From Hypnocyclicus thermotrophus (GTDB lineage Bacteria; Fusobacteriota; Fusobacteriia; Fusobacteriales; Fusobacteriaceae): a stretch of 64,000 bases of DNA. The first letter of the stretch is position 1; each line of letters starts with the position of its first letter. The notes under the pieces are model-generated. The model searched no databases. It was not told where the DNA came from and saw only the letters and a program-made list of their open reading frames with translations. The stretch lies in assembly GCF_004365575.1 (NCBI RefSeq), contig NZ_SOBG01000009.1, forward strand, positions 1-64,000, written 5' to 3'. Positions 1-64,000 of the stretch are shown piece by piece. The position numbers and the translations under genes are program-made.

Positions 1-60
1 ATGTTTGGATTTAAAAGTCCAAATGAAGTTTATGAAGAAAAATTAGTTAAATTAGCATAG
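1..60 (+). CDS. C-terminal tail of an IS30-like transposase (partial)
   Basis: The first 19 codons are open from the left edge and end at TAG (58-60). The peptide FGFKSPNEVYEE resembles the last residues of IS30-family transposases, which commonly end in a GFKTPxEVF-like segment just after the catalytic core. Most of the gene lies outside the window, so neither catalytic residues nor intactness can be judged. The family call is an inference from this short tail and from the terminal-repeat-like sequence that follows it. Confidence 0.55.
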   Translation: MFGFKSPNEVYEEKLVKLA

Positions 61-95
61 GGGTAGATGTGTGCAATTAAACTTGCAATTTTCAT
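1..95 (+). mobile_element. End of an IS30-like insertion sequence
   Basis: Right after the transposase stop, bases 61-93 carry an imperfect TTGCAA-type motif (TGTGCAATT, then CTTGCAATTTTC). This resembles the terminal inverted repeats of IS30-family elements, which often end in TTGCA(A)-rich sequence. The other end and any target duplication are outside the window, so the exact boundary is a guess within about 10 bases. Confidence 0.45.
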
Positions 96-156
96 TATGA
101 AAAAAATATTTAAAAAAAAAAGAAAAAATGATATACTATTAATGGAGGTGTAAAAA

Positions 157-447
157 ATGTGTGAAATTCCAACTGCCTACCAATATGAAATGGAAAATAT
201 TACTGATTTATTAGAAGCAATTAAAATAAATAATAGTGATTATACTCTAATAAAATTATTAAAAGAACATTTAGATGAACTTATAGAAAAAATAGATAAT
301 GAAGATGTAAAAAGTAAAATAAAGCTTATTAGAAAAAAAGTCGTTCTTATTGAAAAAAATCTAGATATAGTATCAGATAGATTTTTTGAAGAAACTTATT
401 ATTTATTGAGTTATATAAGAAAATGCAATAAAAAAGCTGTTAGTTAA
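157..447 (+). CDS. Small hypothetical helical protein (96 aa)
   Basis: The gene starts at an ATG seven bases after a good ribosome site (GGAGGTG, 144-150). The 96-residue product is charged and rich in Leu, Ile, Lys and Glu, suggesting a mostly helical, perhaps coiled-coil, soluble protein. There is no signal peptide or membrane segment. I do not recognise a family. It lies alone between an insertion-sequence end and the convergent proS gene, and shares a bidirectional terminator with proS. The strong ribosome site and clean terminator support a real gene; the function is unknown. Confidence 0.6.
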   Translation: MCEIPTAYQYEMENITDLLEAIKINNSDYTLIKLLKEHLDELIEKIDNEDVKSKIKLIRKKVVLIEKNLDIVSDRFFEETYYLLSYIRKCNKKAVS

Positions 448-482
448 GTGAACTAATAAAATTCACTTATTAACAGCTTTTA
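432..482. terminator. Bidirectional terminator between the 96-aa gene and proS
   Basis: AAAAGCTGTTA(G)TTAAGTGAA (432-452) is an almost perfect inverted copy of TTCACTTATTAACAGCTTTT (461-480), with an 8-base loop. A-rich and T-rich flanks give a U-tract in both directions. It serves the plus gene ending at 447 and proS ending at 485. Confidence 0.8.
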
Positions 483-484
483 TT

Positions 485-2206
485 TTATAAAGTTTTAATT
501 AACTCTCTTACTTTATTAATAACTTCATTTGCAGAAATTTCTATTGTTTCTCCAGTTTTTCTTAATTTTATTTCCACAATATCTTCATCAGATTTTTTTC
601 CTACTACAATTTTTATAGGAAGTCCAATAAGGTCACTATCTTTCATTTTAAATCCTAGTCTTTCATTTCTATCATCAATTATTGTATCAATATTTGTTTC
701 AGAAAAATTTTTATATAATTTTTCAGCTAGATCAACTTGAGTTTGATTTTTCATATTTGCTGGAATTATATTTACAATAAATGGCGCAATAGAAACAGGC
801 CATATAATACCGTATTCATCATAATTTTGTTCAATTGCAGAAGCCATAGTACGAGAAACACCAATACCATAACACCCCATTGTCATTACTTGAAGTTTAC
901 CGTTTTTATCTAAGTATTTAGCACCTAAAGCTTCAGCATAGCCAGTACCAAGCTTAAATACCTGTCCTACTTCTATTCCTCTAGCTATTTCAAGAGTTCC
1001 GTCACAATGAGGACAAGGTTCTCCTGATTTGACCATTCTTATGTCATAAAATTTATTAATTTTTAAATCTCTGTTAATATTTGCATTTATATAATGTTTA
1101 TCTTTTATATTAGCACCTATTACCATATTTTTCATTGGTTTTATAGTTTCATCAGCTACTACATAGATATCTTCTGATATATTTTTTAGTGCTCCGCAAT
1201 ATCCTTTAGTTATGCTTAATTTTTCAAACTCTTCATCAGTTATTAATTCTAGTTCTACAGGAGAATTTACTGCATTTTTTAATTTGATTTCATTTACTTC
1301 ATAATCTCCTCTAATTAGAGCCATATAATATTTAGTTTCTGTCTCTAAAATTGATTTAAACATCATTGCTTTTACAGTTTTAGTAATATCAACATTTAAA
1401 AATTTAGCTACATCTTCTATCGAAGAAGTATTTTTAGTATCAATTAATGTTAACTCTTTTTCAGCTTCATCATTTTGAGTTAATTCAATATTTGATACAG
1501 CTTTTTCGGAATTTGCAGCATAATCACATTTATTGCAATATAAGATATCATCTTCACCAGATTCAGCGAGTACATGAAATTCGTGAGTATGACTCCCACC
1601 AATAGCTCCACTATCAGCTTCAACAGGTCTAAAATTAAGGCCACATCTAGTAAAAATTCTTTCATAGGCTTTGTACATATTGTGATATTCTCTATCTAAA
1701 TCTTCTTCAGAAGTATGAAAGCTATAAGCGTCTTTCATTAAGAATTCTCTACCTCTCATAAGTCCAAATCGAGGTCTTCTTTCATCTCTAAATTTTGTTT
1801 GGATTTGATAAAGGTTTATAGGCAAATCTTTGTATGATTTTATATCATTTCTAATGATATCGGTAATAACTTCTTCATGAGTAGGTCCAAGAACAAAATC
1901 TCTATTGTGTCTGTCTTGCATTCTCATCATTTCTTCACCCATTTTTAACCATCTACCAGATTCTTTCCACAATTCTGCTGGTTGTAAGACGGGCATTAAA
2001 ATTTCTTGACATCCTGCATTATCTAATTCTTCTCTAATGATTTTTTCTATTTTATTCAATGTTATTTTACCAAGAGGTAAATAAGAGTAAATTCCACTTG
2101 CAAGTTTTTTAATCATTCCAGCTCTAAGTAGTAATTGATGACTTATAACTTCAGCTTCCTTTGGGCTTTCTTTTAATGTTTTTAAATATAGTTTGCTAAA
2201 TCTCAT
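485..2206 (-). CDS. proS: Prolyl-tRNA synthetase
   Basis: This cytoplasmic class II aminoacyl-tRNA synthetase charges tRNA-Pro with proline. At 573 residues it matches the bacterial-type enzyme with an inserted editing domain. Motif 2 is visible as FRDERRPRFGLMRGREF (about residues 138-154), preceded by the GPTHEE loop. The YbaK-like editing insertion fills about residues 225-400, and motif 3 includes GCYGIGVSRT (about 445). The C-terminal anticodon-binding domain is complete. The ATG has an AGAAAGGTGG ribosome site a few bases upstream. It is the last gene of a minus-strand run after recG and the pilT-like gene (28-base gap), ending at a shared terminator. Confidence 0.97.
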   Translation of the reverse strand: MRFSKLYLKTLKESPKEAEVISHQLLLRAGMIKKLASGIYSYLPLGKITLNKIEKIIREELDNAGCQEILMPVLQPAELWKESGRWLKMGEEMMRMQDRHNRDFVLGPTHEEVITDIIRNDIKSYKDLPINLYQIQTKFRDERRPRFGLMRGREFLMKDAYSFHTSEEDLDREYHNMYKAYERIFTRCGLNFRPVEADSGAIGGSHTHEFHVLAESGEDDILYCNKCDYAANSEKAVSNIELTQNDEAEKELTLIDTKNTSSIEDVAKFLNVDITKTVKAMMFKSILETETKYYMALIRGDYEVNEIKLKNAVNSPVELELITDEEFEKLSITKGYCGALKNISEDIYVVADETIKPMKNMVIGANIKDKHYINANINRDLKINKFYDIRMVKSGEPCPHCDGTLEIARGIEVGQVFKLGTGYAEALGAKYLDKNGKLQVMTMGCYGIGVSRTMASAIEQNYDEYGIIWPVSIAPFIVNIIPANMKNQTQVDLAEKLYKNFSETNIDTIIDDRNERLGFKMKDSDLIGLPIKIVVGKKSDEDIVEIKLRKTGETIEISANEVINKVRELIKTL

Positions 2207-2234
2207 TTAAACCACCTTTCTAAATATTAAATAT

Positions 2235-3320
2235 TTAATAAAAATCTGATAAATCATTTGTAATACCAGATTTTAACATTTCTATATCTGTTTTTATTGT
2301 AGCATTTGCATGTGCTACTTCATATGAAATAATATTTTGTTTATATAACTCAACAATATTTTGATCAAATGATTGCATTCCAAACATATCTTTATTAGCT
2401 TTTATAATATCAGGAATTTTTTGAGTTCCTTCATCTATTTTTATTAATTCTTGAATTGTAGATGTTGTTCGAAGTATTTCGTTTATGGCACGCTTATTAT
2501 TGTCTACTGTTTTTAAAAGCTTTTGAGAAATTACAGCTTTTAGATTATCACTCAATTGATATCTTATTTGTTTATGCTTATCTACTGGAAAAAAATCAAG
2601 TATTCTTGAGATAGTTTTTGTAGCATTTACAGTATGCAGTGTAGATATTACAAGATGACCTGTTTCAGCTGCTTTTAATGCTGTTTCAATAGTTTCTTGG
2701 TCACGTAGTTCTCCAATATAAATTATATCAGGATCTTGACGAAGCACATATTTTAACGCAAGATTAAAATCAGGTATATCATTGGGAACTTCTTTTTGAC
2801 TTATAATTGATTTTTTATCTTTAAATAAAAATTCAATAGGATCTTCAAAAGTTATAATGTTTTTTCTATAATTGCTGTTTATATGTTCCAAAATAGCAGC
2901 TACCGTCGTAGACTTTCCACTTCCAGTAGCACCAGTAACTAAGATTATTCCATCTTTTTCTTTTGCGATTTCTTTTAATATAACTGGTAGATGTAGAGTC
3001 TCAATATCTGGAATATCAAAAGGAATAAGTCTAGCTACTATCATATAAGAACTTCTAGAAAGAGAAATATTTAATCTAAATCTACCTGTTCCTGGAACAG
3101 AATAAGATATATCATAGTTTAATGAAGATAAAAATTTCTCTTTTGCTTTTTCATCTAAAATATCATTAACGATTTCTTCTAAATCTGTTTTTTTTAACCT
3201 TTCACAATTATCTAAATTAATTAAATCACCATTTTTTCTAATAATAGGTGTATTTCCTACTCTTAAATGAAGATCAGAACCATTATTATCTACAAGATAT
3301 TTTAAATATTTATCTATCAT
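2235..3320 (-). CDS. pilT: PilT-like type IV pilus retraction ATPase
   Basis: This secretion-type hexameric ATPase probably powers pilus retraction, twitching motility or DNA uptake from the inner face of the membrane. The 361-residue length is normal for PilT. Walker A reads TGATGSGKST (about 129-138); an Asp-box region includes EDPIEF, and the Walker B region IIYIGELRD is followed by the His box HLVISTLHT. The C-terminal half contains the PilT-like AVISQKLL segment. It lies 7 bases after recG and 28 bases before proS, so the three are probably co-transcribed. No pilin or assembly genes are in the window. PilT, rather than PilB or PilU, is favoured by size and the lack of an extended N-terminal domain. 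Confidence 0.85.
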   Translation of the reverse strand: MIDKYLKYLVDNNGSDLHLRVGNTPIIRKNGDLINLDNCERLKKTDLEEIVNDILDEKAKEKFLSSLNYDISYSVPGTGRFRLNISLSRSSYMIVARLIPFDIPDIETLHLPVILKEIAKEKDGIILVTGATGSGKSTTVAAILEHINSNYRKNIITFEDPIEFLFKDKKSIISQKEVPNDIPDFNLALKYVLRQDPDIIYIGELRDQETIETALKAAETGHLVISTLHTVNATKTISRILDFFPVDKHKQIRYQLSDNLKAVISQKLLKTVDNNKRAINEILRTTSTIQELIKIDEGTQKIPDIIKANKDMFGMQSFDQNIVELYKQNIISYEVAHANATIKTDIEMLKSGITNDLSDFY

Positions 3321-3327
3321 ATATACT

Positions 3328-5403
3328 CTACCCCTTTATCTCTTCGACATTATAACGCTTATTAATATCATGTTGCATATAAATATTGTCAATTTTTCCA
3401 TTATTTTCAAATAAATATTTTGTAGCTAAATCTTTTACAAATTTTATTAATTTGATATCTTTTACAAAATCAATAAATTGCATATCACTAGAACCACTTT
3501 GCTTTGTCCCAAAAATTTCTCCAATTTTTCTAAGTTTTAAATCTTCTTCAGCGATTACAAATCCATCAGTAGTTTGTTCCATTATTTCAAGACGTTTTAT
3601 AGAAAGTTCATTTTTGGTACTTGAAACAAGAAAACAATATGATTTAAATTTTCCTCTTCCAACTCTTCCACGTAATTGATGAAGTGCACTAAGCCCAAAT
3701 CTATGAGCATCACTAATTACCATTATTGTAGCATTTGGTACATTAATACCTACCTCAATAACTGTAGTAGATACAATTATATCATATTTTTTCTTTTTAA
3801 AATCATGCATAATTTTATCTTTTTCACTATTTTTCATTTTACCATGTAAGAGAGCCACTTTATAATCAGAAAAATATTTATTTTTCAACTCTTCATACAA
3901 TTCAGTAGCAGATTTTACATTTAAACTTTCACTTTCATCAATAAGTGGAGCTACAAAATATGCTTGTCTAGCTTGGCCAAGTTGTTTTCTAATAAAATTA
4001 TACATTTTATTTAATTCGTTTTCGTTTTGTATCCATTTTGTTTTTATAGGAATACGACCTGGAGGAAGTTCATTTATAATAGATATATCGAGATCGCCAT
4101 AAATACTAAGAGCTAGAGAACGAGGGATTGGAGTAGCACTCATGACAATAAGATTAGCGAGAACTCCTTTATTTCTTAAGTTACGCCGTTGTAATACTCC
4201 AAATCTATGTTGTTCATCTATAACCACAAGCCCTAATTTATTAAATTCAACATTATCTTCAATGAGAGAATGTGTACCTATTATAATATTTGTTAAACCA
4301 TGTTTTATTTCATTTAAAAGTTTTTCTTTTCGTTTTCCTTTTATAGAACTTGTTAATAAATCTACTTTTATTCCAAATTCATAAAGTGAATCAACCATAG
4401 ATAGATAATGTTGGACAGCTAAAATTTCTGTAGGAGCCATAATTGCTGTTTGATATCCATTTTCTACCATATAAAGCATCATAATTGTAGCAACTATTGT
4501 TTTCCCACTACCAACATCTCCTTGAATAAGCCGGTTTACTATTTTACCATTAATTAAATCCTTATAAATTTCAGTAATTACTTTTTTTTGAGCATTTGTC
4601 AATTCAAAAGAAAGTGAATCTAAAAATTTTTTAACAAGATGTTTGTTATCATCAAGTTTATATTTTTCTTTATTTTGTAATTCCACTTCAAATCTTTTAG
4701 AAATTATACTTAATTCTAATGTAAGGAGTTCTTCTAATGCAAATCTTTTTTTAGCCAATGTTATATCATTATTTTTTTTTGGAAAATGTATTTTTAAAAT
4801 AGCTTCTTTTCTATCTAATATGTCATATTTTTTTAATATAGAACTAGGTATATTTTCAAAAATATTGTCTATATATTTATTTATTACTTTTTTGATTATA
4901 GCTCTTAGAGTACGTTGAGTAACTTTGTTAATACTGCTATAAACAGGTAAAACTTTTGCTTCTATTTTATCCTCGTCGTCAATTTTTTTATATTCTGGAT
5001 TAATTATTTCATAGCCGTATGTTTTTTTTACTTTTCCAATAATTGATAATCGGTCACCAGCAAAAATTGTTTTTTTTAGATAAGGCATTTGAAACCAAGA
5101 CAATCGTATAGTACCAGTTCCATCAGAAAGTGTTGCTTGAAAAATTATTTTTTTTGTACGGGTTTTTACCAAATTAGTTTTTAAAACAACTCCAGTAAGA
5201 ACAACAGTTTCATCAGCTTTTATATCTATTATTTTTTTTAAATTACTTTTATCTTCATAAGTTCTAGGGAAAAAATATATTATATCTATAATATATTTTA
5301 AATTAAGAGATTTTAATATTTTTATTTTTTTTTCATCTAAAAAATCTATATTTTCAATTTTGTTGTATAGACTTAAATATTTTATTTCTTTTTCTAGAAG
5401 CAA
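3328..5403 (-). CDS. recG: ATP-dependent DNA helicase RecG
   Basis: RecG is a superfamily 2 helicase that reverses stalled replication forks and branch-migrates Holliday junctions. The product is about 691 residues. It has an N-terminal wedge/OB domain (about 60-160), Walker A GDVGSGKT (about 295), the DExH box VVIDEQHRFG, and motif VI QLRGRVGRG. The frame is open to a GTG at 5415, but AGGTGG (5412-5417) sits 8 bases before a TTG at 5403, so TTG is my preferred start. The gene overlaps the end of the EamA transporter gene by about 50 bases, which implies translational coupling. This RecG is assigned on domain order and motif identity. Confidence 0.93.
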   Translation of the reverse strand: MLLEKEIKYLSLYNKIENIDFLDEKKIKILKSLNLKYIIDIIYFFPRTYEDKSNLKKIIDIKADETVVLTGVVLKTNLVKTRTKKIIFQATLSDGTGTIRLSWFQMPYLKKTIFAGDRLSIIGKVKKTYGYEIINPEYKKIDDEDKIEAKVLPVYSSINKVTQRTLRAIIKKVINKYIDNIFENIPSSILKKYDILDRKEAILKIHFPKKNNDITLAKKRFALEELLTLELSIISKRFEVELQNKEKYKLDDNKHLVKKFLDSLSFELTNAQKKVITEIYKDLINGKIVNRLIQGDVGSGKTIVATIMMLYMVENGYQTAIMAPTEILAVQHYLSMVDSLYEFGIKVDLLTSSIKGKRKEKLLNEIKHGLTNIIIGTHSLIEDNVEFNKLGLVVIDEQHRFGVLQRRNLRNKGVLANLIVMSATPIPRSLALSIYGDLDISIINELPPGRIPIKTKWIQNENELNKMYNFIRKQLGQARQAYFVAPLIDESESLNVKSATELYEELKNKYFSDYKVALLHGKMKNSEKDKIMHDFKKKKYDIIVSTTVIEVGINVPNATIMVISDAHRFGLSALHQLRGRVGRGKFKSYCFLVSSTKNELSIKRLEIMEQTTDGFVIAEEDLKLRKIGEIFGTKQSGSSDMQFIDFVKDIKLIKFVKDLATKYLFENNGKIDNIYMQHDINKRYNVEEIKG

Positions 5404-6241
5404 TAAAAACACCACCTAATGTAAAAATTGTTCCTATAATCATAAGTAGAGTAATAGGATATCCATATATTATTTTACTTAGTATCATAGCAAAAATAGG
5501 TAGTAAATAAATATATAAGCTAGATGTAAGTATACCTAGATGATTAACTACTCTATTCCATAATAAAAAGCATATTGCTGAGGTAATTAATCCTAAAAAT
5601 AATAAACTACTTATTGTACTAATATTTATATTAAAATTTAAAGAAAAATCTCCTATTAAAAACATTAAAGGAAGTGATGTAAGAATACCAGATAAAAATA
5701 CGTATCGAGTAATAATAATAGGAGTTATATTTTTATTAAATTTTTCTAAAATTATAGTATAAATAGACCAACTAAAAGCCGCTAGAAAAGCTAAAAAATC
5801 TCCTAAAGGATTTAATTGTAATATTCTACCATTAAATATTACAAAAAATAATCCTATTAAAGAAAAAATAGATCCTATTAATAAATTTTTTTCAAATTTT
5901 TTTTTATTAATTATATGTACAATTATAGCATTTAAAATAGGTATAGTACTAAGAATAAGAGTAGAATTACCAGGTGAAGTATATTTTAATGAACTTATTT
6001 CAAAGAAAAAATATGATGAAATACCAAATAATCCTGCTAAAAATACTAATTTAAATTGTGATTTATCTATTTTTATTCTTTTTGGATAGAATAAAAATAG
6101 AGATATAAAAGCTATAAATGATCTAATTATAAGTATTTGTGAAGAAGTAAAACCATTTGCTAAAAGTATTTTATTTGGAAAAAATGTAGAGCTCCAAAAA
6201 AATATTACAAGTAATGCATTAAAGTGCCAAATATATTGCAT
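5354..6241 (-). CDS. EamA/DMT-family transporter
   Basis: The 295-residue protein is almost entirely hydrophobic and has about ten predicted membrane helices in two similar halves, the plan of drug/metabolite transporters of the EamA family. Substrates in this family include amino acids, nucleobases and other metabolites, and cannot be told from sequence. A proline-containing LSTIPILNAI segment in the first repeat and the LGLITSAICFLLWNRVV segment in the second fit the family. The ATG follows GAAGGAGG by five bases. It starts just after the yebC terminator and overlaps recG at its 3' end, so it is probably the first gene of the eamA-recG-pilT-proS transcript. Confidence 0.85.
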   Translation of the reverse strand: MQYIWHFNALLVIFFWSSTFFPNKILLANGFTSSQILIIRSFIAFISLFLFYPKRIKIDKSQFKLVFLAGLFGISSYFFFEISSLKYTSPGNSTLILSTIPILNAIIVHIINKKKFEKNLLIGSIFSLIGLFFVIFNGRILQLNPLGDFLAFLAAFSWSIYTIILEKFNKNITPIIITRYVFLSGILTSLPLMFLIGDFSLNFNINISTISSLLFLGLITSAICFLLWNRVVNHLGILTSSLYIYLLPIFAMILSKIIYGYPITLLMIIGTIFTLGGVFIASRKRNKIFKSIQQN

Positions 6242-6256
6242 AAAGCCTCCTTCTAT

Positions 6257-6290
6257 AAAAAAAGACGTTCTAAAATTTGAACGCCTAAAA
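6257..6290 (-). terminator. Rho-independent terminator of yebC
   Basis: On the minus strand GGCGTTC (6282-6288) and GAACGTC (6264-6270) form a 7-base-pair stem with one mismatch, followed by a run of seven Ts. It separates yebC from the EamA transporter gene. Confidence 0.75.
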
Positions 6291-6297
6291 TAAAAAA

Positions 6298-7044
6298 TTA
6301 ATTCATTAATTTTTCCATTAATTCATCAGGAATGTTAAAGTTAGCATAAACTTCTTGAACATCTTCATTATCTTCTAAAGCTTCATAAAGTTTTAAGACT
6401 TGTTTTGCTGTTTCTTCATCTGTTATGTCAATTTCATTTTCAGGAACAAAAGTAATTTCTGCAGATTCAGCTACTAATTCATTATCTTCTAAAGCTTTTT
6501 TTATATTCTCAAAATCTTCTGGAGCTGTATATACTAAAAAGTTATCTCCATTTTCTATAATATCTTCTGCACCAGATTCTAAAGCTAATTCCATTATTTT
6601 TTCTTCATCAACATTAGAAAAAGTTAATACTCCTTTTCTATGAAACATCCAAGAAACACTTCCACTTTCACCTAAATTTCCATTATTTTTAGAAAAATTA
6701 GATCTAACTGTTGAGGCAGTTCTATTTTTATTATCAGTAACAACATCTACTATAAAAGCAACACCACTAGGGCCATACCCTTCATATCTTATTTCAAAAT
6801 ATTCTACACCTTCGATTTCACCAGTACCTTTTTTAATAGCTCTTTCGATGTTATCTTTTGGCATATTTCCTGCTTTTGCTTTATCTAAAGCAAGTCTTAA
6901 TCTCGGATTGAAATTAGGGTCACCACCACCGTCTCTAGCAGCAATTGTAAGCTCTTTTGCTAATTTTGTAAAAAGCTTAGCTCTTGCTTTATCTTGTCTA
7001 CCTTTTCTATGTTGTATATTTGCCCATTTACTATGTCCAGCCAC
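6298..7044 (-). CDS. yebC: YebC/PmpR family protein (TACO1-like)
   Basis: The 248-residue protein begins MAGHSKWANIQHRKGRQD, the diagnostic N-terminus of the YebC/TACO1 family. Members have been described as DNA-binding transcriptional regulators and, more recently, as factors that help ribosomes through difficult sequences such as proline stretches. Both roles are family knowledge; this sequence does not decide between them. Length and the three-domain order are normal. The ATG follows TTAGGAGGT with good spacing. It is a single-gene unit with its own promoter at 7152-7180 and a terminator at 6257-6290. Confidence 0.95.
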   Translation of the reverse strand: MAGHSKWANIQHRKGRQDKARAKLFTKLAKELTIAARDGGGDPNFNPRLRLALDKAKAGNMPKDNIERAIKKGTGEIEGVEYFEIRYEGYGPSGVAFIVDVVTDNKNRTASTVRSNFSKNNGNLGESGSVSWMFHRKGVLTFSNVDEEKIMELALESGAEDIIENGDNFLVYTAPEDFENIKKALEDNELVAESAEITFVPENEIDITDEETAKQVLKLYEALEDNEDVQEVYANFNIPDELMEKLMN

Positions 7045-7151
7045 AAAAAATACCTCCTAATAATTTGTTGTAAAAATGCCTCATTAAAATAATTTTAGAA
7101 ATATTTTATGAGACTAGGTTGATCCTAAATTTTTACATGTATTTACAAATA

Positions 7152-7180
7152 ATTTTATCATAGCATTTTTAATTTTTCAA
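7152..7180 (-). promoter_or_regulatory. Sigma-70-type promoter for yebC
   Basis: On the minus strand TTGAAA (7175-7180) and TAAAAT (7152-7157) are separated by exactly 17 bases, about 108 bases before the yebC ATG. The box lies between the end of the cyclo-ligase gene (7195) and yebC. This is a pattern match only. Confidence 0.6.
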
Positions 7181-7194
7181 GAAATAATATAATT

Positions 7195-7731
7195 TTAAAT
7201 AATATGATTATTATCAAAAATAAAATCTATTTTTATATCATGTTTTTCATTATTTATTTTTTCTACTAATTGAAAAGGATATATTAGCGACACTTTTATA
7301 CTAGATAAATATTTTTGTAAAAATTTGTCGTAATAACCTTTTCCAAAACCTATTCTATTTTTATATTTATCAAAAGCTATGCCAGGAACTATTATTAAAT
7401 CAATTTCGTCTATAAAAATATCTCCACTAGGTTCTTTTATATCATATTTTCCTTTTATGAAATTATCGTTATAGAGTTTAGGATAAACTTTATCATTTAT
7501 TATAGCAGGTAAAAGTAAAGTTTTATTATCTTTTATAATTTCTTGATTTATATATATTGTATTTACTTCATTTTTTATAGGAATATATGACATAATAGTT
7601 TTAGCATTTTTATATAAACTACTGTTTATAAAAATTTGTGTAAGTTCTTTAGAATAGAGTTCAATATAATTTTTATCTAATTTTTCACGTTTATTTTTAA
7701 TAGATTTTCTTATTTCATTTTTATTTTTCAT
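7195..7731 (-). CDS. 5-formyltetrahydrofolate cyclo-ligase
   Basis: The enzyme converts 5-formyl-THF to 5,10-methenyl-THF using ATP, salvaging the formyl folate pool in the cytoplasm. The family signature GFGKGYYDKFL is present near residue 130, and the N-terminus MKNKNEIRKSIKNKR fits the basic ATP-binding start of the family. The frame is open to 7773, but the ATG at 7731 overlaps the stop of the upstream gene as ATGA and has GGAGC just before it, so I start there (178 residues, normal for the family). It is the last gene of a tightly overlapping three-gene unit. Confidence 0.9.
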   Translation of the reverse strand: MKNKNEIRKSIKNKREKLDKNYIELYSKELTQIFINSSLYKNAKTIMSYIPIKNEVNTIYINQEIIKDNKTLLLPAIINDKVYPKLYNDNFIKGKYDIKEPSGDIFIDEIDLIIVPGIAFDKYKNRIGFGKGYYDKFLQKYLSSIKVSLIYPFQLVEKINNEKHDIKIDFIFDNNHII

Positions 7732-8303
7732 AAAAGCTCCATTTTTTCTTTTATCATTTTCATATCTTGCCAATTAAGCCATCTAGGGCTATTCATCTGT
7801 TTATCTGTTTCACGTAGTAAGTATGAGGGATCAAATAAAGGAATAAGGAGTATTCCTCCATTCCATTCATAAACATCTCCATGTATTTTTCTTATATCAA
7901 CTTCTTGCTCTAATAAAACTTCAGTTGCAGTTTTACCTAGAGTAACAATTATTTTTGGATTTATAATAGCTATTTGCATATGTAAAATATCTTTATAAAA
8001 ATTAATTTCTTGTTTTGTTAATTCTTCGAATTTTGCATTACATTTAATTATATTAGTTATATACATATCATCTAAAGTTATATCGACTAAATCACATACT
8101 TGAAAAAAGAAACTACCACTTGTACCAGGAAGAGTATTTCCAGTTTCATCTTCAAAAAGATTTAAATCATTTCCAATAAACATAACTTTAGCTTGTTTAT
8201 TTCCAGCACCAAGTAATACTTTTTCATTTCTATTACCTAGGTTTGCTATTTTTGTAGAACTTATTTCAAATGCTAATTCTTCCCATAATAAATTTTTATC
8301 CAT
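7728..8303 (-). CDS. Degenerate uracil-DNA glycosylase superfamily protein
   Basis: The fold and spacing match family 4/5-type uracil-DNA glycosylases, which remove uracil from DNA. The segments MFIGNDLNLFED (about 41-52), LPGTSGSFF and the final DPSYLLR (158-164) align with motifs usually written GEAPGxxED, GxxG and HPSxLLR. The catalytic-loop His is replaced by Asp158, the GEAPG motif is altered, and only Cys88 of the usual four Fe-S cysteines is evident. Activity is therefore doubtful. The ATG at 8303 has AAAGGTG seven bases upstream; a GTG nine bases earlier is less likely. It overlaps the metallo-hydrolase by 8 bases and the cyclo-ligase by 4. Confidence 0.75.
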   Translation of the reverse strand: MDKNLLWEELAFEISSTKIANLGNRNEKVLLGAGNKQAKVMFIGNDLNLFEDETGNTLPGTSGSFFFQVCDLVDITLDDMYITNIIKCNAKFEELTKQEINFYKDILHMQIAIINPKIIVTLGKTATEVLLEQEVDIRKIHGDVYEWNGGILLIPLFDPSYLLRETDKQMNSPRWLNWQDMKMIKEKMELL

Positions 8304-9090
8304 TGTTTTCACCTTTTACATAATATATTTCGCTATTTTCTCCATAATTAATTATTTTAAAATCAACGTTAATATTATTTTCATTAAATTTTGAGGAGAT
8401 AGTAGTATATGCTAAATCATAAGTGTTACTATCTTTACTCATATGTACAAAATATACTTTTTCTATATTTTTATGATAAATATCACAAATTAATTTTGCA
8501 GCGTCATCATTTGAGAGATGTCCGTTATTTGATTTTACTCTTGATTTTAACTGCCAAGGATAATCATTTTGCATAAGCATATCATAGTCGTAATTTGCTT
8601 CAATTATTAATAAATTTAAATTCTTTAAAAAATTTTTAGAATAATTATCAACATAACCAATATCAGTAATTATCCCAATCTTTTTATTTTCTACTTCTAT
8701 CCTATATCCAAGTGTTCTAGTTGCGTCATGCATTACATCAAATGGATATATATTAAAAGTATTAAAAAGATTAAAATTTTTATCAGATATAAAATTTAAA
8801 AGAGAATTTTCTATTTTTCCTAATTTATCTTTTGAAGACTCATAACTTTCTCTTGTTATATAGATAGGAATATTATACTTTCTAGATATAATACCAGCTC
8901 CTAAAATATGGTCAGAATGTTCATGAGTAATAAGAAGAGCATTTACTTTAGAGATATCAACATTTATATTATTTAATTTATCTTTTAGTTTTTTTCCGCT
9001 AAAACCAGCATCTATAAGAATTTTGTGATTATTACTTTCTATAAATATGCTATTTCCACTACTTCCACTGCCTAATATTGCTACTTTCAT
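8296..9090 (-). CDS. MBL-fold metallo-hydrolase, WalJ/YycJ-like
   Basis: The protein is a metallo-beta-lactamase-fold hydrolase resembling WalJ (YycJ/VicX), a predicted 5'-exonuclease-like enzyme linked in Firmicutes to cell-wall and DNA-repair phenotypes. The N-terminus MKVAILGSGSSGNSIFIE is characteristic, and the metal-binding motif THEHSDH is intact (about residues 53-59). Later histidines and the HMSKDS segment near the end complete the site. The open frame extends to 9165, but an AGAAAGG site precedes the ATG at 9090, giving 264 residues, the family's usual size. In this genome it is coupled to the UDG-like gene, not to a WalKR system. Confidence 0.88.
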   Translation of the reverse strand: MKVAILGSGSSGNSIFIESNNHKILIDAGFSGKKLKDKLNNINVDISKVNALLITHEHSDHILGAGIISRKYNIPIYITRESYESSKDKLGKIENSLLNFISDKNFNLFNTFNIYPFDVMHDATRTLGYRIEVENKKIGIITDIGYVDNYSKNFLKNLNLLIIEANYDYDMLMQNDYPWQLKSRVKSNNGHLSNDDAAKLICDIYHKNIEKVYFVHMSKDSNTYDLAYTTISSKFNENNINVDFKIINYGENSEIYYVKGENNG

Positions 9091-9203
9091 ATTAAACCTT
9101 TCTATTTTATATAAATTTAAATTATAAAACATAGTTATACTAAAATAAATAATATTATTAATCAAGAATTAACTTAAGTTTTTCTAAAATTATTTTGAGT
9201 TTT

Positions 9204-9233
9204 TTAAAAAAATAAAGCTCAAATTGAGCTTTA
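9204..9233 (-). terminator. Terminator of the small lipoprotein gene
   Basis: On the minus strand AAAGCTCAA and TTGAGCTTT form a near-perfect hairpin (9214-9232), followed by a run of Ts (9204-9213). The stem begins immediately at the lipoprotein stop codon. Confidence 0.75.
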
Positions 9234-9539
9234 AAAAATAATAAATTTTCTGTTATCTTCTGTGATTTTTATCTCTTTTATATAAGGTTTTCCTTTTTTA
9301 GACCAATAAAGATTATGAATACCAAGAGGTACTTTTAAATAATTGGTACCATGTCGTAAATTATAATTATCAAGTCTAGGAGTACTTATATTATCGGCTA
9401 CAGTTATTTGTACTCTTATTTCTGTGTTTAGTATTTCTCTACGTTCTCTAATAATTGGATGTGTTGTAGCATTAGAAGTAATTGCAGTACAAGAGATAAA
9501 AGATAAAGTTAATATTAATATTAAAATATATTTTTTCAT
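9231..9539 (-). CDS. Small predicted lipoprotein (102 aa)
   Basis: The product has a hydrophobic signal peptide followed by FISC at residues 14-17, a relaxed lipobox, so it is probably lipid-anchored in the cell envelope after cleavage before Cys17. The mature part is about 85 residues, basic, with predicted beta character (EIRVQITVAD, YIKEIKITED), and I recognise no family. The ATG has AAGGAG nine bases upstream, and a terminator overlaps the stop. It is a single gene divergent from dnaE. The envelope location is inferred; the function is unknown. Confidence 0.65.
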   Translation of the reverse strand: MKKYILILILTLSFISCTAITSNATTHPIIRERREILNTEIRVQITVADNISTPRLDNYNLRHGTNYLKVPLGIHNLYWSKKGKPYIKEIKITEDNRKFIIF

Positions 9540-9636
9540 TTTTAATAACTCCTTAATAAAATATAGATTTGTTATTATAATGTAATTTTCGACTTAAATA
9601 TTAATTAGTTTAAATATATTTTAACATATAAAAGCC

Positions 9637-9665
9637 TTGATAGTAAAGTAAATTCGATATATAAT
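9637..9665 (+). promoter_or_regulatory. Promoter of dnaE
   Basis: TTGATA (9637-9642) and a perfect TATAAT (9660-9665) are separated by 17 bases, 36 bases before the dnaE ATG. This is one of the best sigma-70-type matches in the window. Confidence 0.75.
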
Positions 9666-9701
9666 TAAATAAATATAAAATAATAACTTGGAGGAAGATA
9701 G

Positions 9702-12700
9702 ATGAGTGAATTTGTACACTTACATCTACATACGGAATATAGTTTATTAGATGGAGTAGGAAAAATAGATGAATATATAGATAGAGCAAAAGAACTTGGA
9801 ATGAAAGCTCTAGCTATTACTGACCATGGAAATATGTTTGGAGCAATAGAATTTTATAAAAAAGCATTAGCGAAAGGTATAAAACCTATTATTGGAATAG
9901 AGGCATATTTAGCAGAATATAATATGGAAGAAAAAAAAGGTAAAAACTTTCATATAATATTACTGGCAAAAAATGAAAAAGGATATAAAAATTTAATGAA
10001 GTTATCTTCTATTGCATATGAAAAAGGGTTTTATTATAGACCACGTATAGATAAAAATATTTTAAAAGAATATAGTGAAGGAATAATAGCTCTTTCAGCA
10101 TGTATGCAAGGGGAAATTTCTCAAGCATTAATTGAAAATGATAATAATAAAGCAAAAGAGATAGCTCTGGAGTATAAAGATATTTTTGGAGAAAATTTTT
10201 ATATAGAAATTCAAGCAAATGGAATAGTAGAACAAAAAATATTAAATGATAAATTATATAAAATAGCAAAAGAGTGCGAAATAGAAGTTGTTGGAACTAA
10301 TGATGTTCACTATGTATACCATGGTGACAGTGAATTACAAGATATAGTTTTTTGTATACAAACAGGTAAAAAATTAGATGATAAAGATAGAATGAAAATA
10401 GAAACAGATGAACTCTATATGAAATCTAAAGAAGAAATATTTGAAGAATTAGGTAAATATGATGGAGCAATAGAAAATACAATAAAAATATCTAAAAAAT
10501 GTAATGTAGAAATAAAATTTGGTGAATTTAAATTTCCACAATTTGATATACCAGAAAAATTTGGGAATGCTCAAAAATATTTAGAATTTTTAGTTGAAAA
10601 AGGAATAATAAATAGATATAGTGAAAATTTTAATAAAGAAATAGAAAAAAGAGTAGAATATGAATTAGAAATAATCAATAAAATGGGATACGAAGAGTAT
10701 TTTATAGTTGTATGGGACTTTATACATTATGCTAAAAGTAAAAATATACCAATAGGGCCTGGAAGAGGTTCAGCTGCTGGAAGTATAGTAGCATATGCAC
10801 TTGGGATAACAGAACTTGATCCTATAAAATATAATCTAATATTTGAAAGATTTTTAAATCCAGAACGTATATCAATGCCAGATATAGATATAGATATTTG
10901 TCAAGAAAGACGTCATGAAGTAATAGAATATGTAACAAATAAATATGGAATGAATAAAGTAGCACAAATTATTACTTTTGGGACAATGAAAGCTAGAGCA
11001 GCAGTAAGAGATGTTGGGAGAGTAATGGATATTCCACTAAGTAAAGTAGATAAAATAGCAAAGCTAATACCATTTAATATAAATTTAATAACAGCTTTAT
11101 CTAAAATAAAAGAATTAAAAAAAATATATGATAGTGATAGTGAGATAAAAAAATTAATTGATATTTCCATAAGAATAGAAGGAAAAGTAAGACATTCATC
11201 TATACATGCAGCTGGAATAGTAATAACTAAAAATGATCTTATAGAAGAAGTACCTATATATTATGATACTAAAAGTTCTATTTATTCTACTCAATATCAA
11301 ATGAAAGAATTAGAAGATTTAGGGCTTTTAAAAATGGACTTTTTAGGACTTCGAAACCTTACTATCATCCAAAGAACACTTGATTATATAGCAGAAGATA
11401 CAGGAGAAAAATTAGATATTAATAAGATAGAATTAGATAATGAAAAAGTATATAAATTACTTCAAAGAGGAGATACATTAGGGATATTTCAATTAGAATC
11501 AAGTGGAATAACAAAATTAATAAAAAGACTAAAACCAAATAGATTTGAAGATATTATAGCACTTTTAGCCTTATATAGACCAGGGCCTTTGGGTAGTGGG
11601 ATGGTAGATGATTTTATAAAAGCAAAAAATGGGGAAATAAAGATAAAATATCCAGATGATACATTAAAAGATATACTTGAAGAAACTTATGGAGTGATAT
11701 TGTATCAAGAGCAAGTAATGAAAATAGCTAGTATTATGGCTAATTATACTATGGGGGAAGCAGATCTTCTTCGTAGAGCCATGGGAAAAAAGAAAATAGA
11801 AATAATGGAAGAAAATAGAGAAAAATTTGTAAAAAGAGCAATGGAAAAAGGATATACAGAAGATAAAGCTAGATATATATTTAGTCTTGTTGATAAATTT
11901 GCAGGATATGGATTTAATAAATCACATTCTGCAGCATATGCACTTATTGCTTATTGGACAGCATATTTAAAATCAAATTATCCTATTCAGTATTTTGCAG
12001 CTTTAATGACTTCTGAAATACATAATATAGATAAATTGGGACTTTATGTAGAAGATGCAAAAAAACATAAAATAAGATTAAGTGCACCAGATATAAATAA
12101 TCCATCAACAAAATTTGTAATAAAAAATGGTAAAATAATATTTGGACTAGCGGCAATAAAGAATATAGGATTAACAATAGTAGAAAACATAATAAAAGAA
12201 AGATATGAAAATGGAGAGTACAGAAGTTATGAAGATTTTGTAAATAGGACTAAAAAATATGGAATGAATAAAAAAATATTAGAAGCTCTTATACTTGCAG
12301 GAGCTCTTGATAGTTTACCAGGAAATAGAAAACAAAAATATTTAGGAATATCAGAAGTACTTGAAAATGCTAATAAAATTGTGGCACTTGATGAAGTACA
12401 ACAAATGGGACTTTTTGGAGATAGTAGCAAAAAGTTAGATAGTTTTAAATTTCAAAATGTAACAGAATTTGAAAAATCTAGTTTATTAAGGGCGGAAAAA
12501 GAGTATATAGGAATATATATTTCGGGACATCCACTTGATGAGTATAAAGATATATTAGATGTATATGAATTAAATAGCATACGAGAGATACATAATGAAA
12601 ATATAAACTTTGTAAAAACTTTTGGTATAATAAAAAATTTAAAAAAATTAGTAACTAAAAAAAGTAGAGAAAGTATGGCTACATTTATACTTGAAGGATA

Positions 12701-13103
12701 TGATCTAAGTATAGGAGTAACTATTTTTCCAAAAGAGTTTAAAAAATATATGCATTATTTAGTCGAAAATGAAGCAGTATATGTTTCTGGCACTATTAAT
12801 TATGATAATTTTTCTGGTAATGAAGAAAAAAAAATCTTTATACGAGAGATGATACCATTAGGTGATATAGATGAGATTGATAGTTTTAAAGTATATATAT
12901 TAGTGGATGAAAAAGAAAAATCAAAGATGACTAGGTTAAAACAGCTATTAAAAAAATATAAAGGAAATCATAGAGTATATTTAGCAATAAAAAATAAAAG
13001 ACAAGTAATAGAGCTATCTAAAAATTATAGAATTATTCCAACAAAATATTTTATAACAGAGTTAAAAAACATAATAGGAGCTGATAGAATAAAAATTATA
13101 TAA
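9702..13103 (+). CDS. dnaE: DNA polymerase III alpha subunit
   Basis: This is the catalytic subunit of the replicative polymerase. At 1133 residues it is normal for DnaE. The N-terminal PHP domain starts HLHTEYSLLDG; the palm domain carries GPGRGSAAGS (about 352-361) and the catalytic aspartates in PDIDIDI (about 392-398). The GFNKSHSAAYA segment and tandem HhH region follow, then an OB-fold and a C-terminal region. GGAGGAAG lies upstream of the ATG. It is monocistronic, with its own promoter at 9637-9665 and a palindrome at its stop codon. It is of the DnaE type rather than PolC, because it lacks an internal DEDD exonuclease. Confidence 0.97.
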   Translation: MSEFVHLHLHTEYSLLDGVGKIDEYIDRAKELGMKALAITDHGNMFGAIEFYKKALAKGIKPIIGIEAYLAEYNMEEKKGKNFHIILLAKNEKGYKNLMKLSSIAYEKGFYYRPRIDKNILKEYSEGIIALSACMQGEISQALIENDNNKAKEIALEYKDIFGENFYIEIQANGIVEQKILNDKLYKIAKECEIEVVGTNDVHYVYHGDSELQDIVFCIQTGKKLDDKDRMKIETDELYMKSKEEIFEELGKYDGAIENTIKISKKCNVEIKFGEFKFPQFDIPEKFGNAQKYLEFLVEKGIINRYSENFNKEIEKRVEYELEIINKMGYEEYFIVVWDFIHYAKSKNIPIGPGRGSAAGSIVAYALGITELDPIKYNLIFERFLNPERISMPDIDIDICQERRHEVIEYVTNKYGMNKVAQIITFGTMKARAAVRDVGRVMDIPLSKVDKIAKLIPFNINLITALSKIKELKKIYDSDSEIKKLIDISIRIEGKVRHSSIHAAGIVITKNDLIEEVPIYYDTKSSIYSTQYQMKELEDLGLLKMDFLGLRNLTIIQRTLDYIAEDTGEKLDINKIELDNEKVYKLLQRGDTLGIFQLESSGITKLIKRLKPNRFEDIIALLALYRPGPLGSGMVDDFIKAKNGEIKIKYPDDTLKDILEETYGVILYQEQVMKIASIMANYTMGEADLLRRAMGKKKIEIMEENREKFVKRAMEKGYTEDKARYIFSLVDKFAGYGFNKSHSAAYALIAYWTAYLKSNYPIQYFAALMTSEIHNIDKLGLYVEDAKKHKIRLSAPDINNPSTKFVIKNGKIIFGLAAIKNIGLTIVENIIKERYENGEYRSYEDFVNRTKKYGMNKKILEALILAGALDSLPGNRKQKYLGISEVLENANKIVALDEVQQMGLFGDSSKKLDSFKFQNVTEFEKSSLLRAEKEYIGIYISGHPLDEYKDILDVYELNSIREIHNENINFVKTFGIIKNLKKLVTKKSRESMATFILEGYDLSIGVTIFPKEFKKYMHYLVENEAVYVSGTINYDNFSGNEEKKIFIREMIPLGDIDEIDSFKVYILVDEKEKSKMTRLKQLLKKYKGNHRVYLAIKNKRQVIELSKNYRIIPTKYFITELKNIIGADRIKII

Positions 13104-13121
13104 AATAACAATTGTTATTTT
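13102..13121. terminator. Palindrome at the dnaE stop, possible weak terminator
   Basis: AAAATAACAATTGTTATTTT is a perfect 20-base palindrome starting within the dnaE stop codon. It could fold as an 8-base-pair AT-rich hairpin with a 4-base loop. The trailing T-run is short, so termination is uncertain; it could also be a protein-binding site just upstream of the accB-like promoter. Confidence 0.4.
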
Positions 13122-13128
13122 ATTGTTA

Positions 13129-13157
13129 TTGCACTTAAAAAAAAATTGTGATAAAAT
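13129..13157 (+). promoter_or_regulatory. Promoter of the accB-like gene and accC
   Basis: TTGCAC (13129-13134) and TAAAAT (13152-13157) are 17 bases apart, and the -10 has an upstream TGA resembling an extended -10. The start codon follows 39 bases later. No FapR-like or BirA-like operator was recognised. Confidence 0.6.
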
Positions 13158-13196
13158 ACCGTTGAAAGTTGATAATAAATAATAGGAGGGAATATT

Positions 13197-13604
13197 TTGG
13201 AATTCAAAGAAATAAAAAATATAATAAATATTTTAAATGAAACAGATCTTATAGAAATAGATGTTACATTTGGAAAAGAAAGAGTTTTTATAAAAAAAGA
13301 TAATGTAGTAAAACAAGTATTGAAATCGACTAAAGCACCAAAAAAAGAAGAAATGTCTAAAAAAGAATTAATAGAGATAAAATCACAAAATGTAGGAAAT
13401 ATAATTTTATTAAATAAAACAGGGGAACCAATAGTAAAAAAAGGTCAAAGTATAAAAGAAGGAGAAGTATTAGCGTATATAGAATCAGTAGGATTAAAAG
13501 CTGAAGTAAAATCACCAGTTAATGGAATTATATCTGATGTATTATTAGCAGACGGTGATTTAGCAGATTATGGGAAAATTTTATTTTTGATTGAAAAAGC
13601 TTAA
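13197..13604 (+). CDS. accB: Biotin carboxyl carrier-like protein lacking the EAMK motif
   Basis: By position before accC and overall pattern this is the biotin carboxyl carrier subunit of acetyl-CoA carboxylase. It has an N-terminal helix-rich region, a Lys-rich linker (about 40-60) and a C-terminal barrel domain (about 65-135) ending YGKILFLIE. The biotin-attachment hairpin, normally E(A/S)MK followed by a hydrophobic residue, reads ESVGLKAE here (96-103). Gly99 occupies the usual lysine position and the nearest lysine is Lys101. Whether it can be biotinylated is therefore open. Translation begins at TTG (13197), six bases after AGGAGGG. The spacing to accC (16 bases) implies one operon. 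Confidence 0.75.
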   Translation: MEFKEIKNIINILNETDLIEIDVTFGKERVFIKKDNVVKQVLKSTKAPKKEEMSKKELIEIKSQNVGNIILLNKTGEPIVKKGQSIKEGEVLAYIESVGLKAEVKSPVNGIISDVLLADGDLADYGKILFLIEKA

Positions 13605-13620
13605 TTATGGGAGGAGAATA

Positions 13621-14970
13621 ATGTTTAAAAAGATACTTATCGCCAATAGAGGCGAGATAGCAGTAAGAATAATAAGAACCGCTAAAGAAATGGGGATAAA
13701 AACAGTTGCTATTTATTCAGAAGCTGATAAAGAAAGTTTACATGTAAAATTAGCAGATGAGGCTGTATGTGTAGGACCAGCTCTTAGTAGTGAATCATAT
13801 TTGAAAATACCAAATGTAATAGCAGCAGCAGAAGCAGTAGGAGCAGATGCTATTCATCCTGGGTATGGATTTTTAGCAGAAAATTCAGAGTTTGCAAAAA
13901 TATGTGCAGATCACAATATTACATTTATAGGGCCTAGTCCAGAATGTATTATAAATATGGGAGATAAAGCTACGGCTAGAGCAAGTGCTATAAAAAATAA
14001 TGTTCCAATCACAAGAGGATCAGATGGAATTATTTCTGATATAGAAGAAGCTAAAAAACTTGTAAATGAAGTTATTACATATCCGGTAATGATAAAAGCT
14101 ACTGCTGGTGGCGGTGGTAAAGGAATGAGAATAGCTAGAAATGATGAAGAACTTGAAAAAAATATGGTTGCAGCTAGTCAAGAAGCAAAAGCAGCATTTG
14201 GAAATCCAGATGTGTATATAGAAAAATATGTAGAAAATCCTAGACATATAGAAGTGCAAATAGTTGGAGATAAACATGGAAATGTAGTACATTTAGGTGA
14301 AAGAGATTGTTCTATTCAAAGAAGACATCAAAAATTAGTAGAAGAAGCTCCATCGGTAGCAATAGATAGTAAAACAAGAAAAGCTATGGGAGAAGCAGCT
14401 GTAAGACTTGCAAAATCGATAAATTATGATAGTGCAGGTACATTAGAATTTTTATTAGATACTCAAGGAAATTTTTATTTTATGGAAATGAATACTAGAA
14501 TTCAAGTAGAACATACTGTAACAGAAGTAGTAACAGGGGTAGATATAATTAAAGAGCAAATTTTAGCTGCTGCAGGAGAGCCATTATCTATAAAACAAGA
14601 AGATATAGAGATAAAAGGGCATGCAATAGAGTGTAGAATAAATGCTGAAGATAGTGAAAATGGATTTTTACCGTCAGCAGGAACTATAGAAAAATATATT
14701 CCAGCAGGTGGATATGGAATAAGAGTAGATTCTCATTCGTATGCTGGATACACTATTCCTCCATATTATGATTCTATGATTGCAAAACTTATAGTTTATG
14801 GAGATACAAGAAAAGAAGCTATAAATAGAATGAAAAGAGCATTAGACGAATATATAATAGAGGGAGTAGATACAACTATTCCATTTCATAAAAAAGTAAT
14901 GAATAATAAAGTATATAATGAGGGGGATGTATATACTAGCTTTATAGAAACTCATTTAGAAAAAAAATAA
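13621..14970 (+). CDS. accC: Acetyl-CoA carboxylase, biotin carboxylase subunit
   Basis: AccC carboxylates the biotin of its carrier protein with bicarbonate and ATP, the first step of malonyl-CoA synthesis for fatty acids. The 449-residue length is standard. The N-terminus MFKKILIANRGEIAVR, the ATP-grasp glycine loop GGGGKGMRIA, and the catalytic segment MEMNTRIQVEHTVTE are all intact. I chose the ATG at 13621, four bases after GGAGGAG, rather than the frame's earlier start at 13591, which overlaps accB. No carboxyltransferase genes (accA, accD) are nearby in the window. Confidence 0.95.
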   Translation: MFKKILIANRGEIAVRIIRTAKEMGIKTVAIYSEADKESLHVKLADEAVCVGPALSSESYLKIPNVIAAAEAVGADAIHPGYGFLAENSEFAKICADHNITFIGPSPECIINMGDKATARASAIKNNVPITRGSDGIISDIEEAKKLVNEVITYPVMIKATAGGGGKGMRIARNDEELEKNMVAASQEAKAAFGNPDVYIEKYVENPRHIEVQIVGDKHGNVVHLGERDCSIQRRHQKLVEEAPSVAIDSKTRKAMGEAAVRLAKSINYDSAGTLEFLLDTQGNFYFMEMNTRIQVEHTVTEVVTGVDIIKEQILAAAGEPLSIKQEDIEIKGHAIECRINAEDSENGFLPSAGTIEKYIPAGGYGIRVDSHSYAGYTIPPYYDSMIAKLIVYGDTRKEAINRMKRALDEYIIEGVDTTIPFHKKVMNNKVYNEGDVYTSFIETHLEKK

Positions 14971-15107
14971 AGGAATTTATAAAATCTTTTAGAATAATAA
15001 TTTAGATGATTTTAAGAAAAATTTTGTATATTGATTTAGAGTATTAAAATTGATAAATCAAAGTTTTGCGTTGAATTAAAAGTATATAAAAATAAGGAGG
15101 GGTATAA

Positions 15108-15500
15108 ATGGCGGAAGTAGGAAATATAAAAATAGCAGATGAAGTAGTAGCAGTAATAGCGTCAAAAGCTGCCACAAATATAGATGGTGTACATAAAATG
15201 AGTGGAAATGTAGCAGACGAAGTAAACAAATTTTTAGGAAAGAAAAACTCTGCTAAAGGAATAAAAGTAGAAGTAGGAGAAAAAGAATGTACAGTAGATG
15301 CATATATTGTAGTAGACTATGGGAAACCAATACCAGAGGTAGCAAATGCAGTTCAACAAAACATCATTAAAGAAATAACAATGATGACTGGATTAAACGT
15401 AGTAGAAGTAAATGTTTATATTCAAGATTTACATTTTCCTTCAGATGATAAAGAAGAAATAGAAGCTGAAAATGAGGAATTGATAGAAGAAGCGTATTAA
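15108..15500 (+). CDS. Asp23/Gls24 family envelope stress protein
   Basis: The 130-residue soluble protein belongs to the Asp23 (DUF322) family, abundant alkaline-shock proteins in Firmicutes that are tethered to the membrane by AmaP. The pattern GNIKIADEVVAVIASKAATNIDGV at the N-terminus and VEVNVYIQDLHF near the C-terminus is typical. GAGGGG precedes the ATG. It is followed by a clear terminator and then the amaP-like gene, supporting a shared function in envelope homeostasis. Its acidic tail (about 115-130) is common in the family. Confidence 0.9.
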   Translation: MAEVGNIKIADEVVAVIASKAATNIDGVHKMSGNVADEVNKFLGKKNSAKGIKVEVGEKECTVDAYIVVDYGKPIPEVANAVQQNIIKEITMMTGLNVVEVNVYIQDLHFPSDDKEEIEAENEELIEEAY

Positions 15501-15504
15501 AAAT

Positions 15505-15537
15505 TAGCCTCCGATATAAAAGGAGGTTTTTTTTATT
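15505..15537 (+). terminator. Terminator after the Asp23 gene
   Basis: AGCCTCC and GGAGGTT pair (with one G-U) around a short loop and are followed by eight Ts, starting five bases after the stop codon. Confidence 0.85.
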
Positions 15538-15549
15538 TAAAAAAATTAT

Positions 15550-15578
15550 TTGTTATTTTCTTTAAATTAGTATAAAAT
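15550..15578 (+). promoter_or_regulatory. Candidate promoter of the amaP-like operon
   Basis: TTGTTA (15550-15555) and TAAAAT (15573-15578) are 17 bases apart, directly after the Asp23 terminator and 36 bases before the next start codon. This is a pattern match only. Confidence 0.5.
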
Positions 15579-15613
15579 ATATTAGAAATAATAAAAAGAA
15601 AAAGGGTGATATT

Positions 15614-16171
15614 ATGTTGTGGATGTTTTTATTTGCTATAGGTTGGATAGGTTTGGGTATTATATCACTGGGTACAATGTTTTTAGCAGTTTTTCCTAAA
15701 TATTTTTCAATAGTTAATTATTATAATATTAATTTTAGGCTAATAATATTAGGAGTAGGTTTTTTTTATTTTGCATTGTTTATTGAAAAATTACTAAGAC
15801 TTTTTAAAAAAGAGGAAGCTTATTATCTTGATACTGAAAATGGAAAAATAAGAATAACAATTTCAGCACTAAATACTTTAATAAAAAAAGAAATAACAAA
15901 AAGAAAAAATTTAAAACTTATAAAAATGAAAAATAGTATTAATAAAAAAGGTGTTTATGTAAAAATAGAAATAGAAATATTAGAAACAGACAATGTATCT
16001 TTAAAATTAAAAACAATACAAGAAGATATAAAAAATAGAACAAAAGAAGTATTTGATATAGAAGTAAAAAGTGTAGATATAGTGACTAGTAAAGTTAAAG
16101 ATATAGTAAAAGTTGATAATATAGGAGATGAAAATAATGCTGACAGAGATATTAGAGAAATTGATAGTTAA
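15614..16171 (+). CDS. AmaP-like membrane anchor of Asp23
   Basis: The 185-residue protein has two N-terminal membrane helices (about residues 1-30 and 40-60) and a soluble C-terminal DUF322-like domain. This is the plan of AmaP, which anchors Asp23 to the membrane in Staphylococcus. The start AAGGGTGATATTATG has a fair ribosome site. It overlaps the DUF2273 gene by 35 bases. The order Asp23, AmaP, DUF2273 repeats a gene set known from Firmicutes; the anchoring role here is inferred from that conservation. Confidence 0.8.
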   Translation: MLWMFLFAIGWIGLGIISLGTMFLAVFPKYFSIVNYYNINFRLIILGVGFFYFALFIEKLLRLFKKEEAYYLDTENGKIRITISALNTLIKKEITKRKNLKLIKMKNSINKKGVYVKIEIEILETDNVSLKLKTIQEDIKNRTKEVFDIEVKSVDIVTSKVKDIVKVDNIGDENNADRDIREIDS

Positions 16172-16370
16172 TAGAAAAAAAATATTAGCAGCAATACTCG
16201 GATTCATTTTTGGAATAGTATATATATCTTTTGGGTTTTTAGATACTTTAATAGTTGCATTATTTACTATTATTGGTTATAATTACATGAGAATTTATAG
16301 AGAAGTTATTTATTTTTTTAAAAAAGTTTTAAAAAAATTAAAACAATTTGCAAAAAAAATGGAAGAATAA
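16137..16370 (+). CDS. DUF2273-like small membrane protein
   Basis: The 77-residue product has a basic N-terminus, two closely spaced membrane helices (about 18-35 and 38-55) and a Lys-rich tail. The AILGFIFGIVYISFGFLDTL segment fits the DUF2273 pattern seen next to asp23 and amaP in Firmicutes. The ATG at 16137 has GGAG (16124-16127) at proper distance; an ATG nine bases earlier is too close to it. It overlaps the amaP-like gene, so the two are co-translated. Its molecular function is unknown. Confidence 0.75.
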   Translation: MLTEILEKLIVNRKKILAAILGFIFGIVYISFGFLDTLIVALFTIIGYNYMRIYREVIYFFKKVLKKLKQFAKKMEE

Positions 16371-16397
16371 TTATATTATAGATTAGAGAGGTTAAAA

Positions 16398-16805
16398 ATG
16401 AGCAGAAGAGTAGCAAGAGAAGAAGTTTTTAAGATATTATTTGAAAGTGAACTTAGTAACACTGATTTAAAAGATGTACTATTAAGTTATTTAAAAAGAG
16501 AGGAATTAGAAAATTTAAGAGAACCACAAATAAAATTTATAAAAGAATATATTACAGGAATTGCAGAAAATTTAGAAGAAATAAATAAAGTAATAGATGA
16601 AAATATGATAAATTGGAATATTGATAGAATAGGAAATGTGGAAAAAGTTCTTTTGAGATTTGGTGCTTTTGAATTATTAAAAAAAGATACAGGAAAAGAA
16701 ATAGTAGTAAATGAAATAATTGAGATAGCAAAGAAATATGGAAATGAGAAGTCGCATGAATTTATAAATGGAGTGTTAGCAAATATTATAAAATCGATAA
16801 ATTAG
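16398..16805 (+). CDS. nusB: Transcription antitermination protein NusB
   Basis: NusB is a small all-helical RNA-binding protein that, with NusE (S10), assembles the rRNA antitermination complex. The 135-residue length and the pattern SRRVAREEVFKILFE at the N-terminus and VNEIIEIAKKYGNEKSHEFINGVL at the C-terminus are diagnostic. GAGAGG lies upstream of the ATG. It follows the envelope-stress genes by 27 bases and precedes the SpoIIE-type regulator by 10 bases, so these may be one transcript. Confidence 0.95.
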   Translation: MSRRVAREEVFKILFESELSNTDLKDVLLSYLKREELENLREPQIKFIKEYITGIAENLEEINKVIDENMINWNIDRIGNVEKVLLRFGAFELLKKDTGKEIVVNEIIEIAKKYGNEKSHEFINGVLANIIKSIN

Positions 16806-16815
16806 GTGAGTATAG

Positions 16816-18723
16816 ATGAAAAAAAGAATTGCTATCATTATAAAAGATCATGAATTAGAAAGAAATATATCAGATTTGCTTAGAGATAATCGATATATAG
16901 TAGATATACTATCTGTAGAAAATATTATTGATAATATTTTAGAGAATAAAATAGACTTACTTATTTTAGGTGCTCAAAGTATAAATGAAATTGAATTAGC
17001 TAGAAAATCTGAAAAGGTATCACAAATACCTGTAATTGTTGTATTTGATAGAAATGTAGGAAATGCAGATATAGTAGATACGTTTAAAAAAGGAGTATCT
17101 GATATAATTTATGTAAAAAAAGAAAGTTATAAACCAATATTAGATGCTGTAGATAGATTTTTTAACAAAGATGAAGAAGAAGTAAATATTGAAATAAAAA
17201 ATATTAATCAATGGACAGTAATTACAATAAAATCAGAATTAAATCCTAAAAATTCATATTATCTAAAAGTAAAAATAGATGAATTATTAAAAAATAATAG
17301 AAAAAATTTTATAATTGATATATCTACATTGAATTATATGGAATCAGTAGGACTTGGAGTACTTATTTATATAAGAAAAAAAGTTCATGAAATATCAGGA
17401 GAAGCAAAATATATTATTACATCTAATAGAATAAAAAAACTTATTAGCATTGTAAAGCTTGAAAAATATATAGAGATGTATGATAATATAAATGATGTAA
17501 CAAGCATAGAAGTAGACAATGATAAAATATTAGTAGCAATAGTAGATGATGCTAAATTTATGAGAGCGTTGATATCAACAGTACTTCAAGAAGAAGGATT
17601 TGCTACGATAGCTTATGGTGATCCTTTAGAGGCTTTAGAAGAATTAAGATATAAAGAACCAGATATAATACTAGTAGATTATGAAATGCCAAATCTAAAT
17701 GGATTAGAATTTATAAGAGAATTTAAGCCTAAAAAAAGAAATATACCTACAGTAATGCTTACTACAGAAACAGATGTTAATTTGGCAGTTAGTGCAATGA
17801 GGTTAGGAGCTTCTGATTTTTTAAATAAACCTTTTAAAAAAGAAGAACTTATACATATATTAAAAAAAGTAGTTAAAGAAAATAAGTTAATGAAAGAAAA
17901 TGAAAGACTTTTTCAAGAATTACAGATTAGAGAAAAAGAGCTTAAAAAGAAAAATAATCAGTTGTTTAAGCTATACTCTGAATTGGAAGAGGAGTTAAAA
18001 TTGGCATCGGAAATACAAAAAAAATTGTTACCACAAAGTTATCCAGATATAGCAGGATATAATTTTGCAGTGAAATATAAACCTTCACAAGATATAGGCG
18101 GAGATTTTTATGATTTTATAAATCTTAATAATAATAGTTATGGAATAGCTTTTGCCGATGTGTCAGGACATGGAATACCTGCAGCATTACTTTCAACAAT
18201 ATTTAAAGTACATTTAGTTACACATTCAAAAGAGATACAAGAACCAAGTAAGTTGCTGACAGTATTAAATGAAAAAGTAGTTGAAACTTTTCCTGACGGT
18301 AAATTTATATCACTTTTTTATTTGTTAATGAGTCAAGAAAGTGATACAATAAGATATTGTAGGGCTTCACAAGAACCAGTTTTACATTTAAAAAAAGATG
18401 GAAGTGTACAAGAATTACCAGGAAGTAGTCAAGTATTAGGACTTTTTTCGGAAAAAGATTTTCCAGGCGTTTTAAATTTTGAAGATAAAGAAGTAGAGTT
18501 ATTACCAGGAGAAAAACTATTTTTTTATACTGATGGAATAAATGAAGCACAAAATAAAAATGATGAATTTTATGGACTAGATAGATTGAAACAGGTACTT
18601 AGCGAAAATATAAATTGTGGTGCAACAGAACTTATTGAAAATATATATGGCGATTTAAAAGATTTTTTAGAAGGATTACCGGTAATAGATGATCTTACTT
18701 TAATGTGTATAGAAAAAAAATAA
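16816..18723 (+). CDS. REC-like/STAS/REC/SpoIIE-phosphatase signalling protein
   Basis: This cytoplasmic multi-domain protein (635 aa) should link a phosphorelay to partner-switching control. Domains in order are a degenerate receiver (about 1-115, no Asp at the phosphorylation strand), a STAS domain (about 122-225, YMESVGLGVL with Ser177 at the regulated position), a full receiver (about 237-355; Asp244/245, phospho-Asp288, Lys338), a coiled coil (355-400) and a PP2C/SpoIIE phosphatase (400-635). The phosphatase has metal ligands in GGDFYD, ADVSGHG and YTDGINE, plus Asp625/626. Such proteins usually dephosphorylate a STAS anti-sigma antagonist; here a STAS domain is in the same chain. No sensor kinase or anti-sigma factor is adjacent. 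It ends at a terminator. Confidence 0.88.
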   Translation: MKKRIAIIIKDHELERNISDLLRDNRYIVDILSVENIIDNILENKIDLLILGAQSINEIELARKSEKVSQIPVIVVFDRNVGNADIVDTFKKGVSDIIYVKKESYKPILDAVDRFFNKDEEEVNIEIKNINQWTVITIKSELNPKNSYYLKVKIDELLKNNRKNFIIDISTLNYMESVGLGVLIYIRKKVHEISGEAKYIITSNRIKKLISIVKLEKYIEMYDNINDVTSIEVDNDKILVAIVDDAKFMRALISTVLQEEGFATIAYGDPLEALEELRYKEPDIILVDYEMPNLNGLEFIREFKPKKRNIPTVMLTTETDVNLAVSAMRLGASDFLNKPFKKEELIHILKKVVKENKLMKENERLFQELQIREKELKKKNNQLFKLYSELEEELKLASEIQKKLLPQSYPDIAGYNFAVKYKPSQDIGGDFYDFINLNNNSYGIAFADVSGHGIPAALLSTIFKVHLVTHSKEIQEPSKLLTVLNEKVVETFPDGKFISLFYLLMSQESDTIRYCRASQEPVLHLKKDGSVQELPGSSQVLGLFSEKDFPGVLNFEDKEVELLPGEKLFFYTDGINEAQNKNDEFYGLDRLKQVLSENINCGATELIENIYGDLKDFLEGLPVIDDLTLMCIEKK

Positions 18724-18728
18724 AAATC

Positions 18729-18758
18729 AAATGACAAGTAATACTTGTCATTTTTTAT
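18729..18758 (+). terminator. Terminator after the SpoIIE-type gene
   Basis: AAATGACAAG and CTTGTCATTT form a perfect 10-base-pair stem around a 4- to 5-base loop, followed by Ts, six bases after the stop. Confidence 0.88.
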
Positions 18759-18886
18759 AAAAAATAATATATATCAGAAATTAATATAGTAAAATTTATT
18801 AGCTATAAGTATTTTATATATAAAATTGCTTTAATATATTTTGTATAATTTAAATAATTTATAAATAAAAAGTATAAGGAGATGGA

Positions 18887-19858
18887 ATGGATTTAAGAAA
18901 ACTTATTGATAAAGAAATAACAAGAGAAGAAGCTATAGAACTTTCAAGGTTAAAAGGTAGTAAAATGATGGAATTGTTTGCAGTCGCAAATGAAATAAGA
19001 GAAAAGTATTGTGGTAATGAATTACATACATGTACTATAACAAATGCAAAATCTGGTAAATGTCCAGAAAATTGTAAATTTTGTGCACAGTCAGCACATC
19101 ATAATACAAATATTCCTACTTATGATTTAAAAGATGAAGAAACTTTACTTAATGAATATAGTAAATCAGAAGATTATAATGCAAAAAAATTTGGATTAGT
19201 TACAAGTGGGAGAAGTATAAAAAAAGGAACAAAAGAATTTGAAGAAATAGAAAAATTTATAGAAAATGCAAAAAAAACTAATAAAAAAGTAGAGCTTTGT
19301 TGCTCAATAGGACTTTTAGATGCAGAAGAAATAAAAATTTTAAAATCAAAAGGGCTTACTAGAATTCATAATAATATACAAACTTCTCCAAAAGTATATG
19401 ATAAATTAGTGTCTACTACACATAATGTACAAGATAGAATAAATACCATAAAAATAGCAAAACAAGAGGGAATAGAAGTATGTAGTGGTGGAATAATAGG
19501 AATGGGAGAGACATTTGAAGATAGAATAGATATGGCATTTACATTAAAAGAATTAAATGTAGATGCAATACCACTTAATATATTAAATCCGATAAAAGGA
19601 ACTCCTTATGAAAATATGCAAGCTTTATCTATGGATGAAATATTAAAAACTTTTGCAATATTTAGAATAATACACAAAGATAAAGTTTTAAAAATAGGTG
19701 CAGGAAGAGAAGGGATATTAAAAGATTTTATGGGGATGGCATTTATGAGTGGAATGAATGGTATGCTTATAGGAGGATATCTTACTGTAAGAGGTAGAGA
19801 AGTAGAAGATGATTTTAAATTTATAGAAAATGTAAAAAAAATGTGGAAAAATAAATAA
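18887..19858 (+). CDS. bioB: Biotin synthase
   Basis: BioB is a radical-SAM enzyme that inserts sulfur into dethiobiotin to make biotin. The [4Fe-4S] motif CX3CX2C is Cys59, Cys63 and Cys66 (CPENCKFC), followed by AQSAHH. The 323-residue length is normal, and the auxiliary-cluster region with CCSIGLL and the CSGGIIGMGE segment are present. AAGGAG precedes the ATG. It has its own terminator and is followed by bioF. Only these two biotin genes are seen here. The preceding 128 bases show no BirA-like dyad that I recognise. Confidence 0.95.
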   Translation: MDLRKLIDKEITREEAIELSRLKGSKMMELFAVANEIREKYCGNELHTCTITNAKSGKCPENCKFCAQSAHHNTNIPTYDLKDEETLLNEYSKSEDYNAKKFGLVTSGRSIKKGTKEFEEIEKFIENAKKTNKKVELCCSIGLLDAEEIKILKSKGLTRIHNNIQTSPKVYDKLVSTTHNVQDRINTIKIAKQEGIEVCSGGIIGMGETFEDRIDMAFTLKELNVDAIPLNILNPIKGTPYENMQALSMDEILKTFAIFRIIHKDKVLKIGAGREGILKDFMGMAFMSGMNGMLIGGYLTVRGREVEDDFKFIENVKKMWKNK

Positions 19859-19859
19859 G

Positions 19860-19889
19860 CGGGAGTGATTATTACTTCCGATTTTTTTG
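19860..19889 (+). terminator. Terminator after bioB
   Basis: CGGGAGTGA and TACTTCCG form a hairpin with one G-U pair, followed by a run of seven Ts. It begins just after the bioB stop codon, so bioF downstream may have its own promoter. Confidence 0.8.
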
Positions 19890-19944
19890 TTTTTATAATT
19901 ATAAAAATTATAATTTTTTTTAATTAAATTAAAGAGGTGGGGTT

Positions 19945-21102
19945 ATGAATTATTTAAAAGAAGTATTGCATAATTTAAAAATTAATAATATGCATAGAGA
20001 ATTGAAAGATATAGATAAACTTGAGCATAAGTATATTTATAAAGAGGGAATAAAGTACTTAGATATGACATCTAGTAATTACTTAGGATTAAGAGATGAT
20101 ATAAGGATAAAAGAAGCAGTAATAAAAGGAATACAAACATATGGAGTAGGAAGTGGAGCAAGTAGACTCATATGTGGAGAAGCAGATATTTTTAGGAATT
20201 TAGAAGATAAGTTAGCAAAATACTTAAAGAAAGAAAGAGCACTTATATTTAATAGTGGATATGATGCAAATATAGGAGTGATTTCTACATTGTTTACAAG
20301 TGATGATGTAATATTTTGTGATAAATTAAATCATGCAAGTATTTATGATGGAATAAAATTAAGTGGTGCTAAATTAATTAGATTTAAACATATGGACTAT
20401 AATGATTTGAGAGAAAAAATAGAAAAAAATCAAAATTATAATAAAGCACTTATAGTTACAGATTCGTTGTTTAGTATGGATGGAGATATTGCTGATATAA
20501 AGCAATTAATTAAAATAAAAGAAAAATATAAAAATATTTATTTAATGGTAGATGAAGCACATGCTGGAGGAGTTTTTGGGGAAAATGGTTTTGGAATTGC
20601 AGAAAGAGAAAATGTATTAGAAAAAATTGATATAAATGTAGGAACATTTTCAAAAGCATATGGAGTACAAGGTGCTTATATAGCAGCGTCAGCTACAATT
20701 ATTGATTATCTTATAAATAGATGCCGTTCACTTATATATACTACAGCTCTTCCACCTGCTTTTATTGCTGGAATTAACGAAGCATTTGATATATCAATAA
20801 AAGAAAAAGAAAGAAGAATACATTTATTAGAAATAAGTAAATATTTTAAAGAAAGTCTAATAAAAACAGGATATAATGTATCAGAAACAAATTCTCAAAT
20901 AATTCCTGTTTTATTTAAAAGTAATATAAGTACAATAAAATTAGGTGAATATTTATTAGCAAATAATATTTATGTAGTTGTAATACGTAAGCCTACAGTA
21001 AATATTCCACGAATAAGATTTTCATTAAATTCATTATTAGAAAAAGAAGATATTGATAAAGTTCTTGAATTATTAAAAAAATATAAGAAAATAAATTATT
21101 GA
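19945..21102 (+). CDS. bioF: 8-amino-7-oxononanoate synthase
   Basis: This PLP-dependent alpha-oxoamine synthase condenses L-alanine with a pimeloyl thioester in the first dedicated step of biotin ring assembly. The 385-residue protein carries TSSNYLGL at the N-terminus, the DEAHAGGVFG segment and the PLP-lysine motif TFSKAYG (Lys237). 2-amino-3-ketobutyrate CoA ligase is a close relative and cannot be fully excluded, but adjacency to bioB argues for BioF. GAGGTGG precedes the ATG. A short gap of 55 bases leads to the polysaccharide locus. Confidence 0.88.
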   Translation: MNYLKEVLHNLKINNMHRELKDIDKLEHKYIYKEGIKYLDMTSSNYLGLRDDIRIKEAVIKGIQTYGVGSGASRLICGEADIFRNLEDKLAKYLKKERALIFNSGYDANIGVISTLFTSDDVIFCDKLNHASIYDGIKLSGAKLIRFKHMDYNDLREKIEKNQNYNKALIVTDSLFSMDGDIADIKQLIKIKEKYKNIYLMVDEAHAGGVFGENGFGIAERENVLEKIDINVGTFSKAYGVQGAYIAASATIIDYLINRCRSLIYTTALPPAFIAGINEAFDISIKEKERRIHLLEISKYFKESLIKTGYNVSETNSQIIPVLFKSNISTIKLGEYLLANNIYVVVIRKPTVNIPRIRFSLNSLLEKEDIDKVLELLKKYKKINY

Positions 21103-21157
21103 AAAAAACTATATAATACTTTATAATAAATACAAATGAGTCAAAAGGGGCGGTAAA

Positions 21158-22405
21158 ATGAGCATAGGGTCAAGATTAACAATTTTTAATACTTTATTAA
21201 ATTTAATATTTTTTTATTTTTTATCTTTTATTTTTGGTATTGATATTAATCTTTCTTTTATTATTTTAATATTTGGGATATTTATAATATATTATATATT
21301 TAATATTTATAATATGGAAAAAGGAAAATATCAATTTAGTGATTTATTGTATTCGTTTTTTTTAAATTTATTACTTGTTATTGTTGCACTACTTGTAAAT
21401 ATGAAAGAATTAGCATTTGTTTTTATAGATATTTTTATTTTACAAAATATAATTAAATATTTTTTAGCAAAATTTTTTGTAAAAAAAAATAATGTGATTA
21501 TTATTGGAAAAAATAAAGAATCAGAAGTAATAAAAAGAATAATAAATGAAAAAGATATTTATAATGTAGTTGCAGAATTAAATTTTCAAGAGATAGAAAA
21601 TATAGAAGAATTAGTAGAAAAATATGATGTGGAAAGAATAATTATCACAGAAAATATTATAAAAGAATCACTTATACAAAAAATATTAAGTGTAAAGTTA
21701 AAAGGTGTAAAAACGTATAATTATATAAATTTTTTTGAAAAAGTAGAAGAAAAAGTATTAGTAAATAGAATTAATGAAGAATGGTTTTTATTTGGAAGAG
21801 GATTTAATATACTTCATGATAATTTTCAAAAGAGATTAAAAAGAATATTTGATTTTTTACTAGCCATATTAATATTTATATTGACTTTTCCAATTATGTT
21901 AGTATCAGCAGTAATAATAAAATTAGAATCAAAAGGACCGATATTATTTATACAGGAGAGAATAGGTCTAGGAAATAAGTCTTTTAAAATAGTGAAATTT
22001 AGGTCAATGACAGTAGATGCTGAAAAAAATGGACCACAATGGGCTCAAAAGAAAGATAATCGAGTAACAAAATTTGGTAAATTCATGAGAAAAACAAGAA
22101 TAGATGAACTTCCACAATTATGGAATGTAATAAAAGGTGAGATGAGTTTTATAGGGCCTAGACCAGAAAGAAAATATTTTATTGATATATTAGAAAAAGA
22201 AATACCATATTACAATGTACGTCATTCTGTAAAACCAGGACTTACTGGCTGGGCACAAGTGAAATATCCGTATGGAGCTAGTGTAGAAGATGCACTTAGA
22301 AAATTGGAATATGATCTATTTTATATAAAACATCAAAACTTTATATTTGATATAATAATTATCTTTAAAACAGTAAAAACAGTTGTGTTTGGAAAAGGAA
22401 GATAA
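21158..22405 (+). CDS. Polyprenyl-phosphate hexose-1-phosphate transferase (priming enzyme)
   Basis: This membrane enzyme probably starts repeat-unit assembly by moving a sugar-1-phosphate from a UDP-sugar to undecaprenyl phosphate. It has four or so N-terminal membrane helices (about 1-90), a Rossmann-like middle region (NNVIIIGK, about 110-190) and a C-terminal catalytic domain of the WbaP/PglC type from about 225. Motifs KFRSMTVDAE, RIDELPQLWNV, GPRPERK and KPGLTGWAQV are intact. The 415-residue length fits the large-type family. Whether Gal, Glc or another sugar is used is not visible. It opens the capsule/O-antigen locus, 42 bases before wzz. Confidence 0.9.
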   Translation: MSIGSRLTIFNTLLNLIFFYFLSFIFGIDINLSFIILIFGIFIIYYIFNIYNMEKGKYQFSDLLYSFFLNLLLVIVALLVNMKELAFVFIDIFILQNIIKYFLAKFFVKKNNVIIIGKNKESEVIKRIINEKDIYNVVAELNFQEIENIEELVEKYDVERIIITENIIKESLIQKILSVKLKGVKTYNYINFFEKVEEKVLVNRINEEWFLFGRGFNILHDNFQKRLKRIFDFLLAILIFILTFPIMLVSAVIIKLESKGPILFIQERIGLGNKSFKIVKFRSMTVDAEKNGPQWAQKKDNRVTKFGKFMRKTRIDELPQLWNVIKGEMSFIGPRPERKYFIDILEKEIPYYNVRHSVKPGLTGWAQVKYPYGASVEDALRKLEYDLFYIKHQNFIFDIIIIFKTVKTVVFGKGR

Positions 22406-22447
22406 TAAAAATATTAAAAAAATTATGTAGCTATAGAAAGGAAAGAA

Positions 22448-23680
22448 ATGCAAGAGAATAGTAAAGTTATGCAAAATGAAATAATAAACCAAAATAATTA
22501 TTATGAAGAGGACGAGATTGATTTACTTGACCTTATTAGAGTAATATGGAAAAGGAAAACCCTTATTATAATTATTACAGTGTTAGTGACTATTTTTGGG
22601 GGAATTTTTGCACTTATTTCAAAACCACTGTATAAAGCAGAATTAACATTTACAGAAGAAAAATCCTCATCTTCAAGTATGTTATCAAGTTTAGCTAACT
22701 CTATACCATTTGGATTGATAGGTGGAACATCTAATAATGGAAGTAGCTCGTTACTTACAATACTTGAAAGTAGAACTTTTAGAGAAGAAATAGTAAATAA
22801 ATTAGGATTATATGATTACTATATTAAATATAATAAAATAGAGCTAGATAAAATAGAGGATGAAAATGATAAACCAACTATTTATGATGTAGCAAAATGG
22901 GTTGGAAATATAGTAGTAGTATCAAAAGATGAAAAAAATGGAATATATAGAGTAGAAGTAGAATTATCTGATAAAGAAATGGTAGCTAAAATAGCAAATG
23001 AATATTTTACTGTATTGGATAATTATTTAAAGGAGCAAAAAGATGATAAATCAAATTTATCATTAAAATATTTAAAAGAGCAAGTAGATACAGTAGAAAA
23101 ACAAATAAATGATAAACAAGCAGAACTTCGAGAAATAGAAAAAAAATATAAAACAGTAAGTATACTTGATGAAGCAAAAGTAGTAACTGAAAAAGTGGCA
23201 GAATTAAAACAATTTATTATACAAAAAGAAAATGAATTGAAAATATCTAAAAAATTTGCTGGAGAAAATAGCTTTGAAGTTCAAAAAATAAAAGAAGAAA
23301 TAATAGTAGCTAAAGAACAATTAAATGCGATAATAAATGGAGATGATAACTTACCTGTTGATATTATACCTCTTCGTGATATACCACAAATCAAATTTGA
23401 ATTACAAAAATTAGAGCAAGAATTAAATGTAAATATAGAAGTATATAAAATGCTTAGAGTAGAATATGAAAAAACAAAATTAGAGGTATTAAATAAAAAA
23501 AGTATGATAACTATTTTGGATAGTGCAATAGATCCAAAATATCCAGATAAACCAAATAAAAAGCTTATAGTAGTCATATCGTTTGTACTAGGTGGATTTT
23601 TAGGAATATTTTTTGAATTTTTTATTGAATTTTTAAAAAATATAGAGTGGGATAAAATAACAGAAGAAAAAATAAATTAG
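22448..23680 (+). CDS. Wzz-type polysaccharide chain-length regulator
   Basis: The protein is a polysaccharide co-polymerase of the Wzz family that sets chain length in the inner membrane. It has an N-terminal membrane helix (about 37-58), a long periplasmic coiled-coil region (about 200-340), and a C-terminal helix (about 377-400) preceded by the typical proline-rich segment DPKYPDKPNKK. There is no C-terminal tyrosine-kinase domain, so it is closer to Wzz or Wzc without kinase. GAAAGG precedes the ATG. It is followed after 26 bases by the Wza-like exporter. Confidence 0.9.
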   Translation: MQENSKVMQNEIINQNNYYEEDEIDLLDLIRVIWKRKTLIIIITVLVTIFGGIFALISKPLYKAELTFTEEKSSSSSMLSSLANSIPFGLIGGTSNNGSSSLLTILESRTFREEIVNKLGLYDYYIKYNKIELDKIEDENDKPTIYDVAKWVGNIVVVSKDEKNGIYRVEVELSDKEMVAKIANEYFTVLDNYLKEQKDDKSNLSLKYLKEQVDTVEKQINDKQAELREIEKKYKTVSILDEAKVVTEKVAELKQFIIQKENELKISKKFAGENSFEVQKIKEEIIVAKEQLNAIINGDDNLPVDIIPLRDIPQIKFELQKLEQELNVNIEVYKMLRVEYEKTKLEVLNKKSMITILDSAIDPKYPDKPNKKLIVVISFVLGGFLGIFFEFFIEFLKNIEWDKITEEKIN

Positions 23681-23706
23681 AACATAGATTAAAAAGGGGC
23701 GTAAAA

Positions 23707-26277
23707 ATGAAAAAAATACTATTGTTTTTATCTTTATCAATAACAATATTTGCAGCAGATATTACAACAACAGATGTTACAACACTTATGCAAGCAAATA
23801 ATAATCTAAATAATTTAAAGAAAAGTGATAATATAGATAATACTGATGAATCACAGCAACAGATGGAGAAATTAAATACTTTACAAAAAGAAAATGATAA
23901 AATACTAAATAAAGAAGAACTAAATAAAGAAGAACTAAATAAAGAAGAACTAAATAAAGAAGAACTAAATAAAGAAGAACTAAATAAAGAAGATAAAGAA
24001 TCAAATATATTTAAAAGATATTATAATGAATATATAAGAAATAGAGAAGAATTAAAAATGTATGGTATGGATATAATAAATAATAGTAGAGCAGTAAAAA
24101 CCACAAAAACTATTGGGAAAGATTATATATTAGGAATGGGAGATACAATAAATATAAATAGTTGGAGTGACATTTTATTACCTGATGAAGCAAATAAAAA
24201 TTTTATGCCAATATTGACAATAGACAATAGCGGGAATTTATTTATACCAAATATAGGAATAATAAAAGCTGAAGGGAAAACAATAGCAGAGTTAGAAAAA
24301 GATATTTTATATAAAGCAAATAAAAAAATCAAAAATTTTAATATAGATATATCATTAAAGAATAGTAGAACATTTGCAATAACAGTAATAGGAGAAATTA
24401 ATAAACCAGGTATTTACAGTATAGATAAATACTATAATTTATTTAATATACTTTATACTGCTGGTGGAATAAATAAAAATTCTAGTATAAGAAATATAAA
24501 AATCAAGTCGAAAGAAAAAGAAACTATAGTAGATTTGTATGATTATATAAATGGAAATAAAAATATTGAAGATATAAAAATAAATGATGGAGATATAATT
24601 TATGTCCCTGTAATAAAAGAAAAGGTAGCACTTTATGGAGAATTGAAGAAAAAATGTATATATGAATTAAAAAATGAAAAAACGTATGAAGAAATATTTA
24701 AAAATATAGGGGCATTTGATATTTTTGCAAATAAAAACTTGATAAAAACAAAATATATTGAAAATTTACAAGTAAAGGTATCAAATGAACGATTAGAAAA
24801 TAGTATAAAACAAAATTTAATTTCAATTGAAATAGGAAGTATAGATAAAGAATCAAAAAATAGTGTATATATTTATGGGAATGTAGTAAACCCTGGAGAA
24901 TATAATGTAGATAAGATAAAAGATTATAGGAGTTTAATAGAAACTGTAGGAGGATATAAAAAAGATACATATTTAAATAGTATAACTTTAATTAGATTAA
25001 AAGAAAATTATGAAAAAGAAATTATTACTTTTAATCCTATTGATGAAAATATTGAATTGAAAAAAAATGATACAATATATGTATATAATAGAAATGATAT
25101 AGCGGCTAAAAAATATAGCAATATTATAGGAGCAGTAAAAAATCCTGGAAATTATGAAATATATAAAAATCAAAGAGTATTAGATCTTATTAATTTTGCT
25201 GGTGGAATAGATATAAAAGAAAATGTTTTTTATAAAAGAGCTGATATTTATCGAGTTGATGAACAAGGAGAATTAAATCTTATAAAATTTGATTTAGAAA
25301 AAGCTCTTGCTGGTGATACAAAAGAAAATATTATATTAAAAGCAAATGATATAGTAAAAATCTATAAATATGAAGAAGTAATAAAACCAGATACAGTATA
25401 TATATATGGAAATGTAAAAGAGCCAGGGAAAATAAAATATTATAAAGGAATGACATTAGAAGATACAATATTTTATGCAAAGGGATTAGAAAAAAAAGCA
25501 GATAGAAATATAGTAATAGCTAGAAATGAAAAAATTAAAGATAAAATATCTGAAATAATAGTTGATTATATGAAAAATCCAGATTTTAAAATATTACCAA
25601 ATGATGTAATCTTTGTAAGAAAAGATTCAACATGGCAAGATGTAAAAACGGTAAAAATAACAGGATTTGTAAAATACCCTGGGGAGTATTTATTAAATGA
25701 TGATGAGGGAATTAATTCTATTATAAATAGAGCTGGTGGATTTAAATCTGATGCATTTCCAAATGGTATCCAAATAAAAAGAAAAGAGACACAATTAAAA
25801 GAGAGTAGAAGCTTAAATCTAGAAATAGATGATAAAATATCTCTTGAACAAAATGTGTTTAATTTAAAAGTAACAAACCTTAAATATGATAGAGAATTAA
25901 ATAGATATAAAAATGATATAAAACTTATAGATGGAGATGAAATCTATATACCAAATAGACCTACAACAGTAAAAGTAGTAGGAGAAGTTTATGCACCTAG
26001 TATAATAGCATATAATGAAAATTTTAAATTGAAAGATTATATTGATGCAGCAGGTGGATATAAAGAAAAAGCGTATGAAAAAAAAGTATTTATAATAAAA
26101 GCAAATGGAAAAGCTATGAAAGAAAATATAAAAAAAATAAATATAGAAGCTGGAGATACAATAATAGTTCCAAAAGATACTAGAGAAAAAAGTAAATTAG
26201 ATAGATTTTTAGATATATTACAAGTAAGTGTACAACTTTTAACGACAGTACTTCTTGTAAATACAGTTGTAAATTAA
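23707..26277 (+). CDS. Wza-like polysaccharide export protein with about seven SLBB domains
   Basis: This secreted protein (856 aa, signal peptide ending near FAAD at 16-19) probably forms or lines the outer-membrane exit of the polysaccharide. After a Glu/Lys-rich linker it has a Poly_export domain (about 140-225) and about seven SLBB repeats. These can be followed by the recurring GxVxxPGxY motif (GEINKPGIY, GNVVNPGEY, GAVKNPGNY, GNVKEPGK, GFVKYPGEY and two degenerate copies). Many-SLBB exporters are larger than E. coli Wza (about 380 aa). The linker has five perfect LNKEE repeats encoded by 15-base tandem repeats (23905-23979). A strong terminator follows. No lipobox cysteine is seen. Confidence 0.88.
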   Translation: MKKILLFLSLSITIFAADITTTDVTTLMQANNNLNNLKKSDNIDNTDESQQQMEKLNTLQKENDKILNKEELNKEELNKEELNKEELNKEELNKEDKESNIFKRYYNEYIRNREELKMYGMDIINNSRAVKTTKTIGKDYILGMGDTININSWSDILLPDEANKNFMPILTIDNSGNLFIPNIGIIKAEGKTIAELEKDILYKANKKIKNFNIDISLKNSRTFAITVIGEINKPGIYSIDKYYNLFNILYTAGGINKNSSIRNIKIKSKEKETIVDLYDYINGNKNIEDIKINDGDIIYVPVIKEKVALYGELKKKCIYELKNEKTYEEIFKNIGAFDIFANKNLIKTKYIENLQVKVSNERLENSIKQNLISIEIGSIDKESKNSVYIYGNVVNPGEYNVDKIKDYRSLIETVGGYKKDTYLNSITLIRLKENYEKEIITFNPIDENIELKKNDTIYVYNRNDIAAKKYSNIIGAVKNPGNYEIYKNQRVLDLINFAGGIDIKENVFYKRADIYRVDEQGELNLIKFDLEKALAGDTKENIILKANDIVKIYKYEEVIKPDTVYIYGNVKEPGKIKYYKGMTLEDTIFYAKGLEKKADRNIVIARNEKIKDKISEIIVDYMKNPDFKILPNDVIFVRKDSTWQDVKTVKITGFVKYPGEYLLNDDEGINSIINRAGGFKSDAFPNGIQIKRKETQLKESRSLNLEIDDKISLEQNVFNLKVTNLKYDRELNRYKNDIKLIDGDEIYIPNRPTTVKVVGEVYAPSIIAYNENFKLKDYIDAAGGYKEKAYEKKVFIIKANGKAMKENIKKINIEAGDTIIVPKDTREKSKLDRFLDILQVSVQLLTTVLLVNTVVN
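23905..23994 (+). repeat. 15-base tandem repeat within the SLBB exporter gene
   Basis: The unit CTAAATAAAGAAGAA occurs five times without change (23905-23979) and a sixth time with one difference (23980-23994). Each unit encodes Leu-Asn-Lys-Glu-Glu, and its length is a multiple of three, so copy-number change would alter only linker length, not the frame. Confidence 0.95.
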
Positions 26278-26282
26278 CAATA

Positions 26283-26314
26283 AAAACTTCCCTAATCTTA
26301 GGGAAGTTTTTATT
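26283..26314 (+). terminator. Terminator after the SLBB exporter gene
   Basis: AAACTTCCCTAA and TTAGGGAAGTTT form an 11- to 12-base-pair stem with a tiny loop, followed by Ts. It marks the end of the first transcription unit of the polysaccharide locus. Confidence 0.9.
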
Positions 26315-26411
26315 TAAAGTTAGATATTTAATTTTTTTGCAAATAAAAGAGGAAAAATCAAAAAAAACAATATAATATTAATTGGAACTCTATATTAGGA
26401 TGGGGATAAAT

Positions 26412-27359
26412 ATGAAGATGATAAAATTAAAAGCAGGTGGAATATTGTATTTTGAAAATACTGAACCTAGAGAAATATATGTATTAAAATCAGGGCGAAT
26501 TTTTTTAAAAAAAGAAAAAGGCTTTTTCTTTTATAATAATAAAATAAATACTTTAAAAGTATTAAATGTTGGCGATATGTTTGGATTTGAAGAAATTTTT
26601 ATAGGAATAAAAAGAGAATCTAGAGTAATAGCTGATATTGATTCTGAAATATTAGCTTTTGAAGATAATGAATTTAGTGATTTTATAAAAAATAATATTG
26701 AAATAAGTAAAAAAATGATAATATCCCTTTCAAAAGAGATACGAGAATTAGATGAGAGAATACATTTGGAATCAAAAGAAAAAGATGAGCTTCGTTCAAA
26801 AACACCATTTTTTGATATATATATATATTTTATTTCAAGAGGAGAATTTTTAAAAGCTTCACAAGTTTTGAAAAGAATGATGATAAATGGAATTGAAATA
26901 GACTTTGTAAAATCTGAATCTAAACGAATAGAAAATTTTTTAGATTATAGTGTAACGCTAGAAAAAATAGATTTAGTAAAAAAATATTATGAAAAATCAC
27001 ATGAATTATTGATAGCCTTTTTAAAAGGACTACGTCATAATGTGATATATGATGATGTACTAGAAAAGCTTCTTATTGAAACTATAGATATACATGTAGC
27101 AGTAAAAAGAGAAAGTGAAATTATAAGTGAATTAGAAGAATTCATTGAAAAATTTCAGACTTCAAATAGACATAAAGAGATGATGTTTTTATTACTTAGA
27201 ATATATGAAGAGAAAAAAAATTATACTAAAGCATTTCAAGTGGGAAATCTACTTATGGATGCAGATCTTAATGAAGAAGAAAAAATAAGATTTAAAGATA
27301 TGATAACAGTATTAAAAGAGAAACTCACTCTAGAAAGAAAAGGTGAGGGAAATGTTTGA
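26412..27359 (+). CDS. Cyclic-nucleotide-binding-domain protein without HTH
   Basis: The protein (about 315 aa) has an N-terminal cupin-like cNMP-binding domain (about 1-115; GDMFGFEEIF corresponds to the phosphate-binding region, but the canonical GE...RA pattern is not clear) and a helical C-terminal region (about 120-315) with no recognisable DNA-binding HTH. The C-terminal helices may be TPR-like. I chose the ATG at 26412, a few bases after AGGATGGGG, rather than the frame's start at 26382. It overlaps the next Crp-like gene by 8 bases, so the two are translationally coupled and may act together. Ligand and role are unknown. Confidence 0.6.
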   Translation: MKMIKLKAGGILYFENTEPREIYVLKSGRIFLKKEKGFFFYNNKINTLKVLNVGDMFGFEEIFIGIKRESRVIADIDSEILAFEDNEFSDFIKNNIEISKKMIISLSKEIRELDERIHLESKEKDELRSKTPFFDIYIYFISRGEFLKASQVLKRMMINGIEIDFVKSESKRIENFLDYSVTLEKIDLVKKYYEKSHELLIAFLKGLRHNVIYDDVLEKLLIETIDIHVAVKRESEIISELEEFIEKFQTSNRHKEMMFLLLRIYEEKKNYTKAFQVGNLLMDADLNEEEKIRFKDMITVLKEKLTLERKGEGNV

Positions 27360-27957
27360 AAATAAAAAACTTATAGAAAAATTTGGAAAAAATTTTAATA
27401 ATGGAGATATAATTTTTTGTGAATATGAAAAACAATCTAAATTATATTTTATAATATCAGGTAGAGTAAAAATAACTAAAATAAGAAAAAATGAAGAAAA
27501 AGTATTGGCATATATAGGGGCAAATCAATTTATAGGAGAAATGGCTGTATTTGAGGATAAACCTCGTACAGCGACTATAATAGCAGAAGAAGATACAAAA
27601 GTGTTAGAATTTGATAAAGATAGTTTTTTTGAAATTTTAAAATTAGCTCCTGATATAGCAGTGAGTTTGGTAAAAGTATTGTCAAATCGTAGATATAACA
27701 CTGAAAAACAATTAGAGATAATATTAGAAGAAAATAGTGAAAGAAAGATATTACGTTATATATATGAAAAATATTTAAATACAAGAGAAAATGAAGTGAT
27801 TTTATCGCTTGAAGAAATAAAAAATATTACAAATTTACCACTTGAAGAGATAGAAAAATATCTAAAAGTATATAAAGACAGAGGATATCTAGATCTTGAT
27901 TATGAAAAAGTATATGTGAGAAATTTAGAATGGTTAAAAGTAAGATTTTCTAAGTAA
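27352..27957 (+). CDS. Crp/Fnr family transcriptional regulator
   Basis: The 201-residue protein has an N-terminal cNMP-binding domain with the segment NQFIGEMAVFEDKPRTATIIA (about 60-80), matching the phosphate-binding cassette of the family. A C-terminal winged-helix domain starts near residue 135. No cysteines of an FNR-type cluster are seen. The ATG at 27352, four bases after AGGTGAGG, overlaps the stop of the preceding cNMP-domain gene, so that gene is its likely partner. Direct regulation of the flanking polysaccharide genes is an inference from position only. Confidence 0.8.
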   Translation: MFENKKLIEKFGKNFNNGDIIFCEYEKQSKLYFIISGRVKITKIRKNEEKVLAYIGANQFIGEMAVFEDKPRTATIIAEEDTKVLEFDKDSFFEILKLAPDIAVSLVKVLSNRRYNTEKQLEIILEENSERKILRYIYEKYLNTRENEVILSLEEIKNITNLPLEEIEKYLKVYKDRGYLDLDYEKVYVRNLEWLKVRFSK

Positions 27958-28022
27958 TTTTCAATAAATTATTTGAAACATTATTTTCTTGTTTTATTGA
28001 CATGGAAATTTAGGGTGAGTAT

Positions 28023-29321
28023 ATGTATATAATTGAAAAATTAACTATAATTTCTATAATTTTTTCGATGATATATATAGTTTTTAATCTAAAAGTAGGG
28101 GCTATAATAACTCTACTTTTTTTGTTGTATATTTTTATAAAAAAGGATTATATTTATTTGATTATACTAATTCTTTTTTATCAAAGTTATATAAATAGTG
28201 ATGTTTTAGAAAAAGATAAAATATATAATCTGAAAATAAGAAAAATAGGTGAAAAAATAGAAGTATTAAAAATAAATAAAAAACTTTCAAAAGAAGAATA
28301 TAATATAAAAACTTATGACGAGATTAATAATGGAGTATTTTATACCATTTCAAAAATAGAGAAAAAATATAAAAATATAGTATATCTTGATAATTATGAA
28401 ATAAAAGAAAGTAATTTAAATAAATATAGATATTTTTTATATAAAAATATTGAAAAACTTGATTTGGAATATAATACAGAAAATTTTGTAAAAGCTATAA
28501 TTTTAGGTGAAAAAACATCTCTTGATAATAGTATAAAAAATAAGTTTAATAATATAGGTGCTTCTCATATTTTGGTTATATCAGGATTTCACATAGGACT
28601 TATTATTTTACTATTATTAAAAATAGCAGAATTTTTAAAATTTTCTTATAGACAAAAATATTTCTTTACTTTTATATTATTGAGTATATATGTATTTTTA
28701 GTTATGTTTACACCATCAGTATTTAGAGCATATATAATGGGAAGCTTTATTTTGTTTTCAAATATTTTTTATGAAAAAAATGAAATACGCAAATCATATT
28801 GTTTTTCCATGATATTAAACCTTATAAATAATCCATTTATTCTAAGAAATATATCTTTTCAAATGTCATATATAGCACTTTTTGCAATAATTTATTCATA
28901 TAATTATTATAATAAATTTATTGGAAATAAATATTTTAAACTAATATTACTAAGTATAATAATTCAAATATATTTAATGCCAATATTTCTATATTATTTT
29001 AAAAGTATATATATTTTTTCATTTATTGCAAATGTAGTTATTTTATCTTATGCAATATTTATTATACCAGCGATATTTATACTATACTTTATAAATATAC
29101 TTAGTTTTAATTTCTTTGGAATATTAATAAGATATATAATAGAGAGAATGTATCACTCATTATATGGGATAGTAACATTGTTTTCTAAAATACCATTAAT
29201 GAAAATAGATATAAAATATGCCAGTACAATATTTTTAATGATATTTACTTATTTCTTAATATTTTTTATTGAATATGAAGTAAGAAAAATAATAAAAAGT
29301 AACTTGACAAAAAATATATAA
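28023..29321 (+). CDS. ComEC/Rec2-type DNA-uptake channel, no metallo-hydrolase domain
   Basis: The protein carries the competence domain of ComEC, the inner-membrane channel for single-stranded DNA during transformation. It has many membrane helices and the signature GASHILVISGFHIGL (about 180-194). At 432 residues it is short compared with many ComEC proteins (about 700-770), because the C-terminal metallo-beta-lactamase domain is absent, and the N-terminal OB region is small. A shortened form is known in some lineages. The ATG follows GGGTGAG. Together with the PilT-like and ComEA-like genes elsewhere in the window, it suggests a competence apparatus. The MarR-like promoter overlaps its 3' end. 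Confidence 0.82.
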   Translation: MYIIEKLTIISIIFSMIYIVFNLKVGAIITLLFLLYIFIKKDYIYLIILILFYQSYINSDVLEKDKIYNLKIRKIGEKIEVLKINKKLSKEEYNIKTYDEINNGVFYTISKIEKKYKNIVYLDNYEIKESNLNKYRYFLYKNIEKLDLEYNTENFVKAIILGEKTSLDNSIKNKFNNIGASHILVISGFHIGLIILLLLKIAEFLKFSYRQKYFFTFILLSIYVFLVMFTPSVFRAYIMGSFILFSNIFYEKNEIRKSYCFSMILNLINNPFILRNISFQMSYIALFAIIYSYNYYNKFIGNKYFKLILLSIIIQIYLMPIFLYYFKSIYIFSFIANVVILSYAIFIIPAIFILYFINILSFNFFGILIRYIIERMYHSLYGIVTLFSKIPLMKIDIKYASTIFLMIFTYFLIFFIEYEVRKIIKSNLTKNI

Positions 29322-29332
29322 CAAGTTACAAT
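29304..29332 (+). promoter_or_regulatory. Promoter of the MarR-like regulator gene
   Basis: A perfect TTGACA (29304-29309) and TACAAT (29327-29332) are 17 bases apart, overlapping the last codons of the ComEC-like gene. The start codon of the regulator is 43 bases further on. Confidence 0.75.
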
Positions 29333-29338
29333 TTTATT

Positions 29339-29353
29339 GTTCAAATAATGAAC
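29339..29353. promoter_or_regulatory. Candidate operator at the regulator's transcription start
   Basis: GTTCAAATAATGAAC is a perfect 5-base dyad with a 5-base spacer, placed 6 bases after the -10 and therefore over the expected start of transcription. This is the right size and position for autorepression by the winged-helix protein it precedes. Binding is an inference. Confidence 0.45.
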
Positions 29354-29375
29354 TATAAAAAAATAGGAGACAAAT

Positions 29376-29900
29376 ATGAAACGAATAGTAGATGAAAGTG
29401 ATATATTAGAAATAATAGAAAAAGAGCCAATAATAAGTCAAAGAAAATTATCTGAAAAAAGTGGTATATCACTAGGAGCAGTGAATTTGTTAATAAAAAA
29501 ATGTGTAAAAAAAGGATTTATAAAAATAGAAAACCTTAATTCACGTACAGTAAAATATATACTGACTCCGCAAGGAATAAAAGAAAAAACTAGAAAAACA
29601 TTAAAATATATAAAGAATTCATATAATTTGATAATAGAATTAAATAATAAAATAATAAAATTAAGTAATAAACATATATCAGAAAATAAAACTATTGTCT
29701 TATTAGGAAAAAATGATGAAATAATGGAAATAATAGAAACTACATTTAAACTAAATAATATATCATATGATAAAATAAATAATATAAAAGATATAGAATA
29801 TTTTAAGAATATTATTGTATATTTTTGGAATACAGAATTAGAAGAAAAATTAAAAGAAAAAAATATAGAATACATTAATATAATAAATGATAAAGTCTAA
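29376..29900 (+). CDS. MarR-like winged-helix regulator, EPS-associated type
   Basis: The 174-residue protein has an N-terminal winged HTH (about 1-70; IISQRKLSEKSGISLGAVNLLIKK) resembling the MarR-type regulators often found at the start of exopolysaccharide or O-antigen loci. The C-terminal half (about 75-174) is helical, then has a short Rossmann-like piece (TIVLLGKNDEIMEII); it may sense a ligand or oligomerise. It has its own promoter and a dyad at the start site. Its position before gmd suggests control of the sugar genes. The ligand is unknown. Confidence 0.7.
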   Translation: MKRIVDESDILEIIEKEPIISQRKLSEKSGISLGAVNLLIKKCVKKGFIKIENLNSRTVKYILTPQGIKEKTRKTLKYIKNSYNLIIELNNKIIKLSNKHISENKTIVLLGKNDEIMEIIETTFKLNNISYDKINNIKDIEYFKNIIVYFWNTELEEKLKEKNIEYINIINDKV

Positions 29901-29971
29901 TTTTTATCTAAAAAAAAGAAATAAAATATATAAATAAAAGAAAAAAATCAAAGATTTGAAAGGGGAACAAA

Positions 29972-31054
29972 ATGTCAAAGGTAGCCTTAATTACAGGAAT
30001 AACAGGTCAAGATGGTTCGTTTCTTGCGGAATTATTATTAGAGAAAGGGTATGAAGTACATGGAATAATTAGAAGAAGTTCTAGTTTTAACACAGGAAGA
30101 ATAGAACACTTGTATATAGATGAATTAATAAAAGATATGCATATAAAAAGAAAAATAAATCTTCATTATGGAGATATGACTGATTCTAGTAATTTAATAA
30201 GACTTATCCAACAAATTCAACCTGATGAGATATATAATTTAGCAGCACAATCACATGTAAAAGTATCATTTGATATGCCAGAATATACAGCTGATACAGA
30301 TGGAATAGGTACTCTTCGATTATTAGAAGCAGTTCGATTATTGGGTATGGAGAAAAAAACAAGAATATATCAAGCATCGACATCTGAATTATATGGAAAA
30401 GTACAAGAAGTACCACAAAAAGAAACTACACCATTTTATCCTAGAAGTCCTTATGGGGTAGCAAAACTTTATGGATTTTGGATAACTAAAAATTATAGAG
30501 AATCATATGATATGTTTTGTGTAAATGGTATACTTTTTAACCATGAATCAGAAAGAAGAGGAGAAACATTTGTAACAAGAAAAATAACTCTTGCAGCAGC
30601 TAGAATAGCACAAGGAAAACAAGAAAAATTATACTTAGGAAATCTTGATGCAAAAAGAGATTGGGGATATGCAAAAGATTATGTAGAGTGTATGTGGCTT
30701 ATGTTACAACATAATAAAGCAGAAGATTTTGTTATAGCTACAGGGGAGATGCATACAGTTAGAGAATTTGCTACTTTAGCATTTAAAGAAGCTGGAATAG
30801 AGCTAGAATGGCAAGGGACAGGGATAGATGAAAAAGGAATAGATAAGAAAACAGGGCAAGTATTGATAGAGGTAGAACCCAGATATTTTAGACCTGCAGA
30901 AGTAGAACAATTATTGGGAGATCCTACAAAAGCTAAAACATTACTTGGTTGGAATCCAAGAAAAACTAGTTTTAAAGAATTAGTTAAAATAATGGTAAAG
31001 CATGATATGAAATTTGTAGCAAAAGAGGATAGAATAAAGAAAGCTTTTGATTAA
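29972..31054 (+). CDS. gmd: GDP-mannose 4,6-dehydratase
   Basis: Gmd makes GDP-4-keto-6-deoxymannose from GDP-mannose, the first step to GDP-L-fucose. The 360-residue protein is a short-chain dehydrogenase with the NAD(P) loop [24 protein letters not shown] and the catalytic YGVAK (Tyr/Lys). [17 protein letters not shown] is diagnostic for this enzyme. A GAAAGGGG site precedes the ATG. The partner fcl follows after a 165-base gap that holds a copy of a dispersed repeat. The GDP-mannose supply gene (manC) is not in the window. Confidence 0.96.
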
Positions 31055-31092
31055 TATAATAATATAGAAATTTGTAAAAATATAAAAGAACT

Positions 31093-31136
31093 TACACAAA
31101 GAACGCAAAGTAAAAGAGAAGAGGACCACAAAGAAG
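31093..31136 (+). repeat. Copy A of a dispersed ACACNNAG-type repeat, without a gene
   Basis: TACACAAAGAACGCAAAG, then an A/G-rich stretch, then GACCACAAAGAAG matches the two repeats flanking the ATPase/nuclease gene at 47901 and 49745 in order and spacing, with several differences. The rest of the gmd-fcl gap (31137-31219) holds an A-rich stretch and a 5-base-pair hairpin (ACCGT...ACGGT, 31184-31200) just before the fcl ribosome site. Confidence 0.8.
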
Positions 31137-31219
31137 AAAAGAGTTTAAAAAAAATAAAAGTGTTAATAGATTAAATAAAAAAAACCGTATAACTGACGGT
31201 AAAAAAGAGGTGTGTTTTT

Positions 31220-32149
31220 ATGGAAAAAGAATCAAAGATTTATATAGCAGGTCATAGAGGAATGGTTGGTTCTGCTATTATTAGAAGACTTAATGAATTA
31301 GGATATAATAATCTTGTATATAGAACATCAAAAGAGCTTGATTTAAGAAGACAATCTGATGTAGAAAAATTTTTTGAAGAAGAAAAACCAGAATATGTAT
31401 TTTTGGCAGCAGCAAAAGTAGGAGGAATACATGCTAATAATACATATCCAGCAGAATTTATATATGATAACCTTATGATAGAAACAAATATAATACATAG
31501 TGCATATAAAGCAGGAATAAAAAAATTATTGTTTTTAGGTAGTTCTTGTATATATCCAAAATTCGCAAATCAACCAATAAAAGAAGAAGAATTGTTAAGT
31601 GGATATTTAGAGCCTACAAATGAAGCTTATGCTATATCTAAAATAACAGGTATAGAACTATGTAAATTTTATAGAAGACAGTATGGCGTAGATTTTATAT
31701 CTGCAATGCCAACAAATCTATATGGTATAAATGATAATTTTGACCTTGAAACAAGCCATGTAATGCCAGCTTTGATTAGAAAATTTCATGAAGCAAAAGT
31801 AAATGGAGATAAAGAAGTGGTAATGTGGGGAACAGGTAAGCCTAGAAGAGAATTTTTGTATGTAGATGATTTGGCAGATGCATTAATACACCTTATGAAT
31901 AATTATAGTGATGAAATACATGTAAATATGGGAACAGGTGAAGATATAGAAATAAGGGAATTAGCTGAAATCATAAAAAAAGTAGTAGGTTATGAAGGGA
32001 AAATAGTAAATGATACAAGTAAACCTGATGGAACACCAAGAAAATTACTTGATGTAGAGAGGTTACATGCAACTGGATGGAAACATAAAGTTGAGCTAGA
32101 AGAAGGAATAAAAAAAGTTTATGAATGGTATTTGAGGGAATATGAGTAG
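31220..32149 (+). CDS. fcl: GDP-L-fucose synthase
   Basis: Fcl (WcaG) is an NADPH-dependent epimerase-reductase that converts the Gmd product to GDP-L-fucose. The 309-residue SDR protein has the nucleotide loop [15 protein letters not shown], the SSCIYP segment, catalytic YAISK, and [21 protein letters not shown], which is diagnostic for GDP-fucose synthase. GAGGTG lies 10 bases before the ATG. It overlaps the Wzx gene by 8 bases. Fucose in the polysaccharide is a direct prediction from the gmd-fcl pair. Confidence 0.96.
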
Positions 32150-33434
32150 AGGTCTAAATAAAAAAATAAAAAACTCGGTATTTTTTGCTTTAATAGAACA
32201 AGGTATATCTGTTATATTTGGATTTTTAAGTACTTATTTAATTATAAAATATATAGATAGAAAAATATATGGAATTTATAATTATGTATTGAGTTTTATG
32301 GTGCTTATAAATTTTATAAATATAGTTCCAGCTAATTATATGTTTAAATTGAAGAATAATTTAAAAGATGAAGAAGAATTGAATGTATATATAACTTCAT
32401 TTTTTGTCTTTGAAATTATAAAAGGAATATTTATATTTATTTTGAATGTTATACTTGGAATTGTTTTATATTTAAAATTTTTGAATGGAATTTATTTGTT
32501 TATTGCGATAATGAGTAATGGGGTTCTTTTTTTTATAAACCAAATGATTGCTGTTAGTCGTATGGTTTTGAATATAAATTTTTTGCAGAAAAAGATTACA
32601 AAATACAGAATAAAATCTACTATATTAAAATTGTTATTACTTTTGTTATTGTTAGTTTTTCCAAAATTAGAGATTGTAATATTAGCTAATTTGTTTTCTC
32701 AATTGTTTTTCGGTATAATGTTATATAAAATTTTAGTGACAGATATTAAATTTCATTTTTCAAAATTAGATAATAAAATAATTTATAAAAAGAATAAACA
32801 ATCTATAAGAAATTATACGTTAACAACTCATTTGTTGGGGGTAGTTTCGAATATCATATACAGAATAGATCCGTTGATTTTGAGTGGATTTGTTACAATG
32901 ACTACATTGGGTAGGTATAGTGTTGCTTTGAATTTAGGGAATTATTTTATGATAATATTTCAAGTGTTACAAAATAATGCATCTATAGCACTTGCTAATA
33001 TAAGTGATGAGGTGGAAGAAAATACTGTTATTTCTAAATTTTTAACATTGAGTGTTGTTTTATCAATTATTCAATATGCTTTATTTATTTTGTTTGGTAA
33101 AATATTTTTGAGTTTTTTTATTGAAGTGAAGGAAATAACTGAAATTTATAATTATATGAAATATATTTTACTAGGTTTATCAATTTATAATTCAATGATA
33201 GTTTTAGGGAGTTATATAGCACTAAGAAATGATCCGAAGATTCTTTTATTAAATGTGGCAATTCCCACAGGAATTTTTTCAATAATAATTTATTTTGGGG
33301 GAGCGGTTATTGGTGGTGCAGTTGGAGTAGCTGTTGGAAATATCATTGCTTATATATTTTTTTCAACACTATTAATTAGGGAAGTAAGAAAAACTAATTT
33401 CAAATTTATTTTGTTTAATAAATACAGGAGGTAA
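32142..33434 (+). CDS. Wzx-type polysaccharide flippase
   Basis: The 430-residue protein has about 12 membrane helices and resembles oligosaccharide flippases of the PST/MOP superfamily, which move lipid-linked repeat units across the inner membrane. The N-terminal [23 protein letters not shown] and the central Arg-Asp segment [13 protein letters not shown] fit family patterns. It overlaps fcl by 8 bases, so it is part of the same operon. Substrate specificity cannot be read from the sequence. Assignment rests on topology and on the presence of a Wzy-like gene and Wzz in the same locus. Confidence 0.85.
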
Positions 33435-33438
33435 TGGA

Positions 33439-34314
33439 ATGTTAATTTCAGCAATAGTAATGGTAAAAAATGAAGAAGAGTATATTGGATATAGTATAAT
33501 GTCAATGTATAAGTATGTAGATGAAATACTTGTAGTGGATGGTGGAAGTACAGATGGAACAGTAGAGATTATTAATGAAATCATAGCTAAATACGATCTG
33601 GATAAAAAGATTGTATTTTGGGAGGATTTAAGACCCAAAAAAGAGTTGATTCATGTAAGAACTGATATGGTAAAAAAATGTAAAGGGGAGTGGATATTAA
33701 GATTAGAAGGGGATGAAGTTTATTCTGATTTTAATGCAAAACAGGTTAGAAATTTTGTTAAAAAAAAGTTAAGAAATTCTAATGTGAAGTCAATTGGGTG
33801 GCCTTATCATTTTTTTGTTGATAATTTAAAAACAAAAGTACCAGTTGGAGAACCGCATACATTTGCAACGATAATGATAAAAAATGAAGAAGGCATTCAT
33901 GCGGAACATCATTATAGAGATGGGAAGAGTGAAACGTTTTATGACGAGGGATGGTTTGATAAAGATAGGAAAGAGGTGTCTATATGGCATCCATATGACA
34001 ATAGAATTCTTGTTTCTAGGAATATAGCAATACATCATTATGCATTTTTTAAAAGCACAACTAGGCATAACGAGTATGCAGAAAAATGTTTAAAAGAAAG
34101 CTTTGAAAAAAGTCATCCACAAGTATTTAAAAGATATGATTTTAAACCTTTAATGAAAAGTGAAAGATCAAGAGAGATAATAAGAGAGATAGAATCAAAT
34201 GTTGAAAATGAGAAAGATGGTTTATCAATAAAAGAAATTTTAAGAAATAATATTTTGGATTTAAAAGATAATTTGAAGCGTAGGTTGAAATATTACAAAG
34301 GTGAAAAGATATGA
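33439..34314 (+). CDS. Family 2 glycosyltransferase
   Basis: The 291-residue inverting GT-A enzyme starts with SAIVMVKNEEEYIGYSI and carries VVDGGSTDGT (nucleotide-sugar site) and RLEGDE (DxD-like metal site). The pattern resembles WaaE/KdtX-type LPS glycosyltransferases. A basic C-terminal region (about 240-291) may contact the membrane; no membrane helix is seen. AGGAGG precedes the ATG. Its TGA overlaps the ATG of the following broken acyltransferase gene (ATGA), so they were once coupled. Donor and acceptor are unknown. Confidence 0.85.
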   Translation: MLISAIVMVKNEEEYIGYSIMSMYKYVDEILVVDGGSTDGTVEIINEIIAKYDLDKKIVFWEDLRPKKELIHVRTDMVKKCKGEWILRLEGDEVYSDFNAKQVRNFVKKKLRNSNVKSIGWPYHFFVDNLKTKVPVGEPHTFATIMIKNEEGIHAEHHYRDGKSETFYDEGWFDKDRKEVSIWHPYDNRILVSRNIAIHHYAFFKSTTRHNEYAEKCLKESFEKSHPQVFKRYDFKPLMKSERSREIIREIESNVENEKDGLSIKEILRNNILDLKDNLKRRLKYYKGEKI

Positions 34315-34915
34315 AATTGATAAAAAAAGTAATTAGTAAAAAAAAGAGAATAGTATTAAATATGTTTGAGCAATATTATTCTAAAAAGTTTAAAAGTATG
34401 GTAAGAATATAACATGGGAAAGGAAATGGAGACCTTTTGTAAGTAATAATATACGGATTGTAAACTATAAAAATATAACTTTAGGCAATAATATTCATTT
34501 TGATGAATTTATGCATTTAATATGTGCAGATAAAGCAGAAATAAAAATCGGTGATAATGTTAGATTTGCAAATGGATTTCAACATATTGGATGCTCTAAC
34601 GGAATAAGAATAGGCAATAATGTGTTAGTAGCAGCTTTTGTACATATTAATGATGGAAATCATAAATATGTTGATATAGATATACCTATAATAAATCAAG
34701 GAAGTTATAGTAAAGGAAAAATAAAGATAGGGAACAATGTTTGGATAGGCCATAGTGCTCATATATTAGGTGGAGTAGAAATAGGTGATAATGTGGTTAT
34801 TGGGGCTGGAGCAGTTGTTACTAGAAATATACCACCATTCAGTGTGGCCGTTGGAAATCCTGCAAGAGTAATAAAAAAATATGATAAAGGTATAAAAAAA
34901 TGGATAAGAGTATAA
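34311..34915 (+). pseudogene. Frameshifted hexapeptide-repeat acyltransferase
   Basis: The ATG at 34311 overlaps the preceding stop and opens a 34-codon frame ending at 34415. The remainder of the protein continues in the next frame without a stop from about 34397 to 34915: it reads ITWERKWRPFVSNN, then a left-handed beta-helix of hexapeptide repeats (IGNNVWIGHSAHILGG, GAGAVVT) ending in NPARVIKKY. This is an O-acetyltransferase of the CysE/LacA/WbbJ group. The total length is 605 bases, one short of a multiple of three, so one base was lost near 34390-34415. It may be a pseudogene, phase-variable, or a sequencing error. Confidence 0.75.
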
Positions 34916-34991
34916 TAAATTCATATTTTAATCAATTTTTAATCAATGAAAAAAATTAAATATAATTGAAAATGAAAATTATAAAATGAAT

Positions 34992-35021
34992 TTGATTCTA
35001 TAGTAGCTTTTTGACTATAAG
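34992..35021 (+). promoter_or_regulatory. Possible promoter upstream of the FAD-dependent gene
   Basis: TTGATT (34992-34997) and TATAAG (35016-35021) lie 18 bases apart in the 126-base gap after the acyltransferase. This is the only long gap between 29972 and 45616 other than the one between gmd and fcl. Weak pattern match. Confidence 0.35.
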
Positions 35022-35041
35022 ATATTATATAAGGAGGAAAA

Positions 35042-36310
35042 ATGAGAATAGCTATTTTAGGTGGAGGACTTTCAGGTATTTCTTTATACGATATATTAAA
35101 TAGAAAATATGGGATTGTTTCAGATATATATGAAAAAAACGATAAATTTGGAGGATTATGTAGAACAGAAATCATAGATGGTTATGTCTATGATCTTAGT
35201 GGAGGACATGTATTTAACTCAAAATATAAAGAGGTAAAAGAATATATTTTTGAGTTATTAGATAAATCAAATTGGCAATATTCAGAAAGAAAATCAAAGA
35301 TTAAATTTGGCAGTCAAATAATAGATTATCCATTTGAATTTTCTCTATCAAAAGTAGATAAAGAAATTGCTGCAGATTGTATAGAAAGTTTATTTAAAAG
35401 AAATAATGAAATAAAGATCAATAGTTTTAAGGACGCTTTGGTAAAAAATTTTGGAGAAAAAATTTATGAATACTATCTGGGACCTTATAATGAAAAAATT
35501 TGGAAATTTTCACCTGCAGATATGGATTTTGATTGGATAGAGGGGAAACTTCCTTTTCCAAATGCAAGAGAAATATTAATTAAAACTTTAAATAAGGATA
35601 CTAAAGAAGAGGGGATGTCTCATTCTACATATTACTACCCTGTAGCGGGAGGAATACAAACAATGATAGATGCAATTTCTGAGAGTATTCCTAGTAATAA
35701 TAGGTATGAAGGAGTTGAAAAAATTGAATTTAAAGATTCAAAAATCTATATAAATAAAAAGGAGTATGATTTGGTAGTAAATACAATACCTCTTCCGGAA
35801 TTAAAGAAATTGATATTAAAATTAGATGAAAATATATTGAATGCTATAGATAATCTCAAGTATAATTCGGTTCATTCTTTTCTTTACCCTATAGATAAAG
35901 AAAATGACTATTCATGGATGTACATACCGGATAAAAAGATTATACCACATAGAATTGTTTATCAAGGGAATTTTGCAGAAGAAAATAGCCCTAAAGGAAA
36001 GAGTAGTATAACAGTTGAAATAACAAAACCAGAGTTATATACTAAAGAAGAAATGTTAGAAAATATTTCAAATTTTTTAGGACTTAAAAATCCAATAGCC
36101 GAAAATTTTACAAAATATGCATATGTGATATTTGATAAGCATAGAAAAGATAATATGTCATTGATAAAAGATTATTTTAAAAATAGGAATTTAATTTTAC
36201 ATGGAAGATTTGCAGAGTGGGAGTATCCCAATATGGATATATGTATAAAAAAGTCTATGAATTTAGCAGAATTTATTATGACAGAATCTAAAAATAAGAT
36301 GGAGAAATAG
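35042..36310 (+). CDS. FAD-dependent amine-oxidase-type oxidoreductase (UGM/HemY-like)
   Basis: The 422-residue protein starts with the FAD-binding loop IAILGGGLSGISLYDIL, then EKNDKFGGLCRTE and SGGHVFNSKYKEV. This layout is shared by UDP-galactopyranose mutases and protoporphyrinogen-oxidase-like proteins found in polysaccharide loci. Downstream, GRFAEWEYPNMD near the C-terminus resembles the FAD-closing motif of such flavoproteins. Its position among glycosyltransferases favours a role in sugar modification or mutase chemistry. AAGGAGG precedes the ATG. The exact substrate is not identifiable. Confidence 0.7.
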   Translation: MRIAILGGGLSGISLYDILNRKYGIVSDIYEKNDKFGGLCRTEIIDGYVYDLSGGHVFNSKYKEVKEYIFELLDKSNWQYSERKSKIKFGSQIIDYPFEFSLSKVDKEIAADCIESLFKRNNEIKINSFKDALVKNFGEKIYEYYLGPYNEKIWKFSPADMDFDWIEGKLPFPNAREILIKTLNKDTKEEGMSHSTYYYPVAGGIQTMIDAISESIPSNNRYEGVEKIEFKDSKIYINKKEYDLVVNTIPLPELKKLILKLDENILNAIDNLKYNSVHSFLYPIDKENDYSWMYIPDKKIIPHRIVYQGNFAEENSPKGKSSITVEITKPELYTKEEMLENISNFLGLKNPIAENFTKYAYVIFDKHRKDNMSLIKDYFKNRNLILHGRFAEWEYPNMDICIKKSMNLAEFIMTESKNKMEK

Positions 36311-37468
36311 ATGTTATTGTTATCCAATAAAAATAAAAACATATCTAAATTTTTTATATATTTTACAGTATTTATATTTATTAGTAAATATTATATAAGC
36401 ACTATTAATATTGATATTTTAGCACTCAATATTATTAATAAAACCTTAATGATAATATACTATGTATACTTATTTTTTAGTATTTTAATCATTAATTATA
36501 ATAAGAAGGAGATATTTTTGATTTCTTTTTTATTTTTATTAATGGTAGTATTTAGAACACCTTTTTCTAAAGATATATTTATGATAGTAACTTCGTTTAT
36601 TTTGATAAAAAGATTAAAAAGAAAAAGCTATTTCAAATTAATATGCTATACATTATTGATGTATAGCATATTGCATATAATTTTATATATTTTAAATATA
36701 CTTCCAGACAAAACTTTAATAGAATATGAAATAAATGGGAAGGTAAATATAAGAAAAAGTTTAGGTTTTCTCTCAGTAAATGCTTTTCCACTTTTAATGT
36801 TTTTTTTGTATATTGGAAATACACTAAGAACTAAGGTGTTTAGTAAATCTAATTTTATTATTATACTATTAATTTTTATAGTTGTTGCTTTTACTAAGAC
36901 TAGAACAATAGTATTAGTTATAATAATAATGAATATAATATATTTTATTTTAAAGATTACTAATTTAAAAAATAACATTATAAAATTTGTATTAAAGATC
37001 AATTATTTTTTGTTTGGGCTATTAACTATGTATATTGGGTTGACATATAAATTGAATGGAATTCTATTTTTGATTGATAATATTTTATCTTATAGATTAA
37101 GATTTTGGAAAAATATGTTTTCAATCATGGATTCAATTGATTATTTAAAAGGCCATGATATATACTCGTTGGCTAAAAAAATGCATAATCCTATTGATAA
37201 TTCGTATATATATTCTATTTTTGGAATAGGAATATTATTTTTTTTAGTGTATTCAATATTATATTATAAATTGTTGGAGATTATGATAGAAGAAAAAAAA
37301 TATAAGGAAATAACGGTAGTAACAATTTTTATTGTTTATTCATTTGTAGAGAATATTTATTTTTATGCAATATTTAATCCAACATTTTTATATATGATTG
37401 ATTATTTTATTACTGATAAGAAAGGAAAAGAAAATGAGGGAGATTTCAATAATAATACCAACTTATAA
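36311..37468 (+). CDS. Wzy-like O-antigen/capsule polymerase
   Basis: The 385-residue protein is a multi-pass membrane protein with about 10-12 helices and one larger loop before the last helices (about 250-290; SYRLRFWKNMF). This topology is that of Wzy polymerases, which join repeat units at the periplasmic side. Wzy sequences are extremely variable, so the call rests on topology, on location between glycosyltransferases, and on the presence of Wzx and Wzz. It follows the FAD-enzyme stop directly and overlaps the next glycosyltransferase by 35 bases. Confidence 0.7.
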   Translation: MLLLSNKNKNISKFFIYFTVFIFISKYYISTINIDILALNIINKTLMIIYYVYLFFSILIINYNKKEIFLISFLFLLMVVFRTPFSKDIFMIVTSFILIKRLKRKSYFKLICYTLLMYSILHIILYILNILPDKTLIEYEINGKVNIRKSLGFLSVNAFPLLMFFLYIGNTLRTKVFSKSNFIIILLIFIVVAFTKTRTIVLVIIIMNIIYFILKITNLKNNIIKFVLKINYFLFGLLTMYIGLTYKLNGILFLIDNILSYRLRFWKNMFSIMDSIDYLKGHDIYSLAKKMHNPIDNSYIYSIFGIGILFFLVYSILYYKLLEIMIEEKKYKEITVVTIFIVYSFVENIYFYAIFNPTFLYMIDYFITDKKGKENEGDFNNNTNL

Positions 37469-38327
37469 TAGAGCTATAACTTTAAAAAAAGTAATTAATT
37501 CTTATATTATTCAAAAATATGTAAAAGAGTTAATTATAATTGATGATGGAAGTAAAGTTGAATATAAATGTTTAAATAAATATATAAATGGGTTATGTGA
37601 AGAAAAACAAATAGATTACAAATATTTAAGAAATAAAAAAAATATGGGAGCAGCATATTGTAGAAATATAGGAGTTAAAAATTCAAATTATGATTATATT
37701 TTTTGGGGTGAAGATGATGTATTCTTGAAAGAAGATTATATAGAAAGGTTAGTTGAAGAAATATCAGAAAATGAGATATATTGTGGAGCGATAATCTATG
37801 ATATATCTTTAAAAAAGAGTTTAGAATCTCAAAAAAGTGTTATTGATAAGCAAAGAAAATCAAAAAAACCTATTTTTGATTATAAAAAAATGGAGGGGTA
37901 TTTTAGAGTAGAAGGAATTAAAAAACAGGAAATACCTTTTGGACATGCGCTAATTTTAGTTCCTAAAAGTGCATATAAAGGTGTAAAATATTACGAAGGA
38001 TATGATTATAATGGTTATAGAGAAGAAAGTGATGCACAAGTACAAATGGTACAAAATGGATATAAGATTTATTATAATGGGAATGCAGTTTGTTATCATA
38101 TGTTAAGGAATGAAATTGAGGAAAAAAGTGGTCAGCATAAAGGGAATTGGTTAAAATATGAGTTTTTTAAATTGAAAAATAATTTTATATTTTTTAATAG
38201 ATATAAATCATTTTTTAAAATAAAATATAAGAATAAATCTAAAATCATTGCTTCTAATTATTTATTTACTTTAGATGTTTTGAAAATAATTTTAAAAAAG
38301 AGTGTTAAATCAATTTTAATGAGGTGA
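37434..38327 (+). CDS. Family 2 glycosyltransferase
   Basis: The 297-residue GT-A enzyme begins MREISIIIPTYNRAITL and has IIDDGSKVE and the DxD-like GEDDVFL. NMGAAYCRNIG is the usual segment following the first domain. The frame is open earlier, but the ATG at 37434 comes after AAAGGAAAAG and gives a normal N-terminus. It overlaps the polymerase gene by 35 bases and ends 3 bases before the next glycosyltransferase. Sugar specificity is unknown. Confidence 0.85.
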   Translation: MREISIIIPTYNRAITLKKVINSYIIQKYVKELIIIDDGSKVEYKCLNKYINGLCEEKQIDYKYLRNKKNMGAAYCRNIGVKNSNYDYIFWGEDDVFLKEDYIERLVEEISENEIYCGAIIYDISLKKSLESQKSVIDKQRKSKKPIFDYKKMEGYFRVEGIKKQEIPFGHALILVPKSAYKGVKYYEGYDYNGYREESDAQVQMVQNGYKIYYNGNAVCYHMLRNEIEEKSGQHKGNWLKYEFFKLKNNFIFFNRYKSFFKIKYKNKSKIIASNYLFTLDVLKIILKKSVKSILMR

Positions 38328-38330
38328 GAA

Positions 38331-39347
38331 ATGAATATACTTATTATTACTCCATATAAAAATTATTTTGGTGGAGTAGAAATTGTAAATAAAGAATTAG
38401 AAAATATATTTACTCAAGAAGGGCATTGTGTAGATTATTTAACAACGGATAAAAAGTTAAAATTAAATATTTTACAAAAAGTATTATTTAGAATAATAGG
38501 ATTACCTTATATAACTAGTCTGAAATTTAAGAAGTTGTCAAAAAAATATGATATTATTATTTGTAATGGTGAATTTTCTTTTGGAATAAAACATCCGAAA
38601 TGTATAAATGTTTTTCATGGCTCATATAAAGGATATAGAGAGTATTTATCAAAAGAATTAAATTGGAGAGAAAAACTAAGTTTAATGAAATTAAGTTATA
38701 TACAAAAATTAGGAAGTAATGGCAAAATTGTTATAGCTGTATCTGATTTTATAGCTAAAATTTTAAAAAAACAAGGAATAAAAGTATTTAAAGTAATTGA
38801 AAATGGCGTTGATGTAAATAAATTTAAACCATTAAATATTGAAAAAGTTAATGAATATATTTTTGTTGGTGGATATAGAAACAATGGATATTCAAAAGGA
38901 TTTGATGTATTAGAAAAAATTGCTCAATCAGATTATAAAATTAATTGTGTAACTACAAGAGATCCCAAAGGTTTATTAGGATATATAGGAGGAAATATAG
39001 AAAATGATTTGTTACCTGAAATTTATAATAAACATAAGATGCTTATATTTCCAAGTAGGTTTGAAGCTTGCTCAATTGTTACGGTAGAAGCAATGGCATG
39101 TGGATTGCCGATAGTAATAAGTAAAGTTGGGATAGGAGAAAAATTAAAAAATGAAATTGAAGAATTTGTAGTAGAAACTTGGAATTCAGAAGATTATATA
39201 AAAAAAATAGAAAAAATAAATAAGAATTATAAATATTACTCTAAGTTAGCAAGAGATTATGCTGTGAAGAATTATTCTAAAATAAAATTTAAAAAAAATT
39301 GGTTAAATCTATTGGAGGAAATAAATGAAAATAAATTGGAAGATTAA
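38331..39347 (+). CDS. Family 4 glycosyltransferase (GT-B)
   Basis: This 338-residue enzyme has the two-Rossmann GT-B plan. The N-terminal acceptor domain starts MNILIITPYKNYFGGVEIVNKEL. The C-terminal donor domain contains the family 4 motif FPSRFEACSIVTVEAMACGLP (about 238-258), in which Glu residues of the E-x7-E type bind the donor nucleotide. GAGGTGAG lies upstream of the ATG. It overlaps the next gene by 23 bases. It would add a sugar with retention of configuration; donor and acceptor are unknown. Confidence 0.87.
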   Translation: MNILIITPYKNYFGGVEIVNKELENIFTQEGHCVDYLTTDKKLKLNILQKVLFRIIGLPYITSLKFKKLSKKYDIIICNGEFSFGIKHPKCINVFHGSYKGYREYLSKELNWREKLSLMKLSYIQKLGSNGKIVIAVSDFIAKILKKQGIKVFKVIENGVDVNKFKPLNIEKVNEYIFVGGYRNNGYSKGFDVLEKIAQSDYKINCVTTRDPKGLLGYIGGNIENDLLPEIYNKHKMLIFPSRFEACSIVTVEAMACGLPIVISKVGIGEKLKNEIEEFVVETWNSEDYIKKIEKINKNYKYYSKLARDYAVKNYSKIKFKKNWLNLLEEINENKLED

Positions 39348-40902
39348 TAATAATGTAATCTCTAAATTAGAGATTAATAATGAAAATATTATTAATCCTT
39401 TTGGAATAGAAACTGCAGATTCGTATGCTTTTTTTTCTTTGGAAGAAGGAATAGGGTATAAATATAAAATATTAAGTAAGAATATAAAATACGATGACAA
39501 ACATTATTCTTATAAAATAGTAAATAAAATGATAGAAGGTTTATGGGAAATAAATGGAGAAGAGAGTTTGAATGGCAAAATTTTGAATAGAAAAATCGAA
39601 TTAAAATGTTTAGAAGACTCTAATTTTATGGATTTTGTTATGAGATTTAGAATAAAAAAAGAATTTGTAAATAAAGTACTTATATCGGATAAGGAGTTGT
39701 ATTATAAGAATACAAATGTTTATAATCAGTATTCTGTTAAAAAAGTAAAATTAATAGGAGAAAATTTTGATATAAAAATTACTATAAATGATAAAATCAT
39801 TTCTGAAGAAATGCTTCCATTTATATATGCAAGAGATAATAATGGCGAATGGATTATACATGTAAGAATGATGCCAAAGATATGGCATAAGGAAGTAATA
39901 AAATTATGTAATTCTTGGTATAAAACACAACCAATAAATCAGATTTTGTCAAAAAGAATATTAAAAAACCAAAAATTAAAAGATTACTTATGGTATCATA
40001 ATGAAAGAATACCTTATAAAAATAAGATTATGAAATTTATAAATCCAAATGCTTTTCCAATAGTAACTTTAAATAAAGGGACAAGATTAAAATGGGATGT
40101 AAATTTTGAAATAATAGAAAAAGAACCAAATTATAAAGTATCAATAGTAATACCTACTTATAAAAGAGCAGATTATTTAGAAAGATTACTATTAAGTATA
40201 AAAAAACAAAGTTTTAAAGATTATGAAATTATTATAATAGATGATAATTCGCCTAATTATAATGAATATAAGATAGTTATAGATAAATATTCAAATCAAT
40301 TTAATGAATTTAGATTTTTAAGAAATAAAAAAAATAGAGGAGCCCCTTATTCAAGAAATAGGGGAATTTCACAAGCAAAATATGATTTTATAGCTTTAGT
40401 AGATGATGATGATGAATGGTTTCCTACAAAATTAGAAAATCAAATAGAAATATTTAAATCTAGTAATAAAAAAACAGGAATAGTTTATACTTGGACAAAA
40501 ATATTTCAAGGAAAAGAGTTAGTTGGAGAATATACTCCAACTAAAGAAGGATACTTAATGGAAGAAATATTAAAAGAGTGTTTTATTCCTTCACCATCAA
40601 TAATGTTAAAGAAAAAAGCTCTTATAGAAGCTGGATTATTTGATGAAAAAATGCCGAGTTGTCAAGATTGGGATATGTGGACAAGAATTATTAGTTGCGG
40701 TTATGAGTGTAGAGTTGTAAAAAAATTTGAAACGATTTATCATAAGCATAATAGAGAGACTATAGGAAAATCAAAAAAAACTTTAAAAGGTTATAAATTA
40801 TATTATAGAAAACATTGGAAACTTTTTGCAAAAAAATTAAAAAATGAACTAACATTGAAAAACTTTGTTAAGTATTTTTTAAGAATGTTGAGGGGATATT
40901 AA
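39325..40902 (+). CDS. Family 2 glycosyltransferase with a large N-terminal domain
   Basis: The 525-residue protein has an N-terminal domain (about 1-265) rich in beta-strand-like segments that I do not recognise. A GT-A domain follows from about 270: KVSIVIPTYKRADYLERLL, IIIDDNSPN, and the metal motif LVDDDDEW. The QDWDMWTRI segment fits GT2 acceptor recognition. The N-terminal domain may bind the growing polymer or catalyse a second step. GGAGG lies 6-7 bases before the ATG, within the end of the preceding gene. It directly precedes the toroid-like protein. Confidence 0.8.
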   Translation: MKINWKINNNVISKLEINNENIINPFGIETADSYAFFSLEEGIGYKYKILSKNIKYDDKHYSYKIVNKMIEGLWEINGEESLNGKILNRKIELKCLEDSNFMDFVMRFRIKKEFVNKVLISDKELYYKNTNVYNQYSVKKVKLIGENFDIKITINDKIISEEMLPFIYARDNNGEWIIHVRMMPKIWHKEVIKLCNSWYKTQPINQILSKRILKNQKLKDYLWYHNERIPYKNKIMKFINPNAFPIVTLNKGTRLKWDVNFEIIEKEPNYKVSIVIPTYKRADYLERLLLSIKKQSFKDYEIIIIDDNSPNYNEYKIVIDKYSNQFNEFRFLRNKKNRGAPYSRNRGISQAKYDFIALVDDDDEWFPTKLENQIEIFKSSNKKTGIVYTWTKIFQGKELVGEYTPTKEGYLMEEILKECFIPSPSIMLKKKALIEAGLFDEKMPSCQDWDMWTRIISCGYECRVVKKFETIYHKHNRETIGKSKKTLKGYKLYYRKHWKLFAKKLKNELTLKNFVKYFLRMLRGY

Positions 40903-42588
40903 ATGAAATATGAAGAAATTAGAAAAATAATAGAGCAATTATTAAATTATTTATCTAAAGAGAATAAAAATGGGAAATTTCCAGCAAGAACATTTTATGG
41001 TGAAACATTTACTGCATTGTCAATGTTAATGTATGATAAGAAAAAATATAATAAAGAAATAGAAGAAATAATGGAGTATTATTTAAATAAAAAAGATAAA
41101 AGTGTTAAGGATTTTCATTGGGAATTTAATAATTATGCGTTATTTAAAATTTATGAAATAGAAAATAAATTGGAATATAAAGAGAACTTATTCCCTTTAA
41201 AATTTAAAGGAACAAATTGTTCGAATTGGACGATGTTAAGAGGACTTGTTAAGGTTATAACAGGAAAAAAAGAAGGTTTGAAAGAAATAAGAAATAAAAT
41301 AAAAAAGAACCAATTAGAAAATGGTTTGATTAAAGATGATAAAAAGGTAAATTCTTTTCAATATCATTCATTTATGTTGTTTTTATTAATTGAAGCATAT
41401 GAAGTAACCCAAAAAGAATGGTTATTAAATTCTTTTATTAAGGGAATAAATTTTATTTATAACATTACACTAGCAAATGGAGATAATAGTTATATTGGTA
41501 GAGGACAAGAACAAATTTTCGGTTACGGTCCACTATTATATTCTTTAGAAAAAGCATTCATCTATACAAATGATAAAAAGTATAAATATTTACAAAAGAA
41601 TGTTTTTATATATTTAAAAAAATTTATAAAAAAAGATGGAAGTATTCCTTTAGTATTAAGAGCTTCAGAAAAAAAATATCCTTTTAAAATAAATATAAAT
41701 GATATTAATTATTTAGGTTGGTATGGTTATAACAATTATTTTGATTACTTGCCATTTCTAACATATTTTTTTGTTTTATTAGAACAAATTTTTAATGAAG
41801 TAGAAATAGAAGATGAAAATATAGATAATAAAAAAGATTATTATGATGGAATGTATTATATAAAAAGAGAGAATGTAAATTATGAAGCGGCATTAGCGGT
41901 TCCAGATTATAATGGATATTTAACAAATGATATGTCTTTTCCCTACATAATTATGGGGGATAAACGGATTACTCCAATGTATGGAGGAGAAGAATATGGA
42001 TCTTCTTTATATTCTTTAGAAGGAATTCCATTGCCAAATTTATTTTTAAATTTAAATTTAAGAGAAAAAATAAAAGAAGCGTTATATCAACTTATTTTTT
42101 TTAAAAAAATTAGTTTTTTAGATAGATTAAAAAAAATTTTAAAAATTATATTGAAAAGAAATAAAAAAGAAGAAAAATATTATTTTAAAAATCGACTTAT
42201 ATATTCTTTAGATTTTAAAGGGAGTTTTATAGGAGAAGGATATTTTTTTAAGCATAGAAGAGATATAGAATTTAAAAAAAATTGCATTGAAATAAAAGAA
42301 ACTATAATTTCTAAGGATAATTTAAAAATTAAAGAATTTAAGATATTAAATATATTTTCATTGGGAAGTTTACAAAAAAAATCTAAGAAAGAAATAAATT
42401 CTTTAATTAACAATAAAAACATATCATTTGAGTTCAAAGGTTTAAAAGAAGTAAGAATAGATAATAAAAAATATTATTGTGCTATAGATGAAGTGACAAA
42501 TATAAGTTGTTATATGGAGAAAGATAATTTGAAAAAAGGAGAAAAAATTATATTTTCTTATAAAATAAATTTAAATGAAAGGATATAA
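40903..42588 (+). CDS. Unrecognised 561-aa protein in capsule locus, alpha/alpha-toroid-like N-terminus
   Basis: No family is assigned. Residues 1-280 have helical repeats with aromatic and glycine-rich turns (FPARTFYGETFTALSML, GQEQIFGYGPLLYSLEKAF), which recall alpha/alpha-toroid enzymes such as polysaccharide lyases or unsaturated-uronyl hydrolases. Residues 300-561 are beta-rich (MYGGEEYGSSLYSLEG). There is no signal peptide or membrane segment, so a secreted lyase is unlikely. It overlaps neither neighbour and starts directly after the GT2 stop. A role in modifying or trimming lipid-linked intermediates is only a guess from position. Confidence 0.55.
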   Translation: MKYEEIRKIIEQLLNYLSKENKNGKFPARTFYGETFTALSMLMYDKKKYNKEIEEIMEYYLNKKDKSVKDFHWEFNNYALFKIYEIENKLEYKENLFPLKFKGTNCSNWTMLRGLVKVITGKKEGLKEIRNKIKKNQLENGLIKDDKKVNSFQYHSFMLFLLIEAYEVTQKEWLLNSFIKGINFIYNITLANGDNSYIGRGQEQIFGYGPLLYSLEKAFIYTNDKKYKYLQKNVFIYLKKFIKKDGSIPLVLRASEKKYPFKININDINYLGWYGYNNYFDYLPFLTYFFVLLEQIFNEVEIEDENIDNKKDYYDGMYYIKRENVNYEAALAVPDYNGYLTNDMSFPYIIMGDKRITPMYGGEEYGSSLYSLEGIPLPNLFLNLNLREKIKEALYQLIFFKKISFLDRLKKILKIILKRNKKEEKYYFKNRLIYSLDFKGSFIGEGYFFKHRRDIEFKKNCIEIKETIISKDNLKIKEFKILNIFSLGSLQKKSKKEINSLINNKNISFEFKGLKEVRIDNKKYYCAIDEVTNISCYMEKDNLKKGEKIIFSYKINLNERI

Positions 42589-42590
42589 AA

Positions 42591-43702
42591 GTGAAAAAAC
42601 TATTGTTTATTTCAAATGATTTAGGAAGAGAAGATAGTGGAGGGAAGGCTGTAAGTTTTAGAAATTTAGAATTATTAAAAAAATTAGAAGAATATAAAAT
42701 AAAAGTAATTTCATTTGGGGAAGGAATGTCTTCGGAATTTGAAATAATATTTGAGGTTAACTATAGTAAAATAGAATTATTATTTAAAAATTTATTTTTA
42801 TATGCAGGAAATTTAAACAAAAAAAATGAAAAAGAGATATTAAGATTTATTTTTGAAAACAAATATGAAGTTGTTTTTTTAGATTGTTCACTATTTGGAA
42901 GAATTGCCAAAAAGATAAAAAAAACAAATCATAACATAAAAATTATAACTTTTTTTCATAATGTAGAATATTTTTATTATAAGGAACGGTTAAAATTAGA
43001 CGGGGTTAAATATTTTCCATTAGTTCTATCTAGTTTATATAATGAAAATTTATCATGTAAATACTCAGATAAATTAATTTCTTTAAATGAAAGAGATAAA
43101 TTAATTTTGGAAAAAAATACAAAAGGAAAATTGATTTAAAATTACCAGTAAGCTTTGAGGATAAATTTGATAAAAAAAAATTAAAAGAAAAATATGAAAA
43201 AGAAATAAAATTGTTATTTGTAGGTTCTTATTTCTTTGCTAATATAGAAGGAATTACTTGGTTTGTAAAAAATGTTATGCCAGAAATAGAGGGGAAGTTG
43301 TATATAGTAGGAAAAGGAATGGAGAAATTAAGAGAAGAATTAAGTAGAGAAAATGTAGAAGTTGTCGGAGGGGTAGAAGATCTTGCCGAATATTATTACA
43401 ATGCGAACTTTATAGTAGCTCCAATATTCTCTGGTTCTGGAATGAAAGTAAAAACAGCAGAAGCTTTAATGTATGGAAAAACAATATTTGGAACAAAAGA
43501 AGCATTTGAAGGATATGAATTGGAATTTGGGAAAATAGGTGAAGAATGTAATAGTAGAGATGAATTTATAGAAAAAATAAATCAATATATAAATGATAAA
43601 AAAATAGAAAAATTTAACAAATTTTCAAGAAATAATTATTTGGAAAAGTATTCTAATAATATATTGAAAGAAGGGATAAAAAATCTATTTAAGGAGTTAT
43701 AA
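42591..43702 (+). pseudogene. Family 4 glycosyltransferase split by a single-base frameshift
   Basis: A GTG start at 42591 opens a frame with SNDLGREDSGGKAVSFRNLEL, an acceptor domain, and ends at 43139. The next frame continues without a stop from about 43127 to 43702: IDLKLPVSFEDKF, then LLFVGSYFFANIEG and the donor-domain motif PIFSGSGMKVKTAEALMYGK. Adding one A to the AAAA tract at about 43126-43129 fuses both into one 370-residue enzyme. The total of 1112 bases is one short of a multiple of three. It is a pseudogene, a phase-variable gene at an A-tract, or an assembly error. Confidence 0.8.
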
Positions 43703-43704
43703 TT

Positions 43705-44793
43705 ATGAAGAAAATTTTATTGGTCACAGCATTTCCTCCAAATAATAAAACTGCAGGGCAAAATTATACAAAAAATTTAATAAAAGAATTATCAAAAGAA
43801 AATATAATAGATATAGTAAGTTTTTCTTATAAAAAACATGATTTTTTTGATTTTAATAATAAAAATGTATCTTATAAAAAAATTATAAAAAATAATATTT
43901 TTACTAAAATTATGGGTAGCTTTAAATTTTTATTATTATTTCCTTTTTTTACGAGTAGATTTTCTTTTAGAGTATTAATATATATATTAAAAAATTTAAA
44001 TGAATATGATTATATATATTTAGATTTTTCTCAAGTTTTTATATATGGTTTATTTATTAAAAATAAAATAAAATTTTTGATGGCGCATGATATTATAATT
44101 CAAAAATATAAGCGAAAGAGTAAAAATTTTTTCTTGAAATATTGGGTTAAATATTCTGAAAATTTAGTATTAAAAGCTAAGGATTCTAATATTTTATGTT
44201 TTAGTAATAAAGATTTGAATTTATTAAATTTGGAGTATAATTTAAGTGGAAATAAAGTAGATTTTTTTATTGAAAAAGAAATTCAAAATCAAGAAATTAA
44301 AGAAGTAGAAGATTATTTTTGTTTTTATGGAGCTTGGGGAAGAAAAGAAAATTTAGAAAGTTTAAAATGGTTTGAAGAAAATATAAGATATAAATTGGAT
44401 TTTAATATAAAAATTATTGGTGGGGGATTAAAAGAAGATTATAAAAAAATTTTAAAAGACAAAGGTTTTGAAATTTTAGGATTTGTAGATAATCCATATG
44501 AAATTTTGAATAAATCAAAAGGTCTTATTGCTCCTCTTTTTAATGGTGCGGGGGTAAAGGTAAAAGTTATAGAAGCTTTAGCTTGTGGAACTCCTGTAAT
44601 TGGAACAGAGGTAGCATTAGAAGGAATTGAACTACAAAATAAATTTATAAATAAAATTAATTCTTTTGAAGATATAAAAAAAGCTATAGAAAATTTAAAA
44701 TTTTTAAAAGTAGAAGATAAAAAAGAGTTGAAAATTTTTTTTAATAGAAATTATGGAAAAAATAAATTTATAGATCTTATAAAGGAGTGCTAA
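43705..44793 (+). CDS. Family 4-type glycosyltransferase
   Basis: This 362-residue GT-B enzyme begins MKKILLVTAFPPNNKTAGQNY and has the donor-domain motif APLFNGAGVKVKVIEALACGTP (about 275-296). This motif is very similar to the one in the broken glycosyltransferase just upstream, suggesting a paralogous pair. AAGGAG precedes the ATG. It lies 2 bases after the broken gene and 1 base before the next glycosyltransferase, within the same operon. Donor specificity is unknown. Confidence 0.85.
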   Translation: MKKILLVTAFPPNNKTAGQNYTKNLIKELSKENIIDIVSFSYKKHDFFDFNNKNVSYKKIIKNNIFTKIMGSFKFLLLFPFFTSRFSFRVLIYILKNLNEYDYIYLDFSQVFIYGLFIKNKIKFLMAHDIIIQKYKRKSKNFFLKYWVKYSENLVLKAKDSNILCFSNKDLNLLNLEYNLSGNKVDFFIEKEIQNQEIKEVEDYFCFYGAWGRKENLESLKWFEENIRYKLDFNIKIIGGGLKEDYKKILKDKGFEILGFVDNPYEILNKSKGLIAPLFNGAGVKVKVIEALACGTPVIGTEVALEGIELQNKFINKINSFEDIKKAIENLKFLKVEDKKELKIFFNRNYGKNKFIDLIKEC

Positions 44794-44794
44794 A

Positions 44795-45616
44795 ATGATA
44801 ACAGCCTCAATAGTAACATATCATAATAATAAAGAAGAATTAAAAAAGGCGATATATAGTTTTTTAAATACTGATTTAGAAGTAAAACTATATATTTCAG
44901 ATAATTCATCTAATAAAGATATAAAACAATTATGTAGTGATAGTAGAATTGAATATATTTATAATAATATAAACTTAGGCTTTGGAAAAGCTCATAACAT
45001 TGTGATTGAAAAAGCAATGAAAGAAGGAAGTAAATATCATTTGATATTAAATCCAGATATATATTTTAATAATGGAGTAATAGAAAATTTAACTAAATAT
45101 ATGGAAAATAATAAAGATGTTGGTTTAGTTATGCCAAGAGTACTTTATCCAAATGGAGATATACAAAGATTATGTAAATTATTACCTACACCTATGAATT
45201 TAATAGGAAGAAAATTTATTCCAATAAAATCGTTGTTAGAAAAATTAGATTATAAATATGAAATGCAATTTACAGATTATAATACTGAAATGGAAGTTCC
45301 GTATTTGTCAGGATGTTTTATGTTTATAAGAACTTCAATTTTTAAAGAAGTTGGTTGTTTTGATGATAATATATTTATGTATTTAGAAGATACAGATTTA
45401 TCTAGAAGAATAAATGAAAAATATAAAACTATGTATTATCCAAAAGTAACAGTATATCATAAGTTTGAAAAAGGGTCTTTTAAAAATAAAAAATTATTAA
45501 TTTATCATATTAAATCTGCTATTTACTATTTTAACAAGTGGGGATGGTTTTTTGATAAAAAAAGGAAAGAAATAAATAAAGAAATTTTAAATAAAAATAA
45601 TTATAAAAAAATATAA
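44795..45616 (+). CDS. Family 2 glycosyltransferase, rhamnosyltransferase-like
   Basis: The 273-residue protein resembles WbbL-type rhamnosyltransferases. It has ASIVTYHNNKEELKKAI, ISDNSSN, NINLGFGKAHNI, the metal-binding ILNPDIYF, and LSGCFMFIRTSIFKEVGCFD followed by LEDTDLSRR. The dTDP-rhamnose genes in the same locus make a rhamnosyl donor plausible. AAGGAG precedes the ATG. It ends the run of glycosyltransferases, and a 120-base gap follows before the UDP-sugar dehydrogenase. Confidence 0.85.
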   Translation: MITASIVTYHNNKEELKKAIYSFLNTDLEVKLYISDNSSNKDIKQLCSDSRIEYIYNNINLGFGKAHNIVIEKAMKEGSKYHLILNPDIYFNNGVIENLTKYMENNKDVGLVMPRVLYPNGDIQRLCKLLPTPMNLIGRKFIPIKSLLEKLDYKYEMQFTDYNTEMEVPYLSGCFMFIRTSIFKEVGCFDDNIFMYLEDTDLSRRINEKYKTMYYPKVTVYHKFEKGSFKNKKLLIYHIKSAIYYFNKWGWFFDKKRKEINKEILNKNNYKKI

Positions 45617-45736
45617 TTTATTTTGGTATGATAAGATAATCATAAATTTATATGTTTAACCATTATTAAAAGTATTTTGTATTGTTTTAAGCTTATTTAA
45701 ATAAAATCTAAACTAATATATTATGGAGGATATAGT

Positions 45737-46903
45737 ATGAAAATAGCAGTTGCAGGTACTGGATATGTAGGATTATCAATAGCAGTTTTATTTGCACAAA
45801 ATCATGAAGTTATTGCTCTGGATGTAATAAAAGAAAAAGTTGATATGATAAATAATAAAAAATCACCAATAGTAGACAAAGAAATAGAAGAATTTTTAGC
45901 TACAAAAAATCTTAATTTAAAAGCTACTTTAGATAAAGAAGAAGCATATAAGGATGCAAAGTTTGTGGTAATAGCGACTCCTACAAATTATGATGAAAAG
46001 AAAAATTATTTTGATACAAGTACTGTAGAATCAGTAATAAAAGATGTATTAAAAATAAATAAAAAAGCAGTTATGGTAATAAAATCTACGATACCAGTAG
46101 GATATGTAGAAGAGGTAAAAGAAAAATATGGTATAGATAATATAATGTTTTCGCCAGAATTTTTAAGAGAAGGAAAAGCATTATATGATAATTTATATCC
46201 AAGTAGAATAATAGTAGGTGAGCAATCAGAAAGAGCAAGAGAGTTTGCAGAATTATTAAAAGAAGGTGCAATAAAAAAAGATATGCCAATATTATTTACA
46301 AATGCAACAGAAGCAGAAGCAATAAAACTGTTTGCAAATACATATTTAGCTATGAGAGTGGCATATTTTAATGAATTAGATACATATGCAGAAGTAAGAG
46401 GATTAAATACAAAACATATAATAGATGGAGTAGGATTAGATCCTAGAATAGGGACACATTACAATAATCCATCATTCGGATATGGAGGGTATTGTTTACC
46501 AAAAGATACAAAACAATTATTAGCAAACTATGATAATGTACCGAGTAATATAATAAAAGCAATAGTAGATGCAAATACAACAAGAAAAGATCATATAGCA
46601 GAAATGATATTAGCAAAAAATCCAAAAGTAGTAGGCATATATAGATTAACAATGAAAAAAGATAGTGATAATTTTAGAGCATCATCAATTCAAGGAGTAA
46701 TGAAAAGAATAAAAGCAAAAGGAATAGAAGTAGTAATATATGAACCAGTACTAAAAGAAGATAGTTTTTATAATTCGAGAGTGATAAATGATTTAGAAGA
46801 ATTTAAAAAAATAAGTGATGTAATAGTAGCAAATAGATTTGAAGAAGAATTAAAAGATGTAGAAGAAAAAGTTTATACAAGAGATTTATATAGAAGAGAT
46901 TAA
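45737..46903 (+). CDS. ugd: UDP-glucose 6-dehydrogenase family enzyme
   Basis: The 388-residue NAD-dependent enzyme oxidises a UDP-hexose to the uronic acid, most likely UDP-glucose to UDP-glucuronate. It has the NAD loop [24 protein letters not shown], and the catalytic cysteine in [18 protein letters not shown]-glucuronate would be the substrate of the 4-epimerase-like protein at 54157. GGAGG precedes the ATG. It is separated from rmlA by a 59-base hairpin region. UDP-N-acetyl-mannosamine dehydrogenases are related but usually longer. Confidence 0.88.
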
Positions 46904-46927
46904 AAAAATTATATAAAATTTTAATGC

Positions 46928-46986
46928 AAGGACTCAAATTAATTGTTTATAGAACAAATTAACAATTTAATACTATTTGAGTCTTT
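46928..46986. repeat. Long inverted repeat between ugd and rmlA
   Basis: AAGGACTCAAAT (46928-46939) pairs with ATTTGAGTCTTT (46975-46986), and an inner TTAATTGTT pairs with AACAATTTAA. The structure covers about 59 bases, with no long U-tract after it. It may be a terminator, an attenuator, or an RNA-stabilising hairpin within the operon. Confidence 0.65.
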
Positions 46987-47021
46987 GTAGTTTCACTTAA
47001 TATAGAAAGGGGAAATTTTTT

Positions 47022-47885
47022 ATGAAAGGAATTATTTTAGCAGGAGGTAGTGGTACTAGATTATATCCAGTAACAAAGGCAATTTCAAAACAAATAACAC
47101 CTATTTATGATAAACCTATGATATATTATCCTTTATCTGTGTTAATGCTTGCAGGGATAAAGGATATTCTTATTATATCAACACATAGAGATTTACCTGT
47201 ATTTAAAGAGTTATTAGGTAGCGGAAAAGATTTTGGAGTTAACTTTAGTTATAAAGTACAAGAGCATCCAAATGGACTTGCAGAAGCCTTTATAATTGGT
47301 GAAGATTTTATAGGTAATGATACATGCGCATTGATATTAGGAGATAATATATTTTATGGACATGGATTAACAGGAATGGTAAAAGAAGCAGCTAGTAGAA
47401 CAAAAGGAGCTACTATATTTGGTTATCCAGTAAAAAATCCAAAATCTTTTGGAGTAGTAGAATTTGATAAAAATGGTAAAGCTATTTCATTAGAGGAAAA
47501 ACCAGAAAATCCAAAATCAAATTTTGCCATACCAGGATTATATTTTTATGATAATACAGTAGTAGAAAAAGCTAAGAAAGTAAAACCGAGCTCAAGAGGA
47601 GAATTAGAAATAACAACTCTTAATGAAATGTATTTAAAAGAAAAAACATTAAATGTAATAAATTTTGGACGTGGGATGGCATGGCTAGATACAGGTACAC
47701 ATGATGGATTATTAGATGCGGCTAATTTTGTAAGTACTGTGCAAAAAAGACAAGGAGTAATGGTAGCTTGTCCAGAAGAGATAGCATATAATAATGGCTG
47801 GATTGGAAAAGAAAAAGTAGAAGAATTAGCAAAACCACTTATGAAAACACATTATGGTAAATATCTAATGGAATTAATTAGATAG
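47022..47885 (+). CDS. rmlA: Glucose-1-phosphate thymidylyltransferase
   Basis: RmlA makes dTDP-glucose from glucose-1-phosphate and dTTP, the first step of dTDP-L-rhamnose synthesis. The 287-residue protein starts [24 protein letters not shown], the nucleotidyltransferase signature. It also has [12 protein letters not shown] and [11 protein letters not shown], all expected for the family. GAAAGGGG precedes the ATG. In most bacteria rmlA is adjacent to rmlC, rmlD and rmlB; here an unrelated ATPase/nuclease gene follows before rmlC. Confidence 0.96.
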
Positions 47886-47900
47886 TGAAGGAAAAGACAT

Positions 47901-47944
47901 TACACGGAGAACACAAAGGTAAAGAAAAAGAACCACAAAGAAAA
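47901..47944 (+). repeat. Copy B of the dispersed repeat, upstream of the ATPase gene
   Basis: TACACGGAGAACACAAAG is followed after an A-rich spacer by AACCACAAAGAA. The same length and order occur in copy C at 49745-49788 with about five base differences. Bases 47902-47918 also pair with 47976-47992. Confidence 0.85.
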
Positions 47945-47992
47945 GCATAAAAAACTTAGAGGAACTTAATTTTTTCTTAGTGTACTTTGTGT
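47902..47992. repeat. Imperfect inverted repeat formed by copy B and a reversed copy
   Basis: ACACGGAGAACACAAAG (47902-47918) and CTTAGTGTACTTTGTGT (47976-47992) form 15 pairs out of 17 in RNA, two of them G-U. The hairpin ends 18 bases before the ATPase start codon, so it may be the element end or an RNA structure affecting translation. Confidence 0.7.
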
Positions 47993-48010
47993 AGAGTTTT
48001 AGGAGGTAAA

Positions 48011-49723
48011 ATGAAAAAAATAGCATATGGGATAAGTAATTTTAAAACAATAATAGAAGATGGTTATTATTATGTAGATAAAACTAAATATATTGAGATG
48101 TTAGAAAATTTAAATGAAAGATATTTGATATTTTTAAGACCTAGAAGATTTGGGAAAAGTCTATTTATATCATTATTGGAATATTATTATGATATAAATT
48201 ATAAAGAAAATAAGCTGTTTGATGAATTTTATATAGGAAATAATCCAACAAAATTAAAAAATAGTTATTATATATTGAAATTTAATTTTTCAGGAATAAA
48301 TACAAAAATAGAAAAGGAGACATTAGAAGGATTTAGGACAAAAGTAATAAATGGAATAAAAGAATTTTTAATAAAAAATAAATTTAAAATGAAAATAGAT
48401 GAAGAAAAAACTGCAACGGAAATAATGAGTACATTTTTAACAGAAGTAAGAGCTTTAATTGATGGAAAAATATATATATTAATAGATGAATATGACCATT
48501 TTGCCAATGAATTATTAGGTTTTAATTATAATTTTTATCAAAATTCAGTAAGCAGTAATGGATTTGTAAGGAAATTTTATGAAGTAATAAAAGATGGGAC
48601 AGGAACTGGAATAGTAGATAGGTTATTTATAACAGGAGTAAGTCCAATAACATTAGATAGTATGACAAGTGGATTTAATATAGGTTCAGATATAACATTA
48701 GATTCAGATTTTAATGAGATGATGGGGTTTACAGAAGAAGAGGTAAAGAAATTAGCCAATGCAACAATAGAAAATTATGATATAGATGCTAATATAGATA
48801 GATTAAGAGACTATTACAATGGATATAAATTTAATAAAAAGTGTAAAAATAGAGTATATAATAGTGATATGGTACTTTATTATATGAGTTATTACCAGAA
48901 AAATAAAGAAGAACCTGAAAATATAATTGATAATAATATATTAAGTGATTATAGAAAAATAGGAAAATTGTTTGAAATAGGTGGAAGAAATAATGAAAGA
49001 ATAAAAATATTAAAAGAGATAGTAATGGGAATAGAGCAAGAAGTAGTAATAAGTAGTAGATTTAATTTAGAAATAGAGTTTAATTTAGATGATTTTAAAT
49101 CTTTGTTATTTTATATGGGACTTATGACAATAAAAAGAGTAGATGAATTTGGAGCAGTATATATAGGGGTTCCAAACTATGTAATAAGAGAATTATATTT
49201 TGAATATTTCAATAAAATAATAGAAGAAGAAGCAGATTTTAAAATAGATGATAGCAAAATTAGAGAAGCGATATTAGAAATAGCAAGAGATGGTAAAATT
49301 GATAAATTAATAAAATTAACAGAAAATATATTGCATAAACTATCAAATAGAGACTTCATAAAATTTGATGAAAAATATGTAAAAGTAATAATGTTAATGT
49401 ATTTATATAAAAGTAATTTATATTTCACAAAGAGTGAATATGAGGTAGAAGATGGATATATAGATATAGTGTTGAAAAAAGGGACAATAGGACAGCCGAG
49501 ATATTATGGAATGTTTGAATTGAAATATATATCAAAGAAAGATTATACAGAAGACTTATTAAAGAAAAAATTAGAAGAAGCAAAAGAACAATTAATGAAA
49601 TATAAAGAATCAGAAGAACTAAGAAGTATGAATAATATGAAAAAATGGGCTTTGGTATTTGTAGGATCTGAATGTAAGGGAATGGAATGTATAAGTGATA
49701 ATATGAAAAAAGATATTATGTAA
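48011..49723 (+). CDS. AAA-ATPase (PF09820-like) with C-terminal PD-(D/E)XK nuclease-like domain
   Basis: The 570-residue protein begins MKKIAYGISNFKTIIEDGYYY, a typical start for the AAA-ATPase_like family. It has a Walker A loop RPRRFGKS (Lys49), Walker B ILIDEYDHF (Asp159/Glu160), and a C-terminal nuclease-like site with Asp485 (YIDIVL) and Glu503-x-Lys505 (FELKY). The family is known for multicopy occurrence in Bacteroidetes, Fusobacteria and Clostridia, and its function is unknown. AGGAGGT precedes the ATG. All key residues look intact, so the gene is probably expressed. It has no functional link to its rml neighbours, which argues for insertion. Confidence 0.85.
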   Translation: MKKIAYGISNFKTIIEDGYYYVDKTKYIEMLENLNERYLIFLRPRRFGKSLFISLLEYYYDINYKENKLFDEFYIGNNPTKLKNSYYILKFNFSGINTKIEKETLEGFRTKVINGIKEFLIKNKFKMKIDEEKTATEIMSTFLTEVRALIDGKIYILIDEYDHFANELLGFNYNFYQNSVSSNGFVRKFYEVIKDGTGTGIVDRLFITGVSPITLDSMTSGFNIGSDITLDSDFNEMMGFTEEEVKKLANATIENYDIDANIDRLRDYYNGYKFNKKCKNRVYNSDMVLYYMSYYQKNKEEPENIIDNNILSDYRKIGKLFEIGGRNNERIKILKEIVMGIEQEVVISSRFNLEIEFNLDDFKSLLFYMGLMTIKRVDEFGAVYIGVPNYVIRELYFEYFNKIIEEEADFKIDDSKIREAILEIARDGKIDKLIKLTENILHKLSNRDFIKFDEKYVKVIMLMYLYKSNLYFTKSEYEVEDGYIDIVLKKGTIGQPRYYGMFELKYISKKDYTEDLLKKKLEEAKEQLMKYKESEELRSMNNMKKWALVFVGSECKGMECISDNMKKDIM

Positions 49724-49744
49724 AATTAAAAAAAGTCAAAATAA

Positions 49745-49788
49745 TTACACGGAGAACACAGAGAAAAAGAAAAAGAACCACAGAGAAG
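49745..49788 (+). repeat. Copy C of the dispersed repeat, downstream of the ATPase gene
   Basis: TACACGGAGAACACAGAG, an A-rich spacer and AACCACAGAGAAG repeat copy B in the same direction. This copy lies 21 bases after the ATPase stop and 89 bases before the putative rmlC ribosome region. Confidence 0.85.
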
Positions 49789-49864
49789 AATATGAAAATA
49801 TTGAAATAATTGACAATTAACAACTGGAAATGTATAATAAAAAAAGATTCAAGTAAATAGAGTT

Positions 49865-49880
49865 GGAGGTTTTTAAAATT
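49865..49880 (+). promoter_or_regulatory. Ribosome site deciding a non-AUG start of rmlC
   Basis: GGAGGT (49865-49870) is seven bases before an ATT codon (49878-49880) in frame with rmlC. The spacing is optimal for ATT and impossible for the TTG at 49863. This suggests an AUU start or a mutated ATG. Confidence 0.6.
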
Positions 49881-50456
49881 AGTAAATTTAATAAAATAGA
49901 AACAGGTATAAAAGATTTGGTTATTATAGAACCAACAGTATTTGGTGATAATAGAGGATTTTTTATGGAGAGTTATAGTAAAAGAGATTTTAGTGAAATA
50001 GGATTAAATATGGAATTTGTCCAAGATAATCATTCGAAATCTAAAAAAGGCGTTTTAAGAGGCTTACATTTCCAAACAAAACATACGCAAGGAAAATTAG
50101 TAAGAGTAATAGCAGGAAGTGTGTTAGATGTGGCAGTAGATTTGAGAAAAGATAGCAAAACATTTGGGAAATGGTATAGTGTCTTATTAACAGCAGAGAA
50201 TAAGAGAATGTTTTATATACCAGAAGGATTTGCTCATGGATTTCTAACACTAGAAGATAATACAGAATTTCAATATAAATGTACAGATTATTATGCTCCA
50301 GAATATGATAGTGGAATAATATGGAATGACAAAGAAATTGGAATAGATTGGGAATTAGAAAAATATGGAATAAAAGAAGAAGAATTAAGTTTATCAGAAA
50401 AAGATAAAAATCAACAAACATTTAAAGAATTTATTAAAAGTGGAGTAATTTTTTAA
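49878..50456 (+). CDS. rmlC: dTDP-4-dehydrorhamnose 3,5-epimerase
   Basis: RmlC epimerises the dTDP-4-keto-6-deoxyglucose intermediate at C3 and C5. The cupin-like protein has IIEPTVFGDNRGFFMESY, LRGLHFQTKHTQGKLVRV with the catalytic His, and GFAHGFLTLED. The start is unusual: a strong GGAGGT (49865-49870) is followed at seven bases by ATT (49878), which would give MSKFNKIETGIK. No ATG is available, and the only other candidate, TTG at 49863, overlaps the ribosome site. I place the start at ATT (192 residues). It follows the ATPase element; rmlD comes 70 bases later. Confidence 0.88.
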   Translation: MSKFNKIETGIKDLVIIEPTVFGDNRGFFMESYSKRDFSEIGLNMEFVQDNHSKSKKGVLRGLHFQTKHTQGKLVRVIAGSVLDVAVDLRKDSKTFGKWYSVLLTAENKRMFYIPEGFAHGFLTLEDNTEFQYKCTDYYAPEYDSGIIWNDKEIGIDWELEKYGIKEEELSLSEKDKNQQTFKEFIKSGVIF

Positions 50457-50526
50457 AAGATAATTAATATTATTTTTACCATAGTTAAGTTTTGTAAATA
50501 AATAATTTATATAGAAAGGAAAAAAA

Positions 50527-51372
50527 ATGATATTATTAACAGGTGCAAACGGGCAACTTGGTACGGATTTTAAAAAAATATTTGATAAAATAGGTATAAA
50601 ATATATAGCGACAGATTATACTGAGCTAGATATTACAAATAAATTAGCTATAGAAAAGTTTGTAAAAGGAAAAGAGATTGAGATTATTATAAATTGTGCA
50701 GCATATAATGATGTAGATAAAGCAGAAGTTGAAAAAGATAAAGCATATACCTTAAATTGTTATGCACCTCAAAATTTAGCAAAAATTGCAAGACAAATAG
50801 ATGCTGTATTTCTTACTTATTCTACAGATTTTGTATTTGACGGAAAAAAAGATATTCCGTATACAGAAAAAGATATTCCAAATCCATTATCTGTATATGG
50901 AATGAGTAAATATGACGGGGAAAAAGCAGTTCTTGATACATATGAAAAAAGTTTTGTAATACGTACATCATGGGTATTTGGTATAGGTAATAATAATTTT
51001 AATACTCAAGTAATAAATTGGTCAAAAAGTAAAAACGAATTAAATATAGTAGATGATCAAGTATCAGTGCCAACATACTCATATGACCTTGCACAATTTT
51101 CATGGGAACTTATAAAAATAAATAAATTTGGTTTATATCATATATCAAATAATGGAATAGCAAGTAAATATGATCAAGCTAAATATGTACTTGATAAAAT
51201 AGGATGGAAAGGTAAATTAGGAAGGGCTAAAACAGCTGATTTTAACTTGCCAGCAAAAAGAGCAAAATATAGTAAATTAGATAGTAAAAAAGTAGAAAAA
51301 ATAATAGGAAAAAATATTCCGACTTGGCAAAATGCAATTGATAGATATTTAGTAGAATTATATAATAAATAA
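50527..51372 (+). CDS. rmlD: dTDP-4-dehydrorhamnose reductase
   Basis: RmlD reduces the RmlC product to dTDP-L-rhamnose using NAD(P)H. The 281-residue SDR protein has the nucleotide loop ILLTGANGQLGTDFKKI, STDFVFDG and catalytic YGMSK. RTSWVFG and the YSKLDSKKVEKIIG C-terminus match the family. GAAAGG precedes the ATG. It ends at a strong hairpin that also serves the convergent minus-strand cassette. rmlB, the remaining gene of the pathway, lies about 3.9 kb further on. Confidence 0.95.
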   Translation: MILLTGANGQLGTDFKKIFDKIGIKYIATDYTELDITNKLAIEKFVKGKEIEIIINCAAYNDVDKAEVEKDKAYTLNCYAPQNLAKIARQIDAVFLTYSTDFVFDGKKDIPYTEKDIPNPLSVYGMSKYDGEKAVLDTYEKSFVIRTSWVFGIGNNNFNTQVINWSKSKNELNIVDDQVSVPTYSYDLAQFSWELIKINKFGLYHISNNGIASKYDQAKYVLDKIGWKGKLGRAKTADFNLPAKRAKYSKLDSKKVEKIIGKNIPTWQNAIDRYLVELYNK

Positions 51373-51406
51373 AAAAAATAGTTTCTATTTAGAAACTATT
51401 TTTTTA
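51373..51406. terminator. Bidirectional terminator between rmlD and the ArnT-like gene
   Basis: AAAATAGTTTCTA and AGAAACTATTTT form an 11- to 13-base-pair stem with a 3- to 4-base loop, flanked by A and T runs. Both convergent genes end within 25 bases of it. Confidence 0.85.
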
Positions 51407-52994
51407 TTATTTTAACAAGATTGAGTTCGGTATTAGAAGTATTTGAAAAATAAAAAGTTTTTTTATCAAGTATAATATAAGAACTTAATAAATTTTCTAC
51501 TTCATCTTTTTCATAATCATAATATATTATGCATAGAGGAAATTTTAAATTATCTAATTCAGATTTATTAATCATTTTAATTTTATGACCGATATTCCAT
51601 ACGTTTCTTATACCTGGTTGATGGAAACTATAAATTTTTATATTATCTAAATAATCAGTTTTCTTTACATCTCGAAGTGCTTGATATTTTCTATTGTGTT
51701 TAAACATAATATTTTTTAGATAAAATGGAGCAAAAAATATATTTGAAAACAACATAAAAACAAGTGTATAAATAAAAAGTTTTTTTATGTCTAATTGTTT
51801 AAAGTTTTTTAAAAATAATATTATAAATATAATATAACAAATAGTTAAAAATATAATATAAAAAATATTTAAATTATAATAATTTTTTGTAAAAAGTAAT
51901 ATTGGAATATAGATAGAAAAAATAATTATAATAGTAGAATGTATTTTTAAAATATTATTAATAAATTTAGAATTTTTATTTATGTTTAAAAAAGCACTAT
52001 AAATAAATTGTCCTATTAATAAAGCCATAGGAATAACTACAGGAATAAGATATCTTTCTTTTTTTTCTGGTAAAATAGATAGTAAAACAAAAGAAATAAG
52101 CATCCAGAGTAAAGAAAATCTATATGTTTTAATATCAACTACAAATTTTTCCATATTTTTTTTAAATAAAGCTCCAATTCCTAAAACAAACCAAATTCCT
52201 GAAAAAATAGGAAAATGAAAATAATACCAAAAAGGTTGAGTATGTTTAGTTAACCAAGCAGTAGATTCGACCTGAGCTACTTTTAAAGTAATATCAGTAT
52301 GCAAAAAAAATATATAAAAATACCAACTTCCTCCAATAATAAGAGAAGTGATAATAAATATAATAATTTTTTTATAATTTATTTTTTTAAAGTTTATATT
52401 ATAAATAATAGTATAGCTTATAATGAAAGGTAAAAATACTGCATAAAGAGATACAGGACCTTTACTCATAATTGAAAATCCTAAAAAAATACCAGCAATA
52501 AAAGAGTATTTTATATGTTCTATAGATTTTAAAAGATAAAATAAACAACCAACAATAAAAACATTGGTATATATATCCCAAGAAGCAGTTCTTCCCATTT
52601 TAAAAATAAGAAAACTAGTAGCTAATACAATAGAAGATATAAACGATAAATCTTTATTTTGGGTTAGAGTCAGTACAAAATAAAAGAATAAAAAAATCAT
52701 AAAAATAGTAGTAAACACAGTAGGAATACGTAATAAACCTAAATTTTCTTTATGATTTCCTAAAAAACCTAGAGTAGTAATCCAGGTAGGAAGAGGTGGT
52801 TTAGTTATTCTAATTTCTCCATTCATAGTAGGAATTAACCAATTATTTTCACTTAATATTTCTCGTGCTGTAGTAAAATTTCTAGCTTCCATTATATCTG
52901 CATCTTCTATATTTATATTAGGTAAAAATGAAAATAAAGATATAAAAAACATAAATAAAAACATTTTTTTATATGATATATTAAACATAAACAT
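51396..52994 (-). CDS. ArnT-like membrane glycosyltransferase (GT-C)
   Basis: The 532-residue protein has about 12 membrane helices and an N-terminal periplasmic loop with DADIMEARNFTTAREIL and ITKPPLPTWI. These features match the GT83/GT39 ArnT family, which uses lipid-linked sugars to modify lipid A or other acceptors at the periplasmic face. It is the third gene of a minus-strand cassette with an ArnC-like GT2 and a LAB_N-domain protein. The ATG follows GGAGG. The transferred sugar is unknown; L-Ara4N genes are not present in the window. Confidence 0.85.
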   Translation of the reverse strand: MFMFNISYKKMFLFMFFISLFSFLPNINIEDADIMEARNFTTAREILSENNWLIPTMNGEIRITKPPLPTWITTLGFLGNHKENLGLLRIPTVFTTIFMIFLFFYFVLTLTQNKDLSFISSIVLATSFLIFKMGRTASWDIYTNVFIVGCLFYLLKSIEHIKYSFIAGIFLGFSIMSKGPVSLYAVFLPFIISYTIIYNINFKKINYKKIIIFIITSLIIGGSWYFYIFFLHTDITLKVAQVESTAWLTKHTQPFWYYFHFPIFSGIWFVLGIGALFKKNMEKFVVDIKTYRFSLLWMLISFVLLSILPEKKERYLIPVVIPMALLIGQFIYSAFLNINKNSKFINNILKIHSTIIIIFSIYIPILLFTKNYYNLNIFYIIFLTICYIIFIILFLKNFKQLDIKKLFIYTLVFMLFSNIFFAPFYLKNIMFKHNRKYQALRDVKKTDYLDNIKIYSFHQPGIRNVWNIGHKIKMINKSELDNLKFPLCIIYYDYEKDEVENLLSSYIILDKKTFYFSNTSNTELNLVKIIKK

Positions 52995-53002
52995 CCTCCA
53001 AA

Positions 53003-53269
53003 TTATTTTCTGTTATTTTTATATTTTTTCATTAACATAATATTTCTGATATATACGATTATTCCAAAACTTTGTCCTAAAATAAATACAGGGTCTTTTT
53101 TATGGATTGCATAGCTCAATAATAAAAGACTTCCTAAAATGCTAAATATCCAAAATGCAAAAGGAATAGTACTTTTTTGATTTTTTTCTGATACCAGCCA
53201 TTGAACAACAAATCGCATTGTAAACATAAATTGTCCTAAAAATCCTATTTTTAACCAGAAATTATTCAA
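53003..53269 (-). CDS. Lipid A biosynthesis N-terminal (LAB_N) domain membrane protein
   Basis: The 88-residue protein has about three membrane helices and the LAB_N pattern GFLGQFMFTMRFVVQWLVSEK, FWIFSILGSLLLLSYA and DPVFILGQSFGIIVYIRN. Such small proteins accompany ArnC/DPM-like and ArnT-like enzymes in lipid A glycosylation cassettes, perhaps as a flippase-like or accessory subunit. It starts 2 bases after the GT2 stop and ends 8 bases before the ArnT-like start. The specific function is not established for this domain. Confidence 0.85.
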   Translation of the reverse strand: MNNFWLKIGFLGQFMFTMRFVVQWLVSEKNQKSTIPFAFWIFSILGSLLLLSYAIHKKDPVFILGQSFGIIVYIRNIMLMKKYKNNRK

Positions 53270-53271
53270 AA

Positions 53272-53976
53272 TTAGTCCTCCTTAATCTTATACATCAATA
53301 CTCTAGATTTCATCCATCTAACTGCTAACGCATCTTTTAAACCTCTAAGAGCTCTTCCCCAAGTTTTATATTTTGAAGTTCCAAATTGTCTATCATAGTG
53401 TCTAACAGGTACTTCAATTACAGAATGTCCATAAATTTTTGCTAATGTAGGTAAAAATCTATGCATTCCATTAAATAATTGAAATTTTTTAACAACCTCT
53501 TTTTTAAATAATTTCAAAGGACATCCAGTATCTGTAATATTATCATTAGTGATAAAGTTTCGGATACCATTTCCTAATTGTGAAGCTAATTTTCTGCTAA
53601 ATCCATCTTCTCTAGTAGCTCTTTTTCCATTTACTACATCATATTCTTTTATATAAGGTAATAAAACATAAATATCTTCTGGATCTGTTTGCATATCTCC
53701 ATCCATAGTTACTACTAAATCACCATTACATTTTTCAAAACCCGCAGCTAAAGCAGCAGTTTGTCCATTATTTTCGGTAAAATGAAATACTTTTACATTT
53801 TTATTAGTTTTTGCAATAGAATTTAATATTTCTTCACTACCATCAGTACTTCCATCATTTACGTAAATAATTTCATAATTTTTAAATTGTTTTTTTAAGG
53901 CATTTTCAACTTTTTCAATCATTGGTTTAATATTATCTTTTTCATTATATACAGGAATTATAACTGAAATTTCCAT
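53272..53976 (-). CDS. DPM/ArnC-like glycosyltransferase
   Basis: This 234-residue GT2 enzyme probably makes a polyprenyl-phosphate-linked sugar used by the ArnT-like transferase. It has SVIIPVYNEKDNIKPMI, YVNDGSTDGS, the metal motif TMDGDMQTDPED and VNGKRATREDGFSRKL, which match dolichyl-/undecaprenyl-phosphate glycosyltransferases of the DPM/ArnC/GtrB group. No C-terminal membrane helices are seen. The ATG follows TAGGAG. It is the first gene of the cassette, with a good promoter at 54012-54040. Confidence 0.88.
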   Translation of the reverse strand: MEISVIIPVYNEKDNIKPMIEKVENALKKQFKNYEIIYVNDGSTDGSEEILNSIAKTNKNVKVFHFTENNGQTAALAAGFEKCNGDLVVTMDGDMQTDPEDIYVLLPYIKEYDVVNGKRATREDGFSRKLASQLGNGIRNFITNDNITDTGCPLKLFKKEVVKKFQLFNGMHRFLPTLAKIYGHSVIEVPVRHYDRQFGTSKYKTWGRALRGLKDALAVRWMKSRVLMYKIKED

Positions 53977-54011
53977 AATTTATTCTCCTATCTAAAATTT
54001 AAGTTTATAAT

Positions 54012-54040
54012 ATTATACAAGTATTATCCAAAATTGTCTA
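54012..54040 (-). promoter_or_regulatory. Promoter of the lipid-A-type cassette
   Basis: On the minus strand TAGACA (54035-54040) and TATAAT (54012-54017) are separated by 17 bases, 36 bases before the ATG of the ArnC-like gene. Confidence 0.65.
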
Positions 54041-54050
54041 ATAAAAATTG

Positions 54051-54079
54051 TTGACTAAAATTTTATATAAATGTAATAT
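54051..54079 (+). promoter_or_regulatory. Promoter of the epimerase gene
   Basis: TTGACT (54051-54056) and TAATAT (54074-54079) are 17 bases apart. The divergent promoter for the minus-strand cassette lies just 11 bases away, so regulation could be shared. Confidence 0.6.
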
Positions 54080-54156
54080 ATAAAGGAAATAACTTTAATA
54101 ATTATTTGTTGTATAGAATATAGGTTTAAAAAATTATTTTTAAGAAAGGAATATTT

Positions 54157-55170
54157 ATGGTAAAAACATATCTAATAACAGGAGGAGCAGGTTTTATAGG
54201 CTCACATTTAATAGAATATTTACTAAAAGAAGGAAATAAAATAATAAATATAGATAATTTTAATAATTATTATGATATTAATATTAAAATAAGAAATGTA
54301 TTAGAATCGACTAATAAATATGATAAAAAAGTAGAAAAATTAGAAGAATTAAAAAGCGTAGTTGATAGTGAAAATTATAAATTAGAAATTATAGATATAA
54401 TAAATAAAGAGGAGTTAAATAGAGTATTTAAAGAAAATAAGATAGATATAGTAATAAATTTAGCAGCAATGGCAGGAGTAAGACCATCATTAGAAAATCC
54501 ACAATTATATGAAGAAGTAAATATAAAAGGATTTATGAATATTCTTGAAATGTGTAAAAAATATAATATAAAAAAAGTAATTCAAGCGTCATCGTCATCA
54601 GTATATGGAAATAATAAAAGAGTACCATTTAAAGAAATAGACATAGTAGATTTTGCAATATCACCATATGCAGCGACAAAAAAAGCATGTGAAGTAATGG
54701 GGCATGTATATTATCATTTATATAATATAGATATGATACAATTAAGATTTTTCACAGTATATGGACCAAGACAAAGACCAGATTTAGCAATACATAAATT
54801 CACTAGATTAATAACAGAAGGAAAAGAGGTACCATTTTATGGAGATGGAACAACAGAAAGAGATTATACATATATAGAAGATATAATAGATGGGATAACA
54901 AAAGCAATAAAATATATAGAAAAGAAAGAGAAAGTATATGAAATAATAAACTTGGGAGAAAGTCAAACAATAAGTTTAAAAGAGATGTTAGAAACATTAG
55001 AAGAAGAATTAGGAAAAAAAGCAAAATTAAAGAAATTACCAATGCAACTAGGAGATGTAAAAAGAACAAATGCAGATATAAGCAAAGCAAAAGAATTGTT
55101 AGGATACAATCCTAAAACAAATTTTAAAGAAGGAATACAAAAATTTGTGCAATGGTATAAAAAATCTTAA
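54157..55170 (+). CDS. UDP-glucuronate 4-epimerase-like SDR enzyme
   Basis: The 337-residue NAD-dependent epimerase has the nucleotide loop TGGAGFIGSHLIEYLL, NFNNYYDINIKIRN, AAMAGVRPSLENP, catalytic YAATK and the substrate segment RFFTVYGPRQRPDLAIHKF. The last segment is characteristic of UDP-glucuronate/UDP-galacturonate epimerases. Together with Ugd (45737) it would supply UDP-galacturonate. GAAAGGA precedes the ATG. It has its own promoter and is followed by rmlB after 61 bases. Other UDP-hexose epimerases remain possible. Confidence 0.85.
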   Translation: MVKTYLITGGAGFIGSHLIEYLLKEGNKIINIDNFNNYYDINIKIRNVLESTNKYDKKVEKLEELKSVVDSENYKLEIIDIINKEELNRVFKENKIDIVINLAAMAGVRPSLENPQLYEEVNIKGFMNILEMCKKYNIKKVIQASSSSVYGNNKRVPFKEIDIVDFAISPYAATKKACEVMGHVYYHLYNIDMIQLRFFTVYGPRQRPDLAIHKFTRLITEGKEVPFYGDGTTERDYTYIEDIIDGITKAIKYIEKKEKVYEIINLGESQTISLKEMLETLEEELGKKAKLKKLPMQLGDVKRTNADISKAKELLGYNPKTNFKEGIQKFVQWYKKS

Positions 55171-55231
55171 ATATAATTTTAAAATTAATATATTAAATTT
55201 TTGTAATTAAATAAAATTAATAGGAGGGAAA

Positions 55232-56464
55232 ATGAAAACATATCTAATAACAGGTGGAGCGGGTTTTATTGGAGCAAATTTTGTTAAATACATGCTTAAA
55301 AAATATAATGATATTAATATAATTGTACTTGATAAACTGACTTATGCAGGTAATTTAGGTACTATAAAAAAAGAATTAAATGATAATAGAGTAAAATTTG
55401 TAAAAGGTGACATTGCTAATAGAGAGTTAATTGAATATATATTTGCGAATAATAATATTAATTATGTTGTTAACTTCGCTGCAGAATCTCATGTGGACAG
55501 AAGTATAGAAAATCCAAAATTATTTTTAGAAACAAATATTATTGGTACACAAAATTTACTTGATGTAGCAAAAGCTCATTGGGTAATAGGAAAAAATGAA
55601 AAAGGTTATCCAATATTTAGAGACAATGTAAAATTTTTACAAGTATCAACAGATGAAGTATATGGAGCACTAGATAGAGATTTTCCAGATGGAAAATTAT
55701 TAATTGAAGAAAAAAAATTAACAATAGATAATGGATTAAGTTTAGAAGAATTAAATAAAGTATTAAAGGATAGAGAAGTAATACCAAAAATATTTGGTAA
55801 AAAATTCTTTACAGAAAACACTCCATTAGATCCAAGAAGTCCTTATTCTTCGAGTAAAGCAGGAGCAGATATGATAGTAAGAGCATATAATGAAACATAT
55901 CATATGCCGATAAATATAACAAGATGTAGTAATAATTATGGACCATATCATTTTCCAGAAAAATTAATACCTTTAATGATAAAAAATGTATTAGAAGGGA
56001 AGAAATTACCAGTATATGGAGATGGAAAACAAGTAAGAGATTGGTTATATGTAGAAGACCATTGTAAAGGAATAGATATGGTAATAAATGGTGGGAAAAT
56101 AGGAGAAATATATAATATAGGTGGATTTAATGAAGAGCAAAATATAAATATAGTAAAATTAATAATAAAAATAATAAGAGAATTAATAGAAGAAAATACA
56201 GAATATGAAAAAATCTTGAAAATAGAAAAAGAAAATATAAATGAAGAACTAATAACATATGTACAAGATAGATTAGGGCATGATGCAAGATATGCGATAG
56301 ACCCAAGTAAAACAGTAAAAGAATTAGGATTTTACCCAGAGACACCATTTACAGTAGGAATAAGAAAAACAATAAAATGGTATTTAGATAATCAAGAATG
56401 GGTAAAAGAAGTAGTAAGTGGAGATTATCAAAAATATTATGAAAAAATGTATGAAAGTAGATAA
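55232..56464 (+). CDS. rmlB: dTDP-glucose 4,6-dehydratase
   Basis: RmlB makes dTDP-4-keto-6-deoxyglucose, the second step to dTDP-rhamnose. The SDR motifs are TGGAGFIGANFVKYML, AAESHVDRSIENP, STDEVYGAL and catalytic YSSSK; NITRCSNNYGPYHFPEKLIP is diagnostic. At 410 residues it is longer than the usual 330-360, because of insertions at about 125-190 and 300-340. It is separated from rmlACD by a minus-strand cassette. GGAGGG precedes the ATG and a terminator follows. The first 15 residues are close to those of the neighbouring epimerase, so the two genes may share partial homology. Confidence 0.95.
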   Translation: MKTYLITGGAGFIGANFVKYMLKKYNDINIIVLDKLTYAGNLGTIKKELNDNRVKFVKGDIANRELIEYIFANNNINYVVNFAAESHVDRSIENPKLFLETNIIGTQNLLDVAKAHWVIGKNEKGYPIFRDNVKFLQVSTDEVYGALDRDFPDGKLLIEEKKLTIDNGLSLEELNKVLKDREVIPKIFGKKFFTENTPLDPRSPYSSSKAGADMIVRAYNETYHMPINITRCSNNYGPYHFPEKLIPLMIKNVLEGKKLPVYGDGKQVRDWLYVEDHCKGIDMVINGGKIGEIYNIGGFNEEQNINIVKLIIKIIRELIEENTEYEKILKIEKENINEELITYVQDRLGHDARYAIDPSKTVKELGFYPETPFTVGIRKTIKWYLDNQEWVKEVVSGDYQKYYEKMYESR

Positions 56465-56470
56465 AATAAA

Positions 56471-56498
56471 AAGTCCTCTATAAAAGAGGATTTTTTAT
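56471..56498 (+). terminator. Terminator after rmlB
   Basis: AGTCCTCT and AGAGGATT form an 8-base-pair stem with one mismatch, followed by six Ts. It closes the polysaccharide locus. Confidence 0.88.
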
Positions 56499-56519
56499 TT
56501 GTTTTATACAAATTTTTTA

Positions 56520-56548
56520 TTGAAAAATTTAATTAATTTTAATATAAA
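56520..56548 (+). promoter_or_regulatory. Promoter of the ComEA-like gene
   Basis: TTGAAA (56520-56525) and TATAAA (56543-56548) are 17 bases apart. A second -10-like TGTTATAAT with an extended TG lies about 10 bases further on (near 56553-56560), so the exact start is uncertain. Confidence 0.5.
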
Positions 56549-56604
56549 TTATGTTATAATTTAAAAAGGGAAAATTTAAAAAAAATAAAAAAGGGGATAG
56601 GGGG

Positions 56605-57144
56605 ATGAAAAAAATCTTTATTAAAGGATTATTTTTTGTTGTATTAATTTTTATTGGGATAAGTATAGATAAATATTTAAATAATAATTATGAAAAAGAA
56701 AAAAACGAAAAGAAACTATTATTTCAAGAAAAAGTTATACCTATTGAAAAAATAGATATAAATATTGCAACAAAAGAAGAATTTTTAGAAAAAGGGATAT
56801 CTCTTAGTAAATATGAAAAAATAAAAGAGTATATTGAGATTGTAGGAGGAATAGAAAAAATAGATAATTTAATAACAATCAAGGGATTTGGGAAAAAAAC
56901 TATTGAGATATTAAAAGAAAAATTTTATACAAAAAGAAATATAAAACGAAAAAAAATTTATATAAATAAAGCAACAGAAAAAGAGTTGTTATATTTTGGA
57001 TTTACAAAAAAAGAGATAGAAAAAATAAAAAAATATAAAAAAGAAAATAAGATGGTTTATTCAAACTTAGATTTATTAAAAATATTAGAAAAAGATAGAT
57101 ATATTCAATTTAAAGATTATATATTATATACAAAATATAACTAG
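56605..57144 (+). CDS. ComEA-like helix-hairpin-helix protein
   Basis: The 179-residue protein has an N-terminal membrane helix (about 5-22) and two helix-hairpin-helix modules (about 50-105 and 113-170; INIATKEEF, IKGFGKKTIEIL and INKATEKELLYFG). ComEA is a DNA-receptor protein of the competence system, normally with one pair of HhH motifs. A two-module, membrane-tethered form is less common. GGGG lies upstream of the ATG. It is followed after 11 bases by a site-2 protease gene. A role in DNA uptake is suggested also by the ComEC-like and PilT-like genes of the window. Confidence 0.7.
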   Translation: MKKIFIKGLFFVVLIFIGISIDKYLNNNYEKEKNEKKLLFQEKVIPIEKIDINIATKEEFLEKGISLSKYEKIKEYIEIVGGIEKIDNLITIKGFGKKTIEILKEKFYTKRNIKRKKIYINKATEKELLYFGFTKKEIEKIKKYKKENKMVYSNLDLLKILEKDRYIQFKDYILYTKYN

Positions 57145-57155
57145 AGGTGAAAAAA

Positions 57156-57884
57156 ATGAAAGACTTTTTAGAAGAAATAAAAAGAAACAATCCTAATATA
57201 CCTAAAATTACAAAATATATATATTTAGGAATTTTAGGATTAATAGGATTATTAATAATTAATTCAATAATAAAAAATCCATTGATATTAGCACAAATTT
57301 TAGTACTTATAATATCAGTATCATTGCATGAATTAGCTCATGGATATATTGCCTATAAGTTTGGTGATCCTACAGCAAAAATAGCAGGAAGAATTACACT
57401 TAATCCAATAAAACATATAGATTTATTAGGATTATTAGTTCCAGTATTGCTTATATTTAGTGGAGCACCATTTGTAATTGGATGGGCCAAACCAATACCA
57501 GTATCGTATAAAATATTAAAAGACAATAAAAAAGCTTATTTTTCTGTAGCTATAGCAGGAATATTAACTAATTTGATTTTAGTATTTTTAGTAGCAACAA
57601 TTATAAAATTTGTATCATTAAATATAGTTTTAGCTAATATTATGTTTTATATGATTCAAATAAATTTAATTTTAGCAATATTTAATCTTATACCTATTCC
57701 GCCATTAGATGGCTCAAAAATATTAGAATCTTTCTTAGATTATAGAGGAAAATTATATTTACAAAACATTGAAAAATATGGTTTTATAATAATAATAGTA
57801 CTTTTATATACCGGAATGTTAGAAAGATTAATGATGCCAATATATAATTTATTTTTAATAATAATAAAAATATACATAAATTAA
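57156..57884 (+). CDS. Site-2 protease family (M50) membrane metalloprotease
   Basis: The 242-residue protein is a multi-pass intramembrane zinc protease. The zinc-binding HEXXH motif reads HELAHGYIAYKFGDP (about 64-78), and the third ligand lies in NLIPIPPLDGSKI (about 183-195). GAGGTG (57145-57149) precedes the ATG at 57156, which I prefer to the upstream GTG at 57147. It is of the short type without PDZ, as in many bacterial site-2 family proteins with unknown substrates. The gene follows the ComEA-like gene by 11 bases. A structured 250-base non-coding region follows before the TRIC gene. Confidence 0.88.
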   Translation: MKDFLEEIKRNNPNIPKITKYIYLGILGLIGLLIINSIIKNPLILAQILVLIISVSLHELAHGYIAYKFGDPTAKIAGRITLNPIKHIDLLGLLVPVLLIFSGAPFVIGWAKPIPVSYKILKDNKKAYFSVAIAGILTNLILVFLVATIIKFVSLNIVLANIMFYMIQINLILAIFNLIPIPPLDGSKILESFLDYRGKLYLQNIEKYGFIIIIVLLYTGMLERLMMPIYNLFLIIIKIYIN

Positions 57885-58135
57885 AGCTAAGAAATTAGTA
57901 ATTAATAAAATTTTTAAAAGCTAGGGTATTTAAATGTTGAAAAATATAAATAAACTTTAATAAAAATAAATAGATTAATAAGATAAATGAAGTATTATAT
58001 GAAAATGATACTGATAAAGAAAGGTAGGTGAAAAGCCGTTACCAAAACCTAACTAATATAATAGCTTATAATCTAGTAAATGAAGTTCATTAAATCTGAA
58101 ATTAAAAAGCTTTATAGAATTTTGGAAACGGGGAA
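57885..58135 (+). ncRNA. Structured leader of the TRIC-family gene, candidate regulatory RNA
   Basis: The 251-base gap holds a long-range pairing: CCGTTACCAAAA (58036-58047) with TTTTGGAAACGG (58120-58131), 11 of 12 positions complementary. It encloses 72 bases, including an AGCTT/AAGCT inner helix and an ATGA-TCAT hairpin. The 3' strand directly abuts the start codon (58136) and overlaps the weak GGGG ribosome site, so pairing would hide it. The layout resembles a translation-controlling riboswitch. The sequence AGGTAGGTGAAAAGCC just upstream is not a match to any riboswitch class I know. Confidence 0.45.
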
Positions 58136-58744
58136 ATGCTTTTTGTATTTAATATAATAGGAGTAATAGCCTTTGCAATATCTGGAGCATTAAAAGGATT
58201 GAAACACGAGTTAGATATATTTGGAATAATAGTTTTAGGTGGAATAACAGCAGTAGGAGGAGGAATAATAAGGGATATTATATTAAATAAAATTCCAATT
58301 ATTTTTATGAATGAGTTAGATATTTATATTGCAATATCTTCGGCAATTATTACATATACTGTTGGTAAAAAGTTAGAATTTTTTTCTTTATATGTAAAAA
58401 TATTTGATGCAATAGGACTTGCTACTTTTGTTGTAATTGGTTCAAAAATTGCACTTAATAACAATATGTCAATATTAGGGACGGGAATATTAGCTACTCT
58501 TACAGGTGTAGGCGGAGGAGTTGTCCGAGATATATTAGTGAAAGAGATACCATTTATTTTAAAAGAAGACATATATGCAACTTTATGTTTTTTTGGTGGT
58601 ATGATATACTGGGTGATTAATAAAAAATTTTATACAGAAGATGATTTAGTTTATAATATGATGTTTATATTTATTATTTTTATTTTTAGAATATTAGCAA
58701 TAAAATATAATTTAAACTTACCTAAAAGAAAAATAGAAAGTTAA
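58136..58744 (+). CDS. TRIC/UPF0126 family membrane protein
   Basis: The 202-residue protein has about seven membrane helices in two repeated halves. Each half carries the family motif: GGITAVGGGIIRDIIL (about 37-52) and TLTGVGGGVVRDILV (about 122-136). Proteins of this family form trimeric cation channels or are linked to glycine uptake in some bacteria. The start ATG has only GGGG two to five bases upstream, a poor ribosome site that is part of the leader's long-range helix. Which role applies is not clear. Confidence 0.85.
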   Translation: MLFVFNIIGVIAFAISGALKGLKHELDIFGIIVLGGITAVGGGIIRDIILNKIPIIFMNELDIYIAISSAIITYTVGKKLEFFSLYVKIFDAIGLATFVVIGSKIALNNNMSILGTGILATLTGVGGGVVRDILVKEIPFILKEDIYATLCFFGGMIYWVINKKFYTEDDLVYNMMFIFIIFIFRILAIKYNLNLPKRKIES

Positions 58745-58860
58745 ATACTAAAGATAAAATCAAATAATTAAGAGTAGTGTAAAAAACAAGAAATTATGAA
58801 TTAGTGAAGGTAAATATAAAATAAAAATTAAAAATAAAAAAATACTAAAAGGAGTTTTAT

Positions 58861-59970
58861 ATGAGTTATAATATTTTAATTGTAGAAGATATAGCAGCAG
58901 CTCGTACATTATATAAAAAAGCTCTTGAAACAGAAAAATATTTGATAACAGATACAGATAGAGGAATGGAAGCAATAAGAATACTAAAAGCTAAAAAAGT
59001 TCATTATGATTTAGTGATACTGGATATAAGACTTCCTGATATAAATGGTAATGAAGTTCTTAAACAAATAAGAGAGTTTGAAAAAGATATACCTGTACTT
59101 GTACTTACAGCTTTTTCAGATAAAGATATGGTAATTGATATGGTTAATTATGGTGTGAATGATTACTTGATAAAACCAATATCAATACAAAAATTAAGAG
59201 AAAGGGTATTTCAAGTATTAGAAGGAAGAAAAAAAGATATTATAACTATAAAAGGAAAAAGAACACCAAATAGAAAAAAAGAAATACAAGAAAGTAATTA
59301 CTTATGGACTAAAGAAACTATTTGTCCTATATGTGGAACAAAATTTGAGAGTTATAATTATAAGAACAAATCACAAAAATTAATAAAAATAGAAACAGAT
59401 TTTCATGAAGTATATGAAAAATTCGATCCAATAATATATGATATATATGTGTGCCCACATTGCTTTTTTTCTGCAAAACCATCAGAATTTAATACTTTAG
59501 AACTTAAAGAAATAAGAGCATTATCGAAAGTGACAAGAGAAAGTAAATATAATTTTTATGAGCTAAGAGATATTGATATGGGACTAGAAAGTTATCAACT
59601 TTTATTAAAATGTTATAAATTATATAAAAAAATAACTAAAAGTGAATATGCTAATATATATATAAAAATTGCATGGTTATATAGAGATAAAAAAGATAAT
59701 AATAATGAAAAAAAATATCTTGAATTAGCGCTTAAAGAATATGAAAAAAGATATAATTTAGGAGAAAGAATAGAAGGAAAAGATGGAGAATTAAAGCTGA
59801 AATATATGATAGCTGAGATATCTAATAGACTAGAACATTATGAAAAAGCAATGAAATATTTTAGAGAAATATTACAGGATAAAAAATATAAAGAGGAAAA
59901 AATTTATGAAAAAGCGCAAATTCAGTTACAAAATATGCTTGAGAAAAGAAAAAAAGAAAAAGGAGATTAA
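58861..59970 (+). CDS. REC-DUF2225 response regulator
   Basis: The 369-residue cytoplasmic protein starts with a receiver domain (about 1-120) with Asp10, phospho-Asp55 (VILDIRLPD) and Lys105 (LIKPIS). It continues with a DUF2225 domain (about 150-330), including CPIC (Cys155/158) and CPHC (Cys198/201), a probable zinc site. The rest is helical, TPR-like. It has no DNA-binding domain. DUF2225 proteins are known in Firmicutes as soluble proteins of unknown role; linkage to a receiver domain is less common. AAAGGAG precedes the ATG. It precedes the YigZ-like gene by 2 bases. Confidence 0.8.
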   Translation: MSYNILIVEDIAAARTLYKKALETEKYLITDTDRGMEAIRILKAKKVHYDLVILDIRLPDINGNEVLKQIREFEKDIPVLVLTAFSDKDMVIDMVNYGVNDYLIKPISIQKLRERVFQVLEGRKKDIITIKGKRTPNRKKEIQESNYLWTKETICPICGTKFESYNYKNKSQKLIKIETDFHEVYEKFDPIIYDIYVCPHCFFSAKPSEFNTLELKEIRALSKVTRESKYNFYELRDIDMGLESYQLLLKCYKLYKKITKSEYANIYIKIAWLYRDKKDNNNEKKYLELALKEYEKRYNLGERIEGKDGELKLKYMIAEISNRLEHYEKAMKYFREILQDKKYKEEKIYEKAQIQLQNMLEKRKKEKGD

Positions 59971-59972
59971 AA

Positions 59973-60548
59973 TTGAATACTGTAGAAAAAGAATGCATAA
60001 TTGAATTTGAAGAAAAAAAATCAAAATTTATAGGATATATAAAACCTATTTCTACAAAAAAAGAGGCAGAAGATTTCATAAAATCTATCAAAATAAAACA
60101 TAATAATGCTACTCATAATGTTCCAGTGTATAGAGTTATAGATAATGGTAAAGAATACTTTAAATTTGATGATGATGGCGAACCTAGTGGAACAGCAGGA
60201 AAACCAATGGCAGAAATAATTAATTTAAAAGAAATATATAATGTAGTTATTGTAGCAACTAGATATTTTGGTGGAATAAAATTAGGGGCTGGTGGACTTG
60301 TAAGAAACTATGCTAAAACTGCAAAACTTGCTATTGAAGAAGCTAAGATAATAGAATATATAGAAAAAGTAGAAATTATAATAGATTTTCCTTATAATAT
60401 AAGTGGAGAAATAGATAGAATTATAATTTCAAATGATATAGAGATATTAGAAAAAACTTATGATGCAAGAATAACATTTAAAATAAGAGTTGATAAAGTA
60501 AAAGAAAGCTTATTTAATAATATAAAAGATGTTATAGTAATTAAGTAA
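59973..60548 (+). CDS. IMPACT/YigZ family protein
   Basis: The 191-residue protein carries the family core NNATHNVPVYRV, FDDDGEPSGTAGKPM and TRYFGGIKLGAGGLVRNY, typical of YigZ and the IMPACT N-terminal domain. Its molecular function in bacteria is not well established; the fold resembles ribosomal-protein S5-like domains. Translation starts at TTG (59973), 7-8 bases after AAGGAGA. It is tightly coupled to the REC-DUF2225 gene. The C-terminal half (about 125-191) is the usual DUF1949-like domain. Confidence 0.88.
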   Translation: MNTVEKECIIEFEEKKSKFIGYIKPISTKKEAEDFIKSIKIKHNNATHNVPVYRVIDNGKEYFKFDDDGEPSGTAGKPMAEIINLKEIYNVVIVATRYFGGIKLGAGGLVRNYAKTAKLAIEEAKIIEYIEKVEIIIDFPYNISGEIDRIIISNDIEILEKTYDARITFKIRVDKVKESLFNNIKDVIVIK

Positions 60549-60580
60549 AATGTCAAGTAAAATAAGTTTACAAAAAACTC

Positions 60581-60609
60581 TTGAAAAAAAATATGAATTA
60601 TGGTAAAAT
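60581..60609 (+). promoter_or_regulatory. Promoter of rpmE
   Basis: TTGAAA (60581-60586) and TAAAAT (60604-60609) are 17 bases apart. The -10 has TGG directly upstream (extended type). The rpmE ATG is 42 bases downstream. Confidence 0.7.
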
Positions 60610-60650
60610 AGTTTTCGTATTATTAGAAAATTAAGTGAGGTGAAAGATTA

Positions 60651-60857
60651 ATGAAAAAAGGAATTCATCCAGAATACAAAGACGTAAAAGTTTCATGCTC
60701 ATGTGGAAATGAATTTGAAACAAAATCAACTTATTCTAAAGGTGATGAAATAAAAGTAGGAATTTGTTCGAACTGTCATCCTTTCTATACAGGAAAGGCT
60801 AAATTCGTTGACCAAACAGGAAGAGTTGACAAATTTAAGAAAAAATATAATCTATAA
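60651..60857 (+). CDS. rpmE: Ribosomal protein L31, zinc-binding type
   Basis: The 68-residue protein is 50S subunit protein L31. It begins MKKGIHPEY and has cysteines in SCSCGN and [11 protein letters not shown], so it is the zinc-binding C+ type. The final [10 protein letters not shown] is diagnostic. GAGGTG precedes the ATG. It has a promoter and a terminator, so it is probably monocistronic. Both are the normal pattern for this small gene. Confidence 0.96.
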
Positions 60858-60859
60858 TA

Positions 60860-60892
60860 AAACAGAGCTAAGTTTTTGCTCTGTTTTTTTTG
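60860..60892 (+). terminator. Terminator after rpmE
   Basis: AACAGAGC and GCTCTGTT form an 8-base-pair stem followed by eight or more Ts, starting three bases after the stop codon. Confidence 0.9.
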
Positions 60893-60916
60893 TAAAATTT
60901 TAAAGGAGGGATATAA

Positions 60917-61540
60917 ATGGGCGTGTTTGAAATGAACCATCCACTTATTCAACATAAATTATCTTATCTTAGAAATAAAGATACTGATACAAAAATTTTT
61001 AGAGAAACTCTTAATGAAATAGCAGGTCTTATGACTTATGAAGCTACAAAAGGTCTTAGATTAAAAGAGGTAGAAACAGAAACTCCTATAATGAAAACTA
61101 CTACAAAAGTATTAGCTGATCCAGTAGCAATAGTACCTATACTTAGAGCAGGTCTTGGAATGGTAGAAGGAATGGTAACTTTTTTACCAACTGCAAGAGT
61201 AGGGCATATAGGTGTGTATAGAAATGAAGAAACATTAGAACCGGTATATTATTATTGTAAATTACCAGTAGATATAGCTAAAAGTAAAGTATTTTTGGTA
61301 GATCCAATGCTTGCTACAGGTGGTTCTGCTAATTATGCTATAGATTATTTAAAACAAAAAGGAGTAAAAGATATATCGTTTTTATGTATAATAGCTGCTC
61401 CAGAAGGAATAGAAAGAGTACAAGAAGCACATCCAGATGTTGATATATATGCTGCATCTATAGATGAAGGATTAAATGAAAAATCATATATTTATCCTGG
61501 ACTTGGAGATGCTGGTGATAGAATATTTGGAACAAAATAA
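60917..61540 (+). CDS. upp: Uracil phosphoribosyltransferase
   Basis: Upp salvages uracil to UMP using PRPP. The 207-residue length is standard. It has [17 protein letters not shown] at the N-terminus, [12 protein letters not shown], the PRPP-binding loop [11 protein letters not shown], and [17 protein letters not shown] at the C-terminus, all hallmark segments. AAGGAGGG precedes the ATG. It lies between the rpmE terminator and its own terminator, so it is a single-gene unit. No uracil permease is adjacent. Confidence 0.96.
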
Positions 61541-61546
61541 TTTTTT

Positions 61547-61577
61547 AGACTAATCCTTTGATTAGTCTTTTTTTTTC
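61547..61577 (+). terminator. Terminator after upp
   Basis: AGACTAAT (61547-61554) and ATTAGTCT (61561-61568) form a perfect stem around a 6-base loop, followed by a run of Ts. Confidence 0.9.
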
Positions 61578-61606
61578 TTGTAATAAATTATTTAATTCTA
61601 TATAAT
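61578..61606 (+). promoter_or_regulatory. Promoter of rfaE2
   Basis: TTGTAA (61578-61583) and a perfect TATAAT (61601-61606) lie 17 bases apart, immediately after the upp terminator and 64 bases before the rfaE2 ATG. Confidence 0.65.
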
Positions 61607-61669
61607 ATAAATAATATTTAATAGCTAAAAATACAAAACTAAATAAAGAATAAAAAGCCGGAGGAATAA

Positions 61670-62137
61670 ATGAATATTTTAGATAGAAAAGAAGCAGCAA
61701 AATTAGTAAAAAAACTAAAAAGCGAAGGGAAAACAGTTGTTTTTACAAATGGATGTTTTGATATTTTACATGTTGGACATTTAAGATATTTACAAGAAGC
61801 AAAAGAACTAGGCGATATACTTATTGTTGGAGTAAATTCTGATAAATCAGTTTCAAAACTTAAAGGACCTACAAGACCTATAAACACTCAAAATGATAGA
61901 GCAGAAATGTTAGTTGGATTAAAACCAGTTGATTATACAGTAATTTTTACAGAAGATACTCCAGTAGAAATTATTAATGAATTAAAACCTTCAATTCATG
62001 TAAAAGGTGGCGATTATAAAAAAGAGGAGTTACCAGAAACTCCTATTGTTGAAAAAAATGGAGGAAAAGTTATAATTCTTTCATTAATACAAGGAAAATC
62101 CACTACTAATATAGTAAAAAAAATACAGGAAAATTAA
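61670..62137 (+). CDS. rfaE2: D-glycero-beta-D-manno-heptose-1-phosphate adenylyltransferase
   Basis: The 155-residue protein is the stand-alone nucleotidyltransferase of ADP-heptose synthesis, feeding the LPS inner core. It has the HxGH motif in FTNGCFDILHVGHLRYL (about 26-42), VGVNSDKSVSKLKG and the C-terminal GKSTTNIVKKI. The separate kinase domain (RfaE1) is not present here. Stand-alone RfaE2 is common outside gamma-proteobacteria. GGAGG precedes the ATG. It is a direct sign that the organism makes a heptose-containing LPS. tsaE follows after 63 bases. Confidence 0.93.
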   Translation: MNILDRKEAAKLVKKLKSEGKTVVFTNGCFDILHVGHLRYLQEAKELGDILIVGVNSDKSVSKLKGPTRPINTQNDRAEMLVGLKPVDYTVIFTEDTPVEIINELKPSIHVKGGDYKKEELPETPIVEKNGGKVIILSLIQGKSTTNIVKKIQEN

Positions 62138-62200
62138 AAAATAAATTTTATTTTTTTGTGTGAATTAGAGTTGAATAAAAATAAAAAAATGGAGGAATAA

Positions 62201-62665
62201 ATGAAAAAAGTACTAACTTTTTCTGAAATAGATACTTTAGTTGATAAATTATCAAATATTATAAAAAAAAATGATGTAATAGCTTTGATAGGAGATTTGG
62301 GAACGGGGAAAACTACATTTGTAAAAAGATTTGCAAAAAATTTAGGAATTACTGAAAATGTGAAGAGTCCTACATTTACTTATGTAATGGAATATAGAGA
62401 TATAGAGCCTGCACTATTTCATTTTGATGTATATAGAATATGTGATGCAGAAGAGATATATGAAATAGGATATGAAGATTATTTACATAATGATGGAATT
62501 GTAATTATAGAATGGGCAAATTTAATAGAAAGTGAACTACCAGAAGAATATTTAAAGATAGAATTATTTCATAAAGATGAAAATAGTAGAGGTGTTGAAA
62601 TAAAATATATAGGAAATGAAAAAAGAGAAAAGGAGATATTAGAATATGTTGATTTTAGCAATTGA
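62201..62665 (+). CDS. tsaE: tRNA threonylcarbamoyladenosine biosynthesis protein TsaE
   Basis: TsaE is the ATPase of the t6A modification complex for tRNAs reading ANN codons. The 154-residue protein has Walker A GDLGTGKTTF (about 31-40), SPTFTYVMEY and FHFDVYRI, then IIEWAN as the family's conserved end motif. GGAGG precedes the ATG. It overlaps tsaB by 20 bases, so the two partners are translationally coupled, as is common in this pathway. The catalytic TsaD and TsaC genes are not in the window. Confidence 0.95.
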   Translation: MKKVLTFSEIDTLVDKLSNIIKKNDVIALIGDLGTGKTTFVKRFAKNLGITENVKSPTFTYVMEYRDIEPALFHFDVYRICDAEEIYEIGYEDYLHNDGIVIIEWANLIESELPEEYLKIELFHKDENSRGVEIKYIGNEKREKEILEYVDFSN

Positions 62666-63326
62666 TACATCAACAAATGTAGCATCAGTAGCACTTTATG
62701 ATAGTAAAAAAGGTGTTATAGGAGAAATAAATTTAAATATAGGTTTAAATCATTCAGAAACAATATTAGCAATAATAGATAATTTATTTAATATTACTAA
62801 ATATTCAAAAGATAAAATAGATAGAGTAGTAGTATCTATTGGACCAGGTTCTTTTACTGGGATACGAGTAGGAGTAGCAATTGCAAAAGGAATAGTTTAT
62901 GGAAAAGATATAGAAATAGTTGGTATAAATGAACTAGATATGCTTTCTTATACAGTTTCAAAAACAGATAAAAAAATTATATCTATGATAGATGCTAGAA
63001 AAGAAAAAGTTTTTTATGCCGAATATAAATATGATAAAAGTGAAATTAAACAAATATCTGAATATAGAGTAGATTTCATAAAAAATATTATTGAAAATTC
63101 TAAAGAAGAATTTATTTTTACAGGTGATGGTGCTATTAAATATAGAGAGAAAATATTAGAATATACTAATAATAAAGGGATTATTATAAATAATAGTACA
63201 GGATATTCTAGGGCAGCAATATTAGCAGAATTAGGTATAAAAAAAGAAGCAGAAAATATCCATAAAATAGAACCGTATTATGTAAATAAAACTCAAGCAG
63301 AGTTAGAAAAAGAAAAAAAAGTATAA
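62646..63326 (+). CDS. tsaB: tRNA threonylcarbamoyladenosine biosynthesis protein TsaB
   Basis: TsaB is the pseudo-enzyme partner of TsaD in t6A synthesis. The 226-residue protein starts LILAIDTSTNVASVALYD, the ASKHA fold signature, followed by HSETILAIID and IGPGSFTGIRVGVAIAKG, which are diagnostic. AAAGGAG precedes the ATG inside tsaE. The C-terminal region (about 115-226) is of normal length for the family. It has no terminator immediately after; the next gene has its own promoter. Confidence 0.95.
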   Translation: MLILAIDTSTNVASVALYDSKKGVIGEINLNIGLNHSETILAIIDNLFNITKYSKDKIDRVVVSIGPGSFTGIRVGVAIAKGIVYGKDIEIVGINELDMLSYTVSKTDKKIISMIDARKEKVFYAEYKYDKSEIKQISEYRVDFIKNIIENSKEEFIFTGDGAIKYREKILEYTNNKGIIINNSTGYSRAAILAELGIKKEAENIHKIEPYYVNKTQAELEKEKKV

Positions 63327-63342
63327 ATATAACATAAAACAC

Positions 63343-63371
63343 TTGAAAAAAATACAAATAAAGAGTATAAA
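63343..63371 (+). promoter_or_regulatory. Promoter of the TrmB-family regulator gene
   Basis: TTGAAA (63343-63348) and TATAAA (63366-63371) are separated by 17 bases. The GTG start of the regulator lies 54 bases downstream. Confidence 0.65.
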
Positions 63372-63388
63372 TAATAGTGCAAAAAGTG

Positions 63389-63409
63389 TTGTTGCATAAA
63401 AGACAACAA
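63389..63409. promoter_or_regulatory. Candidate operator in front of the TrmB-family gene
   Basis: TTGTTG (63389-63394) and CAACAA (63404-63409) are a perfect 6-base inverted repeat with a 9-base spacer. It lies in the early transcribed region, where an autorepressor might bind. Inference only. Confidence 0.35.
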
Positions 63410-63425
63410 ACCGGGAGTGGTAACT

Positions 63426-64000
63426 GTGAATAATGATATTATAATAGAAAAATTAAAGTCATTTAATTTTTCTAAAGCGGAAGCACAAGTATATATGACA
63501 CTTATAAGATATGGAGAATTAAATGGTTCTCAAGTCTCAAAACTTATTGGGCTTAATAGAGGGACTGTATATACTGCGCTTAATAATTTATATGAAAGAG
63601 GTGCAATAGTTCTCTTACCAGAGCAAACTAATGTTTATAGAGCAGAAAATCCTAAAACGCTTATAGAAAATTTAACAGAAAAATATATCCTTGAATACAA
63701 AAATTCTGCAGAAATTTTAAAAAAAGAATTCGAAAAAATGGAAGAAAAAGATACAGTAAAAGTGGAATCTATCAATTTAAAAGGATATATGAATTTTATT
63801 TTAAAAGCAAAATCACTTATATACTCTGCAGAAAGTGAGCTATATATAGAAACAAATGATAATTTAGTAGATTTTTATGAGGAGTTTAGAGAATTAGTAG
63901 AAAAAGACGTAGATTTATATATTAGAGTATATACAAATGAGAAAGTAATAGAACTAGTAAATGAAGATTTTCCAGAGTCATTTAATGAAATAGGGTTTAA
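63426..64000 (+). CDS. TrmB-family transcriptional regulator (partial, cut by right edge)
   Basis: Translation appears to start at GTG (63426) six bases after GGGAGTGG and stays open to the window end (191 codons). The N-terminal winged helix (about 1-75) has FSKAEAQVYMTLIRYG and LIGLNRGTVYTALNNLYERG, the standard TrmB DNA-binding pattern. A coiled-coil linker (about 90-115) and the start of a sensor domain (YIETNDNLVDFYEEF) follow. Family members often control sugar uptake or metabolism. The effector domain is incomplete here, so the ligand cannot be judged. Confidence 0.85.
   Translation, partial: MNNDIIIEKLKSFNFSKAEAQVYMTLIRYGELNGSQVSKLIGLNRGTVYTALNNLYERGAIVLLPEQTNVYRAENPKTLIENLTEKYILEYKNSAEILKKEFEKMEEKDTVKVESINLKGYMNFILKAKSLIYSAESELYIETNDNLVDFYEEFRELVEKDVDLYIRVYTNEKVIELVNEDFPESFNEIGF

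Follow-up and report, generated by a model that had tools for sequence, protein, structure and literature searches.

A DUF1703-type gene for a predicted ATPase/nuclease was found inserted between rmlA and rmlC, in a sugar-synthesis operon, in the 64,000-nucleotide stretch of Hypnocyclicus thermotrophus DNA analysed here (the window), and the repeats that border it belong to a hairpin element that exists independently of the gene. We consider it fairly likely that dispersed hairpin repeats were present at this junction and provided the site at which the gene landed or recombined, arriving as a passenger; a unit of gene and repeats that moves by itself is improbable.

The DUF1703-type gene and its neighbours

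The genes at the locus are listed below; the names rmlA, rmlC and rmlD, like the cysN-like and heptose-synthesis names used further on, were taken from reading the translations.

47022-47885, + strand: rmlA (glucose-1-phosphate thymidylyltransferase), flanking the insertion on the left, from the ORF list
48011-49723, + strand: DUF1703-type gene, PF09820 (AAA-ATPase-like) and PF08011 (PDDEXK_9), 570 aa
49863-50456, + strand: rmlC, right neighbour of the insertion, from the ORF list
from 50527: rmlD, downstream of rmlC

The frame of the DUF1703-type gene is open from the ATG at 48011 to the stop codon at 49721-49723. Its product carries PF09820 at residues 6-219 (175.8 bits against a Pfam cut-off of 26.1) followed by PF08011 at residues 453-556 (54.7 bits against 25.5), and this order, with both domains above the curated cut-offs, places it in the DUF1703 family. 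A Walker A variant, RPRRFGKS, is located at residues 43-50 and a Walker B motif, DEYD, at residues 159-162, while the PD-(D/E)XK residues D485 and E503-x-K505 were found together with the motif IV glutamine, Q527; all of these were near-invariant among 88 family rows. The intact ATPase gene with a PD-(D/E)XK-like site that the earlier note had described between rmlA and rmlC was thus borne out. The Walker A variant, the Walker B motif, the PD-(D/E)XK motifs and the glutamine of motif IV all match the published description of DUF1703 (PMC1913061), and the domain order is likewise that of the family. It differs from the family in being a single intact copy, placed within an operon and between hairpin repeats, and no other difference was found. 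An ATP-driven nuclease activity may be predicted for the protein from the conserved motifs only. It matched none of the PADLOC models of anti-phage defence proteins at E values up to 1, and a sequence search for homologues of solved structure returned none.

The 2.2-Mb genome has no second intact member of the family. Its only other trace of the family was a degraded PF09820 remnant with several stops (L092, G000:C2:157655-157843), and repeats like those beside the intact gene were not found in the 15 kb around it.

Insertion and origin of the gene

Homologues of rmlA were present in 61 of 61 genomes searched, the best of them, 92% identical, in a genome of another family (G038). In 14 loci of related genera rmlA either overlaps rmlC or is separated from it by a few tens of bases, with neither an ATPase gene nor a repeat in between. 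Because rmlA and rmlC are adjacent in these loci, the DUF1703-type gene is, on this comparison, an insertion relative to its relatives, and the empty sites sought by the earlier note do exist. The nearest empty junctions are from other genera and diverge from the window too far for the breakpoints to be placed.

In a protein tree the window gene, one G038 copy and six Riflebacteria-phylum rows formed a clade with an SH-aLRT support of 98, and this trans-phylum clade stood apart from the other Fusobacteriota paralogues. This grouping points to horizontal acquisition, and the gene was probably gained in that way, in agreement with the scattered, patchy distribution reported for DUF1703, a family that spreads horizontally and expands (PMC6387759).

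Repeat copies in the window genome

Three copies of the repeat were located in the window.

47900-47993, + strand: complete hairpin repeat of about 94 bp, left arm 47900-47943 and right arm about 47976-47993, from end-to-end alignment and folding
49744-49788, + strand: second copy, left arm only, exact pattern match, without right arm or fold
31092-31136, + strand: third copy, left arm only, in the gap upstream of a nucleotide-sugar reductase-like gene, without an ATPase gene or fold

The copies at 47901 and 49745, one on each side of the DUF1703-type gene in the same orientation, and the gene-free copy at 31093 were found as first reported. The upstream copy, however, exceeds the 44 bases then given, which cover its left half; its right arm (CTTAGTGTACTTTGTGTA), whose end lies some 17 bases ahead of the start codon of the ATPase gene, had been missed. 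Over its whole length this copy could be aligned with 18 full copies found in another genome of the genus (G001). Its imperfect hairpin had a folding energy of -19.7 kcal/mol, which no shuffled sequence equalled (z -3.1), the consensus hairpin has 25 pairs, and neither of the copies at 49745 and 31093 formed a hairpin. No compensatory pair changes were seen in the alignment, as the arms hardly vary, and the hairpin therefore rests on complementarity and folding energy.

Allowing up to three mismatches, the 16-base repeat core gave 3 matches against 0.18 expected from shuffling. Three search patterns that differed in stringency yielded no further copies in the 2.2-Mb genome, leaving a total of three, all within 18.7 kb of the DUF1703 locus. 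Plasmids and phages searched with the hairpin unit gave no meaningful match, and a literature search on the repeat words, on GxxExxY plus repeats and on dispersed palindromes returned nothing relevant.

The repeat exists without the gene

The same-genus genome G001 contained between 133 and 159 copies of the repeat depending on the pattern used, and thus at least 133, with no match to a reversed control pattern and no full-length match to the ATPase protein family. Within the 318 kb examined, the midpoint of 64 of 71 copies fell in no ORF of 90 aa or longer, and 41 of the 71 had a same-orientation neighbour within 600 bp, so that clustering is usual. Repeats within 400 bp bordered both sides of 9 of 235 G001 ORFs (3.8%), including cysN-like and heptose-synthesis genes, and left-arm-only copies were also common. 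As clustering is normal in G001, a pair of repeats around a newcomer gene requires no special mechanism. The 98 Fusobacteriota genomes surveyed include 3 with the repeat, against 48 that encode a member of the protein family.

The repeat is a dispersed, non-coding, palindromic intergenic element of about 90 bases that is independent of the ATPase gene. The earlier note had read gene and repeats as a single unit that moves or copies itself; the insertion of the gene and its probable horizontal gain are supported here, but the single mobile unit is not, given the number of G001 copies that lie beside ordinary genes in a genome without a full-length family member. The occurrence of the repeat apart from the gene family, which the note had named as evidence against its own reading, was thus largely observed.

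REP, BIME, REPIN and MITE-like repeats are short, non-coding palindromes that occur in many copies, almost all of them intergenic, and are clustered. The repeat of the window and G001 resembles them in all these respects, being multi-copy, intergenic and hairpin-forming, but differs in sequence; terminal repeats with target duplication were not demonstrated for it. Its palindromic shape, size and intergenic dispersal would also suit a REP/REPIN-like element spread by a RAYT or IS200-type Y1 transposase. However, Y1_Tnp (PF01797) had no match in the window genome (G000) or in G001 (93% complete), the genomes with most copies of this repeat, while positive controls were matched. Such a transposase was rejected as the mover of the repeats, and a REP/REPIN-like origin is very improbable.

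In the intergenic regions of G001 (L138-L157), short repeats of at least ten families, several of them palindromic, form mosaics in changing order; examples are CCACGGAAAAACGCGGATT, AGTGAGAAGT, CAACGCAGAG and ATTCGTGTAATTCGTG. In a genome of another genus (G014), two copies of a CACAGAG variant were located on two contigs (L210 and L211) in near-identical mosaics with CACGAAT words.

Comparison with G038

The nearest homologue of the window protein in the phylum (G038 L093, 60% identical) also has same-orientation direct repeats of the same class on both sides, which differ in sequence from the window repeats. Its gene is placed after rmlC and a UDP-glucose dehydrogenase remnant and not between rmlA and rmlC. 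The rmlA-rmlC junction of G038 contains no DUF1703 gene; instead it holds a palindromic CGCAGAG repeat (left arm TTCAACGCAGAG, right arm CTCTGCGTTGAA; L089:9510-12440) that is interrupted by a second repeat copy and by what looks like group II intron sequence, which includes a reverse transcriptase, the group II assignment being a reading of the ORF and flanking sequence and not the result of a family search. A fragment related to this intron sequence was also observed in the repeat downstream of the G038 DUF1703 gene. At this junction both genomes carry a foreign element lodged in palindromic repeat sequence, but the cargo in G038 is the group II intron sequence and not a DUF1703 gene. The same operon gap and the same class of hairpin with different cargo favour the repeats as landing or recombination sites over the repeats as ends of a DUF1703 element.

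It could be envisaged that a larger polysaccharide segment, transferred from a donor rich in repeats, once brought repeat and gene along together, with no special link between the two. All three genomic copies do lie close to the locus, G038 shares rmlA at 88% and rmlC at 87% DNA identity despite belonging to a different family, and in the repeat-rich G001 repeats stand on both sides of 3.8% of the genes. The position of the ATPase gene relative to rmlA, rmlC and the UDP-glucose dehydrogenase remnant, however, differs between window and G038, so that the gene did not travel as part of one fixed block, and a single joint transfer is rather unlikely.

Repeats at other family loci

The expectation that repeat copies would consistently flank family members was not upheld. 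Under a uniform test, CRCRRAG clusters were present on both sides of 2 of 87 family loci and on one side of none. The two are the window locus and G038 L093; since they are mutual nearest relatives in the phylum and both stand beside rml genes, they may share a local history. No repeats were found at the other 15 family loci of G038. CACAGAG-type repeats, which the earlier note had mentioned near such genes in other bacteria, were not found, as CACAGAG or CRCRRAG, at Riflebacteria-phylum family loci (about 50 stretches), and one genome of that phylum has 33 CRCRRAG clusters, all away from its family loci.

Direct repeats of other sequences flanked 4 of 23 family genes and 5 of 172 neighbours on Riflebacteria-phylum contigs (Fisher p 0.013), a control drawn from a limited set of contigs picked around family genes. 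Three of the four, however, belong to a single repeat-rich genome (G076), in which the repeat concerned turns up again close by, and the excess is regarded as a lead. At L237 and L238 of G076, DUF1703-family genes have an unrelated dispersed sequence with CGCTAAT words as direct repeats on both sides, which suggests that the gene sits among whichever repeats its host has.

These data bear on the proposal that repeat, gene and repeat form a transposase-free element, in which the gene's own protein recognises and cuts the repeat and the gene is copied by homing-like repair. The local pairing of repeats in the window, the same arrangement at the nearest homologue, the intact catalytic residues, the modest excess of flanking direct repeats in one phylum and the known horizontal spread and expansion of the family are all consistent with it. 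Against it stand the rarity of repeats at family loci, the six Riflebacteria-phylum members of the window clade, which have no flanking direct repeats above chance, the repeat-rich sister genome G001 without a full-length gene, and a flanking repeat sequence that varies between hosts. Repeat-directed mobility by the DUF1703-type protein is possible but weakly supported (n=2), and a homing-like unit is quite unlikely. A narrower version limits the homing-like activity to the subclade of the window and G038, whose members would act on palindromic intergenic repeats and place their own gene next to a copy or between two, with no transposase involved; it is a little less likely again.

Proposed course of events

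On the landing-site explanation, one or more repeat copies would already have been present in the rmlA-rmlC gap of the lineage's polysaccharide locus when a horizontally transferred DUF1703-type gene entered it as a passenger. Entry would most likely have occurred by recombination of repeats on the incoming DNA with resident ones, after which a full repeat copy remained upstream and a half copy downstream of the gene. We infer both this order of events and placement by homologous recombination at the repeats, rather than by the protein's own activity. Several observations run against the explanation: of the genome's three copies, two stand around its single family gene, a non-random placement; the nearest homologue in G038 likewise has direct repeats of the same class on both sides; Riflebacteria-phylum family loci display the modest excess of flanking repeats; and neither an intermediate of recombination nor a strain that carries exactly one repeat but lacks the gene was seen.

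The analysis separates two things that resembled one element, the widespread DUF1703 family and an independent hairpin repeat. Should the homing reading prove true, a large nuclease family that still awaits characterisation would gain a function. In the light of G038, hairpin repeats may be landing sites for different foreign elements entering an operon gap, which offers a testable and modest account of how operons may gain passengers.
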